In this document: in pieces, positions 1-64,000 of the stretch
Position numbering within the stretch: the first letter of the stretch is position 1
How the letters are laid out: the number at the start of each line of letters is the position of its first letter
Position numbers and translations under genes: made by a program
NCBI GenBank assembly: GCA_024642505.1
Contig: JAHEAZ010000001.1
Coordinates: forward strand, 1-64,000
DNA from: Gammaproteobacteria bacterium
GTDB lineage: Bacteria; Pseudomonadota; Gammaproteobacteria; Steroidobacterales; Steroidobacteraceae
Length of the DNA stretch: 64,000 nt
Direction of reading: 5' to 3'
The notes under the pieces: model-generated
The model's database searches: none
What the model was told of the DNA's origin: nothing
The model's input: the letters and a program-made list of their open reading frames with translations, nothing else

Positions 1-35
1 CCAGGCGGCCTGCGGCCGTGCAGTATGGGAAGGGA

Positions 36-111
36 TGGCGCTCCCAGGGGGATTCGAACCCCCGTACCAGCCTTGAGAGGGCTGTGTCCTGGGCCTCTAG
101 ACGATGGGAGC
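36..111 (-). tRNA. tRNA-Glu (anticodon CTC)
   Basis: Read on the minus strand this folds as a full cloverleaf. It has a 7-bp acceptor stem GCTCCCA/TGGGAGC, a D-arm of the glutamate type (GTCTAGAGGCCCAGGAC), and an anticodon stem CAGCC/GGCTG around the loop CTCTCAA, giving anticodon CTC for GAG codons. The T-arm contains GGTTCGAATCC. The 3' CCA is encoded. The D-arm is nearly identical to other bacterial glutamate tRNAs, so the identity is firm. It is transcribed away from pcnB from its own promoter. Confidence 0.97.
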
Positions 112-119
112 GCAGAACG

Positions 120-150
120 AAAAGCCCCGTGCGGGCCTGCCGGACGGGGC
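120..150 (-). terminator. Terminator-like hairpin in the tRNA-Glu leader
   Basis: On the minus strand the stem GCCCCGT/ACGGGGC (7 bp, 13-nt loop) is followed directly by TTTT. It has the shape of an intrinsic terminator but lies between the tRNA-Glu promoter and the tRNA 5' end, so it may instead be a leader structure removed during tRNA processing, or an attenuator. The loop is large and the T-tract short, so termination efficiency is uncertain. Confidence 0.4.
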
Positions 151-154
151 GTGT

Positions 155-182
155 ATTATATAGACCCTCGATTCGACCACAA
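155..182 (-). promoter_or_regulatory. Promoter of tRNA-Glu
   Basis: On the minus strand a perfect -10 hexamer TATAAT (155-160) follows a -35-like TTGTGG (177-182) with a 16-nt spacer. A GC-rich stretch (ACACGCCCCG) follows the -10, which resembles the discriminator of stringently controlled stable-RNA promoters. It points at tRNA-Glu and divides the tRNA from pcnB, which runs the other way. Confidence 0.7.
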
Positions 183-198
183 GCGGACCCCATCCTTT

Positions 199-1617
199 TT
201 GAACGACTCACCCAACCGGACACATGAGCCGGTCATCATCGGGCGCCCTGACCACGCGGTATCGCGCTCCCTCATCGCTTCCAGTGCGCTGAAGGTCCTG
301 TACCGCCTCAAGGATGCCGGCTACCAGGGTTTCCTGGTCGGCGGGTGCGTGCGCGACATCTTGCTCGGCATCACGCCCAAGGACTTCGACGTGGCGACCG
401 ACGCCTCGCCCGACGAGGTGCGCAGCCTGTTTCGCAACTGCCGCCTGATCGGTCGCCGTTTCAGGCTGGCGCATGTGCGCTTCGGCGATCACATCGTCGA
501 GGTCGCGACGTTTCGTGCCGAGCACGGGGGTGAGGAGCCCGACGACGAGGGCAGCATCGAGGAAGGCGAGGGCGATGCCGAGATCGAGGCGGAACTGGCT
601 GCCGAGCCGGACGACCGGCGCGTGCTCGACGATCGAGGCAGGCTGCTGCGGGACAATATCTACGGAACGATCGACCAGGACGTCTGGCGCCGGGACTTCA
701 CGTGTAACGCCCTCTACTACAATATCCAGGACTTCTCCATCTGGGACTACGCGGGCGGTTTTGCCGACGTCGAGGCCCGTGTCCTGCGCCTGATCGGCGA
801 CCCGGAAACGCGCTATCGCGAGGACCCCGTGCGCATGCTGCGGGCCGTCAGGTTCCAGGCCAAGCTTGGTTTTTCGATGGACCCGGCTACCCGGGACCCG
901 ATTCCCGGGCTGGCCGGGCTGATCGATGGTGTCCCGCCGGCGCGGCTGCTCGACGAAGCCCAGAAATTGTTTCTTGGCGGCTCGGCGCGGCGCGCCTTCG
1001 AGCTTCTGGTCGAATACAGGATGTTCGAGCACATGTTCCCCGCTACGGCGCGGCATCTTGCCGCGGAGCCGGACGGCATGGCGAGCCGGTTGCTGCGTGC
1101 GGGCCTCGAATCGACCGATCAACGTGCCGCCGACGGGCGGACGCTGACCCCGATGTTCCTGTTCGCCGTGTTGCTGTTCGGGCCAATCTCGGTGGCAGCC
1201 CAGCGGCGTTTTGACCAGGGCGTTCCGGCCAACCTGGCGATTGCCGAAGCCTGCGACGAGGTCGTTTCGACGCAGGTCAGGCGCATCAGCCTGCCAAAGC
1301 GTTACTCGATACCCATGCGGGAGATGCTGGCGCTGCAGCCCAGGTTTCACCGCCGATCTGGCCGCAAGGCGCTGGCGTTGCTGACCCACCCGCGATTCCG
1401 CGCCGCCTACGACTTCCTGCTGCTGCGCGCCGCGGCCGGAGCAGAGGATCCGGCACTGGCGCGCTGGTGGACGGAAATCCAGGAACTGTCCCACGACGAG
1501 CGCATCGAACGGGTCGAGGGGATGCCGATCGAGTCCGGGCAGGGCCAACCGGGCAAGCGCAGGCGACGGCGGGGCGGCCGTGGCCGGCGTAAACCAGCGG
1601 CGAATCCGCCGGCCTGA
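199..1617 (+). CDS. pcnB: Poly(A) polymerase I
   Basis: Adds 3' poly(A) tails that mark RNAs for decay. The class II nucleotidyltransferase core is clear: LVGGCVRDILLG near residues 46-57, the catalytic DFD at 62-64, then FRNCRLIGRRFRLAHV, RRDFTCNALYYN, and the RYREDPVRMLRAVRF block that binds RNA. The C-terminus is Arg-rich (KRRRRRGGRGRR), as usual in PcnB. Length from the proposed TTG start is 472 aa, close to the E. coli enzyme. The reading frame stays open back into tRNA-Glu, so the true start must be later; no in-frame ATG precedes the conserved region, and TTG at 199 is the best candidate, with a weak Shine-Dalgarno. Unusual is a highly acidic insertion at about residues 111-140 between the catalytic strand and RRDF. 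It is the first gene of a run into folK, 4 nt away. Confidence 0.93.
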   Translation: MNDSPNRTHEPVIIGRPDHAVSRSLIASSALKVLYRLKDAGYQGFLVGGCVRDILLGITPKDFDVATDASPDEVRSLFRNCRLIGRRFRLAHVRFGDHIVEVATFRAEHGGEEPDDEGSIEEGEGDAEIEAELAAEPDDRRVLDDRGRLLRDNIYGTIDQDVWRRDFTCNALYYNIQDFSIWDYAGGFADVEARVLRLIGDPETRYREDPVRMLRAVRFQAKLGFSMDPATRDPIPGLAGLIDGVPPARLLDEAQKLFLGGSARRAFELLVEYRMFEHMFPATARHLAAEPDGMASRLLRAGLESTDQRAADGRTLTPMFLFAVLLFGPISVAAQRRFDQGVPANLAIAEACDEVVSTQVRRISLPKRYSIPMREMLALQPRFHRRSGRKALALLTHPRFRAAYDFLLLRAAAGAEDPALARWWTEIQELSHDERIERVEGMPIESGQGQPGKRRRRRGGRGRRKPAANPPA

Positions 1618-1621
1618 CCTC

Positions 1622-2116
1622 ATGTTGCGCTGGCGGCCGGCCTATGTCGCGCTAGGCAGTAACCTCGATGATCCTGCCTCGCAGGTCGAGGCAGCCATCC
1701 GGGGGCTGTCGGGGATCCGGGACTCACGGCTCGTCTCCCGCTCGCGCCTGTGGGGCTCGCGCCCGCTGGGTCCGCAGGATCAGCCTGATTTCGTCAATGC
1801 GGTTGCGGGGTTCCTGACGCGGCTTGGCGCACGCCAACTGCTCGACGAACTCAAGACGCTCGAGCGCACCATGGGCCGCTCGGATCCTGCGATCCGGTGG
1901 GGCCCGAGGAAGATCGACCTGGACCTCCTGCTGCTGGGATCGGAGGAGCGTTCCGAACCGGGGCTGTGCCTCCCGCATCCGGGCGTGCATGAGCGTGATT
2001 TCGTCCTGTATCCTCTGGCCGAGTTCGCTCCGGCTCTGTGGATTCCGGGAAGAGGGCGTGTCGAGGCCCTGCTCCAGTGCGTCGAAAACCGGGGCCTTGC
2101 GCCCCTGCAGCAGTGA
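1622..2116 (+). CDS. folK: 2-amino-4-hydroxy-6-hydroxymethyldihydropteridine pyrophosphokinase
   Basis: Transfers pyrophosphate from ATP to the hydroxymethyl-pterin in folate synthesis. The family signatures are intact: YVALGSNLDDP near the N-terminus and WGPRKIDLDLLLLG (the HPPK signature with its metal-binding DxD) in the middle, then the LPHPGVHERDFVLYPLAE substrate segment. Length 164 aa is normal. The ATG lies 4 nt after the pcnB stop; an earlier in-frame start would overlap pcnB and add residues outside the fold. Folate and pantothenate genes share this operon, a common arrangement in gammaproteobacteria. Confidence 0.95.
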   Translation: MLRWRPAYVALGSNLDDPASQVEAAIRGLSGIRDSRLVSRSRLWGSRPLGPQDQPDFVNAVAGFLTRLGARQLLDELKTLERTMGRSDPAIRWGPRKIDLDLLLLGSEERSEPGLCLPHPGVHERDFVLYPLAEFAPALWIPGRGRVEALLQCVENRGLAPLQQ

Positions 2117-2123
2117 GTAAGGC

Positions 2124-2783
2124 GTGACCGAACAGACTTCCGAACAGTGGCCGCATCGCCTCGTCGTAGTAGAGGGGCCGATCGGCGTCGGCAAGACTAC
2201 GCTAGCGCGCAAGCTCGCAGCTGCCGTGGGCGCGGAATCGATCCTCGAACAGGCCGACGAGAACCCGTTTCTCGAGCGCTTCTACAAGAACCCGCGTGCG
2301 GGCGCCTTTCCTACCCAGCTCTATTTCCTGTTCCAGCGCGCGCGGCAGCTGCAGGAACTCAGGCAGCAGGATATGTTTGCGCCCTTGAGGATCGCCGATT
2401 ACCTGCTCGACAAGGACCGTTTGTTTGCGCGTATCACCCTGGACGACGAGGAGTACGCGCTCTATGAGCAGGTCTACGGGCGCATGTCTGTCGACGCCCC
2501 GCGACCCGACCTGGTCGTGTTCCTGCAGGCGCCGGTCGACGTGCTGCTCGAGCGGATAGCCCGTCGCGGCATTCGCTACGAGAAGTACATCGAGGCCGGG
2601 TACCTGGAGAAGCTGGTCGACGCCTATACTCGCTACTTCCACCAGTACACCGCCTCACCACTGCTGATCGTCAATGCCGCTGCCATCGACCCGGTCAGCG
2701 ATTCGCGCGACTTCGAGGAGTTGTTCGAGGCGATTCGCCGGACCCAGCGCGGCCGCCATTATTTCAACCCGATCACTTCCTGA
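2124..2783 (+). CDS. Deoxynucleoside kinase (deoxyadenosine/deoxyguanosine kinase family)
   Basis: Phosphorylates salvaged deoxynucleosides. It carries a P-loop VVVEGPIGVGKTTLA at residues about 14-28, the ENPFLERFY segment typical of the dNK/dGK family, the substrate-arginine region DYLLDKDRLFA, and a lid-like RRGIRYEKYIEAGYLEKL. Length 219 aa is normal. The GTG start is preceded by GAGTAAGG and sits 7 nt after folK. Substrate preference cannot be read from sequence with confidence. It sits between folK and panB, so a pyrimidine/purine salvage enzyme is co-transcribed with vitamin genes. Confidence 0.87.
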   Translation: MTEQTSEQWPHRLVVVEGPIGVGKTTLARKLAAAVGAESILEQADENPFLERFYKNPRAGAFPTQLYFLFQRARQLQELRQQDMFAPLRIADYLLDKDRLFARITLDDEEYALYEQVYGRMSVDAPRPDLVVFLQAPVDVLLERIARRGIRYEKYIEAGYLEKLVDAYTRYFHQYTASPLLIVNAAAIDPVSDSRDFEELFEAIRRTQRGRHYFNPITS

Positions 2784-2846
2784 GTCCCGCGGCGGTTGAT
2801 TGCCACGCGATCATCGACGACTTTCTCACGTTCAGAGGCACCAGCC

Positions 2847-3674
2847 ATGTACACGCAACTAGAACAGCGCGGCGCGCCCCGCCCACCGGTCAACATGAGC
2901 TCGCTGCATAACATGAAGGCCGCCAATGAGAAGATCGCGTGGCTCACGGCCTACGATGCAAGTTTCGCCATGCTGGTTGACATGGCCGGTGTCGACGTGG
3001 TGCTGGTGGGAGATTCGCTCGGTATGGTGATCCAGGGTCATGAAACCACGGTCCCGGTCACCATGGACGACATCGTCTATCACAGCCGCGCGGTTGCCCG
3101 CGGCCTGGGACGTCCGTTCCTGGTCGCGGACATGCCGTTCATGAGCTACGCCACTCGCGACCAGGCGCTCGGCAATGCCGTGCGGCTGATGCAGGACGGC
3201 GGCGCAAAGATGGTCAAGCTGGAGAGCGGGGCGGGACAGCTTGGGATCGTCGAGTTCCTGGCAAGCCACGATATCCCGCTCTGCGCCCACATCGGGCTGC
3301 GCCCGCAGTCCGTGCACAAGGTCGGCGGCTTTCGCGTGCAGGGACGGGAAGCGGAAGCCGCCGAGCAGATGCTTCGTGACGCCAAGGACCTGCAGAATGC
3401 GGGTGCGGACATCGTATTGCTCGAGTGCGTGCCAGCAGCGCTCGGCGCCGCGATCACCGAGGCCTTGGACGTCCCGGTGATCGGCATCGGCGCCGGTCCC
3501 GATGTCGACGGCCAGGTGCTCGTGCTTTACGACATTCTCGACCTGACGCCGGGGCGCAAGCCGAGATTCACGAGGAACTTCATGGAAGGTGCGTCGAGCC
3601 CACTGGCGGCACTCGAGGCCTATGTTCGAGCGGTCAAAGACGGTTCCTACCCGGCCCCCGAGCACTGCTTCTGA
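2847..3674 (+). CDS. panB: 3-methyl-2-oxobutanoate hydroxymethyltransferase
   Basis: First committed step of pantothenate synthesis: transfers a hydroxymethyl group from methylene-THF to ketoisovalerate, making ketopantoate. The TIM-barrel signatures are present: WLTAYDASFAMLVDMAG, VLVGDSLGMVIQGH with the metal-binding Asp, KLESG, AHIGLRPQSVH, and VIGIGAGPDVDGQVLV. The start is the ATG 9 nt after AGAGG; an upstream ATG in the same frame lacks conserved residues. Length 275 aa. It is followed by panC after 7 nt. No panD or panE is visible in the window. Confidence 0.96.
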   Translation: MYTQLEQRGAPRPPVNMSSLHNMKAANEKIAWLTAYDASFAMLVDMAGVDVVLVGDSLGMVIQGHETTVPVTMDDIVYHSRAVARGLGRPFLVADMPFMSYATRDQALGNAVRLMQDGGAKMVKLESGAGQLGIVEFLASHDIPLCAHIGLRPQSVHKVGGFRVQGREAEAAEQMLRDAKDLQNAGADIVLLECVPAALGAAITEALDVPVIGIGAGPDVDGQVLVLYDILDLTPGRKPRFTRNFMEGASSPLAALEAYVRAVKDGSYPAPEHCF

Positions 3675-3681
3675 GGGCGCG

Positions 3682-4533
3682 TTGGAGACCCTTCATGCTG
3701 TCCACGAGGTCCGCGAGCGGATCGCCGCCTGGCGCCGCCAGGGCCTGATCGTCGGCTTCGTGCCGACGATGGGAAACCTGCACCAGGGACACCTCAGCCT
3801 GGTGCAGCTGGCGGGCGAACGTGCGGATCGTGTGATCGTCAGCATATTTGTCAATCCGATGCAGTTCGGGCCGCAGGAAGACTTCGATCGCTATCCGCGG
3901 ACGCTGGAACGCGACTGCCAGGCACTGGCGCAAGGTGGAGCCCAGCTCGTCTTTGCGCCGGATGCGGCGGAAATCTACCCCGCCGGCATGAACCAGGGCG
4001 CCGTCGTTGACGTGCCTTCGCTGGCGGGTGTCCTGGAGGGCCAGTTGCGCCCCGGGCATTTCCCCGGTGTTGCCACGGTAGTGACCAAGCTGTTCAATAT
4101 CGTCACGCCGGACCTTGCAGTTTTCGGGCGCAAGGACTACCAGCAGCTGCTGCTGGTCCAGAGGCTGGTGCGCGACCTGTGTCTGCCGATCGAGATCATC
4201 CCCGGCTCGACCGTACGTGAACCAGACGGTCTCGCGCTGTCCTCCCGCAACCAGTACCTGTCTGCCGGCGAACGCCGCCGGGCGAGCGCACTGCATGACA
4301 CGCTGGTCGCGGCCCGCCGCCGGATCATCGGCGGCGAGCGGCAGTGGCTCGAGATCGAGGCGTCCGCCCTGGGTGAACTCCGCTCGGCCGGGTTCGATCC
4401 GGACTATTTTACGATTCGCAGCGCCAGGAACCTGCAACCACCGGAACCGGGCGACGCTGAACTGGTGTTGCTGGTGGCTGCGCGGCTCGGTCGTACGCGT
4501 CTGATTGACAACGTCAGCGTCGAACTGGAGTGA
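3682..4533 (+). CDS. panC: Pantothenate synthetase
   Basis: ATP-dependent condensation of pantoate with beta-alanine. It shows GFVPTMGNLHQGHLSLV (the HxGH nucleotidylyltransferase motif), IFVNPMQFGPQEDF, FGRKDYQQL, and LALSSRNQYLS, the KMSKS-equivalent loop. The chosen start is TTG at 3682 with GAGGG a few bases upstream, giving the normal 283 aa; no ATG in frame fits without running into panB. It ends the pcnB-folK-dnk-panBC operon and is followed by a convergent repeat-containing gap before queG. Confidence 0.94.
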   Translation: METLHAVHEVRERIAAWRRQGLIVGFVPTMGNLHQGHLSLVQLAGERADRVIVSIFVNPMQFGPQEDFDRYPRTLERDCQALAQGGAQLVFAPDAAEIYPAGMNQGAVVDVPSLAGVLEGQLRPGHFPGVATVVTKLFNIVTPDLAVFGRKDYQQLLLVQRLVRDLCLPIEIIPGSTVREPDGLALSSRNQYLSAGERRRASALHDTLVAARRRIIGGERQWLEIEASALGELRSAGFDPDYFTIRSARNLQPPEPGDAELVLLVAARLGRTRLIDNVSVELE

Positions 4534-4570
4534 GCCCTGCTCAGTAGCGGTTGACCAGGAAATGGCGATT

Positions 4571-4660
4571 GCGGGAAACGGGGACTGTCCCGTTTCTGCA
4601 TGCGACCTGGCTGCCGCTCATCCGCTCAGTCAATGGAATCGGGACTGCTCCCATTACCGT
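4571..4660. repeat. REP-like GGGACAGT palindromic element pair
   Basis: Contains GAAACGGG-GACTGT-CCCGTTTC (4575-4596), a perfect 8-bp inverted repeat, and, about 35 nt on, a degenerate companion around AATCGGGACTGCTCCCATT (4632-4655). Both share the GGGAC(A/T)GTCCC core with the element at 17292. The second unit overlaps the last codons of queG. It lies between convergent panC and queG, so it may also act as a bidirectional terminator. The resemblance to RAYT-associated REP sequences is inference. Confidence 0.6.
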
Positions 4661-5726
4661 TTGACGCATGCCGCGCAAGCGCTGAGCGGACGTGCTCGCG
4701 TACGACATCGTCCGGATGTTCCCCGCGTTCGCGCAGCGCCAGAACGACGGCAGTCGCTCCTGGTGCGTTGCCGAGCGCGATCGCCAGGTTTCTGAGCCAG
4801 CGCCCGTAACCCAGCCGGCGCAGGGCGCTGCCCTCGGTCCGTCGCAGGAATTCCGCTTCAGTCCAGCGGAACAGCGTCGCCAGCTCCGCGCCGTCGAGCC
4901 CGTTGCGGGCCTTGAATCCCGGGTCCCTGGCCTGCTGCGCAAACTTGTTCCACGGGCACGCCAGCTGGCAGTCGTCACAACCGAATACCCGGTTGCCCAT
5001 CAGCGCACGGAATTCCTCGGGGATCACGCCGTGGTACTCGATGGTCAGGTAGGAAATGCAGCGGCGCGCGTCGAGCTGGTACGGGGCGGTAATCGCGCCC
5101 GTCGGGCAGGCGGGCAGGCAGGCGCTGCAGCTGCCGCAATGATCCGCCTCCGGAGTGTCCACAGGCAGTGGCAGGTCGGTGAACAGTTCACCCAGCACGA
5201 ACAGCGAGCCCGCGTGCGAGTTAATCAGATTGGTGTGCTTGCCAATCCAGCCCAGCCCGGCGTTGCGGGCGAGCGGTTTTTCAAGCACCGGAGCCGAGTC
5301 GACGAAGGCCCGGTAGCCGAACGGACCGATTTCCGACACCAGGGCGTCGGCCAATTTCTGCAGCCGCTTGCGCACGATATGGTGGTAGTCGCGACCGAGC
5401 GCATAACGAGCGACGTACGCCTTGCCTGGATCGGCCAGAATCTTCCCGGCTGGCACCGCGTCCGGCGGAAAGCAGTCCATGCGCACGCAGATCACTCGCG
5501 CCGTACCGGGAATCAGCTCGGCCGGGCGACTTCGGAGGCGGCCATGCCGGGCCATGAAATTCATCTCGCCGTGCCGGCCCTCGGCGAGCCATTGTTCCAG
5601 GCGTACCTCATCCTCGGCGAGATCCACGCCGGTGACGCCGAGCTGCTGGAAGCCCAGGTCCCGGGCGAGTCCCGTCAGGCGCGCCCTGATGGCGGCGAGC
5701 TGCTGTATCGAAAAGGCCTGCGTCAT
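4626..5726 (-). CDS. queG: Epoxyqueuosine reductase
   Basis: Cobalamin and Fe-S dependent reductase of the last step in queuosine tRNA modification. The ferredoxin-like module is clear: CGSCSACLPACPTGAI at residues about 197-212 and CDDCQLACPWN near 250-260, giving ligands for two [4Fe-4S] clusters. Upstream are FVDSAPVLEK, with the candidate catalytic Asp, and RNAGLGWIGKHTNLI. A HEAT-like C-terminal segment follows. Length 366 aa. The final residues (GNGSSPDSID) are encoded within the neighbouring palindromic repeat, so the tail has probably been re-terminated by the repeat. A YhhQ-type precursor transporter gene lies elsewhere in the window at 50806. Confidence 0.95.
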   Translation of the reverse strand: MTQAFSIQQLAAIRARLTGLARDLGFQQLGVTGVDLAEDEVRLEQWLAEGRHGEMNFMARHGRLRSRPAELIPGTARVICVRMDCFPPDAVPAGKILADPGKAYVARYALGRDYHHIVRKRLQKLADALVSEIGPFGYRAFVDSAPVLEKPLARNAGLGWIGKHTNLINSHAGSLFVLGELFTDLPLPVDTPEADHCGSCSACLPACPTGAITAPYQLDARRCISYLTIEYHGVIPEEFRALMGNRVFGCDDCQLACPWNKFAQQARDPGFKARNGLDGAELATLFRWTEAEFLRRTEGSALRRLGYGRWLRNLAIALGNAPGATAVVLALRERGEHPDDVVREHVRSALARHASNGNGSSPDSID

Positions 5727-5756
5727 TCAACGGCACGGTAACCCAAGCCACGCCAG

Positions 5757-5762
5757 TATAAT
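5757..5762 (+). promoter_or_regulatory. -10 element for nnr, near-leaderless
   Basis: A perfect TATAAT ends 7 nt before the nnr ATG, so a transcript from it would start at or next to the initiation codon. I see no convincing -35 at the right distance and no Shine-Dalgarno before the ATG, which fits a leaderless start but does not prove it. Confidence 0.4.
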
Positions 5763-5769
5763 CGGGCAC

Positions 5770-7248
5770 ATGAACAGGCTGCCCCGCAACGTCTATTCGG
5801 CCGGGCAGGTGCGGGCCATGGACCGCCACGCCATCGAGCAGCTCGGCATCGCCGGTTACACGCTCATGACGCGTGCGGGCGAGGCCGCGCTCGATTTGCT
5901 CGGCGAAAGCTGGCCGGCGGCGAGGCGATTGGCGGTGGTGTGCGGCGCCGGCAACAACGCCGGCGATGGCTATGTTCTGGCGCGCCTGGCACGCGCCGCC
6001 GGCTACACGGTCGTGACCGTGGCGCTCGGGGATGTCGTTCGCCTGAGCGGCGACGCGGCGCGTGCCCATGCCGATTTTTCCGCGGCCGGCGGTGTCGCGG
6101 AGTCCTTCGACCCGCAGGCCCTCGCAGGATGTGACGTGGTGGTCGACGCGCTGCTAGGCACCGGCCTCGATCGCGCAGTCAGCGGTGCCTTCGCCGCGTG
6201 CATCGAGGCCGTGAACGCCTGTGGCAGGCCAGTGCTGTCGCTGGATGTTCCATCCGGGCTGAATGCCGACGACGGGACGGTGATGGGCTGTGCCGTTCGC
6301 GCGACCCGCAACATCACCTTTGTCGGGCTCAAGTCCGGTCTGTTTCTCGGCGCCGCGCCGGATCATGTCGGCGCGTTGTCGTTCGCAGGGCTCGGGGTCG
6401 GCGAGTCCGGCGTAGCCGGACCGCCGGTGCTGGTGCGCACGGGCCCCGCTGAGGTCGCGAAAGCGCTGCCTGCGCGCCGACGCGGCTCGCACAAGGGCGA
6501 CCATGGCAAGGTGCTGGTGGTCGGCGGAGGAGCAGGCATGCCGGGTGCGGTGCGACTGGCGGCAGAAGCCGCATTGCGCGTCGGCGCCGGTTTGGTGACG
6601 GTTGCGACCCAGCCGCAGAATCTTGCCGCCATCGTGGGCGGCTGTCCCGAACTTATCTGCCATGGGGTCGAATCGGAGGCGGTCGTGAGGCCGCTGATGG
6701 CAGCGTCTGACCTGGTCGCGATAGGGCCCGGGCTTGGCCAGTCGGACTGGTCGCGGGGACTGCTGGAAGCGGCACTGGCTTCCGGCAAGCCGCTGGTGGT
6801 CGATGCCGATGCGCTCAACCTGTTGGCGAGGTCGCCATTGCGGGGTTCCAGGTGGATCCTGACGCCGCATCCCGGCGAGGCCGGAAGGCTGCTCGGACGC
6901 AGCGCCGCCGCCGTACAGGCGGATCGGCTCGGGGCGGTGAAGGGTCTGGCCGAGCGTTACGGTGGCGTCATATTGCTAAAAGGGGCGGGCAGCCTGGTCA
7001 TGGCACCGCGCGGGCAAACGTGGGTCTGCGATGCCGGGAATCCGGGGATGGCGGCAGCGGGCATGGGCGACGTGCTGACCGGAATCGTTGCCGGGCTCGC
7101 AGCCCAGTGCCAGGACCTCGAACTGGCGGCGGTGGCAGGGGTGTGGGTACACGCTCACGCGGGCGACCTCGCGGCGAGTGCGGGTACGCGCGGCGTGCTG
7201 GCTTCCGACCTGCTGCAGCAGTTGCGAGCATGTGTGAATCCGGCCTGA
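5770..7248 (+). CDS. nnr: Bifunctional NAD(P)HX epimerase / ADP-dependent NAD(P)HX dehydratase
   Basis: Repairs hydrated NADH and NADPH. The N-terminal YjeF_N-type epimerase domain carries VVCGAGNNAGDGYVLARL and LDVPSGLNADDG. The C-terminal ribokinase-like dehydratase domain carries GDHGKVLVVGGGAGMPGA, LTPHPGEAGRLL and NPGMAAAGMGDVLTG, the signature with the catalytic Asp. Length 492 aa is normal for the fused enzyme. The ATG at 5770 is chosen because the residues before it are unconserved and overlap queG. The end overlaps tsaE by 19 nt, indicating translational coupling. Confidence 0.95.
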   Translation: MNRLPRNVYSAGQVRAMDRHAIEQLGIAGYTLMTRAGEAALDLLGESWPAARRLAVVCGAGNNAGDGYVLARLARAAGYTVVTVALGDVVRLSGDAARAHADFSAAGGVAESFDPQALAGCDVVVDALLGTGLDRAVSGAFAACIEAVNACGRPVLSLDVPSGLNADDGTVMGCAVRATRNITFVGLKSGLFLGAAPDHVGALSFAGLGVGESGVAGPPVLVRTGPAEVAKALPARRRGSHKGDHGKVLVVGGGAGMPGAVRLAAEAALRVGAGLVTVATQPQNLAAIVGGCPELICHGVESEAVVRPLMAASDLVAIGPGLGQSDWSRGLLEAALASGKPLVVDADALNLLARSPLRGSRWILTPHPGEAGRLLGRSAAAVQADRLGAVKGLAERYGGVILLKGAGSLVMAPRGQTWVCDAGNPGMAAAGMGDVLTGIVAGLAAQCQDLELAAVAGVWVHAHAGDLAASAGTRGVLASDLLQQLRACVNPA

Positions 7249-7745
7249 CTGTTGCGCTGGCCGACGAGCAGGAGACCTGTCACCTCGGCGCGGCCCTGGC
7301 GCGCACCGCTCCTGGCGGAGCGCAAGACTTGCTGGTGACTCTGGCCGGCGAACTCGGGGCCGGCAAGACCACCCTCGCGCGTGCCCTGTTGCGGGCCCTG
7401 GGCGTAACGGCCGCGATTCGCAGCCCCACTTACACCCTGGTTGAGCCCTACGAGGTGGGTGGCCGCAAGCTGCTGCACTTCGACCTGTATCGGCTGGCCG
7501 GCGCGGACGACCTTGAGGCGCTTGGTTATCGCGACCTGCGGCATGACACATGGATCAGCCTGGTCGAGTGGCCCGAGCGTTGCGGGCTTGCGGTCGGTAC
7601 GGCGGACCTGGCCTGCGAAATTGATTATTTCGACTCGGGTCGACGAATCAAGATCATGCCGGGAAGCCACGCGGGGCATGACTGGGTTTCACGAGTCCGG
7701 GCCTGGCGGGACGGCAATTCTACCCAGATAGGTTCCGTTAAATAA
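7230..7745 (+). CDS. tsaE: tRNA threonylcarbamoyladenosine biosynthesis ATPase
   Basis: P-loop ATPase partner of TsaB and TsaD in t6A37 synthesis. Motifs: VTLAGELGAGKTTLARALLR (Walker A), SPTYTLVEPYE, LLHFDLYRLAG, and ISLVEWPERC, a block typical of the family. Length 171 aa. The ATG overlaps the end of nnr, as in many gammaproteobacteria where nnr (yjeF), tsaE and amiC/mutL are adjacent. Confidence 0.94.
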   Translation: MCESGLTVALADEQETCHLGAALARTAPGGAQDLLVTLAGELGAGKTTLARALLRALGVTAAIRSPTYTLVEPYEVGGRKLLHFDLYRLAGADDLEALGYRDLRHDTWISLVEWPERCGLAVGTADLACEIDYFDSGRRIKIMPGSHAGHDWVSRVRAWRDGNSTQIGSVK

Positions 7746-7845
7746 GTCGGGCCCGAGAAATCACGTGTATCTTGCTGAAAGACTTGAAATAAAGTCTTCC
7801 CGACAGTACATTGTGCAGCAATCAGGGCTGCACCCACTGGCCGTC

Positions 7846-9162
7846 ATGCGCTCATTTGCCTTCGTGCTGCTCACCGCCCTCGCGGGCAATGCCCTGGCAG
7901 CTTCGCCAGTGCAGGTCCGCGACCTGCGGATCTGGGCAAGTCCGGACTCCACGCGGCTCGTTCTCGATCTCAGCGAGCCGGTCCGCTACCAGTTGTTCAC
8001 GCTGGCAGGGCCCGATCGCGTCGTGATCGACCTCGAGAAGGCGACGCTGGACGAATCGCGCATCCCGATGCCAACGGCGACCGGGGTGGTTCGCGCCGTG
8101 CGGACCGGGGCGCAGCCAGGCGGCACCCTGCGGGTGGTACTTGACCTCGGGGGCCGGGCCGAGCCCAGGGGGTTCCTGACTACCCCCAATGAGTCCTATG
8201 GCCATCGCCTGGTCGTCGACCTGGTCACCAGCAGCGTGCCGCGGCCGGTTATCGCGCCGCACGCGCCCACCGGCGAGCGAGACCTGGTGGTTGCCGTCGA
8301 CGCCGGACATGGCGGCGAGGACCCCGGCGCCATCGGCAAGGGTGGCACCCGCGAGAAGGACGTGGCCCTGAAGGTGGCGCGGCTGCTCGCCGACCGCATC
8401 AACGGGGAGCCCGGGATGCGTGCGATCCTGACTCGTACCGGCGACTACTTCGTTCCCTTCCGCCAGCGCCTGAAGCGAGCCCGGGACAACCAGGCCGACC
8501 TGTTCGTGTCGGTTCACGCGGACGCATTCGTGAATCGTTCGGTGCGCGGATCTTCGGTGTATGTGCTGTCTTCCGGACGGGCGAGCAGCGAGGCGGCTCG
8601 GTGGCTCGCGGACCGCGAGAACGCCGCCGACCTCATCGGTGGGGTCTCGCTCGACGACAAGGGTGACGTGCTGGCTTCTGTGTTGCTCGATCTCTCTCAG
8701 AATGCCGTCATCAGCGCGAGTCGCGAGGCCGCCGCCAACGTGCTGACCGAACTCGACCGGGTCGGTGACCTGAAGAAGAGCGATGTTCAGCATGCCAGCC
8801 TCATCGTACTGACCTCGCCGGATATTCCGTCGATACTGATCGAGACTGCCTACATATCCAATCCAACGGAAGAGAAGCGGCTCCGGGATCCCGTGCACCA
8901 GGCCCGTGTTGCCACTGCAATACATTCCGGCCTGAGGCGTTACTTCTATGACAATCCACCTCCAGGCACCCGCGTGGCGCGGCTTGCGGCGCTGGAGCGC
9001 GGCAAGCCCCTGCGTCATGTCGTCAGCATCGGGGAGTCGCTGACGGAACTCGCCAGTCGTTACGCGGTCAGTGTGGAGTCGCTGCAGCGCGTGAACAACC
9101 TGGCCGGCAACACGTTGATCGCTGGCACGGTGCTCGAGATACCGGCCGCCAGCGGCACCTGA
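7846..9162 (+). CDS. N-acetylmuramoyl-L-alanine amidase with AMIN and LysM domains (AmiC/AmiB type)
   Basis: Periplasmic zinc amidase that splits septal peptidoglycan during cell separation. A signal peptide (MRSFAFVLLTALAGNALA) precedes an AMIN domain (VRDLRIWASPDSTRLVLDL), then the amidase_3 domain with Zn ligands in VAVDAGHGGEDPGA and SVHADAF and the catalytic Glu in ILIETAYISNP. A LysM module (VVSIGESLTELASRYAVSVE) ends the protein. I chose the ATG at 7846 because it starts a clean signal peptide; an upstream in-frame ATG would add 27 unlikely residues. Length 438 aa. Usually followed by mutL, as here. Confidence 0.93.
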   Translation: MRSFAFVLLTALAGNALAASPVQVRDLRIWASPDSTRLVLDLSEPVRYQLFTLAGPDRVVIDLEKATLDESRIPMPTATGVVRAVRTGAQPGGTLRVVLDLGGRAEPRGFLTTPNESYGHRLVVDLVTSSVPRPVIAPHAPTGERDLVVAVDAGHGGEDPGAIGKGGTREKDVALKVARLLADRINGEPGMRAILTRTGDYFVPFRQRLKRARDNQADLFVSVHADAFVNRSVRGSSVYVLSSGRASSEAARWLADRENAADLIGGVSLDDKGDVLASVLLDLSQNAVISASREAAANVLTELDRVGDLKKSDVQHASLIVLTSPDIPSILIETAYISNPTEEKRLRDPVHQARVATAIHSGLRRYFYDNPPPGTRVARLAALERGKPLRHVVSIGESLTELASRYAVSVESLQRVNNLAGNTLIAGTVLEIPAASGT

Positions 9163-9250
9163 CCGCCTCCGGCAAGAGCGGGGAGCGGGCAGGTTGCCCG
9201 CTGGTCGGGCACACTTGTCTCGGGCCGGGACCATCCAGCACTCCTATCTC

Positions 9251-11005
9251 ATGCCAATCCGTCAATTGCCAGACAACCTGGTCAACCAGATCGCCGCCGG
9301 CGAGGTGGTCGAGCGGCCGGCTTCGGTGGTCAAGGAACTCGTCGAGAATGCGCTGGACGCGGGTGCCTGCCGGGTGGCGGTGGACGTCGAGCGCGGCGGC
9401 ATAGGCCTGGTCAGGGTCCGGGACGACGGCGGAGGAATCGATGCCGACGAGCTGCCGCTCGCACTTGCGCGCCACGCTACCAGCAAGATTGCCTCGCTCG
9501 ACGATCTCGCAGGTGTGAGCTCACTCGGTTTCCGGGGCGAAGCGCTGCCGTCGATTGCCTCCGTTTCGCGACTCACCCTGATCTCGGCGGTCCCTGGCGG
9601 GGGCGCAGTCGAGGTCGAGGCGGTTGACGGAGTGATCTCCGCCCCGCGTCCGTCAGCGCATCCTGCTGGAACGACGGTCGAGGTTCGTGACTTGTTCTAC
9701 AATGTGCCAGCGCGTCGCAAGTTCCTGCGTACCGAGTCGACCGAATACCAGCACGTGTTGCGTACGCTCACCCGGCTGGCCATGTCCCGCTTCGATACCG
9801 GCTTCACCCTGACCCACAACCGGCGTGAGGTCTTTTCACTATCGCCTGCCGGTGAACGGATCAGCCAGGAAGAGCGAATAGCGCGCCTGGTCGGGGCCGA
9901 GTTCATTTCCCATGCCTTGTACATCGAGCACGAGTCTGCCGGGCTCAGGTTGTCCGGCTGGCTTGGCTTGCCGACCTACGCGCGCGGACAGGCAGACCAG
10001 CAGTACCTGTTCGTCAACGGGCGCATGGTCCGTGACCGACTGCTCGGCAATGCAGTCCGGCTCGGCTACCAGGATGTGCTGTACGGAGGTCGCCAGGCCG
10101 CCTATGTCCTGTACCTCGAACTGGACGGCACACAGGTCGACGTAAACGCCCATCCCCAGAAACTGGAACTCAGGTTCAGAGACGGTCGGCACGTGCACGA
10201 CTTCGTCTTCCGTAGCGTGGAGCAGGCGCTGGCGGCCACGCGTCCTGATAGCGCCCACGGCGGTTCGGCCAGCACTGCGTCCTTGCTGGGCCCGACCGGC
10301 CTGTCTCAGGCGGGGCTAGGGCTCGGCGAGCCACGCCCGCCCGCGGGTGCCGGCGACTGGACCAGACTGGCGCAGAACCTTCCATCGGAGCAAGAGACCG
10401 GAGCGGCTGGTGGGGGCGATATGCCTGCGCTCGGTTATGCGCTGGCGCAGCTGCACGGAATCTTCATTATCTCCCAGACTGCGGACGGAATCGTCCTCGT
10501 GGACATGCATGCGGCGCACGAGCGGGTCATCTACGAACGGCTCAAAGCGGGACCCGAGTCCGGGCGCGCCGAGCGGCAGGCGCTGCTGGTGCCCGCGGTG
10601 ATCGCAGTGAACGAGGAGGAAGCAGTCCTTGCCGAGCAGCACGCCGACGAGCTTGCCGAGGCTGGGCTGGTTATCGACCGGCTGGGACCCGAGCGACTCG
10701 CCGTTCGCGAGCTGCCAGCGGTGCTGGCAGGCTGCGATGCGGGGGCACTGCTTCGCGATGCGCTGTCGGACCTCGCTGAGCATGGCGCCACCCACAGGAT
10801 CGTCGAGAAGCAGAACGAGCTGCTCGCGAGCATCGCGTGCCGGGCGGCGGTGCGCGCGCGCCGCAACATGACCTTGGCCGAGATGAACGCCCTGCTGCGC
10901 GAGATGGAGAAGACCGATCGCGCGGACCAATGTAATCACGGCCGGCCGACCTGGACGCGGATATCGCTCGAGGAACTTGACCGGCTGTTCTTGCGCGGCC
11001 GCTGA
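9251..11005 (+). CDS. mutL: DNA mismatch repair protein MutL
   Basis: GHKL ATPase that links MutS to downstream nicking. The N-terminal motifs are textbook: IRQLPDNLVNQIAAGEVVER, VRDDGGGID, ATSKI, SLGFRGEALPSIASV, and GTTVEVRDLFYNVPARRKFL. The C-terminal dimerisation domain has IVLVDMHAAHERVIYERL, the E. coli-like form without the DQHA(X)2E(X)4E endonuclease motif, as expected in an organism using MutH/Dam or neither. Length 584 aa. The linker near residues 330-390 is variable. The miaA start follows 2 nt after the stop. Confidence 0.96.
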   Translation: MPIRQLPDNLVNQIAAGEVVERPASVVKELVENALDAGACRVAVDVERGGIGLVRVRDDGGGIDADELPLALARHATSKIASLDDLAGVSSLGFRGEALPSIASVSRLTLISAVPGGGAVEVEAVDGVISAPRPSAHPAGTTVEVRDLFYNVPARRKFLRTESTEYQHVLRTLTRLAMSRFDTGFTLTHNRREVFSLSPAGERISQEERIARLVGAEFISHALYIEHESAGLRLSGWLGLPTYARGQADQQYLFVNGRMVRDRLLGNAVRLGYQDVLYGGRQAAYVLYLELDGTQVDVNAHPQKLELRFRDGRHVHDFVFRSVEQALAATRPDSAHGGSASTASLLGPTGLSQAGLGLGEPRPPAGAGDWTRLAQNLPSEQETGAAGGGDMPALGYALAQLHGIFIISQTADGIVLVDMHAAHERVIYERLKAGPESGRAERQALLVPAVIAVNEEEAVLAEQHADELAEAGLVIDRLGPERLAVRELPAVLAGCDAGALLRDALSDLAEHGATHRIVEKQNELLASIACRAAVRARRNMTLAEMNALLREMEKTDRADQCNHGRPTWTRISLEELDRLFLRGR

Positions 11006-11007
11006 TC

Positions 11008-11967
11008 GTGGAAGGTCCGGCCATTCTCCTGATGGGTCCGACCGGCGCCGGCAAGACCAATGTTGCGGTCGAGCTGGCCACCAGACTGCCAGTCGAGATC
11101 GTCAGCGTGGATTCCGCAATGGTGTTCCGCGGCCTGGATATTGGCACCGCGAAGCCCGACCTGGCCGTTCGCGCCCGGGCGCCCCATCACCTGGTGGACA
11201 TCCTCGACCCTGCCGAGCGGTATTCGGCCGGGCGGTTCCTCTGCGATGCGCGGGCGGCGATGGTGGGCATTCGACGCCGCGGGCGCATTCCACTGCTTAC
11301 CGGCGGGACCATGCTGTACTTCCGCGCCCTCCAGTCCGGGCTGGCCGAACTACCCACGGCGGATCCCGAGCTCCGCCGCCGCATCGACGAACGGGCGGCT
11401 GCAATGGGTTGGCCGGCCCTTCACGCGGAGCTTGCGGGGCTGGATCCGGCTGCAGCGGCCGGGATCCAGCCAAACGACCGGCAACGGATCCAGCGCGCCC
11501 TGGAGGTCATCGAGCTGACTGGGGAGACGGTCAGCTCACGGCGGCGTGAGAATCTCCGGCGGGCCACCCGGCGAGGTGACCTGAAGCTGATTCTCGCGCC
11601 GGGCGACCGCGAGTCGCTGGCAGCGCGCATCGTCGGTCGATTCGCCCGAATGATGGAACTCGGGCTGCTCGACGAGGTTCGAAGTCTCTACCAGCGCGGC
11701 GACCTGGGGCCGGGGTTGCCGTCCATTCGAGCAGTGGGGTACCGGCAGCTATGGGATCACCTGGAAGGAAAGTGCGCGCTCGAGGAAGCAGCCAGACTGG
11801 CCGTGGTGGCCACGCGGCAGCTCGCCCGCAGGCAGCTGACATGGCTCAGGGCCGAGCCGGAGACGGAATGGTACGACCCCCTTGTTTCGGGCTCGTCGGC
11901 CCAAATAATGAGTCGGGTGGAGTCGTGGCTCAACGCACAGGCAGGTCAGGAAGCCCCCCTGTGTTAA
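11008..11967 (+). CDS. miaA: tRNA dimethylallyltransferase
   Basis: Adds a dimethylallyl group to A37 of tRNAs reading U-starting codons. P-loop LMGPTGAGKTNVAVELA, VSVDSAMVFRGLDIGTAKPD, APHHLVDILDP, LLTGGTMLYFRAL and AVGYRQLWDHLEG are all intact. The GTG start lies 2 nt after mutL, suggesting coupled translation. Length 319 aa. The order mutL-miaA-hfq-hflX is the standard gammaproteobacterial superoperon. Confidence 0.96.
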   Translation: MEGPAILLMGPTGAGKTNVAVELATRLPVEIVSVDSAMVFRGLDIGTAKPDLAVRARAPHHLVDILDPAERYSAGRFLCDARAAMVGIRRRGRIPLLTGGTMLYFRALQSGLAELPTADPELRRRIDERAAAMGWPALHAELAGLDPAAAAGIQPNDRQRIQRALEVIELTGETVSSRRRENLRRATRRGDLKLILAPGDRESLAARIVGRFARMMELGLLDEVRSLYQRGDLGPGLPSIRAVGYRQLWDHLEGKCALEEAARLAVVATRQLARRQLTWLRAEPETEWYDPLVSGSSAQIMSRVESWLNAQAGQEAPLC

Positions 11968-11979
11968 TATTTCAAGCTT

Positions 11980-12002
11980 CGCCGGAGACTTTTTGTCCGG
12001 CG
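11980..12002. other. Hairpin between miaA and hfq
   Basis: CGCCGGA / TCCGGCG forms a 7-bp stem with a 9-nt loop (GACTTTTTG). No T-tract follows on either strand, so this is not a standard terminator. It sits in the 121-nt gap before hfq and may be part of the hfq leader. Confidence 0.35.
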
Positions 12003-12034
12003 ACACAGGTCACAGCACCAAGGAAGGTTGCCTC

Positions 12035-12067
12035 ATGATCCTCGTGTTGGCACAGAAGAATTCTTAG
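12035..12067 (+). CDS. Candidate 10-codon leader peptide upstream of hfq
   Basis: A tiny reading frame MILVLAQKNS with stop TAG begins 7 nt after a strong Shine-Dalgarno AGGAAGG (12021-12027) and ends 21 nt before the hfq ATG. It is too short for composition tests, but a good ribosome binding site, ATG and short spacing to hfq make translation plausible. It could tune hfq translation. It is also possible that the AGGAAGG is coincidence. Confidence 0.3.
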   Translation: MILVLAQKNS

Positions 12068-12088
12068 AAATAACAAGGAGATAACGAG

Positions 12089-12343
12089 ATGGCCAAAGGT
12101 CAGTCGCTGCAGGATCCGTTCCTGAACGCCTTGCGCAAGGAACGCATTCCTGTATCCATCTACCTGGTCAACGGCATCAAGCTTCAGGGCCAGATCGACT
12201 CGTTCGACCAGTTCGTCGTACTGCTCCGGAATACCGTGAGCCAGATGGTCTACAAGCACGCCATCTCGACCGTCGTCCCGGCTCGCAACGTCCGCCTGCC
12301 GTCGCAGGAAGACGGTGAAGTCAAGGAAGGCGAGACGGAGTGA
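12089..12343 (+). CDS. hfq: RNA chaperone Hfq
   Basis: Sm-like hexameric chaperone for sRNA-mRNA pairing. It has [39 protein letters not shown] (Sm1), and [20 protein letters not shown] (Sm2 with the YKHA motif), all nearly identical to E. coli. The C-terminal tail is short and acidic (84 aa in total). AAGGAG sits 8 nt before the ATG. It is followed by hflX after 30 nt. Confidence 0.98.
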
Positions 12344-12373
12344 CATCGCCCCGGTTGGTCACTGGAGGTCTCG

Positions 12374-13714
12374 TTGATCGAACGTCCTGACGCCGGCGAG
12401 CGCGCGGTGCTCGTCCGGCTGGGTCTGGGCGCGCCGGTCAGCGAGGAAGAAATCCGTGAATTCGAGGCGCTGGCGCGGTCCGCCGGCGCCGTTCCGGTGG
12501 CGACTATCACCGGAGCGAGACGGACTCCCGAGCCGCGCTATTTCGTCGGCAGCGGCAAGGCGGAGGAAATCCGTGTGCGGGCCGAGGAAAACGCAGCGGA
12601 GGTCATCCTGGTGGACCATCCCCTGGCACCGAGCCAGGAGCGCAACCTGGAACGACTGACCGGCCGGCGTGTGCTTGACCGTGCCGGCCTGATCCTCGAC
12701 ATATTCGCCCAGCGTGCCCGCAGCGCCGAGGGCAAGCTTGAAGTGGAACTGGCGCAACTGAGGCACCTGTCCACCCGGCTGGTGCGCGGCTGGACCCACC
12801 TCGAGCGGCAAAAGGGGGGCATTGGCCTGCGCGGGCCCGGCGAGACGCAGCTCGAAACCGACCGGCGCCTGCTCGGCCGCCGCATCCGGACGCTCACTGA
12901 GCGACTCGAGGCGCTGGCGCGGCGCCGTGATACCGGCCGAGCGGTCCGCAAGCGGGTGCCCGTGCCGTCCATCGCCCTGGTGGGCTACACCAATGCCGGC
13001 AAATCGACGCTGTTCAACCTGCTGACCGGTAGCGACGCCTATGCGGCTGACCAGTTGTTCGCCACGCTCGATCCGACGGTTCGCCGGCTGAGGTTGCCGC
13101 ATACCCCAGAGATCGTTCTCGCCGACACGGTCGGATTCGTTCGTGACCTGCCGCATGAACTCGTTGCCGCATTCCGTTCCACGCTGCTCGAGGCGCGAGA
13201 CGCCGACCTGCTGATTCACGTCGTCGACGCTTCCGATCCTGAACTGGTGGAGAGGATGGCGCAGGTCGAGGAAGTGCTGGACGGCATTGGGGCGGCGGCC
13301 ATTCCCACGCTGACTGTCTTCAACAAAACCGACCGGGTCGGCGCGGCGGCGCGTATCGAGCGCGACACGGACGGCCAGGCGGTGCGCGTCTGGATGAGCG
13401 CGGCCACCGGAGAGGGCGCGGAACACGTCCGGACCTGCCTGCACGAGCGCTTTGGTGGACTCGCGCGCCGTTTCATCGTGTCGCTCCGCCCCGCCGAGGG
13501 CCGCGCCCGTGCGCGCCTGTACCGGCACGGCCTGGTGCGGCGGGACCTGATTGCGGTTGACGGCGGCTGGAATATCGAGACCGAGGCTTCCCAGGAGGAG
13601 CTCGAGTCGATCTGTGAAAGTGAAGGCATCGACTTTGCAAGCCGCGTTTCGCCTTGTTTGCCCGGTGGGGGCTTCGTAGAATCAGCGCCTGCCGTTGCAG
13701 CCGTGCCGGCGTGA
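12374..13714 (+). CDS. hflX: Ribosome-associated GTPase HflX
   Basis: Rescues or splits stalled ribosomes under stress. The N-terminal domain has YFVGSGKAEEI and LILDIFAQRARSAEGKLEVE, the linker has GGIGLRGPGETQLETDRR, and the GTPase domain has ALVGYTNAGKSTLFNLLTG (G1), ADTVGFVRDLPHELV (G3) and VFNKTDRV (G4). Length 446 aa. The TTG start is supported by GGAGG about 5 nt upstream and by its position just after hfq. The C-terminal domain is complete. Confidence 0.96.
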   Translation: MIERPDAGERAVLVRLGLGAPVSEEEIREFEALARSAGAVPVATITGARRTPEPRYFVGSGKAEEIRVRAEENAAEVILVDHPLAPSQERNLERLTGRRVLDRAGLILDIFAQRARSAEGKLEVELAQLRHLSTRLVRGWTHLERQKGGIGLRGPGETQLETDRRLLGRRIRTLTERLEALARRRDTGRAVRKRVPVPSIALVGYTNAGKSTLFNLLTGSDAYAADQLFATLDPTVRRLRLPHTPEIVLADTVGFVRDLPHELVAAFRSTLLEARDADLLIHVVDASDPELVERMAQVEEVLDGIGAAAIPTLTVFNKTDRVGAAARIERDTDGQAVRVWMSAATGEGAEHVRTCLHERFGGLARRFIVSLRPAEGRARARLYRHGLVRRDLIAVDGGWNIETEASQEELESICESEGIDFASRVSPCLPGGGFVESAPAVAAVPA

Positions 13715-13741
13715 TTTTTACCCTAATTTTGAGCGACCGAT

Positions 13742-14890
13742 ATGCCCTGGAACGACTCCGGCAAGAATGAAAATCCCTGGCAGCGCAAGCCGGAGCAAGG
13801 TCCACCCGACCTTGACGAGGTCGTGCGCAACCTGCAGAAGCGCTTGAAATCGCTGTTCGGTGGCGGCCCGTCGGGGCCGCGACCCGTTGGTAGCGGGCCG
13901 GCGGGCGGCGGGCCGCGAGCGCCAAAGCTGGGCTACCTGGTGCCGATCGTGCTGGCCTTGTGGGGCCTCACCGGCATCTACCAGATCGATGCTGCCGAGC
14001 GCGCCATCATCATGCGCTTCGGCAAGTATGTCAGCACCACTCAGCCCGGGCTGCGCTGGCACTTGCCGTGGCCGATCGAGAAAAAACTGGTCATCAACGT
14101 CGCGGAATTCCGCAGCTTCGAGGAGCGGACGCGGATGCTCACCCAGGACGAGGCGCTGGTGGGGATCAACCTGGCGGTGCAGTACCGCAGGGTCGATCCA
14201 TTGCTGTTCGCCTTCAGCGTGCGCGACCCGGAGGCCACACTGCAGGAAGTCAGCGAGAGCGCAATCCGCGAGATCATTGGCCAGAGCAAGCTGGAGTTCG
14301 TGCTCGAGAAGGGTCGTCAGGAGATCTCCGCCAAGACCAAGGACCTGATCCAGCGGACGATCGCGTCCTACAAGACTGGTATCGAGGTCATCAGTGTCAA
14401 CCTGCAGGACGTAATCGTCCCCGAACAGGTTGCTCCGGCCCAGAAGGACGCGATCAAGGCGCGCGAGGACCGCGATCGCGCCAACCTCGCCGCCCAGACC
14501 TATGCCAACGACATCCTGCCAAGGGCTCGGGGCCTCGCGGCTGCGCAACTTGAGGGCGCGCGCGCTCACCGCGAGCGGGTCGAGGCCGAGGCCGATGGCC
14601 AGACGACGCGCTTTGCCGCGCTGGCCGTTGAGTATGACCGGGCCCCCGAGGTGACGCGCCAGCGCCTGTACCTCGAGACCATGGAGCAGGTGCTGGCCAC
14701 TTCCTCCAAGGTCATCGTCGACACCAAGGGAACCGGCAACCTGCTCTACCTGCCACTCGACAAACTGCTCGAGCAGCGCGGCCAACCGCGTGGCGGCACC
14801 GTGACGATTGAGTCCTCGCCGTCACTGCCGGTCGAGGGCGCCGTCGAACCGGCGAGCCAACCGGACCTGCGCAGCCGGGGAGGGCGTTGA
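13742..14890 (+). CDS. hflK: Membrane protease modulator HflK
   Basis: SPFH-family inner-membrane protein that forms the HflKC cage around FtsH. A Gly/Pro/Asp-rich cytoplasmic N-terminus (MPWNDSGKNENPWQRKPEQG) is followed by one membrane segment (LGYLVPIVLALWGLTGIYQI), then the SPFH domain beginning with ERAIIMRFGKYV. A long charged coiled region (AREDRDRANLAAQTYANDIL) precedes a variable tail. Length 382 aa. hflC follows at 1 nt. Confidence 0.95.
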   Translation: MPWNDSGKNENPWQRKPEQGPPDLDEVVRNLQKRLKSLFGGGPSGPRPVGSGPAGGGPRAPKLGYLVPIVLALWGLTGIYQIDAAERAIIMRFGKYVSTTQPGLRWHLPWPIEKKLVINVAEFRSFEERTRMLTQDEALVGINLAVQYRRVDPLLFAFSVRDPEATLQEVSESAIREIIGQSKLEFVLEKGRQEISAKTKDLIQRTIASYKTGIEVISVNLQDVIVPEQVAPAQKDAIKAREDRDRANLAAQTYANDILPRARGLAAAQLEGARAHRERVEAEADGQTTRFAALAVEYDRAPEVTRQRLYLETMEQVLATSSKVIVDTKGTGNLLYLPLDKLLEQRGQPRGGTVTIESSPSLPVEGAVEPASQPDLRSRGGR

Positions 14891-14891
14891 T

Positions 14892-15758
14892 ATGAATAAT
14901 CGCATTCTCGCCCTGCTGATCGCCGGCGCCGCGGTGTTCGTCGTCGCGTCGAACAGCCTGTTCCAGGTCAACGAAACGGAGCTGGCCATGAAGTTCCGCT
15001 TTGGCGAGATCGTGCGCGCGGACTACGAGCCGGGTCTGCACGTCATGGTGCCTTTCGTGAACAACGTCCGCACCTTCGATCGCCGCGTGCTGACTCGTAA
15101 CTATCCGTCCGAGCAGTTCCTGACCAGCGAAGGAAAGATCCTGAACGTCGACTTCTACGTGAAGTGGCGCATCAGCGACGTGGCCCAGTACTACCAGTCG
15201 ACCAATGGTGACGAGGAGATGGCCGCTCGGCGGTTGGCGGAAATCGTCAAGGACGGTCTCAAGGGCGTGATTGCGCGCCGTACCATCCAGCAGGTCGTGG
15301 CGGCACAGCGTGCCGAATTCATCGGTGACATCCTCGATGTCGCAGGCGAGTCCGTGAGGCAGTTGGGCATCACCCTGGTCGACGTGCGGGTAAAGAAGAT
15401 CGATCTGCCCGACGACGTGCTCGATTCCGTGTTCAACCGCATGCGGCAGGATTTCGCCCGCCAGGCAGCGCAACTGCGCGCAGAAGGTGACGAGCTGGCG
15501 CAGACGGTGCGGGCCGCGGCCGATCGTGAGCGCACGGAGCTGCTGGCGGAGGCGACACGCCAGGCGGAGAAGATTCGCGGCGAGGGTGATGCGACAGCAG
15601 CGGCCATTTATTCAGGCGTGTACAAGCGCCATCCGGAGTTCTACGCCTTCCACCGCAGCCTCGAGGCCTACCGGAAGTCACTGGGCAAGGCCGACGACGT
15701 CATGGTGCTCGCGCCGGATAGCGACTTCTTCCGGTACATGAACAAGCCGGGCCGCTGA
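14892..15758 (+). CDS. hflC: Membrane protease modulator HflC
   Basis: Partner of HflK. A single N-terminal transmembrane segment (ILALLIAGAAVFVVASNSLF) leads into the SPFH domain (VNETELAMKFRFGEIV, YEPGLHVMVPFVNNV). The YPSEQFLTSEGKILNVD and YVKWRISD blocks match HflC. The ATG at 14892 is chosen because it gives the family N-terminus. Length 288 aa. The EGDATAAAIYSGVYKRHPEF motif near the C-terminus is characteristic. Confidence 0.95.
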   Translation: MNNRILALLIAGAAVFVVASNSLFQVNETELAMKFRFGEIVRADYEPGLHVMVPFVNNVRTFDRRVLTRNYPSEQFLTSEGKILNVDFYVKWRISDVAQYYQSTNGDEEMAARRLAEIVKDGLKGVIARRTIQQVVAAQRAEFIGDILDVAGESVRQLGITLVDVRVKKIDLPDDVLDSVFNRMRQDFARQAAQLRAEGDELAQTVRAAADRERTELLAEATRQAEKIRGEGDATAAAIYSGVYKRHPEFYAFHRSLEAYRKSLGKADDVMVLAPDSDFFRYMNKPGR

Positions 15759-15764
15759 GCCGTC

Positions 15765-15962
15765 GTGCAGATCGACTGGCTCGACCTGGCGACTGCGTTC
15801 GCGCTATATCTCGTGATCGAGGGCGTTATGCCTTTCGTGAATCCGCAGGGCACCCGCCGCGTGATGGATCTCTTTTCTCGACTGCCGGACCGGCAACTGC
15901 GTATCGCCGGCCTCGCCAGTATGATCACGGGTGTCCTGCTGTTGTGGGTCGTGCGTTCATGA
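15765..15962 (+). CDS. DUF2065 family small membrane protein (YjeT-like)
   Basis: A 65-aa protein with two predicted membrane segments, ATAFALYLVIEGVMPFVNP and LASMITGVLLLWVVRS, joined by a basic loop. It matches the DUF2065/YjeT family, which in gammaproteobacteria lies between hflC and purA exactly as here. GTG start 6 nt after the hflC stop. Function unknown. Confidence 0.87.
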   Translation: MQIDWLDLATAFALYLVIEGVMPFVNPQGTRRVMDLFSRLPDRQLRIAGLASMITGVLLLWVVRS

Positions 15963-17291
<1,329 letters not shown>

Positions 17292-17346
17292 AAAATGGGA
17301 CAGTCCCCTTTCTTGGGATGCAGGAAAGCGGACTGTCCCCATCTTT
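17292..17346. repeat. REP-like inverted repeat, probable bidirectional terminator
   Basis: Imperfect inverted repeat of about 22 bp with a short loop (GGGATGC): left arm begins AAAATGGGACAGTCCCCTTT and the right arm is its near complement ending GACTGTCCCCATCTTT. T-runs flank both arms on the outgoing strands. It fills the gap between convergent purA and the minus-strand gene that ends at 17351. The core GGGACAGTCCC is shared with the element at 4571. Confidence 0.7.
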
Positions 17347-17350
17347 GTGG

Positions 17351-18037
17351 CTAGTGGCCGCCTGAGAGCAAGCGCTGCATCAGTTCACGTTCGCGTCGCT
17401 CGATGACTGCGAGGAACTCGGTCGCTCCGCCCATTCGCTTGAATGCCGCGTAGCCGCGCTCGAGGAAGTCCTGCAGCTGGCCGTAACCGGCTGCATGGGC
17501 TGGCCCGCGCGCGATTCGAATGGCGATGCCGACCTCCGGCCGCTGCGCCAATGAGTCCAGCAGCCTGCCGATATCGTCCACCAGGGCGATCTGGCGATCT
17601 CGGTCCTCCACCTGTCCGGTCGCCCGGTACGCGACCGCGTAGCTGATCGCATCGGGCTGTCGTTCATCCGTCAGCTGGGCTGCAGTCGCAGCGTCGAGTT
17701 CGATCGTCAGTACGTGCAACTCAAATGCCCGCAGCAGGGCATCCAGCGCGGCGGATGGCAGGAAGCGTTTGAGCTTGTCGAGCGCGCGAATAACCTGTTC
17801 GTCACGATCACTCAGGTCATGGGGACCGTAAAGGTCCGCCAAGAAGAAGTCCACTGCGTCACGGTAGCGTCCGTTCGCACGAAGCTCGGCATAGGTCGCC
17901 GCCAGCCGCCGTGACTGGAAAGAAGCAAGCGCGCGCACCCGCTGCTGCAGGCCCGGCTGACTCGCGGTCCTACCGACGGTCTCGCGGTAACGGGAAACCA
18001 GGTCGTCGAGCCGCTGCCTGACTTGCTCGCGATCCAT
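17351..18037 (-). CDS. Conserved hypothetical protein of a lipid-storage cluster
   Basis: A 228-aa soluble, mostly helical protein rich in Arg and Leu. A recognisable core is DAVDFFLADLYGPHDLSDRD, then LDKLKRFLPSAALDAL, and a C-terminal LQDFLERGYAAFKRMGG; I recall similar FFL-x-LYGP-x-D proteins in other proteobacteria but know no assigned function. No signal peptide, membrane segment or catalytic motif is visible. It starts 13 nt after the patatin-like gene, so the two are probably co-transcribed, which hints at a role beside lipid handling. Confidence 0.7.
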   Translation of the reverse strand: MDREQVRQRLDDLVSRYRETVGRTASQPGLQQRVRALASFQSRRLAATYAELRANGRYRDAVDFFLADLYGPHDLSDRDEQVIRALDKLKRFLPSAALDALLRAFELHVLTIELDAATAAQLTDERQPDAISYAVAYRATGQVEDRDRQIALVDDIGRLLDSLAQRPEVGIAIRIARGPAHAAGYGQLQDFLERGYAAFKRMGGATEFLAVIERRERELMQRLLSGGH

Positions 18038-18050
18038 GCCGCTGCTGGAG

Positions 18051-19274
18051 TCAGGCCCGCTCGGTGACCAGGCGCTGCAGCCGCTTTAGCGTCCGGTCGA
18101 GTTCCTGCAGTACCCGCGCATTGGAGCGACGTTGCTGCTCGAGTGAGGCGTGGAAGCTGCGGTGCTCGTCCCGCAGGACTGATCGCCGTAGCCGCAAACC
18201 GTGGCGCGCCAGTACCGGCTCCAGCCTGGTCGCATGCCGCCTGAGATCGGCGCGCACCCGCTGGTAGGCGTGGTCCACCAGACGCCGGCGGTCGGCGTAA
18301 CGGAATACGTTGGCGAAGAACATCTGCGCGTCGTCCCGGTCCGGCTCGAACAACAGGATATCGGCCTCCGGGAAGCGCGAACCATAGCCTGCCATTCCGA
18401 CCAGCATCCGCGACTGGATCAGCGAGCGGAATGTCTGGCCCAGAACCACGGCGAGGCCGCGGTCAATGAGCTCGCCATCCGGCTTGTGGCGGCCGCCGCG
18501 CGAGGCGTCAAAGGCCACCAGTGGGTTAATGCAGAACACCAGGTCTGCGCCGTCGTCGAGCACCAGCGAGGCGTGCATCGTGCGCAGAAGTGCGCCATCG
18601 GCGTACACCTGTCCGTCGATCTCCACGGGCGGGTAGAGGCCGGGCAGCGCGGTGCTGGCCTGGATTGCCCTCGATATCGGCACATGGTCCATGCCCGGCG
18701 TCCCGAAGCGTGCGGCCTCGCCCGTGTTCAGGTCGGTGGCGACGATATACAGCCGCCGCTTCAATTCACGGAAGTCGTTGGTCCGACCCCGTGTGCTGAA
18801 TACGTTGCGCAGGAAGTCCTCGAGCGGCGAGCCGTCGAAGATACCGTTGGGCAGTGCCGCGGTGAGCGGGTCGAGGACTTCGGCGAGGTTGCGCGAGAGC
18901 GGCGCGCGGGCATAGTAACCAAGCACCTTGAGCGCAAGGCCCGGAATCTTCGCAATGCGACGCCCGAATTCACGGTAGGCCGGGTGCAGGAAAATCCCCG
19001 GATGGGCGCGGAACTCCGGCGACTCGTTGGTGATAATCAGCCGCCCGATGTCGAGGGGACTCAAGCCGTTGGCAAGGCCGGCCGCCAGCATCGATCCTGA
19101 ACTCACGCCGACGTAGCCGGACAGGTTGTTGAGATCGAGTCCCTCGATGCTCTCGGCAATCGCCTGCAACGCGCCAAGCTCGAAGAATGCTCCCACCGGG
19201 CCGCCACCGGCCAGGGCGACAGCGATTCGCGCGCCATTGCGGCGAGGTCTGCTTGCCAGTTGCGGAGTCAGCAT
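18051..19274 (-). CDS. Patatin-like phospholipase family protein
   Basis: Ser-Asp dyad acyl hydrolase. The oxyanion GGG motif is in VALAGGGPVGAFFELGAL, the nucleophile elbow is GVSSGSMLAAG, and the catalytic Asp is in QVYADGALLRT. Length 407 aa, with a long Arg-rich C-terminal helical extension containing LDRTLKRLQRLV. No signal peptide, so cytoplasmic. It lies directly downstream of the phasin gene and upstream of a hypothetical, with a wax-ester acyltransferase nearby, so it may act on granule lipids; the substrate is inferred. Confidence 0.88.
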   Translation of the reverse strand: MLTPQLASRPRRNGARIAVALAGGGPVGAFFELGALQAIAESIEGLDLNNLSGYVGVSSGSMLAAGLANGLSPLDIGRLIITNESPEFRAHPGIFLHPAYREFGRRIAKIPGLALKVLGYYARAPLSRNLAEVLDPLTAALPNGIFDGSPLEDFLRNVFSTRGRTNDFRELKRRLYIVATDLNTGEAARFGTPGMDHVPISRAIQASTALPGLYPPVEIDGQVYADGALLRTMHASLVLDDGADLVFCINPLVAFDASRGGRHKPDGELIDRGLAVVLGQTFRSLIQSRMLVGMAGYGSRFPEADILLFEPDRDDAQMFFANVFRYADRRRLVDHAYQRVRADLRRHATRLEPVLARHGLRLRRSVLRDEHRSFHASLEQQRRSNARVLQELDRTLKRLQRLVTERA

Positions 19275-19301
19275 GGCTGCCTCCTGGCCTGGGTCACGCG
19301 A

Positions 19302-19844
19302 TCAAGTCCCACCCGGCGGCACGATGCCGGAGCGCGAACCGGTCCGCTTGACCGCACGCGCCTTGCCGGGCCTCTTGCGGGCCGGTGCCACCTTCTTTGG
19401 AACCGGCCTGGCGCGCGCCAGCTTGTCTACGCTGTGGGTGAGCTCGTTGACCTTGCGGGTCAGCGCGGTGATCTCCTCCGCAGTCGGCATTCCGAGCTGG
19501 TGTAGGGCCCGCTGGACACGCGTCTGGAAGATCTTCTCCAGATTGTCCCAGGTCTCGGTGGCCTGTCCCTTGACGTCGCCGACACGGCGGTTGACGGATT
19601 TCTGTGCGCCCTGGAAGGCCTGCATGACGACCTTCTGGGCCGTATCCAGCGCGCTGCCCTGGAGCTTTGAGCCCTCGCTCACCAGTTCCTCGAAGAACCT
19701 GGTGCTTCCCGACTGTGCGCGGGACATGGCGCCCAACCCGGCAGACCAGATCTGGTTGGCGGAATACAGCAGGTTCGTGTCGCGCTTGGCCCGTTCCTTC
19801 CGGGACTTGGCTCCGCCAAGCTTGCCTTTCTTCTTCACAGCCAT
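19302..19844 (-). CDS. Phasin-family granule-associated protein (PhaI/PhaF-like)
   Basis: A 180-aa protein with a basic N-terminus (MAVKKKGKLGGAKSRKERAK), a phasin-like helix (ANQIWSAGLGAMSRAQ, then FFEELVSEG), heptad-rich middle (VNRRVGDVKGQATETW), a coiled-coil piece ITALTRKVNELTHSVDKLAR, and a Lys/Pro/Ala-rich C-terminal tail resembling histone-like PhaF tails. Such proteins coat polyhydroxyalkanoate granules and may tie them to DNA. No PHA synthase is in the window, so it may coat wax-ester or other lipid bodies. The first gene of the phasin-patatin-hypothetical transcript. Confidence 0.85.
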   Translation of the reverse strand: MAVKKKGKLGGAKSRKERAKRDTNLLYSANQIWSAGLGAMSRAQSGSTRFFEELVSEGSKLQGSALDTAQKVVMQAFQGAQKSVNRRVGDVKGQATETWDNLEKIFQTRVQRALHQLGMPTAEEITALTRKVNELTHSVDKLARARPVPKKVAPARKRPGKARAVKRTGSRSGIVPPGGT

Positions 19845-19972
19845 GATCCACTCCTTGCCGCGCGTGGTTCGATACCGTTACCTTGACGCCAAGAATAACC
19901 CGTTTCCGGCATCTGCGGCGTCGTCGCGCCTGCGTGATGTCGCGTCAGTATTTGCCGCAGGAGGAAAATCTC

Positions 19973-20830
19973 ATGGCCGGTGCGCAGTGGAGCAAGTTTC
20001 CCTACGATCAGAAATCCTGTTCCTACGCCGGGCCTGCGCTCAAGAAGGCCTGGCCTCGCCTTCACGCCGGCGATCTCGAGCCATATCCAGAGCCGGCGGC
20101 TCTGGCCAGGCTGGCTGGCGCGAAGGTCGATGGACCGGTCCCGGGCTTCAAGGGTAGTTTCGATGACCTGGCACCGCGCCTGCAGGAGGCCTGGCGCGCT
20201 TTCCACCGTGGTGATTTTCAGGAGGCGACCGCTCAGGGAGTGAAGCTGGGACCGCTCGGCGCGTCGGTGGCGAACAAGGCGGCGGCTGTCTACTGCACCT
20301 ACCTCGAGGACGATGACAAGCGCGCGGTACGCATCCTGACCGATGCCGCGACCCGCGGCGAGGAGGTCTGCCGAAAGCTGCCTCAATATCCGAACGCCTG
20401 GTATTTTTATGCGTTTGCGCTCGGCAGGTATGCGCAACGCATCTCGGTCCTCAAAGCGCTTGGAGAGGGCATCGGCGGCAAGGTGCAAAAGGCGCTCGAG
20501 ACCGTCATCAAACTGGAACCGAAGCATGCCGACGGCCATATCGCGCTCGGAACCTACCATGCGGAGATCATTGACAAGGTGGGTGCGCTCGCCGGGCGAC
20601 TGACCTACGGTGCCGACCGCGGCAAGGCGATCAAGTATTTCGAGAGGGCGATCCAGCTGAATCCGCAGGTTGCGATCGGCTACATGGAGTATGGCAACGG
20701 CCTGCTGCTGCTGGAGGGCGAGAAGAAGCAGGGCGAGGCCGTCAAGCTGTACCGAAAAGCCGCGGCCTGCAAGCCCGCCGACGCGATGGAGAGGCTGGAT
20801 GTCGAGCAGGCAAAGGTCGAACTGGAGTGA
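19973..20830 (+). CDS. TPR-like helical repeat protein, unknown function
   Basis: A 285-aa protein. The C-terminal half reads as tetratricopeptide-like repeats (GKVQKALETVIKLEPKHADG, GKAIKYFERAIQLNPQVAIG, GEAVKLYRKAAACKPADAME). The N-terminus (SKFPYDQKSCSYAGPALKKA) is unique to it as far as I can see. No signal peptide or membrane segment. The ATG is fixed by AGGAGG about 8 nt upstream. It is divergent from the phasin gene and convergent with the acyltransferase gene, so it may be part of the lipid cluster as a scaffold; that is only positional inference. Confidence 0.78.
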   Translation: MAGAQWSKFPYDQKSCSYAGPALKKAWPRLHAGDLEPYPEPAALARLAGAKVDGPVPGFKGSFDDLAPRLQEAWRAFHRGDFQEATAQGVKLGPLGASVANKAAAVYCTYLEDDDKRAVRILTDAATRGEEVCRKLPQYPNAWYFYAFALGRYAQRISVLKALGEGIGGKVQKALETVIKLEPKHADGHIALGTYHAEIIDKVGALAGRLTYGADRGKAIKYFERAIQLNPQVAIGYMEYGNGLLLLEGEKKQGEAVKLYRKAAACKPADAMERLDVEQAKVELE

Positions 20831-20836
20831 CGGGCC

Positions 20837-22270
20837 CTACGCGACCGCCTGCAGGTAGGGGCCGAGCAGTACCGCGAGCAGGATCGACTCGAATTCGCGA
20901 CCGAATCTCGCAGCGATGACGCCCGGGTCTGCCACCCGCTTGCGGTCGGTGATCAGCCCGAATTGTACCTTGCCGTTATAGCTCAGGATGCTGATGCCGA
21001 GGCCGATGTCGCCCGACTGGGGTACCCAGAACATCAGTTGCGCAATACGGCTGCCGGCGACGTATAGCTGGTGCGCGGGACCGGGCACGTTGGAGGCGAC
21101 CAGCGTTGCCTTTTGCGAAAGCAGGTTGATGGCGACATTCTCGAAGGGTTCTCCCAGCATCCCCAGCGCGGCCATGAGTCCGAGCATCAGCACCGGCTGG
21201 TAACTGCCCTTCAGTCCCGACATGCCCTGGCGAACCGCCTCGACTCGCTCCAGCGGATTACGGATGCCGATCGGCAGGTCCAGGAACACCAGTCCGAACT
21301 GGTTACCCAGGCCGTCATCGTGGTGTGCGTCTCGCAGGTTGACCGGAACGGTCGCCCGGATGCTGAGCCCGGCCGTGTCCTCGCCCCGATCGCGCAGGTA
21401 GCCGCCCAGCGCACCGGCCGCCGCGGCCAACAATACGTCGTTGATGGTGCAGTCCAGAGCTCGTGCGACCACGCGCACCTCCTCGAGCGGCAGGGGTTCA
21501 GCCCAGGCGGCCAGCTTCCTCGCGCCCAGTTTTCCCTTGAACCGTGTCGGCGGATCATCGGCAAGGGCCGCGACACGAATCAGCTCCGCCGCCGCCCCGA
21601 TCGCATGGCGTGCCATGTCGTTGGCATGGTCAGGGTGGCGGGCCATGTCGATGATCTTGCCGAGCCAGTCGGCTCCTCCCGTGACCGCGGTCCTGACCAG
21701 GGCGGCGCCGGGAATGGGTAGCTGGCCGATGAGCCCCAGGGCCCGCCCAGGGTGGATCGCCGACCTGTGCCCTGCAGCCGTCGGCATCTGGGTGATCGGG
21801 TCAGGTTGTCGCTCGGTGTCAGTCAGCGACAGGAAAACCCGGGTCAAGGCGATGCCATCGGCGTAACAGTGATGAATGCGCATGATCACCGCTGCACCGC
21901 CAGCGTAGTTGTCCACCAACTGGAATTGCCACAGCGGCCGGCGCGGATCGAGCTTGACACCTGCCAGGTCGGACACCAGTGCTTCCAGCTCGACCTTACC
22001 TGCCGGCGCGGGCAGGGCTACCCGGCGCACATGCGAGTCGAGATCAAAGTCGTGGTCGGGCACCCAGGCGGCTGAAACCACGTCGTCCACCGGCCGGTAG
22101 CGGAAGCGTTCGAACTTGAGGAAGCGCTCCGCGATGACCTGCCTGAAGCGCGCAAAATCCAGCGGTTCGTCGAGGATCCATACCCCGACGATCATCATCA
22201 GGTTGGTGGCTCGGTCCATGCGCAGCCACGCGGTGTCCACCGCGGACATGCGCTCTCTTTCGGCTGACAT
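20837..22270 (-). CDS. Wax ester synthase / diacylglycerol acyltransferase (WS/DGAT)
   Basis: Acyl-CoA dependent O-acyltransferase that makes wax esters or triacylglycerol. The catalytic HHxxxDG motif is present as MRIHHCYADGIALT near residues 130-142, preceded by the PLW motif (RRPLWQFQLVDN). The ND motif lies in ALDCTINDVLLAAAAGAL and the SNVPGP block in LVASNVPGPAHQLYVAG. Length 477 aa matches the family; an internal ATG 21 nt in could be the real start. It is divergent from a fatty acyl-CoA reductase, the enzyme that supplies its fatty-alcohol substrate, across a 137-nt region holding a 32-bp palindrome. Confidence 0.94.
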   Translation of the reverse strand: MSAERERMSAVDTAWLRMDRATNLMMIVGVWILDEPLDFARFRQVIAERFLKFERFRYRPVDDVVSAAWVPDHDFDLDSHVRRVALPAPAGKVELEALVSDLAGVKLDPRRPLWQFQLVDNYAGGAAVIMRIHHCYADGIALTRVFLSLTDTERQPDPITQMPTAAGHRSAIHPGRALGLIGQLPIPGAALVRTAVTGGADWLGKIIDMARHPDHANDMARHAIGAAAELIRVAALADDPPTRFKGKLGARKLAAWAEPLPLEEVRVVARALDCTINDVLLAAAAGALGGYLRDRGEDTAGLSIRATVPVNLRDAHHDDGLGNQFGLVFLDLPIGIRNPLERVEAVRQGMSGLKGSYQPVLMLGLMAALGMLGEPFENVAINLLSQKATLVASNVPGPAHQLYVAGSRIAQLMFWVPQSGDIGLGISILSYNGKVQFGLITDRKRVADPGVIAARFGREFESILLAVLLGPYLQAVA

Positions 22271-22323
22271 ATCAAGCTCTGGGGCGGGATGGGCTATGCT
22301 TACCAGGTAACTATAACCGGTTC

Positions 22324-22355
22324 GGCCAGCAGGGGGAGCGCTCCCCCTGCTGGCC
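22324..22355. promoter_or_regulatory. 32-bp perfect palindrome between divergent lipid genes
   Basis: A loopless inverted repeat of 16 bp per arm, GGCCAGCAGGGGGAGC followed by its exact reverse complement. It lies between the WS/DGAT start and the acyl-CoA reductase start. No T-tract follows, so it is unlikely to be a terminator. A second weaker dyad, GGTAACTATAACC, lies just on the acyltransferase side. A shared operator is a reasonable reading; a REP-type element is the alternative. Confidence 0.6.
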
Positions 22356-22407
22356 CGTGTTCAGCCGAGGCGCTGGGCCAGGAAGGGGTCCCGGCGGGGA
22401 GTTGTAT

Positions 22408-24396
22408 ATGAGCTATTTCGTCACCGGCGCAACCGGATTCATCGGTCATCACCTGGTCGCGCGGCTGCTCGAGCGCGGCGGTATGGTCTATGTGCTGGTC
22501 CGGCCGCAATCGAAGGCCAAGTTCGAGGCGCTGAAGTCGGTGTGGGGCCGGCGCGCGCGCAGGGTGATTCCGATTGCCGGCGACCTGGCCGAGCCTAACC
22601 TGGGTGTGTCTGCCGCCGATCGCAAGCGCCTGAAGGGCAAGATCAGCCACATGTTCCACCTCGCCGCGGTCTACGACCTCAAGGCTGGCGCTGAGGAGCA
22701 GGACGAAGCGAACGTCCTTGGTACCGATCATGCGCTGCAGTTTGCCGCGAACGTCAAGGCGGGCTGCTTCCACCTCGCAAGCTCGATCGCAGCGGCCGGC
22801 CAGTACCGCGGTACCTTCCGCGAGGACATGTTTGAGGAAGCCACCGGGCTGGACCACCCGTACTTCCGCACCAAGCACGAATCCGAGGCGCTGGTACGCA
22901 AGCGCTGCAAGGTGCCGTGGCGCGTCTATCGGCCGGGAATCGTCGTTGGGCACTCGGAGACCGGCGAGATCGACAAGGTCGACGGACCCTACTACTTCTT
23001 CAAGATGATCCAGAAGCTCCGGCAGACGCTGCCTGCCTGGTTCCCGCTGATCGGCTTCGAGGGCGGCTACATCAACATGGTGCCGGTGAACTTCGTCGCC
23101 GACGCCATGGACCACCTCGCGCACCTCGACGGACATGACGGAGAGTGCTTCCATCTCACCGATCCGCGTCAGCGCCGCGTGGGCGAGGTGCTCAACCTGT
23201 TCGCCAAGTCCGGGCACGCGCCGACCATGGCTTTCCGGCTCGACCCCAAGCTGTTCGAGTTCATTCCGGGCGGCGTGACCAAGTCGATGACCCACTACAA
23301 GCCGCTGCAGCAGATGATCGACACCATCCTGCGCGACCTGCAGATGCCGAAAGACGTGCTCAGGTTCTCCAATTGGCAAACGCGGTTCGACTCGACCCAG
23401 ACCCAGAGGCTGCTCGACGAGGCCGGCATCCGCGTGCCGCAGCTCGAGGACTACGCCTGGCGGCTGTGGGACTACTGGGAGCGCCACCTCGACCCGGACC
23501 TGTCCCTCGACCGCAGTCTCGCCGGCGCGGTGCGCGGCAAGGTGGTGATGATCACGGGCGGGTCGTCGGGCATCGGTCTGGCGGCGGCTGAGCGCTGCGT
23601 GGTGGCCGGCGCCAGGGTGATCATCGTGGCGCGCGACCCCGAGAAGCTTGAGTTGGCACGAGCCCAGCTGGCCGACCTGGGCGAGGTGCACGTCTATGCC
23701 TGCGACATTGCGGACCTCGGGGCCTGCGATGAATTTGCCAGCAAGGTGCTGGACAAATTCGGTGGCGTCGATGTACTGGTCAACAATGCGGGCCGGTCGA
23801 TCCGCCGCTCGATCGACCTTTCCTACGACCGCTTCCACGACTTCGAGCGGACCATGCAGCTCAACTACTTCGCTGCGATCCGCCTGACCATGAACCTGTT
23901 GCCCTCGATGCTGGCGCGGGGTAGTGGCCACGTGGTCAATATCTCGTCGATCGGCGTCCTTTCCAACGCACCGAGATTTGCCGGCTACGTATCGTCGAAG
24001 GCGGCACTGGAGGCCTGGACCCGATGCGCCGCCGCGGAACTCGCCGACCGCGGCGTCACTTTCACGATCATCAACATGCCGCTGGTACGTACGCCGATGA
24101 TCGCGCCGACCAAGATCTACGACCAGATGCCGGTGGCGACACCTGACGAGGCTGCGGACATGGTTGCCGAGGCTATTATCGACCGCCCGAAGCGGATCGC
24201 GACGCGCCTCGGGCTGTTTTCGGAGATGCTGCATCTGGCCGCGCCGCGGGTGTCGGAGGTGATGATGAATACCGCGTACAAGATGTTCCCGGATTCGGCC
24301 GCAGCCAAGGGCGAGGCCAAGGACAAGCCGAAGGACTCGAAGCCGACGCCGGAGGCGGCCATCTTCGCTTCGCTGCTGCGCGGAGTGCACTGGTAG
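22408..24396 (+). CDS. Two-domain fatty acyl-CoA reductase (alcohol-forming, Marinobacter Maqu_2507 type)
   Basis: NADPH-dependent four-electron reduction of acyl-CoA to fatty alcohol. The N-terminal extended-SDR domain has TGATGFIG at residues 6-13, LVRPQSKAKFEAL, HLAAVYDL, and the YFRTKHE active-site Tyr-Lys. The linker includes YRPGIVVGHSETGEIDKVDG. The C-terminal classical SDR domain has ITGGSSGIG near 381, VNNAGRSIRRSIDLSYDRFH, and YVSSK near 526. It closely matches the Marinobacter enzyme along the whole length as I recall it, including the FPDSAAA and final RGVHW segments. Length 662 aa. The ATG at 22408 gives the family N-terminus MSYFVTG. It pairs with the divergent WS/DGAT. Confidence 0.93.
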   Translation: MSYFVTGATGFIGHHLVARLLERGGMVYVLVRPQSKAKFEALKSVWGRRARRVIPIAGDLAEPNLGVSAADRKRLKGKISHMFHLAAVYDLKAGAEEQDEANVLGTDHALQFAANVKAGCFHLASSIAAAGQYRGTFREDMFEEATGLDHPYFRTKHESEALVRKRCKVPWRVYRPGIVVGHSETGEIDKVDGPYYFFKMIQKLRQTLPAWFPLIGFEGGYINMVPVNFVADAMDHLAHLDGHDGECFHLTDPRQRRVGEVLNLFAKSGHAPTMAFRLDPKLFEFIPGGVTKSMTHYKPLQQMIDTILRDLQMPKDVLRFSNWQTRFDSTQTQRLLDEAGIRVPQLEDYAWRLWDYWERHLDPDLSLDRSLAGAVRGKVVMITGGSSGIGLAAAERCVVAGARVIIVARDPEKLELARAQLADLGEVHVYACDIADLGACDEFASKVLDKFGGVDVLVNNAGRSIRRSIDLSYDRFHDFERTMQLNYFAAIRLTMNLLPSMLARGSGHVVNISSIGVLSNAPRFAGYVSSKAALEAWTRCAAAELADRGVTFTIINMPLVRTPMIAPTKIYDQMPVATPDEAADMVAEAIIDRPKRIATRLGLFSEMLHLAAPRVSEVMMNTAYKMFPDSAAAKGEAKDKPKDSKPTPEAAIFASLLRGVHW

Positions 24397-24538
24397 GCAG
24401 TTTCCGCCCGAGGATGCCAACCGCGCCCTGAGCAGCCATTCAACTGCGTATTTGCCGTGGCGCATTATTGACGGTCCGGGCATACATTGCCGCCCGTTCG
24501 GCCAGCCACGGGTGCTTGCCACGTCTTGTGAGGTTCAA

Positions 24539-26647
24539 ATGATTCGATTGATCGTGCCGTCGGTGGTGACTTTGATTCTGTGCAACACCGTTGCCGCGCT
24601 TGCGGACGATTCTGCAGCGGCGCAGTCCGCCGGGCAGGAACCTGCGCAGGTGCGACTGGGGGAGGTTGTAGTGACTGCGCAGAAGCGCAGCGAAAGCCTG
24701 CAGCGCACCCCAGCTGCCATTACTGCGCTCGCCGGTGACACGCTGATGGCAGCGGGTGTAACCGATATCCGCGCAGCACAGAACCTGGTGCCGTCGGTAC
24801 GCTTCCAGGCGGAGAACGCGTCTACGGAGATCTACATCCGCGGCGTAGGATCGACGCTCGACCTTCCGAATATAGAGCCGCCGACCGCATTCAACTTCAA
24901 CGGCAGCTACGTTCCGCGTGAGGGAACCAGCGTCGGCTTGTTCGACCTGGCCGCAATCGAGGTGTTGCCCGGCCCCCAGGGAACCCTGTATGGCCGCAGC
25001 GCGCTCGGCGGTGCCGTCAACGTGACCTTCAACCGACCGTCGCAGGAGCCGGGCGCGCTGGCGCTGCTGGAGTCCGGAAACTATTCCTTGTTTCACGTGA
25101 CGGCGGCGCAAAACCTGCCGGCTACCGAGCGGTTTGCGATGCGCGTCGCCGGCGACTACATCAGCCATGACGGATACCAGCGGACTGGTGCGGATTCCAA
25201 GGAAGACTACGCCCTGCGTCTGTCCGGACTGTACGAGCCGAGCGACGACGTTTCGGTCTACGTCTGGGCCCACGGCGGCAGCAAGAATGGCCGTTCACCC
25301 AACCTAGTACGCCGGGGCTATAACGACGGTAACTTCGACGGCGACCCGACGGCCTTCGACACCAGCGATCCATGGAACGACATCATTACGGCGACGGAGC
25401 CGGATGCGGGTCGCCAGGACTACGACAACCTCGTTGTCGGGGCGCAGCTGGACTGGAGCTTCGGCGACGCAACCCTCACCTACATTCCGTCGTACTTTTA
25501 CCTCGACTGGGCCGCGGACTACTGGCTCGAGAACCTGCCCGCCTTCCTATCGGCGCATTACAACCAGTTCACCCACGAGCTACGCCTGGCAGGCACGGCA
25601 GGCGAGCGCTGGCAGTGGCTTGCCGGCCTGTATGCCTATCGGGTGACCAACGACGGCCGTTTCATCGTCAACGGCTTCCCGCTGGCGGACATCGATCGCA
25701 ACCGGCTCGAGGGCGTGGCGGCCTTCGGCGAGGCGACCTACGCCGCTTCAGAGCGGCTGCGCCTGACCATCGGTGGTCGTTTCAGTAGCGACAACCGCGA
25801 GGGTGCGGGCACGACTGCATTCGGCCAGCCGTATACGGCGGATCAGGATTTTGATCGTGCCGACTGGAAACTGGGAGTGGAATTCGACCTCAACCAGGGC
25901 TCGATGTTGTATTCGACCATCCAGACCGGCTACCAGCCGGGGACTTACAACCTCTTTCCGGCCACTTCCACCCAGGACAACCTGGTCGACGAAGCCACCC
26001 TCATCGCGTACACCGCAGGGATCAAGAGCCGCTTCCTCGACGAACGGCTGCAGATCAACGACGAAGCCTTCTACTATGATTACCGCGACCTGCTGGTGCA
26101 GTCGTTCAACCTGAATACAGCCCTGCTGACGACCTTCAACGCGGAGAAGGTCGAGATCTACGGCAACCAGCTAGACCTGCTTTTCCAGGCGACCGAAGAC
26201 GACCTCCTGGAGCTGTCAATCGGCTACCTGCACGCCCGCAACAAAAAGTTCGTGGTACCCTCCGACATAGACATCGGCTCCGCCGACCGCGATTTCGCGG
26301 GATATTCGCTGCAGTACGCGCCGGACTGGACCGCATCGGCGGCCTACCACCACGACTTCCGACTCGCCGGAGGCTACCTGAGGGCGCGGGTCGAGACCCG
26401 ATATGAGAGCTCATTCTGGGGCACCTTTGCCCACAACCGTGGCACCCAGCAGGAGAGCTATACGAAGTCGAATGCGGCGCTGACGTATTACACCGACGAC
26501 GGGCGCTGGAGCGTCGGCCTGTGGGTCAGAAACATCGAAGACGAGGCGGTCCTCGCGGCCACGACCACTGGCCAGTTCGGCCCGTATGCGGATGCCTTCA
26601 TCGAGCCGCCGCGTACCTATGGGCTCAGGCTCACATTCGGCCTGTAG
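24539..26647 (+). CDS. TonB-dependent outer-membrane receptor
   Basis: Gated outer-membrane transporter. A signal peptide (MIRLIVPSVVTLILCNTVAALA) precedes the plug domain with a TonB-box-like segment LGEVVVTAQKRSESLQRTP and IEVLPGPQGTLYGRSALGGA. The rest is a long beta-barrel with alternating aromatic strands, ending RTYGLRLTFGL. Length 702 aa. The start is fixed by GAGG before the ATG and by the signal peptide. The subfamily resembles receptors common in marine and xenobiotic-degrading proteobacteria; the ligand is not evident. It follows the acyl-CoA reductase by about 140 nt, so a lipid or hydrocarbon ligand is possible but unproven. Confidence 0.9.
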   Translation: MIRLIVPSVVTLILCNTVAALADDSAAAQSAGQEPAQVRLGEVVVTAQKRSESLQRTPAAITALAGDTLMAAGVTDIRAAQNLVPSVRFQAENASTEIYIRGVGSTLDLPNIEPPTAFNFNGSYVPREGTSVGLFDLAAIEVLPGPQGTLYGRSALGGAVNVTFNRPSQEPGALALLESGNYSLFHVTAAQNLPATERFAMRVAGDYISHDGYQRTGADSKEDYALRLSGLYEPSDDVSVYVWAHGGSKNGRSPNLVRRGYNDGNFDGDPTAFDTSDPWNDIITATEPDAGRQDYDNLVVGAQLDWSFGDATLTYIPSYFYLDWAADYWLENLPAFLSAHYNQFTHELRLAGTAGERWQWLAGLYAYRVTNDGRFIVNGFPLADIDRNRLEGVAAFGEATYAASERLRLTIGGRFSSDNREGAGTTAFGQPYTADQDFDRADWKLGVEFDLNQGSMLYSTIQTGYQPGTYNLFPATSTQDNLVDEATLIAYTAGIKSRFLDERLQINDEAFYYDYRDLLVQSFNLNTALLTTFNAEKVEIYGNQLDLLFQATEDDLLELSIGYLHARNKKFVVPSDIDIGSADRDFAGYSLQYAPDWTASAAYHHDFRLAGGYLRARVETRYESSFWGTFAHNRGTQQESYTKSNAALTYYTDDGRWSVGLWVRNIEDEAVLAATTTGQFGPYADAFIEPPRTYGLRLTFGL

Positions 26648-26785
26648 CCGGCCGCCGCCGTCTGCCAGGCGGGGGTCGCCGCTGTACGGTGTGTTCGGAT
26701 GCCTCCGGCAAGCCCAGCTGGGCCCCGCCGAGGGGGGAGGCGATTTCGCCGCGGGGTTGGCTTCAAGCCGGATGATGGGTTCAAA

Positions 26786-26870
26786 TGGTGCCCAGGAGAG
26801 GACTCGAACCTCCACGCCTCGCGGCACTAATACCTGAAACTAGCGCGTCTACCAATTCCGCCACCTGGGC
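26786..26870 (-). tRNA. tRNA-Leu (anticodon CAG)
   Basis: Minus-strand cloverleaf of 85 nt with encoded CCA. Acceptor GCCCAGG/CCTGGGC, D-arm GGCGGAATTGGTAGACGCG, anticodon stem CTAGT/ATTAG around TTCAGGT giving CAG for CUG codons, a long class II variable arm (GTGCCGCGAGGCGT), and T-arm GGAGGTTCGAGTCCTC. It is close to E. coli leuT-type sequence. Confidence 0.97.
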
Positions 26871-26910
26871 ACAGGTTGCGTCCGGGGCTCGTCCCCGGTG
26901 AGGGCAGCGC

Positions 26911-26939
26911 AATCTACGCAGGCGGGCCGCCGTTGTCAA
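26911..26939 (-). promoter_or_regulatory. Promoter of tRNA-Leu
   Basis: On the minus strand a perfect -35 TTGACA (26934-26939) is followed after 17 nt by TAGATT as -10, then a GC-rich discriminator (GCGCTGCCC). It is one of the best sigma-70 matches in the window and lies about 40 nt upstream of the tRNA 5' end. It sits in the gap before rnr, pointing away from it. Confidence 0.82.
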
Positions 26940-26952
26940 ATCAGGACTTTCA

Positions 26953-29184
26953 ATGAAAAAGCGTTCAAGTTGGCAGGATCGTGATCCTCGTTTCCGCGAG
27001 GAGTCAGGGCGCTATGAACAGCCTATCCCGAGCCGGCAATTCATCGTTCAAGCGCTGTCCGAGGCTGGCCAGCCACTCGGCTTCGATGGCCTCTGTGGCT
27101 ACCTCGGAGTCAAGGACCGAGCCGTCCGGCAGGCACTGACCAAGCGCCTCGGCGCAATGGTGCGCGACGGGCAGCTGCTGCTGAACCGTGCCGAGGAATA
27201 CTGCTTGCTGGAGCGGCTGCAGCTGGTCGTCGGCACGGTCAGCGGTCACAAGGACGGGTTCGGCTTCCTTCGGCCGGAGGACGGGGGTGATGACGTCTTC
27301 CTCGCCTATAGGCAGATGCGGCAGGTCATGCATGGCGACCGGGTCGCGGTGCGGGTTGCCGGCGAGGACGCACGCGGGCGCAAGGAAGGCACCCTGGTCG
27401 AGGTGCTCGAGCGGCGTACCCGCGAGGTAGCCGGCAAGTTCACTTTCGAGTCGGGCGTCGGCTTCATCACGCCGGACAATCGCAGGATCAGCCACCGCAT
27501 CGTGATACCGGCGAGCGCGCGAGGCGGGGCCGAGTCCGGCGATCTCGTCGTAGCGGAGATTGTCGAGCCGCCGACCGCGCGTGCCGATCCTATCGGTCGT
27601 GTTACCCGAATCCTGCCGGAGGCCGGAGCCGCGGGCACGGCGATCGAGCTTGCCATCGCCTCTCATGGACTGTCGCACGAGTTTCCGGCAGCCGCATTGC
27701 GGGAAGCCCGGCGCTTTGGCAAGTCGGTGCCCGACACCCTTGAGGGCGGGCGCATCGACCTGCGCAACATCCCGTTGATCACGATTGACGGCGAAGACGC
27801 CCGCGATTTTGATGACGCGGTCTTTGCGGAGACAACCCGCAGTGGTTTCCGTCTGTTGGTGGCGATTGCCGACGTGAGTCATTACGTGACGCCCGGCACG
27901 GCGCTCGATGCAGAAGCCCGTGAGCGGGCGACGTCGGTCTACTTCCCTGGCCGCGTAATTCCCATGCTGCCCGAGCAGCTTTCGAACCAGCTGTGTTCGC
28001 TGATGCCGGACGTAGAGCGACTGTGCATGGTCTGTGACATGAGCGTCACCGGCGAAGGCAGGATCTCGCGGTCGCGCTTCTATTCGGGCCTGATGCGATC
28101 GTGTGCTCGCCTTACCTACACCCGTGTTGCCGCGGCTCTGGTAGAGCGGGATGTCGCGACGCGCCTGGAACTGGCACCCGCGATGCCTGTGCTCGAGACA
28201 CTACATGAGGTCTACCGCGCGTTGCGCCGCCACCGCGAGGCCCGTGGCGCGCTCGACTTCGAGGCACCGGAGGTCAAGGTGCTCGTGGACGCAGGCGGCC
28301 AGGTCACCGACATTCGCGCATTTCCGCGCAACGATGCACACCGCCTGATAGAGGAATGCATGATCGCGGCCAATGTCGAGGCGGCGAAGTTCCTGAAGAA
28401 ACACAAGATGCCGGCACTGTTCCGCATCCATGGCGTGCCGGAAGAAGAGCGCATCGTGGACCTCAAGCGCTTTCTCGCCATGCGCGGGGTTCACCTTGAG
28501 ACAGGCCAGGAACTCGAGCCGGCACGACTGCAGAAAGTCCTGCAACAGGTCGCGGACCGGCCCGACGCGGCGGTGCTCGAGAATGCAATTATCCGCTCGT
28601 TGCCTCAGGCGCTATACCAGCCGCTGAACATTGGCCATTTCGGTCTCGCGCTGAGTGAGTACGTGCATTTCACCTCGCCAATCCGGCGATATCCCGACCT
28701 GCTGGTTCATCGCGCGATCCGTCATGCGATCGCCGGCGGTACCGCTGGCGACTTCGAACACTCCACCCATGAAATGGAACAGCTGGGACAGGAATGCTCT
28801 CTCAGGGAGCGCAAGGCCGACGAGGCCGCCCGCTCGGTAGTGGCCTTCCTCAAGTGTGAGTTCATGAAGGACCGGATAGGCGAGGAGTTCGACGCGGTTG
28901 CGACCGGGGTAACGGACTTTGGTGTGTTCGTCCAGTTGAAGGAATGGCAGGTAGACGGGCTGGTTCACGTCACCTCCCTGCCTCGCGACTACTTTCGCTT
29001 CCATGAAGACGACCGCATGCTGGTTGGAGAGCGGACTGGCCAGCGTTACGGCATTGGTGACGAACTTCGGGTGCGGCTGGTGCGTGTGGACTCGGCGGAT
29101 CGCAAGATCGACTTTGAGCTGATCGACAAGCTTGGCGCTGCATTCCATCCGCGGCGCGCCAAGCGGGGGGGCAGGCGCAAGTGA
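26953..29184 (+). CDS. rnr: Ribonuclease R
   Basis: Processive 3'-5' exoribonuclease that degrades structured RNA. An N-terminal winged helix (IPSRQFIVQALSEAGQPLGF) is followed by cold-shock domains (VVGTVSGHKDGFGFLRPEDG), the RNB catalytic domain with IDGEDARDFDDAVFAE (metal-binding Asp residues), YFPGRVIPMLPEQLSN, and FGLALSEYVHFTSPIRRYPD, then an S1 domain (VATGVTDFGVFVQL) and a basic tail RAKRGGRRK. Length 743 aa. rlmB overlaps its stop codon. Confidence 0.97.
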   Translation: MKKRSSWQDRDPRFREESGRYEQPIPSRQFIVQALSEAGQPLGFDGLCGYLGVKDRAVRQALTKRLGAMVRDGQLLLNRAEEYCLLERLQLVVGTVSGHKDGFGFLRPEDGGDDVFLAYRQMRQVMHGDRVAVRVAGEDARGRKEGTLVEVLERRTREVAGKFTFESGVGFITPDNRRISHRIVIPASARGGAESGDLVVAEIVEPPTARADPIGRVTRILPEAGAAGTAIELAIASHGLSHEFPAAALREARRFGKSVPDTLEGGRIDLRNIPLITIDGEDARDFDDAVFAETTRSGFRLLVAIADVSHYVTPGTALDAEARERATSVYFPGRVIPMLPEQLSNQLCSLMPDVERLCMVCDMSVTGEGRISRSRFYSGLMRSCARLTYTRVAAALVERDVATRLELAPAMPVLETLHEVYRALRRHREARGALDFEAPEVKVLVDAGGQVTDIRAFPRNDAHRLIEECMIAANVEAAKFLKKHKMPALFRIHGVPEEERIVDLKRFLAMRGVHLETGQELEPARLQKVLQQVADRPDAAVLENAIIRSLPQALYQPLNIGHFGLALSEYVHFTSPIRRYPDLLVHRAIRHAIAGGTAGDFEHSTHEMEQLGQECSLRERKADEAARSVVAFLKCEFMKDRIGEEFDAVATGVTDFGVFVQLKEWQVDGLVHVTSLPRDYFRFHEDDRMLVGERTGQRYGIGDELRVRLVRVDSADRKIDFELIDKLGAAFHPRRAKRGGRRK

Positions 29185-29921
29185 GTGGGGCCGGCATCGT
29201 CTACGGTTTCCACGCCGTGCGCGTGTTGCTCGAACGCTTCCCAGAGCGGGTGCGCCAGGTCTGGCTGCAGAAAGGAAGGGAGGACTCGCGCACGACTGGC
29301 ATACGCTCGCTGGCGGAAGGGCGGCGCGTCCGTGTCGGATCGCGATCCATTGCTGAGCTTGAGCGGCTGGCCGGCGAGGGTGTTCATCAGGGGGTGGTGG
29401 CGGAGATCGAACCCGCACCACTGCCAACCGAGGACGATCTCGATGGCATGGTGCAGGCGTCCGGGAACGATGTCCTGCTGCTGGTACTCGATGGCGTCCA
29501 GGATCCCCACAATCTGGGCGCCTGCCTGCGCAGCGCGGATTCGGCTGGCGCGATCGCGGTCGTCGCGCCCAGGGACCGTGCCGCCAGCCTGACGCCAGCG
29601 GCGCGGAAGGTTGCCGCAGGGGCTGCCGAGACCGTCCCGTTCATCCAGGTTACCAACCTCGTCAGGACCCTCAGGCACCTGAAGGAACTAGGCGTCTGGA
29701 TAGTTGGGACCGAGGGGGACGCAGGCAAGGATCTGTACGAGGCCGATCTACGGGGGCCGCTGGCCATTGTGATGGGTGCGGAGGGGCGAGGCATGCGGCG
29801 ACTGACCCGGGAAGCCTGCGATTTCACGGTCCGCCTACCCATGCGTGGGGTCGTGGAGTCCCTCAACGTCTCGGTCGCCACCGGAGTCGTGCTCTACGAG
29901 GTGCTGCGACAGCGTCGATGA
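29181..29921 (+). CDS. rlmB: 23S rRNA (guanosine-2'-O-)-methyltransferase RlmB
   Basis: SPOUT-class enzyme methylating G2251 of 23S rRNA. The N-terminal substrate-binding domain (GIVYGFHAVRVLLERFPERV) is followed by the knot domain with VLDGVQDPHNLGACLRSADS, VVAPRDRAASLTPAARKVAA, and VMGAEGRGMRRLTREACD with RLPMRGVVESLNVSVA. Length 246 aa. The GTG start overlaps the rnr stop (GTGA), a coupled pair as in E. coli. Confidence 0.96.
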   Translation: MSGAGIVYGFHAVRVLLERFPERVRQVWLQKGREDSRTTGIRSLAEGRRVRVGSRSIAELERLAGEGVHQGVVAEIEPAPLPTEDDLDGMVQASGNDVLLLVLDGVQDPHNLGACLRSADSAGAIAVVAPRDRAASLTPAARKVAAGAAETVPFIQVTNLVRTLRHLKELGVWIVGTEGDAGKDLYEADLRGPLAIVMGAEGRGMRRLTREACDFTVRLPMRGVVESLNVSVATGVVLYEVLRQRR

Positions 29922-30318
29922 CTGGTTCGGGGATCAACCGCGCGGCTTTGGCCGAGGCGGCGATGATTCGGGCCGGGCCTCAGGATGCGGGCTGCCCCCC
30001 CTTTTTTCGCCCCGAAAGCCGCCGGTTGCCTGAAGGGGAACCTCCGTCCTGGCCGCGCGCCGCCTTGGCACCGTGACGCACTGTTCGGGCGCGGGAGGGC
30101 CGGTTCCCGGAGCGCGCGAGTTTCTACCTTTCCGAGCGAGCGCAGGATGGACGGGCCCGACCAGCGCCCGCCCTTCAGGAGCGCGGCACCTATACGGTTG
30201 CGGAATGCCAGGGATTCCGCTACCTTACGCACCCTTTCTGCGCGCCCGGCGGGCGCGTTTCTCCTTGCCTTACCGCGTTGCGTCTCGCGGGAGGCAAACC
30301 CGTAAGGAGGTAACAAAG
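29922..30318 (+). promoter_or_regulatory. 397-nt leader/intergenic region before rpsF
   Basis: No gene is supported here. Features seen: a T6 run at about 30003; a hairpin GCGGAAT/ATTCCGC within the stretch near 30200; a compact GC hairpin CGCGCCC-GGC-GGGCGCG followed by TTTCTCCTT at 30241-30266, terminator-like; and a perfect Shine-Dalgarno TAAGGAGGT before rpsF. A long structured leader fits autoregulation of the rpsF operon by S6:S18, which is known in bacteria; I could not confirm the specific S6:S18 motif. No strong promoter hexamers stand out. Confidence 0.4.
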
Positions 30319-30804
30319 ATGCGTCATTACGAGATAGTGTTTCTCGTCCATCCCGATCAGAGCGAACAGGTGCCGGCCATGGTCGAGCGCTACCGCGGCA
30401 TGATTACCGCGGGTGGTGGCCAGGTGCATCGACTCGAGGACTGGGGCCGGCGGCAGCTGGCTTTCCCAATCAAGAAGATCCACAAGGCCCATTACGTGAT
30501 GATGAACGTCGAGTGCGACGGCAAGGTACTCGAAGAGATCATCGATGCGTTCCGGTTCAGCGATGCCGTACTCCGTCACCTGGTTATCAAGATGGACCAG
30601 GCGGTCACCGAACCTTCGCCGATGGCGAAGGCCTCGGAAGAAAAGGAGCGCGATGATCGCGGCGATCGTGATGATCGCGGGGATCGTTATGATCGTGGCG
30701 ACCGTGGCGACCGTGGCGACCGTGGCGACCGTGGCGACCGCCGTGATCGCGAAGTCGGTGGCGAGTCGCGTGGCGAGCAGGACTCTGCCGTCAGCGGCGA
30801 TTGA
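30319..30804 (+). CDS. rpsF: 30S ribosomal protein S6
   Basis: Binds S18 on the platform of the 30S subunit. The family core is [55 protein letters not shown] and [11 protein letters not shown]. The start is unambiguous, with TAAGGAGGT upstream. At 161 aa it is longer than usual because of a C-terminal tail after about residue 110 dominated by Asp-Arg-Gly repeats, encoded by a 9-bp tandem repeat. rpsR follows after 15 nt. Confidence 0.97.
30652..30747 (+). repeat. Tandem repeat encoding the DRG tail of S6
   Basis: A 9-bp unit, GACCGTGGC with variants GATCGTGGC and GATCGCGGC, runs in frame through the 3' end of rpsF; four exact copies are consecutive at 30700-30735. It encodes repeated Gly-Asp-Arg. 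Such an array is prone to length change by slippage, always in steps of three codons so that the frame is kept. Confidence 0.85.
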
Positions 30805-30819
30805 TCAAAGGACAGGAAC

Positions 30820-31044
30820 ATGTCACGTTTTTTCCGTCGTAAGAAGTTCTGCAAGTTCACGGCCGAGGGCACCGACCAGATCGATTACAAGGACCTGGCG
30901 ACCCTCAAGGGCTACATCACCGAAACCGGCAAGATCGTGCCCAGCCGTATTACCGGAACACGTTCGTTCTACCAGCGTCAGTTGGCGGTGGCGATCAAGC
31001 GTGCCCGGTTCCTTGCGCTGCTGCCCTATACCGACCAGCACTGA
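30820..31044 (+). CDS. rpsR: 30S ribosomal protein S18
   Basis: Small basic ribosomal protein, 74 aa. [38 protein letters not shown] and [18 protein letters not shown] are the conserved family blocks. It has AAAGGACAG before its ATG. Position between rpsF and the membrane gene before rplI is standard. Confidence 0.98.
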
Positions 31045-31080
31045 CGCGGCCCGGCCGCGTCACGGCTCGCCTGTGACGCC

Positions 31081-32013
31081 ATGAAGAAACTAGCCGAGTG
31101 GCTGACAGCACAGCCCGCGCGCGGGTTGATCGCCGCGGCAGTGCTGGCCGTCCTGTCGCTGTTGGCGTTGCCGATTCTGGCGTGGGTGCCTGCAGGACTG
31201 GTGGTGCTGGTGCTGCTGGCAAATGGCTCCATGGCGGGAGGATTGGCTGCGCTTGTTGCGGCACTGCCCATCGCCTGGGGCTTCTCGCCGGTGCTGGGGC
31301 TGACCGGGTCGCTGATCATCGCTGGGGCAGTTCTCCTGCCGGCCTACGCCGCGGGCAGGTTGCTGAACTCGACCCGCAGCCTGAGTTTCGTGTTCCAGGC
31401 GGCGACGCTCGCTGCCTGTGCTCTGGTACTGCTGGTCCGGTTGCTGCTCGGCGATCCGACCGGGGTCTTGATGCCGCTGCTGGACTATGTACGTCCGGCG
31501 CTGGAAGAGACCGCCCGGGTCCTGTCCGAGATGGGCGTCGAGCGAACCCCGGAAGAAATCGGGGAAGCGACGGCGCGGGTAGCCTGGGCGACGGGCGCAT
31601 GGATGTTGTTGCTGCATACGATGCTGTCGCTGTTTGCTGGCCTGTGGGCCTTCGGGATGCTCCGCGAGCATGGCCTGTTTGGCCGGGAATTTCGCGCGTT
31701 ACGGCTGGGTACTTTGGTGGCGTGGCTGACGGCGGTGGCGCTGGCTGTCAGCTTTGCGACCCAACTGGCCGTCGGGCAAGCCTGGCAGCCGGCGGAAGAC
31801 CTGTTGTTCGTGCTGGCCTGCGCGTTTCTCCTGCAGGCGCTGGCAGTCGTGCACGGACTACGGCAGCAACAGGCGATCGGCTCGGCGCCGGTCGCGCTGG
31901 CCTACGTCGCAGTACTGCTGCTGCCGATGGCCATGGTAGGACTGGGTTTTGCGGATACCTGGGTTCGTTTTCGGGACCGATTCGGGGCACGCTCCGGGCC
32001 GGCGCAAGGTTGA
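31081..32013 (+). CDS. DUF2232-type membrane protein of the rpsR-rplI interval
   Basis: A 310-aa hydrophobic protein with about eight membrane segments, for example GLIAAAVLAVLSLLALPILA, VLVLLANGSMAGGLAALVAA, WMLLLHTMLSLFAGLWAFGM and VALAYVAVLLLPMAMVGLGF. It occupies the place between rpsR and rplI where gammaproteobacteria such as Pseudomonas keep a DUF2232/YybS-like gene. No catalytic motif is visible; function unknown. Family assignment rests on topology and synteny. Confidence 0.75.
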   Translation: MKKLAEWLTAQPARGLIAAAVLAVLSLLALPILAWVPAGLVVLVLLANGSMAGGLAALVAALPIAWGFSPVLGLTGSLIIAGAVLLPAYAAGRLLNSTRSLSFVFQAATLAACALVLLVRLLLGDPTGVLMPLLDYVRPALEETARVLSEMGVERTPEEIGEATARVAWATGAWMLLLHTMLSLFAGLWAFGMLREHGLFGREFRALRLGTLVAWLTAVALAVSFATQLAVGQAWQPAEDLLFVLACAFLLQALAVVHGLRQQQAIGSAPVALAYVAVLLLPMAMVGLGFADTWVRFRDRFGARSGPAQG

Positions 32014-32086
32014 AGCGCGGCGCTTTCCGTCTTCCGGAAGCGATCGCGAATGAAACAATCACCATAGAGACAGAGACGGTGCAATC

Positions 32087-32536
32087 ATGGAAGTAATCCT
32101 CCTGCAGAAGGTTGCCAACCTTGGCAACATCGGCGACCGGGTCACGGTCAAGTCGGGATTTGGACGCAATTACCTGCTACCGAGCGGCAAGGCGACCGTT
32201 GCGACCCCCGAGCATATAGCCGCATTCGAGGCACGCCGCGTCGAGCTCGAGGCCAAGGCGGCTGGTGATCTGGTCGGCGCGCAGGCGCGTGCGGCCATTC
32301 TCGAGGGCTTCACCCTGACGATGACGGCCAAGGCCGGCAACGAAGGAAAGCTGTTCGGGTCGATCGGCACTGCCGACATCGCCGAGGCCTGCAAGGCTGC
32401 TGGCCAGGAAATTGAGCGTTCCGAAGTTCGCCTGCCGGGCGGGCCGCTGCGCATGGTGGGTGAGCACGTCGTCACCCTGCACCTGCACGCTGACGTGGAT
32501 GTCAGCCTGCCTGTGACTATCGTCGCCGAGGAGTAA
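32087..32536 (+). CDS. rplI: 50S ribosomal protein L9
   Basis: The N-terminal domain MEVILLQKVANLGNIGDRVT, then VKSGFGRNYLLPSGKA, a long connecting helix rich in Glu and Ala, and the C-terminal RNA-binding domain (GNEGKLFGSIGTADIAEA, then HADVDVSLPVTIVAE). Length 149 aa is typical. Confidence 0.98.
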   Translation: MEVILLQKVANLGNIGDRVTVKSGFGRNYLLPSGKATVATPEHIAAFEARRVELEAKAAGDLVGAQARAAILEGFTLTMTAKAGNEGKLFGSIGTADIAEACKAAGQEIERSEVRLPGGPLRMVGEHVVTLHLHADVDVSLPVTIVAEE

Positions 32537-32549
32537 ACTCGGTCCACAA

Positions 32550-32568
32550 GCGGGCCGCTGGGGCCCGC
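32550..32568 (+). other. Hairpin between rplI and dnaB
   Basis: GCGGGCC and GGCCCGC form a 7-bp GC stem with a 5-nt loop in the 44-nt gap. No T-tract follows, so at most a weak attenuator or processing site between the ribosomal genes and dnaB. Confidence 0.3.
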
Positions 32569-32580
32569 ACAGGTCCAGTT

Positions 32581-33978
32581 ATGGCAGTGGCTCCAACCCG
32601 GCCCCGTAGTGTCGATCGTGGCGGCACCGACGCGATCCGCATGCCGCCTCACTCTGTCGAGGCGGAGCAGGCGGTGCTGGGTGGCCTCATGCTGGACTCG
32701 AATGCATGGGATGCCGTCGCCGATATCGTTTCGGCAGCCGACTTCTATCGGCGCGATCACCGGCTGATCTTTGAGGCGGTAGCCGAGGTAGTCGAGCGTC
32801 GTGGTCCCTGTGATGCAGTGACGGTTTCGGAACACCTGGAGCGCAAGGGGCTGTCCGATGAGACCGGCGGCCTTGCCTACCTTGGCACACTGGCTCGAGA
32901 TACGCCCAGCGCGGCCAATGTACGTAGCTATGCCGAGATCGTCCGGGAGCGCGCGATCCTCAGGCAGCTGATCGCGGCGGGTGGAGAGATCGCTTCTTCG
33001 GCGCTCGAGAGCAGTGGCCGCACGGCGACCGAGCTTGTCGACGAGGCCGAGCGGCGCGTATTCGAGATTGCGGAACGCGGCACCCGCTCCCGAACCGGCT
33101 TCCAGTCCGTGAAGGAAATCCTGCCGGCGACGGTAGACAGGCTCGACTCCCTGCATCAGAACCCGGGTCAGCTGACCGGCGTCGCAACTGGCTTCACGGA
33201 CCTGGACCGCATGACCACGGGCCTGCAACCAGGAGACCTGGTCGTCATTGCCGGCCGCCCGTCGATGGGCAAGACGACGCTGGCGGTGAATATCGCCGAG
33301 AACGCCGCGATCGGAAAAGGCGTTCCGACGGCGGTATTCTCGATGGAGATGTCGGCCGAACAACTGACGCTGCGAATGATTTCCTCGCTGGGCCGGGTCA
33401 ACCAGGGGCATTTGCGCACCGGTCGGTGTTCGGACGAGGACTGGTCGCGGATCAACGGCGCCATCGCGCAGCTGTCCGAGGCGCCGCTGTTCGTGGACGA
33501 GACGCCGGCACTTACTCCCACCGAAATCCGGGCCCGAGCGCGACGGCTCAAGCGCGAGAAGGGGCTCGGTCTCATCGTGGTGGACTACCTGCAGCTCATG
33601 CAGGTGTCTGGCACCAAGGAGAATCGTGCGACGGAGATTTCGGAGATTTCGCGGGGCCTCAAGGCACTTGGCAAGGAGCTTCAGGTGCCGGTGATCGCAC
33701 TATCCCAGCTCAACCGAAGCGTCGAGCAGCGCACCGAGAAAAGGCCGGTAATGTCGGACCTGCGGGAATCGGGTGCTATCGAACAGGACGCGGACGTGAT
33801 CATGATGATCTACCGCGAGGAAGTGTACGAGCCAAACACGACCCGCAAGGGCATCGCCGACATCATCATCGCCAAGCAACGTAACGGCCCGGTCGGGGAG
33901 GTGCACCTTACTTTCCTGGGTGAATACACGCGCTTCGAGAACCTGGTGGCTGAGTCCTACGGCGAAGGCGTGTTCTGA
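32581..33978 (+). CDS. dnaB: Replicative DNA helicase DnaB
   Basis: Hexameric 5'-3' helicase at the replication fork. The N-terminal domain starts at PPHSVEAEQAVLGGLMLD; the RecA-like domain has VVIAGRPSMGKTTLAVNIAE (Walker A), VFSMEMSAEQLTLRMISS, LIVVDYLQLM (Walker B), VIALSQLNRSVEQR, and MSDLRESGAIEQDADVI with the arginine finger region. Length 465 aa, with no intein. Order rplI-dnaB-alr is standard. Confidence 0.98.
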   Translation: MAVAPTRPRSVDRGGTDAIRMPPHSVEAEQAVLGGLMLDSNAWDAVADIVSAADFYRRDHRLIFEAVAEVVERRGPCDAVTVSEHLERKGLSDETGGLAYLGTLARDTPSAANVRSYAEIVRERAILRQLIAAGGEIASSALESSGRTATELVDEAERRVFEIAERGTRSRTGFQSVKEILPATVDRLDSLHQNPGQLTGVATGFTDLDRMTTGLQPGDLVVIAGRPSMGKTTLAVNIAENAAIGKGVPTAVFSMEMSAEQLTLRMISSLGRVNQGHLRTGRCSDEDWSRINGAIAQLSEAPLFVDETPALTPTEIRARARRLKREKGLGLIVVDYLQLMQVSGTKENRATEISEISRGLKALGKELQVPVIALSQLNRSVEQRTEKRPVMSDLRESGAIEQDADVIMMIYREEVYEPNTTRKGIADIIIAKQRNGPVGEVHLTFLGEYTRFENLVAESYGEGVF

Positions 33979-33985
33979 GCGCGGC

Positions 33986-35062
33986 ATGACGCCTGTCATC
34001 CGCGCGATCGTTGATACCGCCGCGCTACGCCACAATCTCGGACGCGTGCGGCACCTCGCACCCCGCTCCAGGGTGCTTGCTGTCATCAAGGCCAATGCCT
34101 ACGGACACGGAATCGTGCCGACCGCGGTTGCCCTGGCGGGCGCCGACGGATTCGCGGTAGCGCGACTCGAGGAGGGCATCGCCCTGCGCGCCGCCGGGCT
34201 GAGGCATCGTGTCGTGTTGCTGGAAGGTGTCTTCAGTGCCGAACAGCTGCGCCAGGCAGCCGATCATGACTTCGAGATCATGGTGCACGAACCGGAGCAG
34301 CTCGCACTACTGGAGGCACATCGCGGCGATCGGCCGTTCCGCGTGTGGTTCAAGATCGATACCGGCATGAACAGACTCGGCTTCAAGCCGCCGCAAGTGG
34401 CGGCCGCGCTTTCGCGCCTGGGTGCCTGCGATGCCGTCGCCAAGCCGCTGACCTTGGTTACGCACCTGGCCAGCGCTGACGCCCGGGACGGCGCCAGCAC
34501 GAATGCGCAACTGGCCTTGTTCGACCGGCTTGTGGAGGGCATTCCTGGTGAGCGCAGCATCGCAAACTCGGCCGGCCTGATCGGTTTCGAGCATGCCCGG
34601 GCTGACTGGGTCAGGCCGGGATTGATGCTCTATGGCGTATCGCCACTACAGGATCGCGATGCCGGATCGCTCGGGCTCCGCCCGGCAATGACGTTGGTGA
34701 CGTGTGTAATTGCGGTCAAACAGGTCGATGCGGGTGAACTGGTTGGATACGGTGGCGACTGGACTGCCACGCGACCGACGCGGTTGGCAATTGCCGCCGC
34801 CGGTTATGGCGACGGCTACCCCAGGAATACAGCTTCCGGAACGGCGGTGCTGATCGGCGCTCACCGCGCGTCGCTGGTAGGCCGTGTATCGATGGACATG
34901 ATTGCCATCGACGCAACTGATTTACCTCGGGTCACGGTGGGCGATCCGGTGATCCTGTGGGGTCCGGGCGTGCCGGTCGAGGACGTCGCACGCGCCGCCG
35001 GGACGATACCCTACGAACTCATCTGCGGCGTGAGCCAGCGGGTGCACCTCGACGTACGCTGA
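33986..35062 (+). CDS. alr: Alanine racemase
   Basis: PLP enzyme making D-alanine for peptidoglycan. The PLP lysine is in VLAVIKANAYGHG; substrate-side blocks are FKIDTGMNRLGFKP, VTHLASAD, WVRPGLMLYG, and the second catalytic Tyr region is AAGYGDGYPRNTASG, then GRVSMDMIAIDATDLP. Length 358 aa. The ATG at 33986 follows dnaB by 7 nt; an upstream in-frame start lies inside dnaB and is rejected. Confidence 0.96.
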   Translation: MTPVIRAIVDTAALRHNLGRVRHLAPRSRVLAVIKANAYGHGIVPTAVALAGADGFAVARLEEGIALRAAGLRHRVVLLEGVFSAEQLRQAADHDFEIMVHEPEQLALLEAHRGDRPFRVWFKIDTGMNRLGFKPPQVAAALSRLGACDAVAKPLTLVTHLASADARDGASTNAQLALFDRLVEGIPGERSIANSAGLIGFEHARADWVRPGLMLYGVSPLQDRDAGSLGLRPAMTLVTCVIAVKQVDAGELVGYGGDWTATRPTRLAIAAAGYGDGYPRNTASGTAVLIGAHRASLVGRVSMDMIAIDATDLPRVTVGDPVILWGPGVPVEDVARAAGTIPYELICGVSQRVHLDVR

Positions 35063-35154
35063 ACCTCATGACGGCAGGTGGGGCCGGGTTTTCCGTCTGG
35101 ACCGTGCCGCGCAATTGTTTGTACCCTCGAATCCGGCACAAAAGGAGTTCCGAC

Positions 35155-35565
35155 ATGGCCGCCGAGCTGGGCTTCGAAGCGAACCTACCCCTTTCATTTG
35201 ACGCGGCGATCGTGCGCGTGACCGAGGCACTCAAGAACGAGGGATTCGGGGTGCTGACCCGCATCGACGTTCACGATACCCTGAAGCAGAAGATCGGGGC
35301 GGATTTCCGGCCCTATGTGATCCTCGGCGCCTGCAATCCGCAACTCGCGCACAAGGCTCTGTCCGCGCGCGGCGAGGTCGGGATGATGCTGCCCTGCAAT
35401 GTTACTGTCGAGGCAGCGAGTGCCGACACGAGCCTGGTACGGATCGCTGACCCGGAGATGATGATGACGATCGGGGACCTCGGCTCGGATGCCGTCCTGC
35501 AACAGGTTGGCGGCGAGGCGCGCGCCCGTCTCTTGAGGGTGGTGGAGTCGCTGCGGGCGTCCTGA
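35155..35565 (+). CDS. DUF302 family protein
   Basis: A 136-aa protein: LPLSFDAAIVRVTEALKNEG, GFGVLTRIDVHDTLKQKIG, and YVILGACNPQLAHKAL, followed by MLPCNVTVEAA, match the DUF302 fold. AGGAG sits about 8 nt before the ATG. No signal peptide. Function of the family is unknown; some members are linked to stress or metal/periplasm contexts. Convergent with the FHA gene, 5 nt apart. Confidence 0.87.
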   Translation: MAAELGFEANLPLSFDAAIVRVTEALKNEGFGVLTRIDVHDTLKQKIGADFRPYVILGACNPQLAHKALSARGEVGMMLPCNVTVEAASADTSLVRIADPEMMMTIGDLGSDAVLQQVGGEARARLLRVVESLRAS

Positions 35566-35570
35566 CCGAG

Positions 35571-36275
35571 CTAGCCCTCGAAAAACCCCATTTTCACGCC
35601 AGCGAGCGTGATCACATCGTTGTCCAGCAGCCGCCGTGCCTGGGGCCCGGTCGGCTCACCGTTGACCAGGGGGAACTCACCAGGCTTGGCGCTCTCGACA
35701 TGCACGATCGAGTAGCCATCGGCGCGACGCGCAATCGCGGCCACCTGGATGCCCGGCCTGCCCAGGGTAGTCAGGGCCTTGGTCAATTCGAGTTCGCGTC
35801 CGGCGAACTGACCCGAAAGGACCTGAAGCTTGGCGGTCGCAATCGGCTGGCGCTGCGCGGCCGCGGCGGGTGCGGCGGCAGGAGCCCCAGGTGCAGGGGT
35901 GACGGCCGCCCGCAGTCGCTCCTCGCTGACCTGCCCGGGACCGATCACCATCGTCTTCTCGAACTCGTCCTGGTCGTCGTCCTCGACCTGGCTGTCGACA
36001 AAACGCATGTGGTGGTGGCCGATCGTGATTACGTCACCATGCTGCAGTGCGTGCTTCTTGATCAGCTTGCCGTTGACGTACGTGCCGTTGGTGCTGTTCA
36101 GGTCCTCAAGAAATGAGTCGTTGAGGATGTTGATGATCAGGGCGTGGTGACCACTGACGGCGGCGTTGTCCACGCGCACGTCGTTGTCAGGCAGGCGGCC
36201 CAGCGTGTACCGCTCTTTCGTCATGTTGTACTCAGCGAGTACTGAACCATCGAGACTCAGAATCAAGCGCGCCAT
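35571..36275 (-). CDS. FHA-domain protein with a second degenerate FHA module
   Basis: A 234-aa phosphothreonine-reader. The N-terminal FHA domain has YTLGRLPDNDVRVDN, VSGHHALI and LNSTNGTYVNGKLIK with the expected Arg, Ser-x-x-His and Asn. After an Ala/Pro-rich linker (APGAPAAAPAAAAQ) a second FHA-like domain begins at ATAKLQVLSGQFAGRELEL, with GR and NG but lacking the SxxH motif, so it probably does not bind phosphopeptide in the usual way. It ends the kinase-phosphatase-FHA transcript. Confidence 0.9.
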   Translation of the reverse strand: MARLILSLDGSVLAEYNMTKERYTLGRLPDNDVRVDNAAVSGHHALIINILNDSFLEDLNSTNGTYVNGKLIKKHALQHGDVITIGHHHMRFVDSQVEDDDQDEFEKTMVIGPGQVSEERLRAAVTPAPGAPAAAPAAAAQRQPIATAKLQVLSGQFAGRELELTKALTTLGRPGIQVAAIARRADGYSIVHVESAKPGEFPLVNGEPTGPQARRLLDNDVITLAGVKMGFFEG

Positions 36276-36293
36276 AACGATCCTCGTCGCCGG

Positions 36294-37130
36294 TTAGCCG
36301 AACCAGCCCAATATTCTGTCAAGTATGCCTTTTCTGGCAGGGAACGGCTCGGTCACCTGGGTGAGCATGACCGAAATGTTATCCCGGCCCCCGTTGTCGT
36401 TTGCAAGCTGCACCAGTTGCTTAGCAACGGTGTCAAGATTAGCACTGAAGGTGCTGATAGTTAAGTGAATATCCTCATCTTCAACCATATCAGTCAAGCC
36501 GTCGGAGCAGAGCACGAGAAAATCGCCCTTGTGGACAGGCTGCTCGGTTATCTCTACATCGACGGTAGGCTCGACGCCGAGTGCACGGGTCACATAGTTC
36601 TTGTTCGTTACCCGCTGCGCCTCTTCCGGGGTGTAGAAACCCCGATCGACCAACTCCTGCAGCAGCGAATGGTCCATGGTGACCTGTTCAAACCGGTCGG
36701 CCCTGAGTCGGTACATCCGTGAGTCGCCAACGTGCGCGATGATCACCCGGTTGTCGTGCAGGAGCCCGGCGACTACGGTGGTCCCCATGCCCTCGCACTG
36801 CTCCTGGGTCTTTGAAGTCTGGTGGATGATCTTGTTCGCCCGCGAAATGGCGTCGCGGAGAATAATCGCCGGGCGGCTTAGACCGGAGGCCTTGTCCGTG
36901 CCCGAAAGGTCCTGCACGGCGAAGGCTTCGCGCACCAGGTTCATGATTGTCTTCACGGCGATGCCGCTGGCCACCTCGCCGGCGTTGTAGCCGCCCATGC
37001 CATCCGCCAGAACGAACAGGCCGATCTCGGGGTCCCAGGCGATGGCATCTTCGTTGTGCTCGCGTACCCTGCCGGTGTCCGTCACGCCGACCGCGCGAAT
37101 CTTGCCCTTAAGGGAAATATAGCGGTTCAT
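36294..37130 (-). CDS. PP2C-family protein serine/threonine phosphatase
   Basis: Mn/Mg-dependent phosphatase, 278 aa. Motifs: TDTGRVREHNEDA near residues 17-29, FVLADGMGGYNAGEVAS at about 39-55, GTTVVAGLL, VIIAHVGDSRMYRLR, MDHSLLQELVDRG, LVLCSDGLTDMVEDEDI and NGGRDNISVML. All metal-binding Asp residues are in place. The start, ATG at 37130, follows the kinase stop by 1 nt. A roughly 80-nt section near 36421-36490 has clearly lower GC than its surroundings. It probably reverses the adjacent kinase. Confidence 0.94.
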   Translation of the reverse strand: MNRYISLKGKIRAVGVTDTGRVREHNEDAIAWDPEIGLFVLADGMGGYNAGEVASGIAVKTIMNLVREAFAVQDLSGTDKASGLSRPAIILRDAISRANKIIHQTSKTQEQCEGMGTTVVAGLLHDNRVIIAHVGDSRMYRLRADRFEQVTMDHSLLQELVDRGFYTPEEAQRVTNKNYVTRALGVEPTVDVEITEQPVHKGDFLVLCSDGLTDMVEDEDIHLTISTFSANLDTVAKQLVQLANDNGGRDNISVMLTQVTEPFPARKGILDRILGWFG

Positions 37131-37131
37131 G

Positions 37132-38139
37132 TCAGCGCAGCGCCGGGTCGATGCTTCGACCGCAGTCGTGCAATGCCAGCGACAATTCGGACGCCGAGCC
37201 GAACCTGGCGTCCGGGTCCTTTTGCAGCGCACGCTCCAGCGCCTCCCCCAGCGTGTCGGGAAGGTCGGGGCGGATGCTCCTTAGCGGTGGGGGAGCGAGC
37301 GTTGCGATCGACTTCATCAGGCCCGGCATAGAATCCGCGCGAAACGGCAGCATTCCGGTCAGCAACTGGAACAGCGAAACGCCCAGCGAGAACTGGTCCG
37401 AGCTGCCGGTCACCCGGCGGCCGTCCAGCTGTTCCGGCGCCATGTACGACGGAGAACCGAGAACGATCCCGGTCCGGGTTGCGTGACTGTCGGCAAAGCG
37501 TGCCACCCCAAAATCCATGATGCGTATGCGCCGGCTGTGCTGGTCAAATACGATATTGGCAGGCTTGACGTCGCGATGCACCACCCCGCGCTGGTGCGCG
37601 TAGTGCAAGGCGGCTGCGACCCGGGCGCACATCTCGGTTGCCATTCGTGGCGGCAGCAGCCGCCCTTCATAGGTGTGGGTGGCGAGACTGACGCCCTCGA
37701 CCAACTCCATCGCCAGGTAGACCCTGCCATCATGTTCGCCCGCCTCGTAGGTGCTGACGATGTCAGGGTGCTGCAGGGTCGAAGTGGCTTCGGCCTCCCG
37801 CAAAAGCCGTAGCTTGGCCTCCTCCAGCCTGTCCTCAGGCCAGTCCTCACCGAGCGAGAGGATCTTCAGTGCCACGACCCGCTCATCCCGATCGTCACGG
37901 GCCCTATAGACCGCGGCCATGGCTCCGCGTCCGAGTTCGCGCTCGACGTGGTAATGAGCGAAGGCTTGTCCCGGCTTGAGCGAGACGCGGGACCGCAGGC
38001 CCGTCCCGCCATTGGCGAGTGCGACCTCCAGCGGCTGTCGGAGCTCGGGCATAAGGCCGGAAAAGGCCTCCTGCGTGGAGCCTGGGCTGCTGTCAGGCGC
38101 GCCACGGAGCCAACGGCCCAGATACGACTCCGCCGTCAT
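37132..38139 (-). CDS. Hanks-type serine/threonine protein kinase
   Basis: A 335-aa soluble kinase. The Gly-loop is LGRGAMAAVYRARD (about 69-82), catalytic Lys in VVALKIL (K92), the catalytic loop VVHRDVKPANIVFD (187-199), MDFGVARFA (DFG 209-211), and YMAPEQLDG. An N-terminal extension of about 60 residues precedes the fold and no membrane helix or PASTA repeats follow, unlike PknB. It heads a minus-strand transcript kinase-PP2C-FHA. Targets are unknown. Confidence 0.94.
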   Translation of the reverse strand: MTAESYLGRWLRGAPDSSPGSTQEAFSGLMPELRQPLEVALANGGTGLRSRVSLKPGQAFAHYHVERELGRGAMAAVYRARDDRDERVVALKILSLGEDWPEDRLEEAKLRLLREAEATSTLQHPDIVSTYEAGEHDGRVYLAMELVEGVSLATHTYEGRLLPPRMATEMCARVAAALHYAHQRGVVHRDVKPANIVFDQHSRRIRIMDFGVARFADSHATRTGIVLGSPSYMAPEQLDGRRVTGSSDQFSLGVSLFQLLTGMLPFRADSMPGLMKSIATLAPPPLRSIRPDLPDTLGEALERALQKDPDARFGSASELSLALHDCGRSIDPALR

Positions 38140-38311
38140 GAGAGCGAGTTCACGGACTTGACTTTCATCCGCGGATCATAAACGGCCAGAGATCCAGCCG
38201 GAACCTTTCATGCGTGTATTTCAAGGTCTTGCGTGCGAATTCTTGAACCACGCCGCAGTCTGGGAAGCCCCCGTGCTAGCATCCGGCGTCCCCCGGAAGC
38301 CCGCTCCACTG

Positions 38312-39670
38312 ATGGCCAAGCTGCGTACAGTTTTCGTCTGCTCCAGTTGTGGCAACGAGTCACCGCGATGGCAGGGTCAATGCCCTTCCTGCGCCGAGTG
38401 GAACACGTTAAGCGCCTACCACCCGCCGGCCGCATCACGGCGATCCGGAATCGAGCGCCCGGCCTTGGCGGACGCAGCTCCGCGTGGCCTCGCCGAAATC
38501 GTTTCCGAGGATGCTCCCAGGTTGCCCACCGGCCTGGGCGAGTTCGATCGCGTCCTGGGTGGCGGACTGGTCACTGGGTCGGTGGCCCTGATCGGCGGCG
38601 AGCCGGGAATCGGCAAGTCGACCTTGCTGCTGCAGGCCGGAGCGGCACTGGCGTCAGCGACCCCGGTCCTCTACGCGACGGGCGAGGAGTCCGTGCGCCA
38701 GGTCGGCCTTCGTGCGCAACGACTCGGTATCGCTGGCGCGCCGCTTAAGCTGCTGGCGGAGACCTCGGTCGAGCAGGTGCTCGCACAGGCCGCAGCGGCG
38801 TCGGCCAGGGTGCTGGTAATCGATTCGATCCAGACCATGACCGCGGAGTCTGTTGAATCGGCTGCGGGCTCGGTTGCGCAACTGCGCGAATCCGCCGCCA
38901 GGCTCGTTGGGTACGCCAAGCGGACCGGCACGGCAGTGCTGTTGATTGGCCACGTCACCAAGGAGGGAGTCATTGCCGGTCCCCGGGTCCTCGAGCACAT
39001 GGTCGACTGCGTGCTGTACTTCGAAAGCGACTCGGGCAGCCGCTACCGCGTCATTCGCGCGGTCAAGAACCGGTTTGGAGCCGCCAACGAAATCGGCGTC
39101 TTTGCCATGGGCGAGCAGGGCCTCAAGGAAGTGCGCAATCCTTCCGCCATCTTTCTGTCGCGCCACGAGGAGCCGGTGGCGGGGTCGGTGGTGACGGTCG
39201 CGCGCGAGGGAACCCGCCAGATGCTGATCGAGGTGCAGGCGCTCGTGGACCCTAGCCACGCCACCAATCCACGTCGGGTTGCGGTCGGACTCGAGGGTAA
39301 CCGGGTCGCCATGCTGCTGGCGGTGCTGCATCGGCACGCCGGCGTCGCCCTGCACGGTCACGATGTGTTCGTGAACGTGGTCGGCGGCGTGCGGCTAGGT
39401 GAGACCGCGGCTGACCTGCCGGTGCTGGCATCCGCGCTCTCGAGCCTCGAGGGCAAGGCGCTCGCGCAGGACCTCGTCTGCTTTGGTGAAGTCGGGCTTG
39501 CGGGCGAGATTCGGCCAGTGCCGTTCGGTGAGGAACGGTTGCGCGAAGCCGCCAAGCACGGGTTCCGCAGGGCCGTGGTGCCACGAGCCAATCTGCCGCG
39601 CGCGGGCATCGAGGGGATGGACGTCATTGGCGTCGGACGCCTGGTCGAGGCGGTCGGAGCGCTCAGGTAG
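38312..39670 (+). CDS. radA: DNA repair protein RadA
   Basis: RecA-like branch-migration ATPase. A zinc finger (FVCSSCGNESPRWQGQCPSC) opens the protein, then Walker A VALIGGEPGIGKSTLLLQAG, VLYATGEESVRQVGLRAQRL, VLVIDSIQTM, the RadA motif KNRFGAANEIGVFAMGEQGL, and a Lon-like C-terminal domain (LASALSSLEGKALAQD). Length 452 aa. The ATG at 38312 is chosen because it begins the family N-terminus MAKLRTVFVCSSCG. Confidence 0.96.
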   Translation: MAKLRTVFVCSSCGNESPRWQGQCPSCAEWNTLSAYHPPAASRRSGIERPALADAAPRGLAEIVSEDAPRLPTGLGEFDRVLGGGLVTGSVALIGGEPGIGKSTLLLQAGAALASATPVLYATGEESVRQVGLRAQRLGIAGAPLKLLAETSVEQVLAQAAAASARVLVIDSIQTMTAESVESAAGSVAQLRESAARLVGYAKRTGTAVLLIGHVTKEGVIAGPRVLEHMVDCVLYFESDSGSRYRVIRAVKNRFGAANEIGVFAMGEQGLKEVRNPSAIFLSRHEEPVAGSVVTVAREGTRQMLIEVQALVDPSHATNPRRVAVGLEGNRVAMLLAVLHRHAGVALHGHDVFVNVVGGVRLGETAADLPVLASALSSLEGKALAQDLVCFGEVGLAGEIRPVPFGEERLREAAKHGFRRAVVPRANLPRAGIEGMDVIGVGRLVEAVGALR

Positions 39671-39696
39671 GCCGGCGCCTGCAGGCTCAGACCGGC

Positions 39697-40923
39697 TCAG
39701 TGGCTAATCGCGGGCCATACCCGCGCGGTCCGGACCGTATTGTCGGCGATCTGCAGCACCTCGACCGTGTGATCTCCCAGCTTGAGGCTGGTACCTGCCT
39801 CGGGGATGGTCTCGAGGTGCTCGACAATCAGTCCCGAAATGGTGCGCGGTCCGTCGGTTGGCAGGTCCCAGCCGAGCATTCGGTTCACCGTCCGTACCGC
39901 CGCTCCGCCGGCGATCACGTAGCTCCCGTCATCCTGCGGCAGTACGTCGCGACTCAGTGAGCCCGGCTGTGTCGTGAATTCTCCGACGATCTCCTCGAGG
40001 ATGTCTTCGAGGGTGACCAGTCCCAGTACGTCGCCATACTCGTCGACCACGAAGCCGATGCGGCGCCTGAGTTTTCGAAACGCGATCAGTTGCTGCTGCA
40101 GCGTGGTGCCCTCCGGGACGAACAATGCATCGCGCTGGGTCGCTATTTCGCGCAGCCGCTCGCGGCTGAGACGGTTAGCCGCCAGTTCATTGGCGATACG
40201 TTTCATGTGTACGACGCCAATGACGCGTTCCAGGTCGCCGTCGTATAGTGGCAGCCGCGTATGCGGCGTACGGATCAGAAGGTCGAGGATCTGATCCCAG
40301 TCCGACCTCAGGTCGACGCCGATGACGTCGCTACGCGGAACCATGATGTCCTCGACGGTGGACTGCTCGAGGCTCAGCAGCGCCTGGACCATCTGCTGGC
40401 GATCTTCGGGTGCTGTTGCCAGCAGATCGGCCATGTCCTCCAGGGCGCCCGCGACCGATGCATCGTTCGGCTCGCGCTCGTTGCGATTGGCCGACATGAG
40501 CCTGGCGATCGGTCTGAGCACGATTGACCATCCCGCGGCCAGCCACGGTGCCCTGGCGCCGAAAAGGCGCAGTCGGCCCTGCTGCTCCACCAGATGCAGC
40601 AGGCCCAGTGCCGCTGCTGCCACGACACCCGGCAGCGCCTCGCCGGCGGCGCCATAGCCTGCGGCAAGCAACAAGATTGCAACGAGCAGCAACAGGCGAA
40701 TTGACGCACCGGCGCGACGCATACGGGTGGCGTCCGTTGCACCGCCCAGCCGCGGCGCCCAGTGCCTGGCCGCAGCAGGGGCGACGCCACGAGAGAGCCC
40801 CGTCAGCGCCGCCTCGAGCAACGCCAGCAGCGACGCCAGGCTGGCGACCAGCACTGCCGCGGCAGCGGGACTGAAGGGCAGGCTACTCAAATCGGGGGGA
40901 TCGTGTGGCCACGTACCCCGCAT
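39697..40923 (-). CDS. CBS-pair / CorC-type membrane protein (YfjD-like, HlyC/CorC family)
   Basis: A 408-aa protein. The N-terminal third is a degraded DUF21-like membrane domain (AAAAVLVASLASLLALLEAA, then LLLLVAILLLAAGYGAAGEA), followed by CBS domains (VEDIMVPRSDVIGVD, HTRLPLYDGDLERVIGVVHM, GFVVDEYGDVLGLVTLEDIL with EEIVGEF), and a CorC_HlyC transporter-associated domain. Linked to ion, perhaps Mg, homeostasis by family. The exact start is uncertain: a TTG 33 nt in is an alternative. It lies downstream of ypjD, as corE and yfjD do in E. coli. Confidence 0.85.
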   Translation of the reverse strand: MRGTWPHDPPDLSSLPFSPAAAAVLVASLASLLALLEAALTGLSRGVAPAAARHWAPRLGGATDATRMRRAGASIRLLLLVAILLLAAGYGAAGEALPGVVAAAALGLLHLVEQQGRLRLFGARAPWLAAGWSIVLRPIARLMSANRNEREPNDASVAGALEDMADLLATAPEDRQQMVQALLSLEQSTVEDIMVPRSDVIGVDLRSDWDQILDLLIRTPHTRLPLYDGDLERVIGVVHMKRIANELAANRLSRERLREIATQRDALFVPEGTTLQQQLIAFRKLRRRIGFVVDEYGDVLGLVTLEDILEEIVGEFTTQPGSLSRDVLPQDDGSYVIAGGAAVRTVNRMLGWDLPTDGPRTISGLIVEHLETIPEAGTSLKLGDHTVEVLQIADNTVRTARVWPAISH

Positions 40924-40964
40924 TCCAGCAAGCGCTGCGTGCTGGAGTCAAGGCGGCGATTGTC

Positions 40965-41759
40965 TCAGCCCCAGTGCCGGTCGAGCAGGACCTCGAGGAT
41001 GAACTTGGTCAGGAAGTAGGACATGGCCAGCACCACGAAGCCCGACAGCACCAGGCGCCGCGCCTTGCGGCCGCGCCAGCCGAAACGGTAGCGCCCGACC
41101 AGCAGCACACCGAAAATGGCCCAAGCGACCAGTGCCAGAGTCACCTTGTGTACCAGGCGCTGGCCGAACAGGTCCGTGATGAACAGCGCGCCGATCAGCA
41201 GGGTCGCCGACAGGGCGACGAAACCAAGGGTCAGTACGGTAAATACTGCGTGCTCCATGCTCTCCATCGCCGGCAACGCCGCGAGCCACTTGGCCGGACG
41301 ACGGCTGCGGAGGTTGGCTTCCTGGGCTGCCAGCACGATGGCGAGGACCGCGGCTGTGGCCAGCAGGCCAAAGGCCAGAGCCGAGAGTGTGATATGCGCC
41401 GACAGCGGCCAGCCCGGGTCGGTGACCTCGCGGATCGTCGACATGCTGCCGGTGCCCAGGGAGAGGGCGCCTGCTGTAGCCAGCAGGATGGCGGCTGGCG
41501 CACGGAAGTTGCTGCGAAACGCGAGCAGGGCGCCGATTGCCCCGACCACCAGGCCGAATAGGGAGAGGCTGTCGGCGATGTCAAGCGCAAAGCCGGTCTC
41601 GGCGCGAATCGTAGTGGAAAGCCAGCCGAGGTGCGCGAGCACCGACAGGGCCGCCAGGTAGGCGCCAGCCGCGGCGACACGGCCGGGGCCGCGCCAGGCG
41701 GTCCACGCCGCGAAGCCCGCGGCCACGAGGTAGAGTCCGATGACGACTGATCCGTACAC
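40965..41759 (-). CDS. Cytochrome c assembly-like membrane protein YpjD (CcsA/HemX superfamily)
   Basis: A 264-aa protein with eight or so membrane segments, e.g. VVIGLYLVAAGFAAWTAW, ITLSALAFGLLATAAVLAIV and VLSGFVVLAMSYFLTKFILE. It has the cytochrome c assembly domain pattern, including WPLSAHITLSALA and HKVTLALVAWAIFG His residues. The GTG at 41759 is preferred because GGCGGAA lies 8 nt upstream and it places the first helix at the N-terminus. Divergent from ffh, as in most gammaproteobacteria. Confidence 0.82.
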   Translation of the reverse strand: MYGSVVIGLYLVAAGFAAWTAWRGPGRVAAAGAYLAALSVLAHLGWLSTTIRAETGFALDIADSLSLFGLVVGAIGALLAFRSNFRAPAAILLATAGALSLGTGSMSTIREVTDPGWPLSAHITLSALAFGLLATAAVLAIVLAAQEANLRSRRPAKWLAALPAMESMEHAVFTVLTLGFVALSATLLIGALFITDLFGQRLVHKVTLALVAWAIFGVLLVGRYRFGWRGRKARRLVLSGFVVLAMSYFLTKFILEVLLDRHWG

Positions 41760-41893
41760 GCTGATTCCGCCGAGGACGTTCGCGGCAATTGTACGGCAAC
41801 GCCGGCCCGGTACGCAGGGCCTATAATCGCGGACCCCACGGGCGGGCCAGTTACCCGGGGCCGACCGAAATCCGACTTGAGGGCACCGCTGGG

Positions 41894-43264
41894 ATGTTTG
41901 AGACACTGACCGACCGCCTTTCCAGCACCGTCAACGCGATGCGTGGGCGTGGTCGTCTGACCGACGAAAACATTGCCGACAGCTTAAGGCAGGTGCGCAT
42001 GGCGCTGCTTGAAGCGGACGTCGCGGTGCCGGTGGTCAAGGCCTTCACCGACGCGGTCAGGTCGCGCGCGCTGGGGGCGGAGGTTGCCCGGAGCGTTACT
42101 CCGGGACAGGTCTTCGTCAAGATCATCCACGACGAGCTGGTTCGGGTCATGGGGGAGCCGGCCCAGGGACTGAATCTGCGCGCCCAGCCGCCGGTCGTCG
42201 TGCTCCTGGCCGGTCTCCAGGGCGCTGGCAAGACGACGACCGCCGCCAAGCTGGCCCGCCACCTGTCCGAAACGAAGAAGAAACGGGTTCTGCTGGCCAG
42301 TACCGACGTGCATCGGCCTGCTGCCATGACGCAGCTCGAGCGGCTCGCAGACCAGGTGGGCGCGGACTACTTCGCCGCAGAGGACACCACGCCCCCCGTC
42401 GATATCGCGCGCTCTGCGGTTCAGCACGCCCGACGGCACGGCCACGACGTTGTGATCGTCGACACGGCCGGTCGGCTGCACGTCGATGCAGCGATGATGG
42501 AGGAGGTACGCGCAGTCGATGCCGCGATCGAGCCGTTGGAGCGGCTCTTCGTCGTGGACAGCATGGCGGGCCAGGACGCCGTAAATGCTGCGCGTGCCTT
42601 CAACGAGGCACTTACGCTCACTGGCGTCATCCTGACCAAGGCGGACGGCGACGCCCGTGGCGGTGCGGCGCTGTCGGTCCGTCATGTCACTGGCAAGCCC
42701 ATCCTTTTCCTCGGTGTGGGCGAGAAAACCGAGGCGCTAGAGACGTTCCACCCCGAGCGGGTGGCCTCGCGGATCCTGGGCATGGGGGACGTCGTCTCCC
42801 TCGTGGAACAGGTCCAGTCCCAGGTCGATCAGGACAAGGCAAAAAAGCTCGCCGACAAGCTGAGTAAGGGCGGGTTCGACCTGGTCGACCTTCGTGAGCA
42901 GCTCGAGCAGCTTCAGGGCATGGGGGGGCTGGCCGGGATAATGGACAAACTGCCAGCTGGGATGCTGCCCGCTGGTGGGGTTGCACAAGTGGATGAACGG
43001 CAGATCCGGCGCCAGATGGCGATTATCGACTCCATGACCCCCAGGGAGCGGCGCCGGCCGGGGATCCTGGACGGGTCGCGCAAGCGCCGCATTGCCGCCG
43101 GATCGGGTGTGCAGGTCCAGGAGGTAAACCGCCTGCTCAAGCAGTTCACCGAGATGGAACGGATGATGAAGAAATTGAAGGGTGGCGGTATCCGCAAGCT
43201 GATGCGTGGCCTCGGCGGACGGTTTCCCGGTGGGGCGCAAGGTGGATTTCCCCGGCCGCGCTGA
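41894..43264 (+). CDS. ffh: Signal recognition particle protein Ffh
   Basis: GTPase of the SRP, recognising signal sequences of nascent proteins. MFETLTDRLSSTVNAMRGRG opens the N domain; G-domain motifs are LLAGLQGAGKTTTAAKLA, VDTAGRLHVD, ILTKADGDARGGAALS; the M domain has GGFDLVDLREQLEQLQGMG, the RRIAAGSG signal-RNA motif (RKRRIAAGSGVQVQEV) and a Gly/Phe/Pro-rich tail. Length 456 aa. The start, ATG 41894, gives the family N-terminus. A TATAAT lies 66 nt upstream at 41822 without a good -35. Confidence 0.97.
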   Translation: MFETLTDRLSSTVNAMRGRGRLTDENIADSLRQVRMALLEADVAVPVVKAFTDAVRSRALGAEVARSVTPGQVFVKIIHDELVRVMGEPAQGLNLRAQPPVVVLLAGLQGAGKTTTAAKLARHLSETKKKRVLLASTDVHRPAAMTQLERLADQVGADYFAAEDTTPPVDIARSAVQHARRHGHDVVIVDTAGRLHVDAAMMEEVRAVDAAIEPLERLFVVDSMAGQDAVNAARAFNEALTLTGVILTKADGDARGGAALSVRHVTGKPILFLGVGEKTEALETFHPERVASRILGMGDVVSLVEQVQSQVDQDKAKKLADKLSKGGFDLVDLREQLEQLQGMGGLAGIMDKLPAGMLPAGGVAQVDERQIRRQMAIIDSMTPRERRRPGILDGSRKRRIAAGSGVQVQEVNRLLKQFTEMERMMKKLKGGGIRKLMRGLGGRFPGGAQGGFPRPR

Positions 43265-43291
43265 TCCAGGACGGCCGTCAACCGTAACTAT

Positions 43292-43319
43292 TTAACTTTT
43301 GGCCAATTTTGGGTAGCAT
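43292..43319 (+). promoter_or_regulatory. Candidate promoter of the rpsP operon
   Basis: TTAACT and TAGCAT with a 16-nt spacer, in an unusually AT-rich stretch (TATTTAACTTTTGGCCAATT) between ffh and rpsP. Four of six bases match consensus in each hexamer. Placement about 90 nt before rpsP leaves room for a structured leader. Confidence 0.4.
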
Positions 43320-43348
43320 GTGCGGCTCTTTGGCGGGCGGCTAGATCC

Positions 43349-43386
43349 GGCCAGCCAACTGTGCGCACCCGGGGGTGCGCGTGGCC
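43349..43386 (+). promoter_or_regulatory. Nested hairpin in the rpsP leader
   Basis: GCGCACC/GGTGCGC (7 bp) is nested within GGCCA/TGGCC, ending 24 nt before the rpsP ATG. It could regulate translation of the rpsP-rimM-trmD-rplS operon; no known leader motif is recognised. Confidence 0.35.
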
Positions 43387-43410
43387 TTAAGATTCCTGAG
43401 GACAGATTCG

Positions 43411-43668
43411 ATGGTGACGATTCGATTGACGCGTCGTGGCGGTCGCAATGCGCCGTTCTATCACGTCGTCGTCGCGGACAGCCGAAAGCGGCAGGGCGGC
43501 CCGGTGCTCGAGCAGGTCGGATATTTCAACCCGGTAGCTCGTAAGCTGGACAGGAAGATCGAGCTCGATCTCGCTCGCATCGATCACTGGACGGGTACGG
43601 GCGCGCAGATGTCTGATCGCGTACGCGCACTCGTGACGGCTTACCGCAAGCAGGTTGTGAACGCCTGA
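43411..43668 (+). CDS. rpsP: 30S ribosomal protein S16
   Basis: 85 aa: MVTIRLTRRGGRNAPFYHVV, VADSRKRQGGPVLEQVGYFN, and VRALVTAYRKQ are the conserved family pieces. The ATG is fixed by GAGGA about 8 nt before it; an upstream in-frame start would add unrelated residues. Confidence 0.98.
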   Translation: MVTIRLTRRGGRNAPFYHVVVADSRKRQGGPVLEQVGYFNPVARKLDRKIELDLARIDHWTGTGAQMSDRVRALVTAYRKQVVNA

Positions 43669-43675
43669 CGTCGTA

Positions 43676-44215
43676 ATGACTAGCCGGCCCATGACGGGTG
43701 ATCCGTCGGGACCGGTCGGGCCGGTCGTTGTGCTTGGCAGGCTGGCTGGCCCATTTGGAGTAAGAGGCTGGGTGAAGGTGAAGTCCTACACCGAGCCGGC
43801 AGAGGGCATTCTCCGGTACCGCGAGTGGCGCGTGGTCGTGCCGGGCGCAGGTCCGAGAATACTGAGGCCCGTCGAAGGCCGGCGGCATGGAGACCTGGTC
43901 GTGGCGCGGCTCGACGGCGTCAGCGACCGGAACGCGGCGGCGGCGTTGGTTCACGGAGAAATCAGTGTGCCTCGCAGCGAATTGCCGCCGGCGGGCGATC
44001 GCCAGTACTACCTGGCGGACCTCGAGGGGCTTGAGGTGGTCACGACCGAGGGACACAAGTTGGGTCGGCTCGATCACTTCGTCGAGACGCGCGCCAACCC
44101 GGTGATGGTCGTGCTGGGTGAGCGGGAGCGTTGGTTGCCGCTGGTGCCGAGTTGCTTGAAGCGGGTCGATCTCGAAGCAGGACGCATCGTGGTCGATTGG
44201 GATCCGGACTTCTAG
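43676..44215 (+). CDS. rimM: Ribosome maturation factor RimM
   Basis: Helps assemble the 30S head near S19. VVVLGRLAGPFGVRGWVKVK and YTEPAEGILRY mark the N-domain; the PRC-barrel C-domain includes YYLADLEGLEV and RANPVMVVLGERERWLPLVP. Length 179 aa. Lies 7 nt after rpsP and 1 nt before trmD. Confidence 0.95.
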   Translation: MTSRPMTGDPSGPVGPVVVLGRLAGPFGVRGWVKVKSYTEPAEGILRYREWRVVVPGAGPRILRPVEGRRHGDLVVARLDGVSDRNAAAALVHGEISVPRSELPPAGDRQYYLADLEGLEVVTTEGHKLGRLDHFVETRANPVMVVLGERERWLPLVPSCLKRVDLEAGRIVVDWDPDF

Positions 44216-44216
44216 G

Positions 44217-44987
44217 TTGGCGGCGTTGCGCTTTGAAGTGGTAACGCTGTTCCCGGGCCTGATCCAGGCCTACCTCGAAGTCGGGGTCGTGGGACGAGCG
44301 GTTTCCCGTGGCCTGTTGCGGGTCGAAACGGAGGACCCACGATCCCACACGCTTGATGTGCATCGTACGGTGGACGATCGGCCGTACGGTGGTGGGCCCG
44401 GAATGGTGATGAAGCCGGAGCCGCTGGCAGCCGCGATCAGGGCTGCCAGGGCCAGGTCGCCCGAGGGTAGCTGGGTGGTCGGGTTGAGCGCGCGGGGCGG
44501 ACCTTTCGACCAGGCGGTCGCGAGGCGCTTCGCAGAGCTTCCCGGGCTCGTGCTGGTGGCGGGTCGCTACGAGGGGGTGGACCAGCGCGTTCTGGACTCC
44601 CTGGTGGACGAAGAGCTGTCGATCGGCGACTACGTGCTGTCTGGCGGCGAGCTGCCGGCGCTGGTTGTGATGGATGTCGTGGCCAGGCTTGTTCCCGGCG
44701 TGCTGGGTGACGAGGCCTCCGCCCGGCAAGACTCGTTTTCGGACGGGTTGCTGGACTGGCCGCATTACACGCGGCCGGAGGAATGGGAAGGATTGCGGGT
44801 CCCCGAGGTGCTGCAGGGCGGGCATCATGAGGAGATCCGGCGCTGGCGTCTCAAGCAGGCGCTGGGGCGAACATGGCAGGGACGGCCAGCGCTGTTTGGG
44901 CAGCGCCGCTTGAATGACGAGGAGCGCAGGCTTCTCGAGGAGTATTGCGCCGAGGTGGGAGTCGAGCCGCCCGGTAGCGTGGATTGA
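44217..44987 (+). CDS. trmD: tRNA (guanine-N1)-methyltransferase TrmD
   Basis: Makes m1G37 in tRNA, preventing +1 frameshifts. RFEVVTLFPGLIQAYLEVGV, TVDDRPYGGGPGMVMKPEPL, AGRYEGVDQRVLDSLVDEEL and IGDYVLSGGELPALVVMD (the SPOUT knot) are intact. Length 256 aa. The TTG at 44217 is used; a second TTG 9 nt on is an equally possible start. Confidence 0.96.
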   Translation: MAALRFEVVTLFPGLIQAYLEVGVVGRAVSRGLLRVETEDPRSHTLDVHRTVDDRPYGGGPGMVMKPEPLAAAIRAARARSPEGSWVVGLSARGGPFDQAVARRFAELPGLVLVAGRYEGVDQRVLDSLVDEELSIGDYVLSGGELPALVVMDVVARLVPGVLGDEASARQDSFSDGLLDWPHYTRPEEWEGLRVPEVLQGGHHEEIRRWRLKQALGRTWQGRPALFGQRRLNDEERRLLEEYCAEVGVEPPGSVD

Positions 44988-45008
44988 TTCGACAGCGGGA
45001 AAAGAGCC

Positions 45009-45356
45009 ATGAGCAAGATCGTTCAGGACATCGAGGCGCGGGCGGCGACCCGCGAATTACCGGCCTTCGGACCGGGGGACACCGTCGTCGTGCAGGTCAA
45101 GGTCAAGGAAGGGGATCGCGAGCGTGTCCAGGCCTATGAAGGCGTGGTGATCGCGCGCAAGAATCGGGGCCTCAACAGTTCATTCACCGTGCGCAAGATT
45201 TCGCATGGCGAGGGCGTCGAGCGCGTCTTCCAGGCGCACAGCCCGGCGCTGGTGGACGTCAAGGTGAAGCGTCGTGGCAACGTTCGCCGTGCCAAGCTCT
45301 ACTACCTCCGCGATCGTTCGGGCAGGTCCGCCCGAATTGAGGAGAAGATCGGCTGA
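45009..45356 (+). CDS. rplS: 50S ribosomal protein L19
   Basis: 115 aa: [60 protein letters not shown] and [18 protein letters not shown] are hallmark segments. A GGGAAAAGAG tract precedes the ATG. Last gene of the operon, followed by a terminator. Confidence 0.98.
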
Positions 45357-45388
45357 CGAGCTGATCTGCCGTTCAGATTCCTGTGGAT

Positions 45389-45418
45389 CGGGGCCCGTGA
45401 GGGCCCCGAGTTCTTTTT
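45389..45418 (+). terminator. Rho-independent terminator of the rpsP-rplS operon
   Basis: CGGGGCCC-GTGA-GGGCCCCG, an 8-bp perfect GC stem with a tetraloop, followed by AGTTCTTTTT. The clearest intrinsic terminator in the window; it lies 32 nt after the rplS stop. Confidence 0.92.
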
Positions 45419-45504
45419 GCGACAGTAGCTGCACTGCGTCGGGGTTCCCGCCCCGGTAGACTATCGGCGAGCCGCAGCTGCGACAGCTTCAAGGACGGTC
45501 CAAT

Positions 45505-47349
45505 ATGGTTGTCTTCCGCGCGATCCGAGCGTTCCTCAGGGGCCTATGGCACTTCCTCGACGGTGCCAGGAAGGTCATGCACTTCATACTGCTGCTGTTC
45601 CTTTTCGGCATTCTGCTCGCCGCCACGCGCTCGTCACTGCCGTTCCTGCCAAGTGACGCCGCACTGGTCCTGTCTCCCGAGGGACGCATTGTCGACGAGT
45701 TGTCGGGCGATCCACTCGATCGAGCCTGGCGCGACGTGAGCGGTGAAGGCCGGCCCGAGACACGACTTCAGGACCTGCTCGACGTGATCGAGGCTGCGGC
45801 CGATGACGAGCGGATCAGCGCCATGGTGCTGGATCTGGGTGCTCTTGAGCGCGCCGGTCTGCCGGCACTGCAGGACCTGGCTCGCGCCATCGATGCCTTC
45901 CGCGACTCGGGCAAGAAGGTGTTTGCCTGGGGTGTTTGGTTCGATCAGCGACAATACTTCCTGGCGGCGCACGCCGACGAGGTCTATCTTGATCCCCACG
46001 GTACGGTCATCATCGAAGGCTTTGGTTATTTCCGCCAGTACCTGAAGGGTACCGCTGACAAGCTGAGCGTGGACGTCCATGTATTCAAGGTCGGCACGCA
46101 CAAGTCGGCGCCCGACACCTTCACCCGCAGCGACATGTCGCCCGAGGATCGCGAGGAAGCCGGCGTCTGGGTGAACTCGCTATGGGACGCGTGGAAATCT
46201 GGCGTGGCCCAGGCGCGCGGGGTCGAACCGCAGGCCCTGCAGGATTACGCTGACAATGCCGGGCCCGGCGTCCGCGAGGTAGACGGCGACCTCGCGCAGT
46301 ATGCGTTCGCCCGCGGCCTGGTGGACGGGCTCAAGACACGCGAACAGTTCGATGAAATCGTCAGCGAGGAGGCGGGTGTAGACGAGGCCGAGCACAGTTA
46401 CCCCTCGGTGGACTGGCGACCCTACTTCACGGTGCTGCGTTCGGAGCGCGCACTGCACAAGAGCGAGGATCAGAACGTCGGCGTCGTGGTGGCGTCGGGA
46501 GAGATACTTGACGGCAAGCAGCCGCCGGGCACTGTGGGCGGGGCGACACTGTCCGAATTGCTGCGTGAATTGCGCTACGACGATTCCATTGGCGCGGTGG
46601 TACTGCGCATCGATAGCCCCGGCGGCAGCATGTTCGCTTCGGAAATGATTCGCCGCGAAATCGACGCCCTGCAGGAGGCCGGCAAGCCGGTCGTGGCATC
46701 CATGTCGTCGATCGCTGCCTCGGGTGGCTACTATATCGCGGCGCCGGCGGACAGGATCTTTGCCGCGCCGACGACCATTACTGGCTCGATCGGCGTCTAC
46801 GCCATGTTCCCCACCTTCGAGAGGACGCTCGCCAGAATCGGCGTCACCTCCGACGGACTCGGCACGACCGATTTGGCAGGTGCTGGCCGGATCGACCGGG
46901 ACCTCAATCCGCAGCTGGCGATGGTGCTGCAGTCAAGCATCGAACACTACTACCGACAGTTCGTGGGGATGGTCGCCGCCGAGCGCGAGCGGCCCTTCGA
47001 GGAGATCGACAGTATTGCGCAGGGAAGGGTCTGGTCGGGCGCCGACGCGAAGACCGCCGGGTTGGTGGATGAGTTTGGCAGTCTGCAGGACGCAATCGAA
47101 GCCGCCGCCAAGCTGGGCCAGCTTCCCGAAGAACACGGCGTGAAGTGGATGACTCCCGAGCTCACCTGGCAGGAGGCGCTGGCACTTCGGCTGCGCGTCT
47201 TGGCCGCGGACACGCTCAGCTGGACGGGTTTCAAGCTGACGCTGCCCCGCTGGCCGGTGCCCGACTCTGTCGTCACGGAAGTCGAGCAGCTGCTGGAACT
47301 TGGCAAGGGAGGTCGGCCGCTTTATTGGTGTCCCTGCCGGGTCGATTGA
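45505..47349 (+). CDS. sppA: Signal peptide peptidase SppA (67K type)
   Basis: Membrane protease that degrades released signal peptides. An N-terminal membrane anchor (VMHFILLLFLFGILLAATRS) leads into two tandem S49 domains. The catalytic Lys is in VFKVGTHKSAPDTF of the first domain and the catalytic Ser in MSSIAASGGYYIAAPAD of the second, as in the E. coli enzyme; GSIGVYAMFPTF follows. Length 614 aa. AAGGAC lies 8 nt before the ATG. Confidence 0.94.
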   Translation: MVVFRAIRAFLRGLWHFLDGARKVMHFILLLFLFGILLAATRSSLPFLPSDAALVLSPEGRIVDELSGDPLDRAWRDVSGEGRPETRLQDLLDVIEAAADDERISAMVLDLGALERAGLPALQDLARAIDAFRDSGKKVFAWGVWFDQRQYFLAAHADEVYLDPHGTVIIEGFGYFRQYLKGTADKLSVDVHVFKVGTHKSAPDTFTRSDMSPEDREEAGVWVNSLWDAWKSGVAQARGVEPQALQDYADNAGPGVREVDGDLAQYAFARGLVDGLKTREQFDEIVSEEAGVDEAEHSYPSVDWRPYFTVLRSERALHKSEDQNVGVVVASGEILDGKQPPGTVGGATLSELLRELRYDDSIGAVVLRIDSPGGSMFASEMIRREIDALQEAGKPVVASMSSIAASGGYYIAAPADRIFAAPTTITGSIGVYAMFPTFERTLARIGVTSDGLGTTDLAGAGRIDRDLNPQLAMVLQSSIEHYYRQFVGMVAAERERPFEEIDSIAQGRVWSGADAKTAGLVDEFGSLQDAIEAAAKLGQLPEEHGVKWMTPELTWQEALALRLRVLAADTLSWTGFKLTLPRWPVPDSVVTEVEQLLELGKGGRPLYWCPCRVD

Positions 47350-47352
47350 GTC

Positions 47353-48381
<1,029 letters not shown>

Positions 48382-48388
48382 TGCGACC

Positions 48389-49597
48389 TCAACGGATGAC
48401 GCCGAGCTCGCGCCCGGCGGTTGCAAATGCCTCAAGCGCGCGGTCGAGCTGCTCGCGTGTGTGCCCCGAGCTCATCTGCGTACGGATACGTGCCTTGCCG
48501 AGCGGCACCACGGGGAAGGAAAAGCCGATCACGTATACGCCCAGTTCGAGCAGCCGCTCGGCCATGCGCACCGCCAGCGGCGCTTCGCCCAGCATGACAG
48601 GGATGATCGGGTGCTCGCCCGGCACCAGGCTAAAGCCCAGCGCCTGCATGCATTCGCGGAAGTAACTGGTGTTTTCCCACAGCCGCGAGCGCAGCTCCGG
48701 CATCGTGTCGAGCAGGTCCAGCACCCTGAGCGTCGTCGCGGCCACCATCGGAGCGATCGAATTGGAGAACAGATAGGGGCGTGAGCGCTGCCGCAGCCAC
48801 TCAACGACCTCGCGTCGACCTGAAGTGTAACCGCCGCTTGCTCCACCGAGCGCCTTGCCGAGGGTGCCAGTGAGAATGTCGACCCGTTTCAGGACATCGT
48901 AGTGCTCATGCGTTCCGCGACCCTGCGCGCCCATGAATCCGGTGGCGTGTGAGTCGTCGACGACGACGATCGCGGCATACCTTTCGGCGAGGTCGCAGAT
49001 CTCCGCGAGCGGGGCTATCGTGCCGTCCATGGAAAAGACGCCGTCGGTGACGATCAACCGGCTGCGGGCATCGAGTGACTGCTTCAGGCAATCCTCCAGC
49101 TTGCCCATGTCGCGGTTGTCGTAGCGCAGGCGTCGCGCCTTCGACAGGCGGATGCCGTCGATGATGCTGGCGTGGTTCAGCGCGTCCGAGATGATGGCGT
49201 CGTTCTCCGCCGTCAGGGTCTCGAACAAGCCGCCATTAGCATCGAAGCAGGACGAGTACAGGATCGTGTCGTCGGTCCCGAGAAAGGCCGAGAGTTTCTC
49301 CTCCAGGTCGCGGTGCACGGTCTGGGTGCCGCAGATGAAGCGCACCGACGCCATGCCATAGCCGTAGCGGTCGATTGCACGGTGGGCTGCCTCGCGCAAC
49401 AGCGGGTGATTGGCCAGACCGAGGTAGTTATTGGCGCATAGGTTGATGACCTCGCGACCGTCCTCCAGGCGGACTACGGCCTGTTGACCCGAGGCTATGA
49501 CGCGTTCGCGCTTGTACAATCCTTGCGCGCCAAGTTCGGCGCCCTGTGCGGCAAGTCGATCGAGAAATGAAGGATCCACTTGAGCTATCCCATTCAT
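48389..49597 (-). CDS. kbl: 2-amino-3-ketobutyrate coenzyme A ligase
   Basis: PLP enzyme cleaving aminoketobutyrate with CoA to glycine and acetyl-CoA. It has [52 protein letters not shown], the PLP Lys in [20 protein letters not shown], and [11 protein letters not shown]. Length 402 aa. Works with tdh in threonine catabolism. A good promoter with a very short leader lies just upstream. Confidence 0.96.
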
Positions 49598-49607
49598 GCA
49601 AAGCGTG

Positions 49608-49636
49608 ATTATAGTGGGCGGGGAGCGGCCTGTCGG
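49608..49636 (-). promoter_or_regulatory. Promoter of kbl-tdh
   Basis: On the minus strand CCGACA (49631-49636), a 17-nt spacer, then TATAAT (49608-49613). Only 10 nt separate the -10 from the kbl ATG, so the transcript would have a 5' leader of a few bases and no room for a Shine-Dalgarno; this suggests near-leaderless initiation. Confidence 0.6.
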
Positions 49637-49650
49637 CTGGATAACGCGGC

Positions 49651-50064
49651 ATGACCATCGATGACGACAACGGCGGTGGCGAACTCAGGGTGGACAAGTG
49701 GCTCTGGTGCGCACGCTTCTTCCGGACCCGCGCGCTGGCGGCCGCGGCTGTCGCCGGCGGCAAGGTGCACGTCAACCGGGAGCGCGTGAAGCCCGCGCGG
49801 GTCATCCGGCCGGGGGATCAGCTCGAGGTTACGGTCGGATTCGACGTGGTCAGCATAGCCGTTCGTTCCATACCCAGGCGCCGCGGGCCGGCGACTGAAG
49901 CAAGGCTGTGCTACCGGGAAACGCCGGCCAGTATTGAGCGTCGCGAGCGCATTCGCGAGCAGCGCCGACTTGCGACGATGGCGGCGCCGCAGACGGAGGG
50001 TCGACCCGACAAGCGTACCAGGCGCGAGCTGCTTCGCTTCCAGCGCGACCAGGGCAAGAGTTGA
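49651..50064 (+). CDS. hslR: Heat shock protein 15 / S4-domain ribosome quality factor HslR
   Basis: RNA-binding protein that recognises free 50S subunits carrying a stalled nascent chain. The S4 domain is [20 protein letters not shown], then [18 protein letters not shown] and RPGDQLEV. A basic C-terminal tail includes ERIREQRR and [15 protein letters not shown]. Length 137 aa. Divergent from kbl with a 53-nt gap. Confidence 0.92.
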
Positions 50065-50163
50065 CTTAACATCAGTGCGACCGGGACTGTGACCTGCATC
50101 ACATTCTGCCGGGGCGACGACTCGTACCGTTGGCGGACGGGGCCAGGCCGCGGGGAGCGAGCG

Positions 50164-50385
50164 ATGAACGACAGGAAGGATCCGAAGGGACGGTTCCCGG
50201 GAAATTCGCCAGCACAAGACGCGGAACGCGCGCCGGGGGCCGACACCATGGGCTGGGAGGCCCGGGCGCTCGCACAGATCCGGCCGCACGTCCGCGAGCT
50301 ATCCGGACCTGCAGGGGTCCAGGCCGGCTGGGAGACGGACACCATTACGCGCCTCGAGGACTACTTCGACCGCGGCGACGTTTGA
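50164..50385 (+). CDS. Small hypothetical protein
   Basis: A 73-aa charged protein with no recognisable domain. The N-terminus is hydrophilic (MNDRKDPKGRFPGNSPAQDA); the C-terminal half (MGWEARALAQIRPHVREL, then TDTITRLEDYFDRGDV) could be helical. GGGAG lies about 7 nt before the ATG. It lies between hslR and a cupin gene. I do not recognise it; whether it is translated is uncertain. Confidence 0.45.
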   Translation: MNDRKDPKGRFPGNSPAQDAERAPGADTMGWEARALAQIRPHVRELSGPAGVQAGWETDTITRLEDYFDRGDV

Positions 50386-50440
50386 GCTGGCTCTTCCTGG
50401 CAGGGCATACTGCCCGCCGGTTACCGGCGGAAGATCCCAC

Positions 50441-50797
50441 TTGCCCAGAATCATCCCTGCTCCCACCGTAATACCCTCGGCCGGTACGCGGCCCAAGCGC
50501 ATCGAGGAATTCGTCGGCCGCGTCAATACGTCGACCGCCGCAATCAGCATTGCGCGCATGACCAGCCCGCCGGGCTGGGTCGAGCCCGGGCAGCGCCCGG
50601 AGTTCGACGAGTACACGCTGGTGCTGCACGGAAGACTGCGCGTCGAGGCCGAAGGCGGAACGCTGGACGTGACGGCCGGGCAGGCCTTGTACGTGTCGGC
50701 CGGCGAGTGGGTTCGCTATTCGACACCGGACGGCGCGAGCTATGTCGCGATCTGCCTGCCGGCGTTTTCCCCAGGCACGGTACACCGGGACGAGTAG
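50441..50797 (+). CDS. Cupin-domain protein
   Basis: A 118-aa single-domain cupin. PPGWVEPGQRPEFDEYTLVL and HGRLRVEAEGGTLDVTAGQA give the two cupin motifs, with Glu/His ligands but an atypical first motif (no HxH). LYVSAGEWVRYSTPDGASYV finishes the barrel. TTG start, with GGCGGAAG upstream. Resembles small sugar/amine-responsive cupins; substrate unknown. Confidence 0.78.
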   Translation: MPRIIPAPTVIPSAGTRPKRIEEFVGRVNTSTAAISIARMTSPPGWVEPGQRPEFDEYTLVLHGRLRVEAEGGTLDVTAGQALYVSAGEWVRYSTPDGASYVAICLPAFSPGTVHRDE

Positions 50798-50805
50798 GGC
50801 AGGGC

Positions 50806-51570
50806 ATGTCCTCCATATTGTCGCGCCCGACGCGCCTGTTCATCCTCCTGTCGGGACTGTTCGTCACGAACGCACTGATGGCCGAGTTCATCGGCGTCAA
50901 GATTTTCGCACTCGAGGATACGTTGGGGCTGCCGCCCTTCGACTGGCGGCTGTTCGGACAATCCGGCTCGCTCTCGTTCACTGCCGGCGTAATGCTATGG
51001 CCGGTCGTGTTCATCATGACCGATATCATCAATGAGTACTTCGGAGTGCGCGGCGTCCGGTTCATTTCGTGGCTGGCAGTTGGGTTCATCACCTACGCTT
51101 TCCTGTTCGCTTACCTTGCAATTGGACTGGTCCCCGCCTCGTGGTGGGTCGGCGTGGCGAGCCAGCGCGGGGTGCCGGACATGCAGGCCGCCTTCGCAGC
51201 CACGTTCGGCCAGGGTTTATGGACGATTGGAGGCTCGGTTACCGCGTTCCTGATCGGTCAGTTGATCGACGTGGCGATCTTTCACCGGATAAGGACTCTG
51301 ACCGGCGAGCGCTGGATCTGGTTGCGTGCGACCGCCTCGACGGCAGTTTCGCAACTCGTCGACAGCTTCGTGGTGCTCTATATCGCCTTCGTGCTGGGCC
51401 CGCAACAATGGCCGATCGACCTGTTCCTGGCGGTTGGCACGGTGAACTACTGCTACAAGATGTCGATGGCCATCCTGCTGATTCCGCTCATCTACCTGGG
51501 GCGGCGCGCGATCGAGCAGTATCTCGGTGCCGCCGATGCCGAGAGGCTGAAGACTGAAGCGGCGGCGTGA
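50806..51570 (+). CDS. Queuosine precursor transporter, YhhQ/DUF165 family
   Basis: Inner-membrane protein of 254 aa with about six helices: LFILLSGLFVTNALMAEFIG, GVMLWPVVFIMTDIINEYFG (signature MTDIINEYFG of the family), FITYAFLFAYLAIGLV and GSVTAFLIGQLIDVAIFHRI. Family members import preQ0/preQ1. It fits with queG at 4626, although the two are not adjacent. The ATG at 50806 is preferred; the stop is followed within a few bases by a long inverted repeat. Confidence 0.9.
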   Translation: MSSILSRPTRLFILLSGLFVTNALMAEFIGVKIFALEDTLGLPPFDWRLFGQSGSLSFTAGVMLWPVVFIMTDIINEYFGVRGVRFISWLAVGFITYAFLFAYLAIGLVPASWWVGVASQRGVPDMQAAFAATFGQGLWTIGGSVTAFLIGQLIDVAIFHRIRTLTGERWIWLRATASTAVSQLVDSFVVLYIAFVLGPQQWPIDLFLAVGTVNYCYKMSMAILLIPLIYLGRRAIEQYLGAADAERLKTEAAA

Positions 51571-51574
51571 TAAG

Positions 51575-51655
51575 CGGGGACAGTTTACCTATTTGCCGAT
51601 ACGTGAAGCGTAGCCTGAAGCGGGAACCCCACGGCAAATAGGTAAACTGTCCCCG
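51575..51655. repeat. 81-nt inverted repeat with 23-bp perfect arms
   Basis: Arms CGGGGACAGTTTACCTATTT(GCC) at 51575-51597 and the exact reverse complement at 51633-51655, enclosing a 35-nt centre. It fills the gap between convergent yhhQ-like and cnoX genes. The outer GGGGACAGT matches the start of the other palindromic elements in the window. No transposase is present. It may double as a bidirectional terminator. Confidence 0.85.
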
Positions 51656-51658
51656 GAT

Positions 51659-52516
51659 TCAGTGCAGCAGCGCCATCATCTGCCTGCGATAGTGGTGGAC
51701 CAGTTCGTCGCGACCCTCCAGCAGCTGAAATGCCGCCAGCAGGTTCTTGCGCACCGCCCCGTCACTGAAGTTCCGGTCACTACGCAGAATTTGCATCCAG
51801 CGATCCAGCGCCTGTTCGACCTGACCTGAACCGAATTCACGGGTCGCGAGCTGATTCATCGACCTGAGATCGGACGGATCTCCCTCGATCTTGCGCGCCA
51901 GTTCAAGAGCTGCGGGCGCATCCACGAGGGACCGCGCCAGCTGCAGCCGGGCCTCGACGACTTTCAATCGCGGCGATTCGATCGCGTGGACTGGAAGACC
52001 CGCGAACAACTGGTCCGCCTCGGTCGTCCGGCCAGCGAGGGTCAGCGCCTCGATCAGCTCGACTCGAAGCCCGTCGTTCTGCGGGTCATCCTGCAAGGCC
52101 TTCTCCAGCAGCAGGACCGCCTCCGGCGCGCGCTCCTCGGAGAGCAGCTGGATGGCCTCGGCACGAGCCTGGTCCGACGGCCGCTCGAGGTATCGTTCCA
52201 CCATCGCGCGAATGGCGCCGTCCGGCTGCACCCCTATGATCTCGTCCACTGCCTTGCCATGACGGAACAGCCGCAACGTGGGCAGGCTGCGAATTCCATG
52301 TTGCGCTGCCAGCTCTGCATGCGCCTCAGTATCGACCTTGGCCAAGCGCGCGCGACCAGCGTAGTCGGCCGCGATGCGTTCCAGCGTGGGCGCGAGCATC
52401 TTGCAAGGTCCGCACCACTCCGCCCAGAAGTCGACCAGCACCGGCATCTGGTGCGATGTCTCGATGACTTCGGCCTGAAAGGTCTGCGCGGTCGATTCGA
52501 TAACGATTTCGCTCAT
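51659..52516 (-). CDS. Thioredoxin-fold TPR chaperone (CnoX/YbbN family)
   Basis: Thioredoxin domain followed by TPR-like repeats, 285 aa. PVLVDFWAEWCGPCKMLAPT holds an intact CxxC, unlike E. coli CnoX whose second Cys is replaced; HGIRSLPTLRLFRHGK has the cis-Pro. The C-terminal helical part includes RAPEAVLLLEKALQDDPQND and GQVEQALDRWMQILRSDRNF. Known members guard unfolded proteins during oxidative stress and hand them to GroEL or DnaK. Two in-frame ATGs 9 nt apart are possible starts. Confidence 0.92.
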   Translation of the reverse strand: MSEIVIESTAQTFQAEVIETSHQMPVLVDFWAEWCGPCKMLAPTLERIAADYAGRARLAKVDTEAHAELAAQHGIRSLPTLRLFRHGKAVDEIIGVQPDGAIRAMVERYLERPSDQARAEAIQLLSEERAPEAVLLLEKALQDDPQNDGLRVELIEALTLAGRTTEADQLFAGLPVHAIESPRLKVVEARLQLARSLVDAPAALELARKIEGDPSDLRSMNQLATREFGSGQVEQALDRWMQILRSDRNFSDGAVRKNLLAAFQLLEGRDELVHHYRRQMMALLH

Positions 52517-52676
52517 GATATCCATCCGGATGATTCCGTCGTTCCCCAGCCTACATGGGTTCAGTTTCAGCCGAATCAAGGAATCCCGTGCCTGCCCCCG
52601 GCCACGAACGGGTGGTTAACCGGTCGCAGTGCCGATAGACTATCGCGCCCAAAAATCACCAGAAGGATTCATTGAC

Positions 52677-53384
52677 ATGTACTGGACGAAGGGACTCGCG
52701 CTTGCGCTGGCGCTGGCAGTGGCCAGCCCGGCACAGGCGGACTGGGCTGGCAAGGGCGAGCTTGGCGGCGTGCTTGCGCGCGGCAATACCGAGACGGAGA
52801 CGATCAACGGCAAGGTCGACATGACCAAGGAGACCGGCCACTGGAAGCATGTCGCCGGTTTCTCGATCCTGCGTACGGTCAACGACGGCATCACGTCGGC
52901 CAATCGCTGGGAGTTGCGCGGCGAGTCGGACTACAAGCTGACGGATCGCAGCTACGTGTTCGGGGCGCTTCGCTACGAGGACGACCAGTTCACTGACTAC
53001 AGCTACCAGGCGACCGCTACGCTTGGTTATGGCTACAAGCTCATCGATAACGAGGCGACCAAGCTAGACGGCAAGATCGGTGCTGGCTACCGGAGTTCCG
53101 AGCTGCGAACCTCGGGCAAGAAGCAGGACGATGCCATCATTCGTGGCGTCCTGGACTATTCCCACACCCTGACCGAGACCACCAAGATCATCGACAAATT
53201 CCTGGTGGAGGCCGGATCGGAGAATACCTTCCTGCAGAATATCCTCAGCCTAGAGGTCAAGATGAACGCCTCCCTGGCGCTCGGGCTGAGCTACGAGGTC
53301 CGGTACAACACGGACGTACTGCCGGGCACCGACAAGACCGATCAGGTGCTGACGGCCAACCTTGTGTTCGGCTTTGGCGGATGA
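52677..53384 (+). CDS. DUF481 outer-membrane beta-barrel protein (YdiY-like)
   Basis: A 235-aa exported protein with signal peptide MYWTKGLALALALAVASPAQ ending ...AQA. Alternating aromatic beta-strands follow: GELGGVLARGNTETETINGK, SYVFGALRYEDDQFTDYSYQ, ATLGYGYKLIDNEATKLDGK, and the final strand ends VLTANLVFGFGG. It matches DUF481 (salt-induced outer membrane protein) in length and layout. AAGGA lies about 10 nt before the ATG. Function unknown. Confidence 0.9.
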   Translation: MYWTKGLALALALAVASPAQADWAGKGELGGVLARGNTETETINGKVDMTKETGHWKHVAGFSILRTVNDGITSANRWELRGESDYKLTDRSYVFGALRYEDDQFTDYSYQATATLGYGYKLIDNEATKLDGKIGAGYRSSELRTSGKKQDDAIIRGVLDYSHTLTETTKIIDKFLVEAGSENTFLQNILSLEVKMNASLALGLSYEVRYNTDVLPGTDKTDQVLTANLVFGFGG

Positions 53385-53406
53385 TGTGGGGCGGTCGGGA
53401 CCGTCG

Positions 53407-53820
53407 ATGTCTCGTCCGCTGACGCCCGCACTGGCCGTCGACCTGGTAATCGAGTTGGTCGACCAGCCGGACCGTCCGATCGTATTGATCGAACGACTAA
53501 ATCCGCCGCCTGGATTCGCCCTGCCAGGCGGTTTCGTCGACCTCGGAGAACGGGTCGAGGACGCGGCGCGCCGTGAGGCGTTGGAGGAGACCGGGCTGGA
53601 GGTTGAGTTGAAATCCCTGCTCGGTGTCTATTCCGATCCGGCGAGGGACGCGCGCGGCCACACTGTCAGCATTGTCTACCTGGCTGAGGCCAGCGGCCAG
53701 CCGCGAGCAGGCGACGATGCCGCACGGATCCTGGTGACCGCCCACAACACCCTGCCGCAGCTGGCCTTCGATCACGCGAAGATCCTTGCCGACTACGCCC
53801 GCTCACGCCGCACCAGGTGA
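53407..53820 (+). CDS. Nudix hydrolase
   Basis: A 137-aa pyrophosphohydrolase. The full Nudix box GX5EX7REUXEEXGU is present as GGFVDLGERVEDAARREALE followed by ETGLEVEL. Upstream are ALAVDLVIELVDQPDRPIVL and PPGFALPGG, as in ADP-ribose/8-oxo-dGTP-type enzymes. Substrate is not determined. Starts 22 nt after the DUF481 gene. Confidence 0.9.
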   Translation: MSRPLTPALAVDLVIELVDQPDRPIVLIERLNPPPGFALPGGFVDLGERVEDAARREALEETGLEVELKSLLGVYSDPARDARGHTVSIVYLAEASGQPRAGDDAARILVTAHNTLPQLAFDHAKILADYARSRRTR

Positions 53821-53846
53821 GCGACTGACGACGGTTCTGTCGATGT

Positions 53847-54353
53847 CTATTCGCGACGCCCGAGCGCGCGGCCGGCACGAGACGTATCCGCCTTGACAGG
53901 TGGCAGGGCGAATGCGTGCGTCGACTTGACCTCTTCCATGACGAAGTAAGTGTGCGTCTGCTCGACGCCCGGCAGTGCCGCGATGCGTTCACCGAGAATG
54001 CGACGGTAGGCCTCCATGTCCGCTACGCGCAGCTTGACCAGGTAGTCGAAGCCGCCGGCCACCATGTGGCATTCCTGCACCTCGGCGAGGCTGGTCATGG
54101 CTTCCTTGAAGCGTTCGAACACATCGGGTGTCGTCCTGTCGAGGCGGATTTCGACGAAGGCCAGCAGGTGCGCACCGAGCTTGTGCGGATCGAGATGCGC
54201 CGCGTAGTCCTGGATGTAGCCATGCCTTTCCAGCCTGCGAACACGCTCGACGCAAGGCGTTGGGCTCAGGTGTACGCGTCGCGCCAATTCGGCGAAGGAA
54301 ATCCGCCCTTCCTTCTGGAGAATGCCAAGAATCCTGTGATCCAGTTGATCCAT
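53847..54353 (-). CDS. Lrp/AsnC-family regulator, likely of putA
   Basis: A 168-aa feast/famine regulator. The N-terminal helix-turn-helix is LDHRILGILQKEGRISFAEL then ARRVHLSPTPCVERVRRLER; the RAM domain has LGAHLLAFVEIRLDRTT and VQECHMVAGGFDYLVKLRV. It is divergent from putA across a 120-nt AT-rich region. In many proteobacteria a PutR/Lrp-type activator controls a putA that lacks its own DNA-binding domain, which fits here. Confidence 0.9.
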   Translation of the reverse strand: MDQLDHRILGILQKEGRISFAELARRVHLSPTPCVERVRRLERHGYIQDYAAHLDPHKLGAHLLAFVEIRLDRTTPDVFERFKEAMTSLAEVQECHMVAGGFDYLVKLRVADMEAYRRILGERIAALPGVEQTHTYFVMEEVKSTHAFALPPVKADTSRAGRALGRRE

Positions 54354-54483
54354 CTATAAAAATCCGCCAATGATCTATAAAAAAGCTGATAAAAGACCAG
54401 AAAAAAGGTGAACAAGTGGCATGGATGGGCAAGTTTAGCTGAATCAACTATAAAGATAACTGGGATAATTCACTGTGGCGGGA
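54354..54483. promoter_or_regulatory. AT-rich divergent control region of lrp-like gene and putA
   Basis: This stretch is strikingly AT-rich for the window. It contains ATAAAAAAGCTGATAAAAG and AACTATAAAGATAACTGGGA, repeated ATAAA/GATAA elements, and a possible putA -10 GATAAT at 54464. Lrp-type proteins favour AT-rich phased sites, so operators are plausible. No exact repeat spacing is convincing by eye. Confidence 0.5.
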
Positions 54484-54525
54484 ATGTCTCCCGCAAGGCA
54501 GCCAGACCAGGCGGGGGGACCAGAC

Positions 54526-57500
54526 GTGAGCGAATTCCTCTGGCCGGCAGATTCTGCGGGCGAGACATCGATCGGACCAGCCATCAATCGGTGGTTCCTG
54601 GCCGACGAAACGACGGTAATCCAAGAATTGCTGCCGCTGGCACGGCTCGACGATGCCGGCAGCCGCCGCGTACTGGGCGAGGCCATCGGCCTGGTCGACG
54701 CGGTCCGCGCTGAGCGAGGTGGTTCGGCCGGGATCGAGGCCTTCCTCCAGCAGTACGACCTCGGATCACGCGAGGGCGTGATCTTGATGTGCATCGCCGA
54801 GGCGTTGCTGCGCATCCCCGATGCAGACACCGCCGACAAACTGATCGCAGACAAGATTGCCTCGGGCAACTGGTCGGAATACCTGGGGGAGGCCGACTCG
54901 TTGTTCGTCAATGCCTCGACCTGGGGCCTGATGCTGACGGGCAGGATCGTCCGCCCCGAGCCGGCTGATCTGGAGAGCCCGTCGTCCTTCCTGGCGCGTC
55001 TGGTCGGACGTATCGGCGAACCGATGGTGCGCGGCGCATTCCGGCAGGCGATGCGGATCATGGGCCACCAGTTCGTGATGGGCCGCAACATGGGCGAGGC
55101 GTTGAGGCGTGCCGCGGCAGGTGACAACACTCGCTATCGCTACACCTTCGACATGCTGGGCGAGTCCGCCTTGACCTCTAGGGATGCTGACCGGTACTTC
55201 GAGGCCTACTCCTCGGCGATCCAGAAGGTCAGCTCGATCGCCCGGGCTGGATTGCCACCGGAAGCCTGGCCTTCCATCTCGGTCAAGCTGTCCGCCCTGC
55301 ATGCTCGTTACGAATTCTCAAACCGCACGGACGTCTTGAAGATCCTCGGGCCGCGACTCGAGGCGCTGGCGCTCGCTTCCATGAAAGCCGGCGTTGCCTT
55401 CACGGTGGACGCGGAGGAGGTCGACCGGCTTGAAATTTCACTCGAGCTGTTCGACCGGCTTCTGGCAGCTCCAGTACTCGACGGTTGGGGAGGGCTGGGC
55501 CTGGCGGTCCAGTCCTACCAGAAGCGGGGTCTCGACGTGCTGCGCTGGCTCGGCCGGCGGGCGGACGAGACAGGTCGCATGGTCAACGTGCGCCTCGTCA
55601 AGGGCGCGTATTGGGATGCCGAGATCAAGCGCGCCCAGGAGCGTGGCCTGCCCGGTTACCCCGTATTCACCCGCAAGCCCAATACCGACGTGTCCTTCCT
55701 CGCCTGCGCCCGGCTTCTGCTGGAGGGAACGGAACGGCTCTATCCGCAGTTCGCCTCGCACAATGCGCACTCGGTGGCCTGGGTCATGCAGGTCGCCGAG
55801 GCGAACGGTCGGCACTTCGAGTTCCAGCGCCTGCACGGCATGGGTGAAGAGCTCTACGACCAGCTGAAGGACCCCGCGGGCCAGCCGGTGCCGTGCCGCG
55901 TATATGCGCCGGTGGGTTCGCACGAGGACCTGCTGCCCTATCTCGTCAGGCGGCTGCTCGAGAACGGCGCCAACACGTCGTTCGTCAACCGCATCGTGGA
56001 TGAGCGTGTACCGTCGGCCGAGGTCGTCAGTGATCCGGTGGCCGAGGTGGAACGCCTGGGCTCCATCCCTCATCCGCGGATACCTCTCCCCGTTCGCATG
56101 TTTGGTGACGAGCGCGTCAACTCGATGGGCGTCAACCTCGCCGACGGCGCGGAGCAGACTCGGCTCGCCAAGGAGTGCAGCACGGCGTCGACAAATTCAT
56201 GGCGTGCTGCGCCAATCGTCGGCGGACGCGAGCGTGACGGCACGCGGCGGCCGGTACGGAATCCAGCCCACCGCGAGGACATCGTCGGCGAGGTCACTAG
56301 CGCCTCCGCTGAGCTCGCGGACGAGGCACTTGGACTTGCGGTGAAGGCGCAGCCTGCCTGGGACCGTCGGCCCGCAGCGGATCGGGCCGCCATCCTTGAA
56401 CGGGCTGCGGATGCCTTCGAGGCGGGGCGCGGTGAGCTCATCGCGCTGTGCGTCCGCGAAGCTGGCAAGACCATCCCGGACAGTATCGCGGAGCTGCGCG
56501 AAGCGGTGGACTTCCTCCGCTATTACGCTGCCCGTGCGCGGCGAGACTTTGGCGAGGTGCTGCTGATGCCCGGCCCGACGGGCGAGAGCAACCGGCTGGA
56601 GCTGCACGGGCGCGGCGTCTTCGCCTGCATCAGCCCCTGGAACTTCCCGCTCGCGATCTTCACCGGCCAGGTGGCGGCGGCGCTTGCGGCTGGCAACGCG
56701 GTCATCGCCAAGCCCGCGGAACAGACAGCGCTGGTGGCGGCCGCCGCCATCCGCCTGTTGCTGGCCGCCGGCGTGCCAGGCGACGTCCTGCATTTCCTGC
56801 CTGGCAAGGGCTCCGTCATCGGCCCGCGCCTGACGTCGGACCCGCGACTTGACGGGGTCGCGTTTACCGGTTCAACCGAGACCGGACGCCTGATCAACCG
56901 GACACTGGCTGGTCGCGACGCGCCGCTGGCTGCGGTAATCGCCGAGACCGGCGGGCAGAACGCGATGATCGTTGACAGCTCGGCGCTGCTCGAGCAGGTG
57001 GTGCATGACGCCATCACATCGGCCTTCAATGCTGCGGGTCAGCGCTGCTCCGCGCTGCGCGTGATGTTCGTCCAGGAAGATGTCGCCGACCGCGTGCTGG
57101 ATCTGTTGGGCGGCGCGATGGAACTGCTTCGGCTTGGGGATCCGGGACTGCTCGAGACTGACATCGGTCCGGTCATCGACGCCGCGGCCCAGGAGCAGCT
57201 TGAGGCCCACGCGCGGCGGATCGTGCAGGGTTCACGCTGGCACCACCGCGTCTCGTTGGGACCTGAGCACGCGCATGGTTGCTTCGTTGCGCCTCTGGCC
57301 GTAGAGATCGAGGGTATCGAGGTGCTCGAGCAGGAAGTCTTCGGCCCGATCCTGCACGTGGTGCGCTACCGGTCGGATGAGCTCGACGCGGTCATAGACG
57401 CCATCAACCAGACCGGCTATGGCCTGACGCTGGGCGTTCATTCCCGGATTGACGGCGTCGCCCGTCGCATCGCCGCGCGGGCCCGTGTCGGTAACGTCTA

Positions 57501-57684
57501 TGTCAACCGCAACATGATCGGTGCGGTGGTCGGCGTGCAGCCTTTCGGCGGATGTGGCCTGTCCGGAACCGGACCCAAGGCCGGCGGACCGCACTACCTG
57601 CACCGGTTTGCAACCGAGCGCACTGTTACAACCAACACTTCCGCCGTCGGCGGCAATACGGTGCTGCTGTCGATCGAGGAATAG
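54526..57684 (+). CDS. putA: Bifunctional proline dehydrogenase / P5C dehydrogenase
   Basis: Oxidises proline to glutamate in two steps with substrate channelling. The PRODH barrel has ALTSRDADRYFEAYSSAIQK, PSISVKLSALHARYEF, NVRLVKGAYWDAEIKRAQER and FASHNAHSVAWVMQVAE. The aldehyde dehydrogenase domain has CISPWNFPLAIFTGQ, VAFTGSTETGRLINR, AETGGQNAMIVDSS (Glu) and GQRCSALRVMFVQED (Cys). There is no N-terminal ribbon-helix-helix domain, so this is a short-form PutA of about 1050 aa. GTG at 54526 with GGCGGGGGG upstream is chosen; ATG 54484 and GTG 54475 are alternatives. Confidence 0.95.
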   Translation: MSEFLWPADSAGETSIGPAINRWFLADETTVIQELLPLARLDDAGSRRVLGEAIGLVDAVRAERGGSAGIEAFLQQYDLGSREGVILMCIAEALLRIPDADTADKLIADKIASGNWSEYLGEADSLFVNASTWGLMLTGRIVRPEPADLESPSSFLARLVGRIGEPMVRGAFRQAMRIMGHQFVMGRNMGEALRRAAAGDNTRYRYTFDMLGESALTSRDADRYFEAYSSAIQKVSSIARAGLPPEAWPSISVKLSALHARYEFSNRTDVLKILGPRLEALALASMKAGVAFTVDAEEVDRLEISLELFDRLLAAPVLDGWGGLGLAVQSYQKRGLDVLRWLGRRADETGRMVNVRLVKGAYWDAEIKRAQERGLPGYPVFTRKPNTDVSFLACARLLLEGTERLYPQFASHNAHSVAWVMQVAEANGRHFEFQRLHGMGEELYDQLKDPAGQPVPCRVYAPVGSHEDLLPYLVRRLLENGANTSFVNRIVDERVPSAEVVSDPVAEVERLGSIPHPRIPLPVRMFGDERVNSMGVNLADGAEQTRLAKECSTASTNSWRAAPIVGGRERDGTRRPVRNPAHREDIVGEVTSASAELADEALGLAVKAQPAWDRRPAADRAAILERAADAFEAGRGELIALCVREAGKTIPDSIAELREAVDFLRYYAARARRDFGEVLLMPGPTGESNRLELHGRGVFACISPWNFPLAIFTGQVAAALAAGNAVIAKPAEQTALVAAAAIRLLLAAGVPGDVLHFLPGKGSVIGPRLTSDPRLDGVAFTGSTETGRLINRTLAGRDAPLAAVIAETGGQNAMIVDSSALLEQVVHDAITSAFNAAGQRCSALRVMFVQEDVADRVLDLLGGAMELLRLGDPGLLETDIGPVIDAAAQEQLEAHARRIVQGSRWHHRVSLGPEHAHGCFVAPLAVEIEGIEVLEQEVFGPILHVVRYRSDELDAVIDAINQTGYGLTLGVHSRIDGVARRIAARARVGNVYVNRNMIGAVVGVQPFGGCGLSGTGPKAGGPHYLHRFATERTVTTNTSAVGGNTVLLSIEE

Positions 57685-57714
57685 TCGCCGGTCGCGACTG
57701 CCAATCTTGCGGAT

Positions 57715-57948
57715 TCATTTTCCGTCGTCTGGGTCGGACCGCCGCAGCTTTGCCGCGGGCAGCCGGCCCGCCTCGCGCAGGCCCCTGCGCAACAGGAAGT
57801 CGATCTGGGCATTCAGGCTGCGCAGGTCGTCATCCGCCCAGCGGCGTAGCGCAGCCAGGATCTCCGGGTCGATGCGCAGCAGGAAAGCCTCGCGCTTGGC
57901 CACTCGCTGGTCTCCAGGGGCGGAGGGCTCGAGTGCCCCCGCTGGCAC
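57715..57948 (-). CDS. Ribbon-helix-helix (Arc-like) protein paired with SPFH protein
   Basis: A 77-aa protein. The core REAFLLRIDPEILAALRRWA followed by DDDLRSLNAQIDFLLRRGLR has the Arc/MetJ pattern: a short beta-strand with alternating residues, then two helices including the NAQIDFLL segment. Its GTG begins immediately after the SPFH stop, so the two are translated together; an internal GTG 45 nt in may be the real start. It could repress its own operon. No toxin gene is adjacent. Confidence 0.8.
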   Translation of the reverse strand: MPAGALEPSAPGDQRVAKREAFLLRIDPEILAALRRWADDDLRSLNAQIDFLLRRGLREAGRLPAAKLRRSDPDDGK

Positions 57949-58902
57949 TCAGTTGTAGAGGGTACCCGTGTTTACCACAGGCTGCGTATGGCGGTCGCTG
58001 CACAGTACGACCAGCAGGTTAGATACCATCGCCGCGCGTCGCTCGTCGTCGAGTTCGACGATCTTGTCCCGCGCGAGGTGGTCGAGCGCCATCTGCACCA
58101 TCCCGACGGCTCCCTCGACGATCTTGGACCGCGCCGCAACCACCGCTGCAGCCTGCTGACGCTGCAGCATCGCGGCCGCTATCTCCGGCGCATAGGCGAG
58201 GTGGCTGATACGGGCCTCGATTACGTCCACGCCGGCCTTGTCCAGCCGTTCCTGGATATCCCGTTGCAGCTGCTCGCAGATCACAGCGGTGCTGCCGCGC
58301 AACGAGACCTCGTGCTCCTCGCTGTCATAGGGATGGCGGGTCGCCATGTTGCGCAGTGCCGCCTCGGTCTGTACTGCGACGAAGTCCTCGTAGTCGTCCA
58401 CTTCGAACAGAGCCTCGGCAGTATTGACCACGCGCCAGACGACGACGGCTGAGATCTCGATCGGGTTGCCGTCGCGGTCGTTGACCTTGGAAGGCCGGCC
58501 AAGGGTGCGGGTGCGTTCCTGGACAACCTTGCCAGCTGCATCCTTCTTCTCTGGAGTGCTGATGGAGCCAGTCTCGAAATTGCGGATTCGCAGCGAGATC
58601 TTTTTCTTGGTAAAGAAGGGATTGACCCAGTAGAAACCCGACTCGAGTGCCGAGCCCTTGTATTGGCCGAACAGCAACAGGACCCGCGCCTGATTGGGGG
58701 CAATTGCCATGTAGCCGGCGAGCGACACGATTCCGGACAGGATCAGCAGCACCCCGGCTACGATGGACCAGCCGGATCCCTCGCCCATGCTGAGCGCATG
58801 CAGCGCCACGATTGTCTGCCAGGGGCCCCCGACCAGCAGGGCAAGGGTAACGAGCAATGGCAGCCAGCCCGACAGTGGTCGATAGGTCTTTTCACTAACC
58901 AT
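57949..58902 (-). CDS. SPFH/Band 7 (stomatin-like) membrane protein
   Basis: A 317-aa protein. Two N-terminal membrane segments ([20 protein letters not shown] and [20 protein letters not shown]) are followed by the SPFH domain ([60 protein letters not shown]), and a helical C-terminus ([20 protein letters not shown]). It scaffolds membrane microdomains by family. The start at 58902 is chosen because AAGGAG lies 8 nt upstream. An AT-rich dyad sits just before it. Confidence 0.9.
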
Positions 58903-58930
58903 TGACTTCTCCTTCAACTTGGCATGATAT

Positions 58931-58958
58931 GATTTCACAATGATATCATATTGAAATC
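58931..58958 (-). promoter_or_regulatory. 28-nt dyad operator upstream of the SPFH-RHH operon
   Basis: GATTTCA...TGAAATC arms (7 bp) surround the perfect decamer ATGATATCAT; 12 of the 14 mirrored pairs match. A further ATGATAT half-repeat lies at 58924. The block is AT-rich against a GC-rich background and lies 28 nt before the SPFH start codon. A dyad of this size suits cooperative binding by a ribbon-helix-helix dimer pair such as the one encoded downstream. Confidence 0.65.
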
Positions 58959-59010
58959 GCCCGGCAAGGTGGAACCCGCATGGTCCCGGATAGCGACCGA
59001 TGCGACGACC

Positions 59011-59523
59011 TCAGCGCGTGTTCTTGGGGAAGTCGTGAAAATCCAGGCGGGCACTACCATCCTGCAGCCGGTTCCAGTCCTCAAGCGGAACCAACAGGCT
59101 GGTCACGGCGCAAGTCGGCATGTCGCCAAGTGAGTCATCGCCGACCAGCCGGATGGCCAGGTCCGAGAGCCCCGGATTGTGCCCGAACAGCATGACGTGT
59201 CGGGCCCGCTTGCCCAGGCGGTGCAGGACATTGAGCAACTCACCGCACGAGGCGAGGTAGGCATCGTCGGCGAAGCGGATTCGTTCCGGCGGGTACCCGA
59301 AGGCCGTGGCAAAGACGGCGGCAGTAGCGCGTGCGCGTGCGGCCGGGCTCGAGATCATGAGCGTCGGAACAAGACCGCTCGCAACCAGACGCGCAGCCAT
59401 TTCGGGTGCGTCACGCTCGCCGCGTGGGTTCAGCGGCCGGTCGAAATCCGTCATAGAGGCGTCCGTCCAGTCGGACTTGGCGTGACGGACCAGGGTTAGC
59501 CGTTTCCCGTCGCGACGGATCAC
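59011..59523 (-). CDS. SixA-family phosphohistidine phosphatase
   Basis: Histidine-phosphatase fold of 170 aa. The RHG-type motif is LTLVRHAKSDW, then FDRPLNPRGERDAPEMA, ISSPAARARATAAVF, and the second catalytic His in HVMLFGHNPGLSDLAIRLVG. E. coli SixA acts on phosphohistidine of phosphorelay or PTS proteins. The GTG at 59523 overlaps the SufT stop (GTGA), so I prefer it; the two are translationally coupled at the end of the suf transcript. Confidence 0.9.
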   Translation of the reverse strand: MIRRDGKRLTLVRHAKSDWTDASMTDFDRPLNPRGERDAPEMAARLVASGLVPTLMISSPAARARATAAVFATAFGYPPERIRFADDAYLASCGELLNVLHRLGKRARHVMLFGHNPGLSDLAIRLVGDDSLGDMPTCAVTSLLVPLEDWNRLQDGSARLDFHDFPKNTR

Positions 59524-60071
59524 ATCATGCCGGTCTCGAGGCGCGCGGCCTCGGACATCATCGACTGGTTCCATGGCGGCTCAAACACGATTTCGACGCG
59601 GGCATCGCGGATGGTTGGAACCGCCTCGATCTTGTCCTTGATGTCCTGGGCAAGGAATTCCCCCATGCCGCAGCCTGGAGCAGTCAGCGTCATCTTTACC
59701 TCCACGTTGCGGGATCCGTCCTTGTTGGGTACGACCTGGCACTCGTAGATCAGGCCGAGGTCGACCACGTTGATCGGTATTTCGGGGTCGAAGCACGTCT
59801 TCATCTGCTCCCAGACCAGGTTGCGCACGTCCTCGTCAGTCGCGCCGGGCGGCAGTTCGGGTTTCTTGAAAGGCTCCTTGCCAATGGCATCCGCATCGTC
59901 GCCGGCAATGCGGAACAGGTTCCCCTCGACATAGATCGTGAAGCTGCCGCCGAGCGCCTGCGTGATGTAGCCCACGCTACCCGTACGCAGCTTGACCTCG
60001 ATGCCGGCAGGGATGATCACCGCCTGGACGTCACGTTGTACGACGATCGGCTCGTTTTCGTGTCGGCGCAT
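59520..60071 (-). CDS. sufT: SufT-type Fe-S assembly protein (DUF59)
   Basis: A 183-aa member of the SufT group. An N-terminal part (VIIPAGIEVKLRTGSVGYIT, QALGGSFTIYVEGNLFRI) is followed by a MIP18/DUF59 domain (NVVDLGLIYECQVVP, MTLTAPGCGMGEFLAQDIKD with the conserved Cys, and VEIVFEPPWNQSMMSE). It assists maturation of Fe-S proteins. It is the downstream gene of sufBCDSU, 7 nt from sufU. Confidence 0.93.
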   Translation of the reverse strand: MRRHENEPIVVQRDVQAVIIPAGIEVKLRTGSVGYITQALGGSFTIYVEGNLFRIAGDDADAIGKEPFKKPELPPGATDEDVRNLVWEQMKTCFDPEIPINVVDLGLIYECQVVPNKDGSRNVEVKMTLTAPGCGMGEFLAQDIKDKIEAVPTIRDARVEIVFEPPWNQSMMSEAARLETGMM

Positions 60072-60078
60072 GATCGAT

Positions 60079-60522
60079 CTACTCCGTCGTCACCGGTGCC
60101 GCGTCCCGTGCGAGCGCCGCATTGAGCGTATGCCAGCAGAGGCTCGCGCACTTCACGCGGGCCGGAAACTCCCGCACCCCTGAAAGCGCGGCCAGCTTGC
60201 CGAGGTCGGCAGGCACGGGCGCGTCGTGGCGCGTCAGCATGTCGTGTACTTCGCCAAACAGGTGACGGACCTCGGCCAGCGACTTTCCCTTGACCGCCTC
60301 GGTCATGAGCGACGCCGAGGCGGTCGAGATAGCGCAGCCCTTGCCCTCGAAACGGATGTCCCTAATGAGATCAGATTCAACATCAATAAAAATGTGTAAC
60401 CTATCGCCACATAGAGGATTATTTCCTTCCGAATCGCGATTGAATTGCTCCAGCCGACCGAAATTCCGGGGCTTCTTGTTGTGATCGACGATGACGTCGC
60501 GGTACAGGTCGGCGAGGTCCAT
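60079..60522 (-). CDS. sufU: SufU-type Fe-S scaffold / sulfurtransferase
   Basis: Accepts sulfur from SufS. It is 147 aa, with YRDVIVDHNKKPRNFGRLEQ, NNPLCGDRLHIFIDVESDLI, FEGKGCAISTASASLM, and FPARVKCASLCWHTL, giving the conserved Cys ligands. The long spacer before RVKCASLCW is the insertion typical of SufU, not IscU. The ATG overlaps the sufS stop by 1 base (ATGA). A 90-nt section (60361-60450) inside it has much lower GC (about 35-40%) than the flanks while encoding the conserved protein normally. Confidence 0.94.
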   Translation of the reverse strand: MDLADLYRDVIVDHNKKPRNFGRLEQFNRDSEGNNPLCGDRLHIFIDVESDLIRDIRFEGKGCAISTASASLMTEAVKGKSLAEVRHLFGEVHDMLTRHDAPVPADLGKLAALSGVREFPARVKCASLCWHTLNAALARDAAPVTTE

Positions 60523-61766
60523 CACCCCAACATCTCCCTGGCATGCCCCAGCGACGCGACCAATGCATCGATCTCGGCGCGGGTGTTGTAGAAGGCGAAC
60601 GAGGCCCTGGCGGTGGCTGGTACCCCGAAGAAATCCATGACCGGCATGGCGCAGTGGTGCCCGGTGCGGATGGCGATGCCCTCGGCATCGAGAATCGTAC
60701 CGAGGTCGTGAGGGTGTATGCCCTCGACCACAAACGAGACCAGGCTCGCCTTCTCCGGGGCCGTGCCGATGATCAAAAGCCCCGGAATGGCGCCAAGACG
60801 TTCGGTCGCATAGGCAAGCAGGTCGGCCTCGTGTCGGGCGATGCGTTCGAGGCCGATGCCCTCCACGTAGTCGACAGCCGCGCCGAGGCCGATCGCACCG
60901 GCGATATTCGGGGTTCCGGCCTCGAACTTGTAGGGCAGGGCGTTGTAGGTCGTGCGCTCGAACGATACGGTCAGGATCATGTCGCCACCGCCTTGCCACG
61001 GCGGCATGGCCGACAGCTCGGCCTCGCGGCCGTACAGGACACCGATTCCGGTCGGGCCGTAGAGCTTGTGGCCGGAAAAGGCGTAGAAGTCGCAACCGAT
61101 GGACTGCATGTCGACCCGCTGGTGTGGCACCGCCTGCGCGCCGTCTACGAGCGTGGTTATGCCGCGCTCGCGGGCAGCTGCGATGAACTGTTCCACAGGC
61201 AAGACCGTGCCCAGCGCATTCGAAACGTGTGCGATGGCCACCATCCGGGTCCGCGGCCCGAGCATGGCCAGGTAGGCGTCGAAGTCGACGACGCCGCGTT
61301 GGTCGATCGGCACGACCTTCAGTGCGGCGCCAGTCTGCTCGCAAAGCTGCTGCCAGGGAACGATGTTGGCGTGGTGTTCCAGCCAGGTGATGACGATCTC
61401 GTCGCCAGGCACGAGCCTGGGCCGGCCCCAGGACTGCGCCACGAGGTTGATCGCCTCGGTCGTCCCGCGAACAAATACGATTTCCCGGGGTGATGCCGCA
61501 TTCAGGAAGCGGCGGATCTTTTCGCGCGCCCCCTCGAAAAGGTCAGTCGCTTCCTGTGACAGGGTGTGAACGCCGCGGTGGACGTTTGCGTGGTGCTGTT
61601 GGTAATAGTCACTCTCGGCCTCGATGACCGCGCGCGGCCGTTGGGCCGAGGCACCATTGTCAAGGTAGGCCAGCGGTCGCCCGCGGATTTGTCGCGACAG
61701 GATCGGGAAATCCTGGCGAATGCGCGTCAGGTCGAGCGGCGCCAGGGTGCTGGGGTCGGCCGCCAT
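60522..61766 (-). CDS. sufS: Cysteine desulfurase SufS
   Basis: PLP enzyme (group II) that mobilises sulfur from cysteine. Motifs: YLDNGASAQRPRAVIEAESD, HANVHRGVHTLSQEATDLFE, WLEHHANIVPWQQL, DGAQAVPHQRVDMQSIGCDF, the PLP Lys in AFSGHKLYGPTGIGVLYG, and the catalytic Cys in IRTGHHCAMPVMDFFG. Length 414 aa. The ATG overlaps the sufD stop. Confidence 0.96.
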   Translation of the reverse strand: MAADPSTLAPLDLTRIRQDFPILSRQIRGRPLAYLDNGASAQRPRAVIEAESDYYQQHHANVHRGVHTLSQEATDLFEGAREKIRRFLNAASPREIVFVRGTTEAINLVAQSWGRPRLVPGDEIVITWLEHHANIVPWQQLCEQTGAALKVVPIDQRGVVDFDAYLAMLGPRTRMVAIAHVSNALGTVLPVEQFIAAARERGITTLVDGAQAVPHQRVDMQSIGCDFYAFSGHKLYGPTGIGVLYGREAELSAMPPWQGGGDMILTVSFERTTYNALPYKFEAGTPNIAGAIGLGAAVDYVEGIGLERIARHEADLLAYATERLGAIPGLLIIGTAPEKASLVSFVVEGIHPHDLGTILDAEGIAIRTGHHCAMPVMDFFGVPATARASFAFYNTRAEIDALVASLGHAREMLG

Positions 61767-63091
61767 CAGACGAACTCCTTGATGACGTCTCGATCTGGCA
61801 GCCGTCCTACCACCAGCTCCTCGATATGGCGCCGGAGTTCGGGCAGGGCAACGCGCGCGACCACGTCCTCGCAAAAGGCGAATGTCAGCAGGCCGCGGGC
61901 CGTCTCGGGGTCGATGCCGCGCGAGAGCAGGTAGAACAACTGGTTGGTGTCCAGCGAGCCGGTCGTCGCACCGTGGCTGCACTTGACGTCGTCGGTGAGG
62001 ATCTCCAGCTGGGGACGCGCGTTGATTTCCGCCAGCGGTGACAGTATGAGGTTTCGGCTCGACTGGCGGGAGTCAGCCTTGCTCGCGCCTGCTCCGACCA
62101 CGATGCGACCGTTGAACGAGCCGCGGCCGCGGCCGGTGGCCACGCCACGCACCAGTTCGTTGGAGCGAGTATGCGGCGCGACGTGCTCGATGACCGTGTA
62201 CAGGTCGGCGAGCCGCGATACGTCAACCATGAACAAGCCATGAAGCTCGCATGCGGCGCCGGGCCCCTCCAGTCGGACACAGATGTTGCTGCGCAGGATC
62301 CGTCCACCGAGCATGAACAGCTGCTGGCGGTAAAGGCTGTCCCGCGCCTGTCCGGCCTGGATGGTTTCCACATGAACGGAATTCTCGCCCTGCTGGAACA
62401 GGCGCAAGTGTTCTACCGATGCGCCTTCGGCCAACGTGACTTCGCAGGCCACGTTGGACAGCGACGCGGCCTCGCTGCTGCTGATGAAGTGCTCGATCAA
62501 CTGCAGCCGGCTGGCGCTGCCGGCCTCGACCAGAACTCGCGCGTGTGACGCCTCCCTGCCGGTGTCGATGTGCACGACGTACAGGGGTCCAGACGGCGTC
62601 GCCCCGTCGGGTACGCGGATTACGATGCCATCGTCGACAAAAGCCTCCGCCAGCAGGGCAAAGCGGTCGTCAGCGTCGTCGCCGGGCACTCGCAGCGCAC
62701 GTGAGAGGGATTCGGGATCCCTCTCGATGACGGCGGCGAGGCTCTCAGCGGTCAGCCCGGAGTCGCCACCTATCGCCGACAGATCGTCGGCGAACCGCCC
62801 GTCGATGAGGACGACGGTATTGGCTGGCGCCAATCCGGAAAGTGCTCCGGCGAGCAGCTCGCCAGGGGCTCGCGAGCGGTCGGACAAGCCGAAATTGCGG
62901 CGGTCGATCTCGGCCCAGTCGAGGTACTTCCAGTTCTCGTCGCGCCGGTCGGGCAAGCCACGCGCGAGCAGGCGGTCCAGGGCCACTCTCCGCCGCCGAT
63001 CCCACGCGGCTCCGCCGCGCAGCCGACCGCGCGCCGCCAGGTGGGCCTGCTCGATGCGCTCGAGTGTCGAACCACGGTTAGCCACGCTCAT
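61766..63091 (-). CDS. sufD: Fe-S cluster assembly protein SufD
   Basis: Partner of SufB in the SufBC2D scaffold. A helical N-terminus (RVALDRLLARGLPDRRDENW) leads to a right-handed beta-helix: ALVEAGSASRLQLIEHF-type strands, SRQSSRNLILSPLAEINARP, and QLEILTDDVKCSHGATTGSL with the conserved Cys/His, then LFYLLSRGIDPETARGLLTF. Length 441 aa. The start at 63091 overlaps sufC by 4 nt. Confidence 0.95.
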   Translation of the reverse strand: MSVANRGSTLERIEQAHLAARGRLRGGAAWDRRRRVALDRLLARGLPDRRDENWKYLDWAEIDRRNFGLSDRSRAPGELLAGALSGLAPANTVVLIDGRFADDLSAIGGDSGLTAESLAAVIERDPESLSRALRVPGDDADDRFALLAEAFVDDGIVIRVPDGATPSGPLYVVHIDTGREASHARVLVEAGSASRLQLIEHFISSSEAASLSNVACEVTLAEGASVEHLRLFQQGENSVHVETIQAGQARDSLYRQQLFMLGGRILRSNICVRLEGPGAACELHGLFMVDVSRLADLYTVIEHVAPHTRSNELVRGVATGRGRGSFNGRIVVGAGASKADSRQSSRNLILSPLAEINARPQLEILTDDVKCSHGATTGSLDTNQLFYLLSRGIDPETARGLLTFAFCEDVVARVALPELRRHIEELVVGRLPDRDVIKEFV

Positions 63092-63864
63092 GCTGCGGCC
63101 GCCTCCTGGCGCACCCAATCGTAGCCGCGCCGCTCCAGTTCGCGCGCCAGGTCCTTGTCGCCGGACTTGATGATCCTGCCTGAGGCGAGCACATGCACAC
63201 GGTCGGGAACGATGTAATCGAGCAGGCGCTGGTAATGCGTGACCATGACGATGGCGCGCTCGTCGTGCCGCAGGCTGTTCACCCCGTTGGCGACGACCTT
63301 GAGTGCGTCGATGTCGAGTCCAGAATCAGTTTCGTCGAGGAGTGCGAGGATGGGCTCCAGGACCGTCATCTGCAGCACCTCGTTGCGTTTCTTTTCGCCG
63401 CCGGAGAACCCCTCGTTGACGCCCCGGTTCAGGAAGCTCTCATCCATTTGCATGAGCTTCATCTTTTCGCGCACCAGGCCGAGGAACTCGAAGGCATCAA
63501 CCTCGGGCTGGCCGCGATGCTTGCGAAGCGCATTTAGCGCGGCCTTAAGCAGGTAGACGTTGTTGACGCCGGGGATTTCAACAGGATACTGGAATGCCAG
63601 GAACACACCGGCGCGTGCCCGCTCCTCGGTCGGCAGGTCGAGCAGGTTGCGGCCGAGGTAGGTGACCTTGCCCGACACGACTTCGTAGTCGGGGCGACCG
63701 GCGAGCACGCCTGCGAGCGTGCTCTTGCCGGAGCCGTTCGGACCCATGATGGCGTGCACCTCGCCGGCGCGGATTTCGAGCGAGATGCCGTTCAGGATCT
63801 TGTGCGAGCCGACCTTGGCATGAAGGTCCTCGACGCTAAGGATGATTTCGCCCTTGGCAGGCAT
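63088..63864 (-). CDS. sufC: Fe-S cluster assembly ATPase SufC
   Basis: ABC-type ATPase subunit without membrane domain. MGPNGSGKSTLAGVLAGRPD (Walker A), VFLAFQYPVEIPGV (Q-loop), EGFSGGEKKRNEVLQM (ABC signature), LALLDETDSGLDIDALKVVA (Walker B and D-loop), and VMVTHYQRLLDYIVPDRVHV. Length 258 aa. Lies 21 nt after sufB. Confidence 0.97.
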   Translation of the reverse strand: MPAKGEIILSVEDLHAKVGSHKILNGISLEIRAGEVHAIMGPNGSGKSTLAGVLAGRPDYEVVSGKVTYLGRNLLDLPTEERARAGVFLAFQYPVEIPGVNNVYLLKAALNALRKHRGQPEVDAFEFLGLVREKMKLMQMDESFLNRGVNEGFSGGEKKRNEVLQMTVLEPILALLDETDSGLDIDALKVVANGVNSLRHDERAIVMVTHYQRLLDYIVPDRVHVLASGRIIKSGDKDLARELERRGYDWVRQEAAAA

Positions 63865-63885
63865 GGTTTGGTCTCCGTTTGTCCG

Positions 63886-64000
63886 TCAGCCGACCGAGCC
63901 TTCCAGGCTTACGGCCAGCAGGTTCTGGGCCTCCACCGCGAACTCCATCGGGAGTTCCTTGAAGACCGTCTTGCAAAAGCCGTTCACGATCATGTTGACC
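63886..64000 (-). CDS. sufB: SufB, C-terminal end (gene runs off the window)
   Basis: The last 37 codons read [20 protein letters not shown] then [15 protein letters not shown] and stop. This is the conserved SufB C-terminus, [31 protein letters not shown]. The remainder lies beyond the right edge. It opens the visible part of the suf operon B-C-D-S-U-T. Confidence 0.93.

Follow-up and report, generated by a model that had tools for sequence, protein, structure and literature searches.

A conserved phasin, patatin and WS/DGAT gene cluster in the Steroidobacteraceae as a probable neutral-lipid-body locus

Results

Gene content and layout of the cluster

The window, a 64,000 nt stretch from a Steroidobacteraceae bacterium (GCA_024642505.1, JAHEAZ010000001.1 positions 1-64,000), contains a cluster of six genes at positions 17351-24396. 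On the reverse strand, a phasin (19302-19844, 180 aa), a patatin-family hydrolase (18051-19274, 407 aa), and an FFLEELY-motif protein (17351-18037, 228 aa) form a tight run with gaps of 27 and 13 bp, in that order. Divergent from the phasin, across a 128 bp intergenic region (19845-19972), is the forward-strand gene for a TPR-like protein (19973-20830, 285 aa), with AGGAGG ahead of its ATG. A WS/DGAT on the reverse strand (20837-22270, 477 aa) and a two-domain acyl-CoA reductase of the predicted alcohol-forming type on the forward strand (22408-24396, 662 aa from the ATG) are also divergently oriented, as an earlier sequence-only reading of this DNA had described, and are separated by 137 bp (22271-22407). 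This gap contains a perfect 32-bp palindrome (22324-22355) that is absent from the fetched loci of relatives, the sole locus with a match (L009) being that of the window's own genome. The gene identities proposed in the sequence-only reading were confirmed at their positions by curated family profiles over cut-off, with the TPR-like protein sub-threshold. Its description of the cluster as self-contained holds for gene content and fails for the genome, where there are four further WS/DGAT genes. Profile scans assigned no exporter family to any of the six genes, and three of the cluster proteins had no match in PHROGs. A TonB-dependent receptor gene adjoins the cluster.

Properties of the encoded proteins

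The phasin passes the curated cut-offs of both PF05597 (117 bits; cut-off, 28.8) and TIGR01837 (96.8 bits; cut-off, 94.7), with long helices preceding a basic, disordered C-terminal tail. The structural model places helices at residues 12-44, 48-116, and 122-145, at low confidence (mean pLDDT, 65.4). Some orthologues (L021, L025, and L056) are shorter in the N-terminal half, and the coat role proposed below may therefore be weaker in those loci. The patatin passes the cut-off of PF01734 (89.6 bits; cut-off, 27.7) and possesses the GxSxG and DG[AG] dyad; the GGGxxG, GxSxG (S58), and DG (D226) motifs are invariant in an alignment of 8 orthologues, and there was no match to DUF3336. Based on its position in the cluster, the patatin is a candidate wax-ester/TAG lipase.

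The WS/DGAT passes the TIGR02946 cut-off (412 bits; cut-off, 310), carries the HHxxxDG motif intact as HHCYADG, and matches the sequences of the solved chains 7nxg (O-acyltransferase WSD) and 6chj; the neighboring reductase is what points to wax ester, rather than TAG, as its probable product. The reductase combines an N-terminal PF07993 domain (170 bits) with a C-terminal SDR domain (PF00106, 177 bits), with intact cofactor and YxxxK motifs in both (two Rossmann motifs, TGATGFIG and TGGSSGIG, and two YxxxK motifs in the translation); the profile scan and alignment started at the second codon (22411), the ATG being at 22408. It is predicted to be alcohol-forming and of the Maqu_2507 type, while the curated model that it matches, NF005539 (947 bits; cut-off, 549), is named just 'SDR family oxidoreductase'.

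The two remaining proteins may be accessory. No TPR model matched the TPR-like protein over cut-off (best, 25.9 vs 26.8 bits), hence the name, and it is a possible scaffold. The FFLEELY-motif protein is assigned by NF047641 (215.7 bits; cut-off, 55) and has a confident, all-helical model (mean pLDDT, 93.5). A Foldseek search of solved structures with this model gave no hit at E ≤ 0.001, and VIA-align pointed to unrelated helical bundles (best Z, 6.0 over 127 residues). A literature search for FFLEELY returned nothing.

Conservation of the neighborhood and phasin phylogeny

Across 32 named phasin loci, obtained from a scan of genome contigs, the arrangement of phasin, patatin, WS/DGAT, and reductase recurs, the genomes compared here being drafts for the most part. 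A patatin adjoins the phasin in 31 of the 32 loci, a WS/DGAT is in the same stretch in 26, and a reductase is present in 27, together with the TPR-like protein in 26 (two as fragments only: L030, at a contig end, and L037) and FFLEELY in 24 (tblastn, E ≤ 1e-5). Three of the six loci that lack a WS/DGAT (L030, L055, and L059) end at a contig edge <400 bp upstream of the phasin. The WS/DGAT does not adjoin the phasin in L040 and L049, and the contig of L040 begins within the reductase gene. Outside the family, L060 has a WS/DGAT followed directly by a phasin, L065 has a single block of phasin, DUF3336-patatin, TetR, and WS/DGAT, and L066 has the order reductase-phasin-patatin-TPR. Chance adjacency was rejected, since phasin and WS/DGAT occur together in 26 of the 32 loci and such linkage also appears outside the family.

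In a phylogenetic tree of 31 phasins, which takes in 17 of the 32 loci, the window's phasin and those of the 17 loci form one clade (100/99) that includes genomes with and without a detected PhaC. Six of the PhaC-less genomes in the tree belong to a single lineage and L049 is separate, such that the 17 PhaC-less locus genomes described below represent few independent events.

Co-occurrence with WS/DGAT and PHA synthases

The association between the phasin and WS/DGAT was explored in a sample of 60 genomes from the same family as the window's genome and in a class-wide sample of 184 genomes. The family sample overlaps with the 32 loci, nine of which (L028, L029, L035, L036, L037, L042, L051, L054, and L058) are on contigs equal in length to contigs of that sample. 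In the family sample, the phasin orthologue and WS/DGAT were each present in 11 genomes and co-occurred in 10, such that WS/DGAT was found in 10 of 11 phasin carriers vs 1 of 49 non-carriers (Fisher p = 1.6e-9, kinship ignored), and the WS/DGAT domain match was ≤1.7 kb from the phasin match in all 10 genomes with both. PHA synthases, scored in these two samples by PF07167 (PhaC_N) alone, had a weak link to the phasin (9/11 carriers vs 26/49 non-carriers; p = 0.08); PhaC_N was over cut-off in 35 of the 60 genomes, some through weak partial matches only, and 26 of these 35 lacked the phasin orthologue. In two nearly complete genomes without a PhaC_N match (G018, 99%; G038, 98%), less than 2 kb separates the phasin from WS/DGAT.

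Class-wide, the phasin was present in 10 genomes, WS/DGAT in 12, and both in 8 (8/10 phasin genomes vs 4/174 phasin-less; Fisher p = 7.7e-10, or 9.4e-9 with the window's genome removed, kinship ignored). These counts are over cut-off only (10 of 14 phasin genomes at E ≤ 0.001, 12 of 13 for WS/DGAT, and 43 of 45 for PhaC_N); one of the four phasin genomes left out (G113) has a WS/DGAT, and including all four would give 9/14. PhaC_N was absent from three of the 8 genomes with phasin and WS/DGAT, while WS/DGAT and PhaC_N were also correlated with each other (p = 0.0012). Two genomes, G101 and G237, possess a PF05597 phasin, yet neither WS/DGAT nor PhaC_N, which indicates that the family has other roles. 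The class III synthase (TIGR01836) was searched in G000 and the 32 locus genomes only, and 17 of the 32 matched neither PhaC_N nor TIGR01836; 16 of these 17 carry exactly one WS/DGAT. In G008 (L037), the phasin frame is open (155 aa) and PHA synthases are present, but the genome has no WS/DGAT, and the locus lacks both patatin and reductase.

PHA synthases in the genome of the window

The sequence-only reading had noted that no PHA synthase was present, which is correct for the window and incorrect for the genome, where class I/II-type PhaC and class III PhaEC were both found, ruling out an organism that lacks PHA synthase. Contigs C4 and C35 carry the PhaC matches and C151 carries the window, and the phasin is not beside phaC in this genome. 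The draft has a contamination value of 4.2, and a PhaC contig might therefore be foreign, though PhaC_N is also present in the three genomes of the same genus in the family sample, which counters this explanation. A second, divergent phasin is encoded on a different contig from the synthases; its very long branch in the phasin tree makes its placement unsure. That reading had also held that a separate PHA synthase locus with a phasin set to itself, and no co-occurrence of the window's phasin with WS/DGAT in other genomes, would count against a wax-ester role. The former is half borne out, since the genome does have synthases and another phasin, though on separate contigs, and the latter is clearly contradicted by the co-occurrence data. 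Overall, that reading is partly supported: comparative genomics favors a wax-ester role, through the phasin's strong co-occurrence with and adjacency to WS/DGAT and its retention in the 17 PhaC-less genomes, while in the window's genome, given its two PHA synthases, the phasin may serve PHA.

Discussion

A proposed neutral-lipid-body locus

The conserved gene order, the co-occurrence with WS/DGAT, and the persistence of the phasin in genomes with no detected PHA synthase suggest that the cluster is probably a conserved neutral-lipid-body locus in which the phasin would be the native coat of wax-ester/TAG bodies. The two-domain reductase would convert acyl-CoA to fatty alcohol, which the WS/DGAT would join with another acyl-CoA to form wax ester, with TAG also possible, and the product lipid would gather into a body. 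The PF05597 phasin would occupy the surface of this body through amphipathic helices, restricting size and coalescence, and its basic tail may tether the bodies to the nucleoid, as PhaF is reported to do. The patatin, encoded in the same gene run as the phasin, would hydrolyze stored ester on demand, with the TPR-like and FFLEELY proteins in accessory roles. In the window's genome, which is also PHA-capable, the phasin could serve both types of body.

Comparison with known systems

The phasins of medium-chain-length (mcl) PHA granules, PhaF and PhaI, share with the cluster phasin the PF05597/TIGR01837 family, a helical core, and a basic C-terminal tail. The usual pha gene order places PhaF/PhaI phasins with phaC, whereas the partners of the cluster phasin are WS/DGAT, reductase, and patatin, and it persists where no PHA synthase could be detected. 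The wax-ester pathway of Marinobacter and Acinetobacter shares the two-domain reductase and the WS/DGAT family, while here the coat and lipase genes belong to one conserved cluster; Maqu_2507 has the two-domain layout, and the likeness of the window's reductase to it is one of layout. Among eukaryotes, ATGL, Tgl3/4/5, and SDP1 are patatin-domain TAG lipases, and the theme common to these and the proposed cluster function is a patatin hydrolase acting on a coated neutral-lipid body. The DUF3336-patatin layout is that of Tgl3/4/5 and SDP1 and is carried by the patatin of L065, while DUF3336 gave no hit in the patatin of the window.

TadA/HBHA, of a different protein family and phylum from the cluster phasin, shares with it a proposed role as a droplet structural protein. 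For actinobacterial TAG inclusions, TadA/HBHA is tabulated as a proposed structural protein of WE/TAG droplets (PMC8478749). Another report describes three betaproteobacterial WS/DGAT scaffolds, two with Maqu_2507-like reductases and one with a putative phasin (PMC10351704). The Synechocystis slr0058-slr0061 operon, linked to PHB via a mutant phenotype, brings together a PhaF-like phasin and a patatin, as in the cluster, with no WS/DGAT or reductase mentioned in the excerpted text (PMC7203880). Among the matches listed from openly licensed literature, mostly at the title and abstract level, none described wax-ester bodies that carry a native phasin.

Alternative explanations

An ordinary PHA phasin, with phasin and patatin as granule coat and depolymerase that are beside wax-ester genes by accident, would fit the PHA synthases in the window's genome, the retention of the phasin in G008 (L037) with PHA synthases and without the rest of the cluster, and the Synechocystis operon, where a phasin mutant is reported to alter PHB granule number (PMC7203880). 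This explanation is unlikely, as the phasin is linked far more strongly to WS/DGAT than to PhaC, most PhaC_N genomes of the family sample have no phasin orthologue, and 17 of the 32 carriers have no match to either synthase model. A more credible possibility, albeit one we do not favor, is that the phasin coats any hydrophobic body, PHA or wax ester, as part of a general storage locus, a reading that overlaps with the neutral-lipid-body locus as to the window's own genome. The occurrence of the phasin both with and without PHA synthases is consistent with such dual use, as is its presence in G008 (L037) with synthases and no WS/DGAT, and R. eutropha PhaP1, when expressed in TAG-accumulating bacteria, is reported to associate with TAG inclusions (PMC6273058). 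The second, divergent phasin could instead serve PHA, and the absence of the phasin from 26 of 35 PhaC_N relatives likewise argues against a general coat.

It is very unlikely that the cluster has no part in storage, with the reductase and WS/DGAT producing a wax or long-chain ester for structural use or export and the phasin, patatin, and FFLEELY proteins acting in membrane or stress functions. The FFLEELY and TPR-like proteins without an assigned role, the PF05597 proteins of G101 and G237, and the adjoining TonB-dependent receptor would be compatible with this, but the six genes match no exporter family, and coating and mobilization would account for a phasin and a patatin beside WS/DGAT.

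Implications

Under the favored reading of a neutral-lipid-body locus, the phasin is a named candidate coat for Gram-negative wax-ester bodies, with a candidate lipase adjoining it. We further propose, tentatively and at slightly less than even confidence, that a dedicated PF05597 lineage is the native coat of wax-ester/TAG bodies in Gram-negatives and that the six-gene set is a full locus to build, coat, and mobilize them. If true, the set of reductase, WS/DGAT, TPR-like protein, phasin, patatin, and FFLEELY protein would be a bacterial counterpart of perilipin and ATGL, and the class-wide link between PF05597 and WS/DGAT would mean that a large share of these 'PHA' phasins work on neutral lipid. 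The retention of the phasin beside WS/DGAT in genomes with no detected PHA synthase also cautions against taking a phasin gene as a sign of PHA storage, and the results suggest that a family of coat proteins hitherto known from bioplastic granules also serves oil bodies.

Gene content and conservation of the cluster

The gene cluster described in the sequence-only reading was confirmed, with six genes at 17351-24396 flanked by purA (15999-17291) and by a TonB-dependent receptor, tRNA-Leu, rnr, and rlmB. On the minus strand, the phasin (19302-19844), a patatin (18051-19274), and an FFLEELY-motif protein (17351-18037) form, in that order, a close run, spaced 27 and 13 bp apart. The wax ester synthase/diacylglycerol acyltransferase (WS/DGAT; 20837-22270, minus strand) is divergent from a two-domain acyl-CoA reductase (22408-24396, plus strand), and a TPR-like gene (19973-20830, plus strand), whose product is the sole cluster protein below its curated family cut-off, lies between the WS/DGAT and the phasin. 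The catalytic motif of the WS/DGAT (HHCYADG), the patatin motifs (GGGxxG/GxSxG/DG), and the two Rossmann and two YxxxK motifs of the reductase are all intact, and the WS/DGAT protein matches the solved chains 7nxg and 6chj in sequence. A low-confidence structure prediction gives the phasin three helices and a disordered tail. The most amphipathic 18-residue stretch of the phasin begins at residue 128; the tails of related phasins are basic (6–13 K/R versus 0–4 D/E among the final 35 residues in the 31 phasins listed). The FFLEELY-motif protein is predicted with very high confidence to be all-helical (pLDDT 93.5).

Two non-coding features were observed. The intergenic region from which WS/DGAT and the reductase diverge contains a perfect 32-bp palindrome (22324-22355) that was absent from the other loci fetched; no other palindrome in the window combines arms of at least 11 with a loop of 8 or less. 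An inverted repeat with GGGACAGTCCCC-like arms, spotted by eye where purA and the FFLEELY gene converge (17291-17350), is possibly a terminator or a dispersed repeat.

A ten-phasin profile recovered 32 loci in named genomes, five of them from genomes named Steroidobacteraceae (including locus L029), and the proposed neighbourhood was largely kept, with the patatin in 31, the reductase in 27, the WS/DGAT in 26, the TPR-like gene in 26 (counting fragments in L030 and L037), and the FFLEELY gene in 24. Of the six loci lacking the WS/DGAT, three are truncated next to the phasin where the contig ends (L030, L055, and L059) and three lack it from its usual place (L037, L040, and L049). L037 looks like a decayed cluster, in which an open phasin frame (8956-9420) and a TPR fragment persist between purA and rnr but the WS/DGAT, patatin, and reductase are missing. 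Phasin orthologues in L021, L025, and L056 have a shortened N-terminal half. Several cluster WS/DGATs carry basic Pro/Ala/Arg-rich C-terminal tails resembling those of the phasins (L017:10833-12326, L018:11175-12674, and L021:2124-3719).

An additional alpha/beta-hydrolase gene, a second candidate lipase, lies between the patatin and FFLEELY genes in six loci (L051:10699-11610 and equivalents; L051 and L058 were the loci scanned), of which four lack a detected PHA synthase (L041, L051, L054, and L059), one has only a class III match (L038), and one has PhaC (L058).

Co-occurrence of the phasin with WS/DGAT

Among 60 family genomes scored for the phasin orthologue, WS/DGAT, and the PHA synthase domain PhaC_N, the phasin and WS/DGAT each occurred in 11 and together in 10 (Fisher p = 1.6e-9), the mismatches being one genome with the phasin only (G008) and one with WS/DGAT only (G055). 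In all ten genomes with both, the phasin match had a WS/DGAT domain match no more than 1.7 kb away. PhaC_N was present in 35 genomes, comprising 9/11 phasin carriers versus 26/49 non-carriers (p = 0.08).

Across 184 Gammaproteobacteria (completeness floor of 90; matches counted over family cut-offs), the phasin family occurred in 10 genomes, WS/DGAT in 12, and PhaC_N in 43. WS/DGAT was present in 8/10 phasin genomes versus 4/174 others (p = 7.7e-10; 9.4e-9 with the window's genome removed) and PhaC_N in 5/10 versus 38/174 (p = 0.055). Because WS/DGAT and PhaC_N are themselves associated in this sample (p = 0.0012), part of the phasin-WS/DGAT signal may reflect a common storage lifestyle. Three genomes (G212, G216, and G239) have the phasin and WS/DGAT with no PhaC_N match, and two (G101 and G237; loci L076 and L077) have a PF05597 phasin with neither.

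Physical linkage was seen repeatedly in the class. In L060, the gene immediately after a WS/DGAT 50% identical to that of the window encodes a phasin (135.9 bits), and a TetR gene and an AMP-binding gene of the acyl-CoA ligase type come next. In L065, from a genome without a PhaC_N match, a phasin, a DUF3336-patatin (10623-12152), a TetR gene, and a WS/DGAT lie inside about 6.6 kb; the combination of DUF3336 and patatin is a layout known from eukaryotic TAG lipases. L066 groups the reductase, phasin, patatin, and TPR-like genes, with the WS/DGAT 65 kb distant. In the phasin stretches of G097, G216, and G239, tblastn recognised no cluster gene beyond the phasin, which was itself unscored in G216 and G239. 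PF13972 TetR genes beside or near phasins in three settings (L011:7430-8329, L060:11274-11930, and L065:13804-14484) possibly provide acyl-CoA-responsive control.

PHA synthases and the role of the phasin

Of the 32 locus genomes, 14 have a PhaC_N match, one more (G070) has a class III match alone, and 17 have neither. Exactly one WS/DGAT was found in 16 of these 17, and none in G091, where the contig is cut at the phasin. The WS/DGAT lies inside the cluster in 14 of the 17; it is elsewhere in L049 (Silanimonas), and L055 and L059 are contig-cut. In the phasin tree, one clade (support 100/99) unites the window's phasin with 17 of the 32 loci, mixing PhaC-bearing and PhaC-less genomes; six PhaC-less phasins in the clade share one sub-lineage, and the L049 phasin falls outside. 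The genome of L037 has PHA synthases and no WS/DGAT; the retention of its phasin after apparent cluster decay speaks against the phasin serving wax-ester bodies alone.

The genome that carries the window (on contig C151) is a 3.1 Mb draft in 156 contigs with a completeness of 96.5 and a contamination of 4.2, and it does not bear out the premise that PHA synthase is absent. A search for phaC elsewhere in it returned two synthases: one on contig C4 with a full PhaC_N domain (190.9 bits) and a GYCIGG box, and one of class III (506.9 bits) on C35, beside its own PhaE subunit (148.9 bits). Contig C120 carries a second phasin (51.6 bits), which adjoins a PF13972 TetR gene. Four more WS/DGAT genes occur in this genome with 24–28% identity to the cluster enzyme, versus 46–70% for the cluster WS/DGATs of relatives (n = 8). 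The C4 paralogue, about 5 kb from PhaC, neighbours a HAD-acyltransferase gene (L010:3194-6195), a TAG-type arrangement reported for TAG synthesis (PMC10351704).

Beyond gene identity and linkage, we infer as most likely a pathway in which the reductase would convert acyl-CoA to alcohol, the WS/DGAT would esterify the alcohol so that ester collects in a body, the phasin would sit on the body surface, and the patatin would mobilise the stored ester. Divergent promoters could co-set synthesis and coating; no shared regulator of the cluster was found. The basic tails of related phasins recall PhaF, described as tying granules to the chromosome and thereby dividing them among daughter cells (PMC7203880). 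Earlier work reports R. eutropha PhaP1 in association with the TAG inclusions of hosts that accumulate TAG (PMC6273058). A review pairs phasin with PHA bodies and TadA/HBHA with WE/TAG bodies (PMC8478749), and a metagenome study interprets a putative phasin, seen on a single betaproteobacterial scaffold with WS/DGAT, as part of PHA metabolism (PMC10351704). Searches of openly licensed literature returned no paper that places a native phasin on wax-ester bodies.

Overall, the sequence-only reading is partly supported: co-occurrence with WS/DGAT (10/11 carriers in the family and 8/10 in the class) favours a wax-ester-body role for the phasin, but the premise behind it was wrong for the genome. 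The phasin may coat wax-ester bodies, and, given two PHA synthases and a second phasin, PHA storage is possible in the organism.
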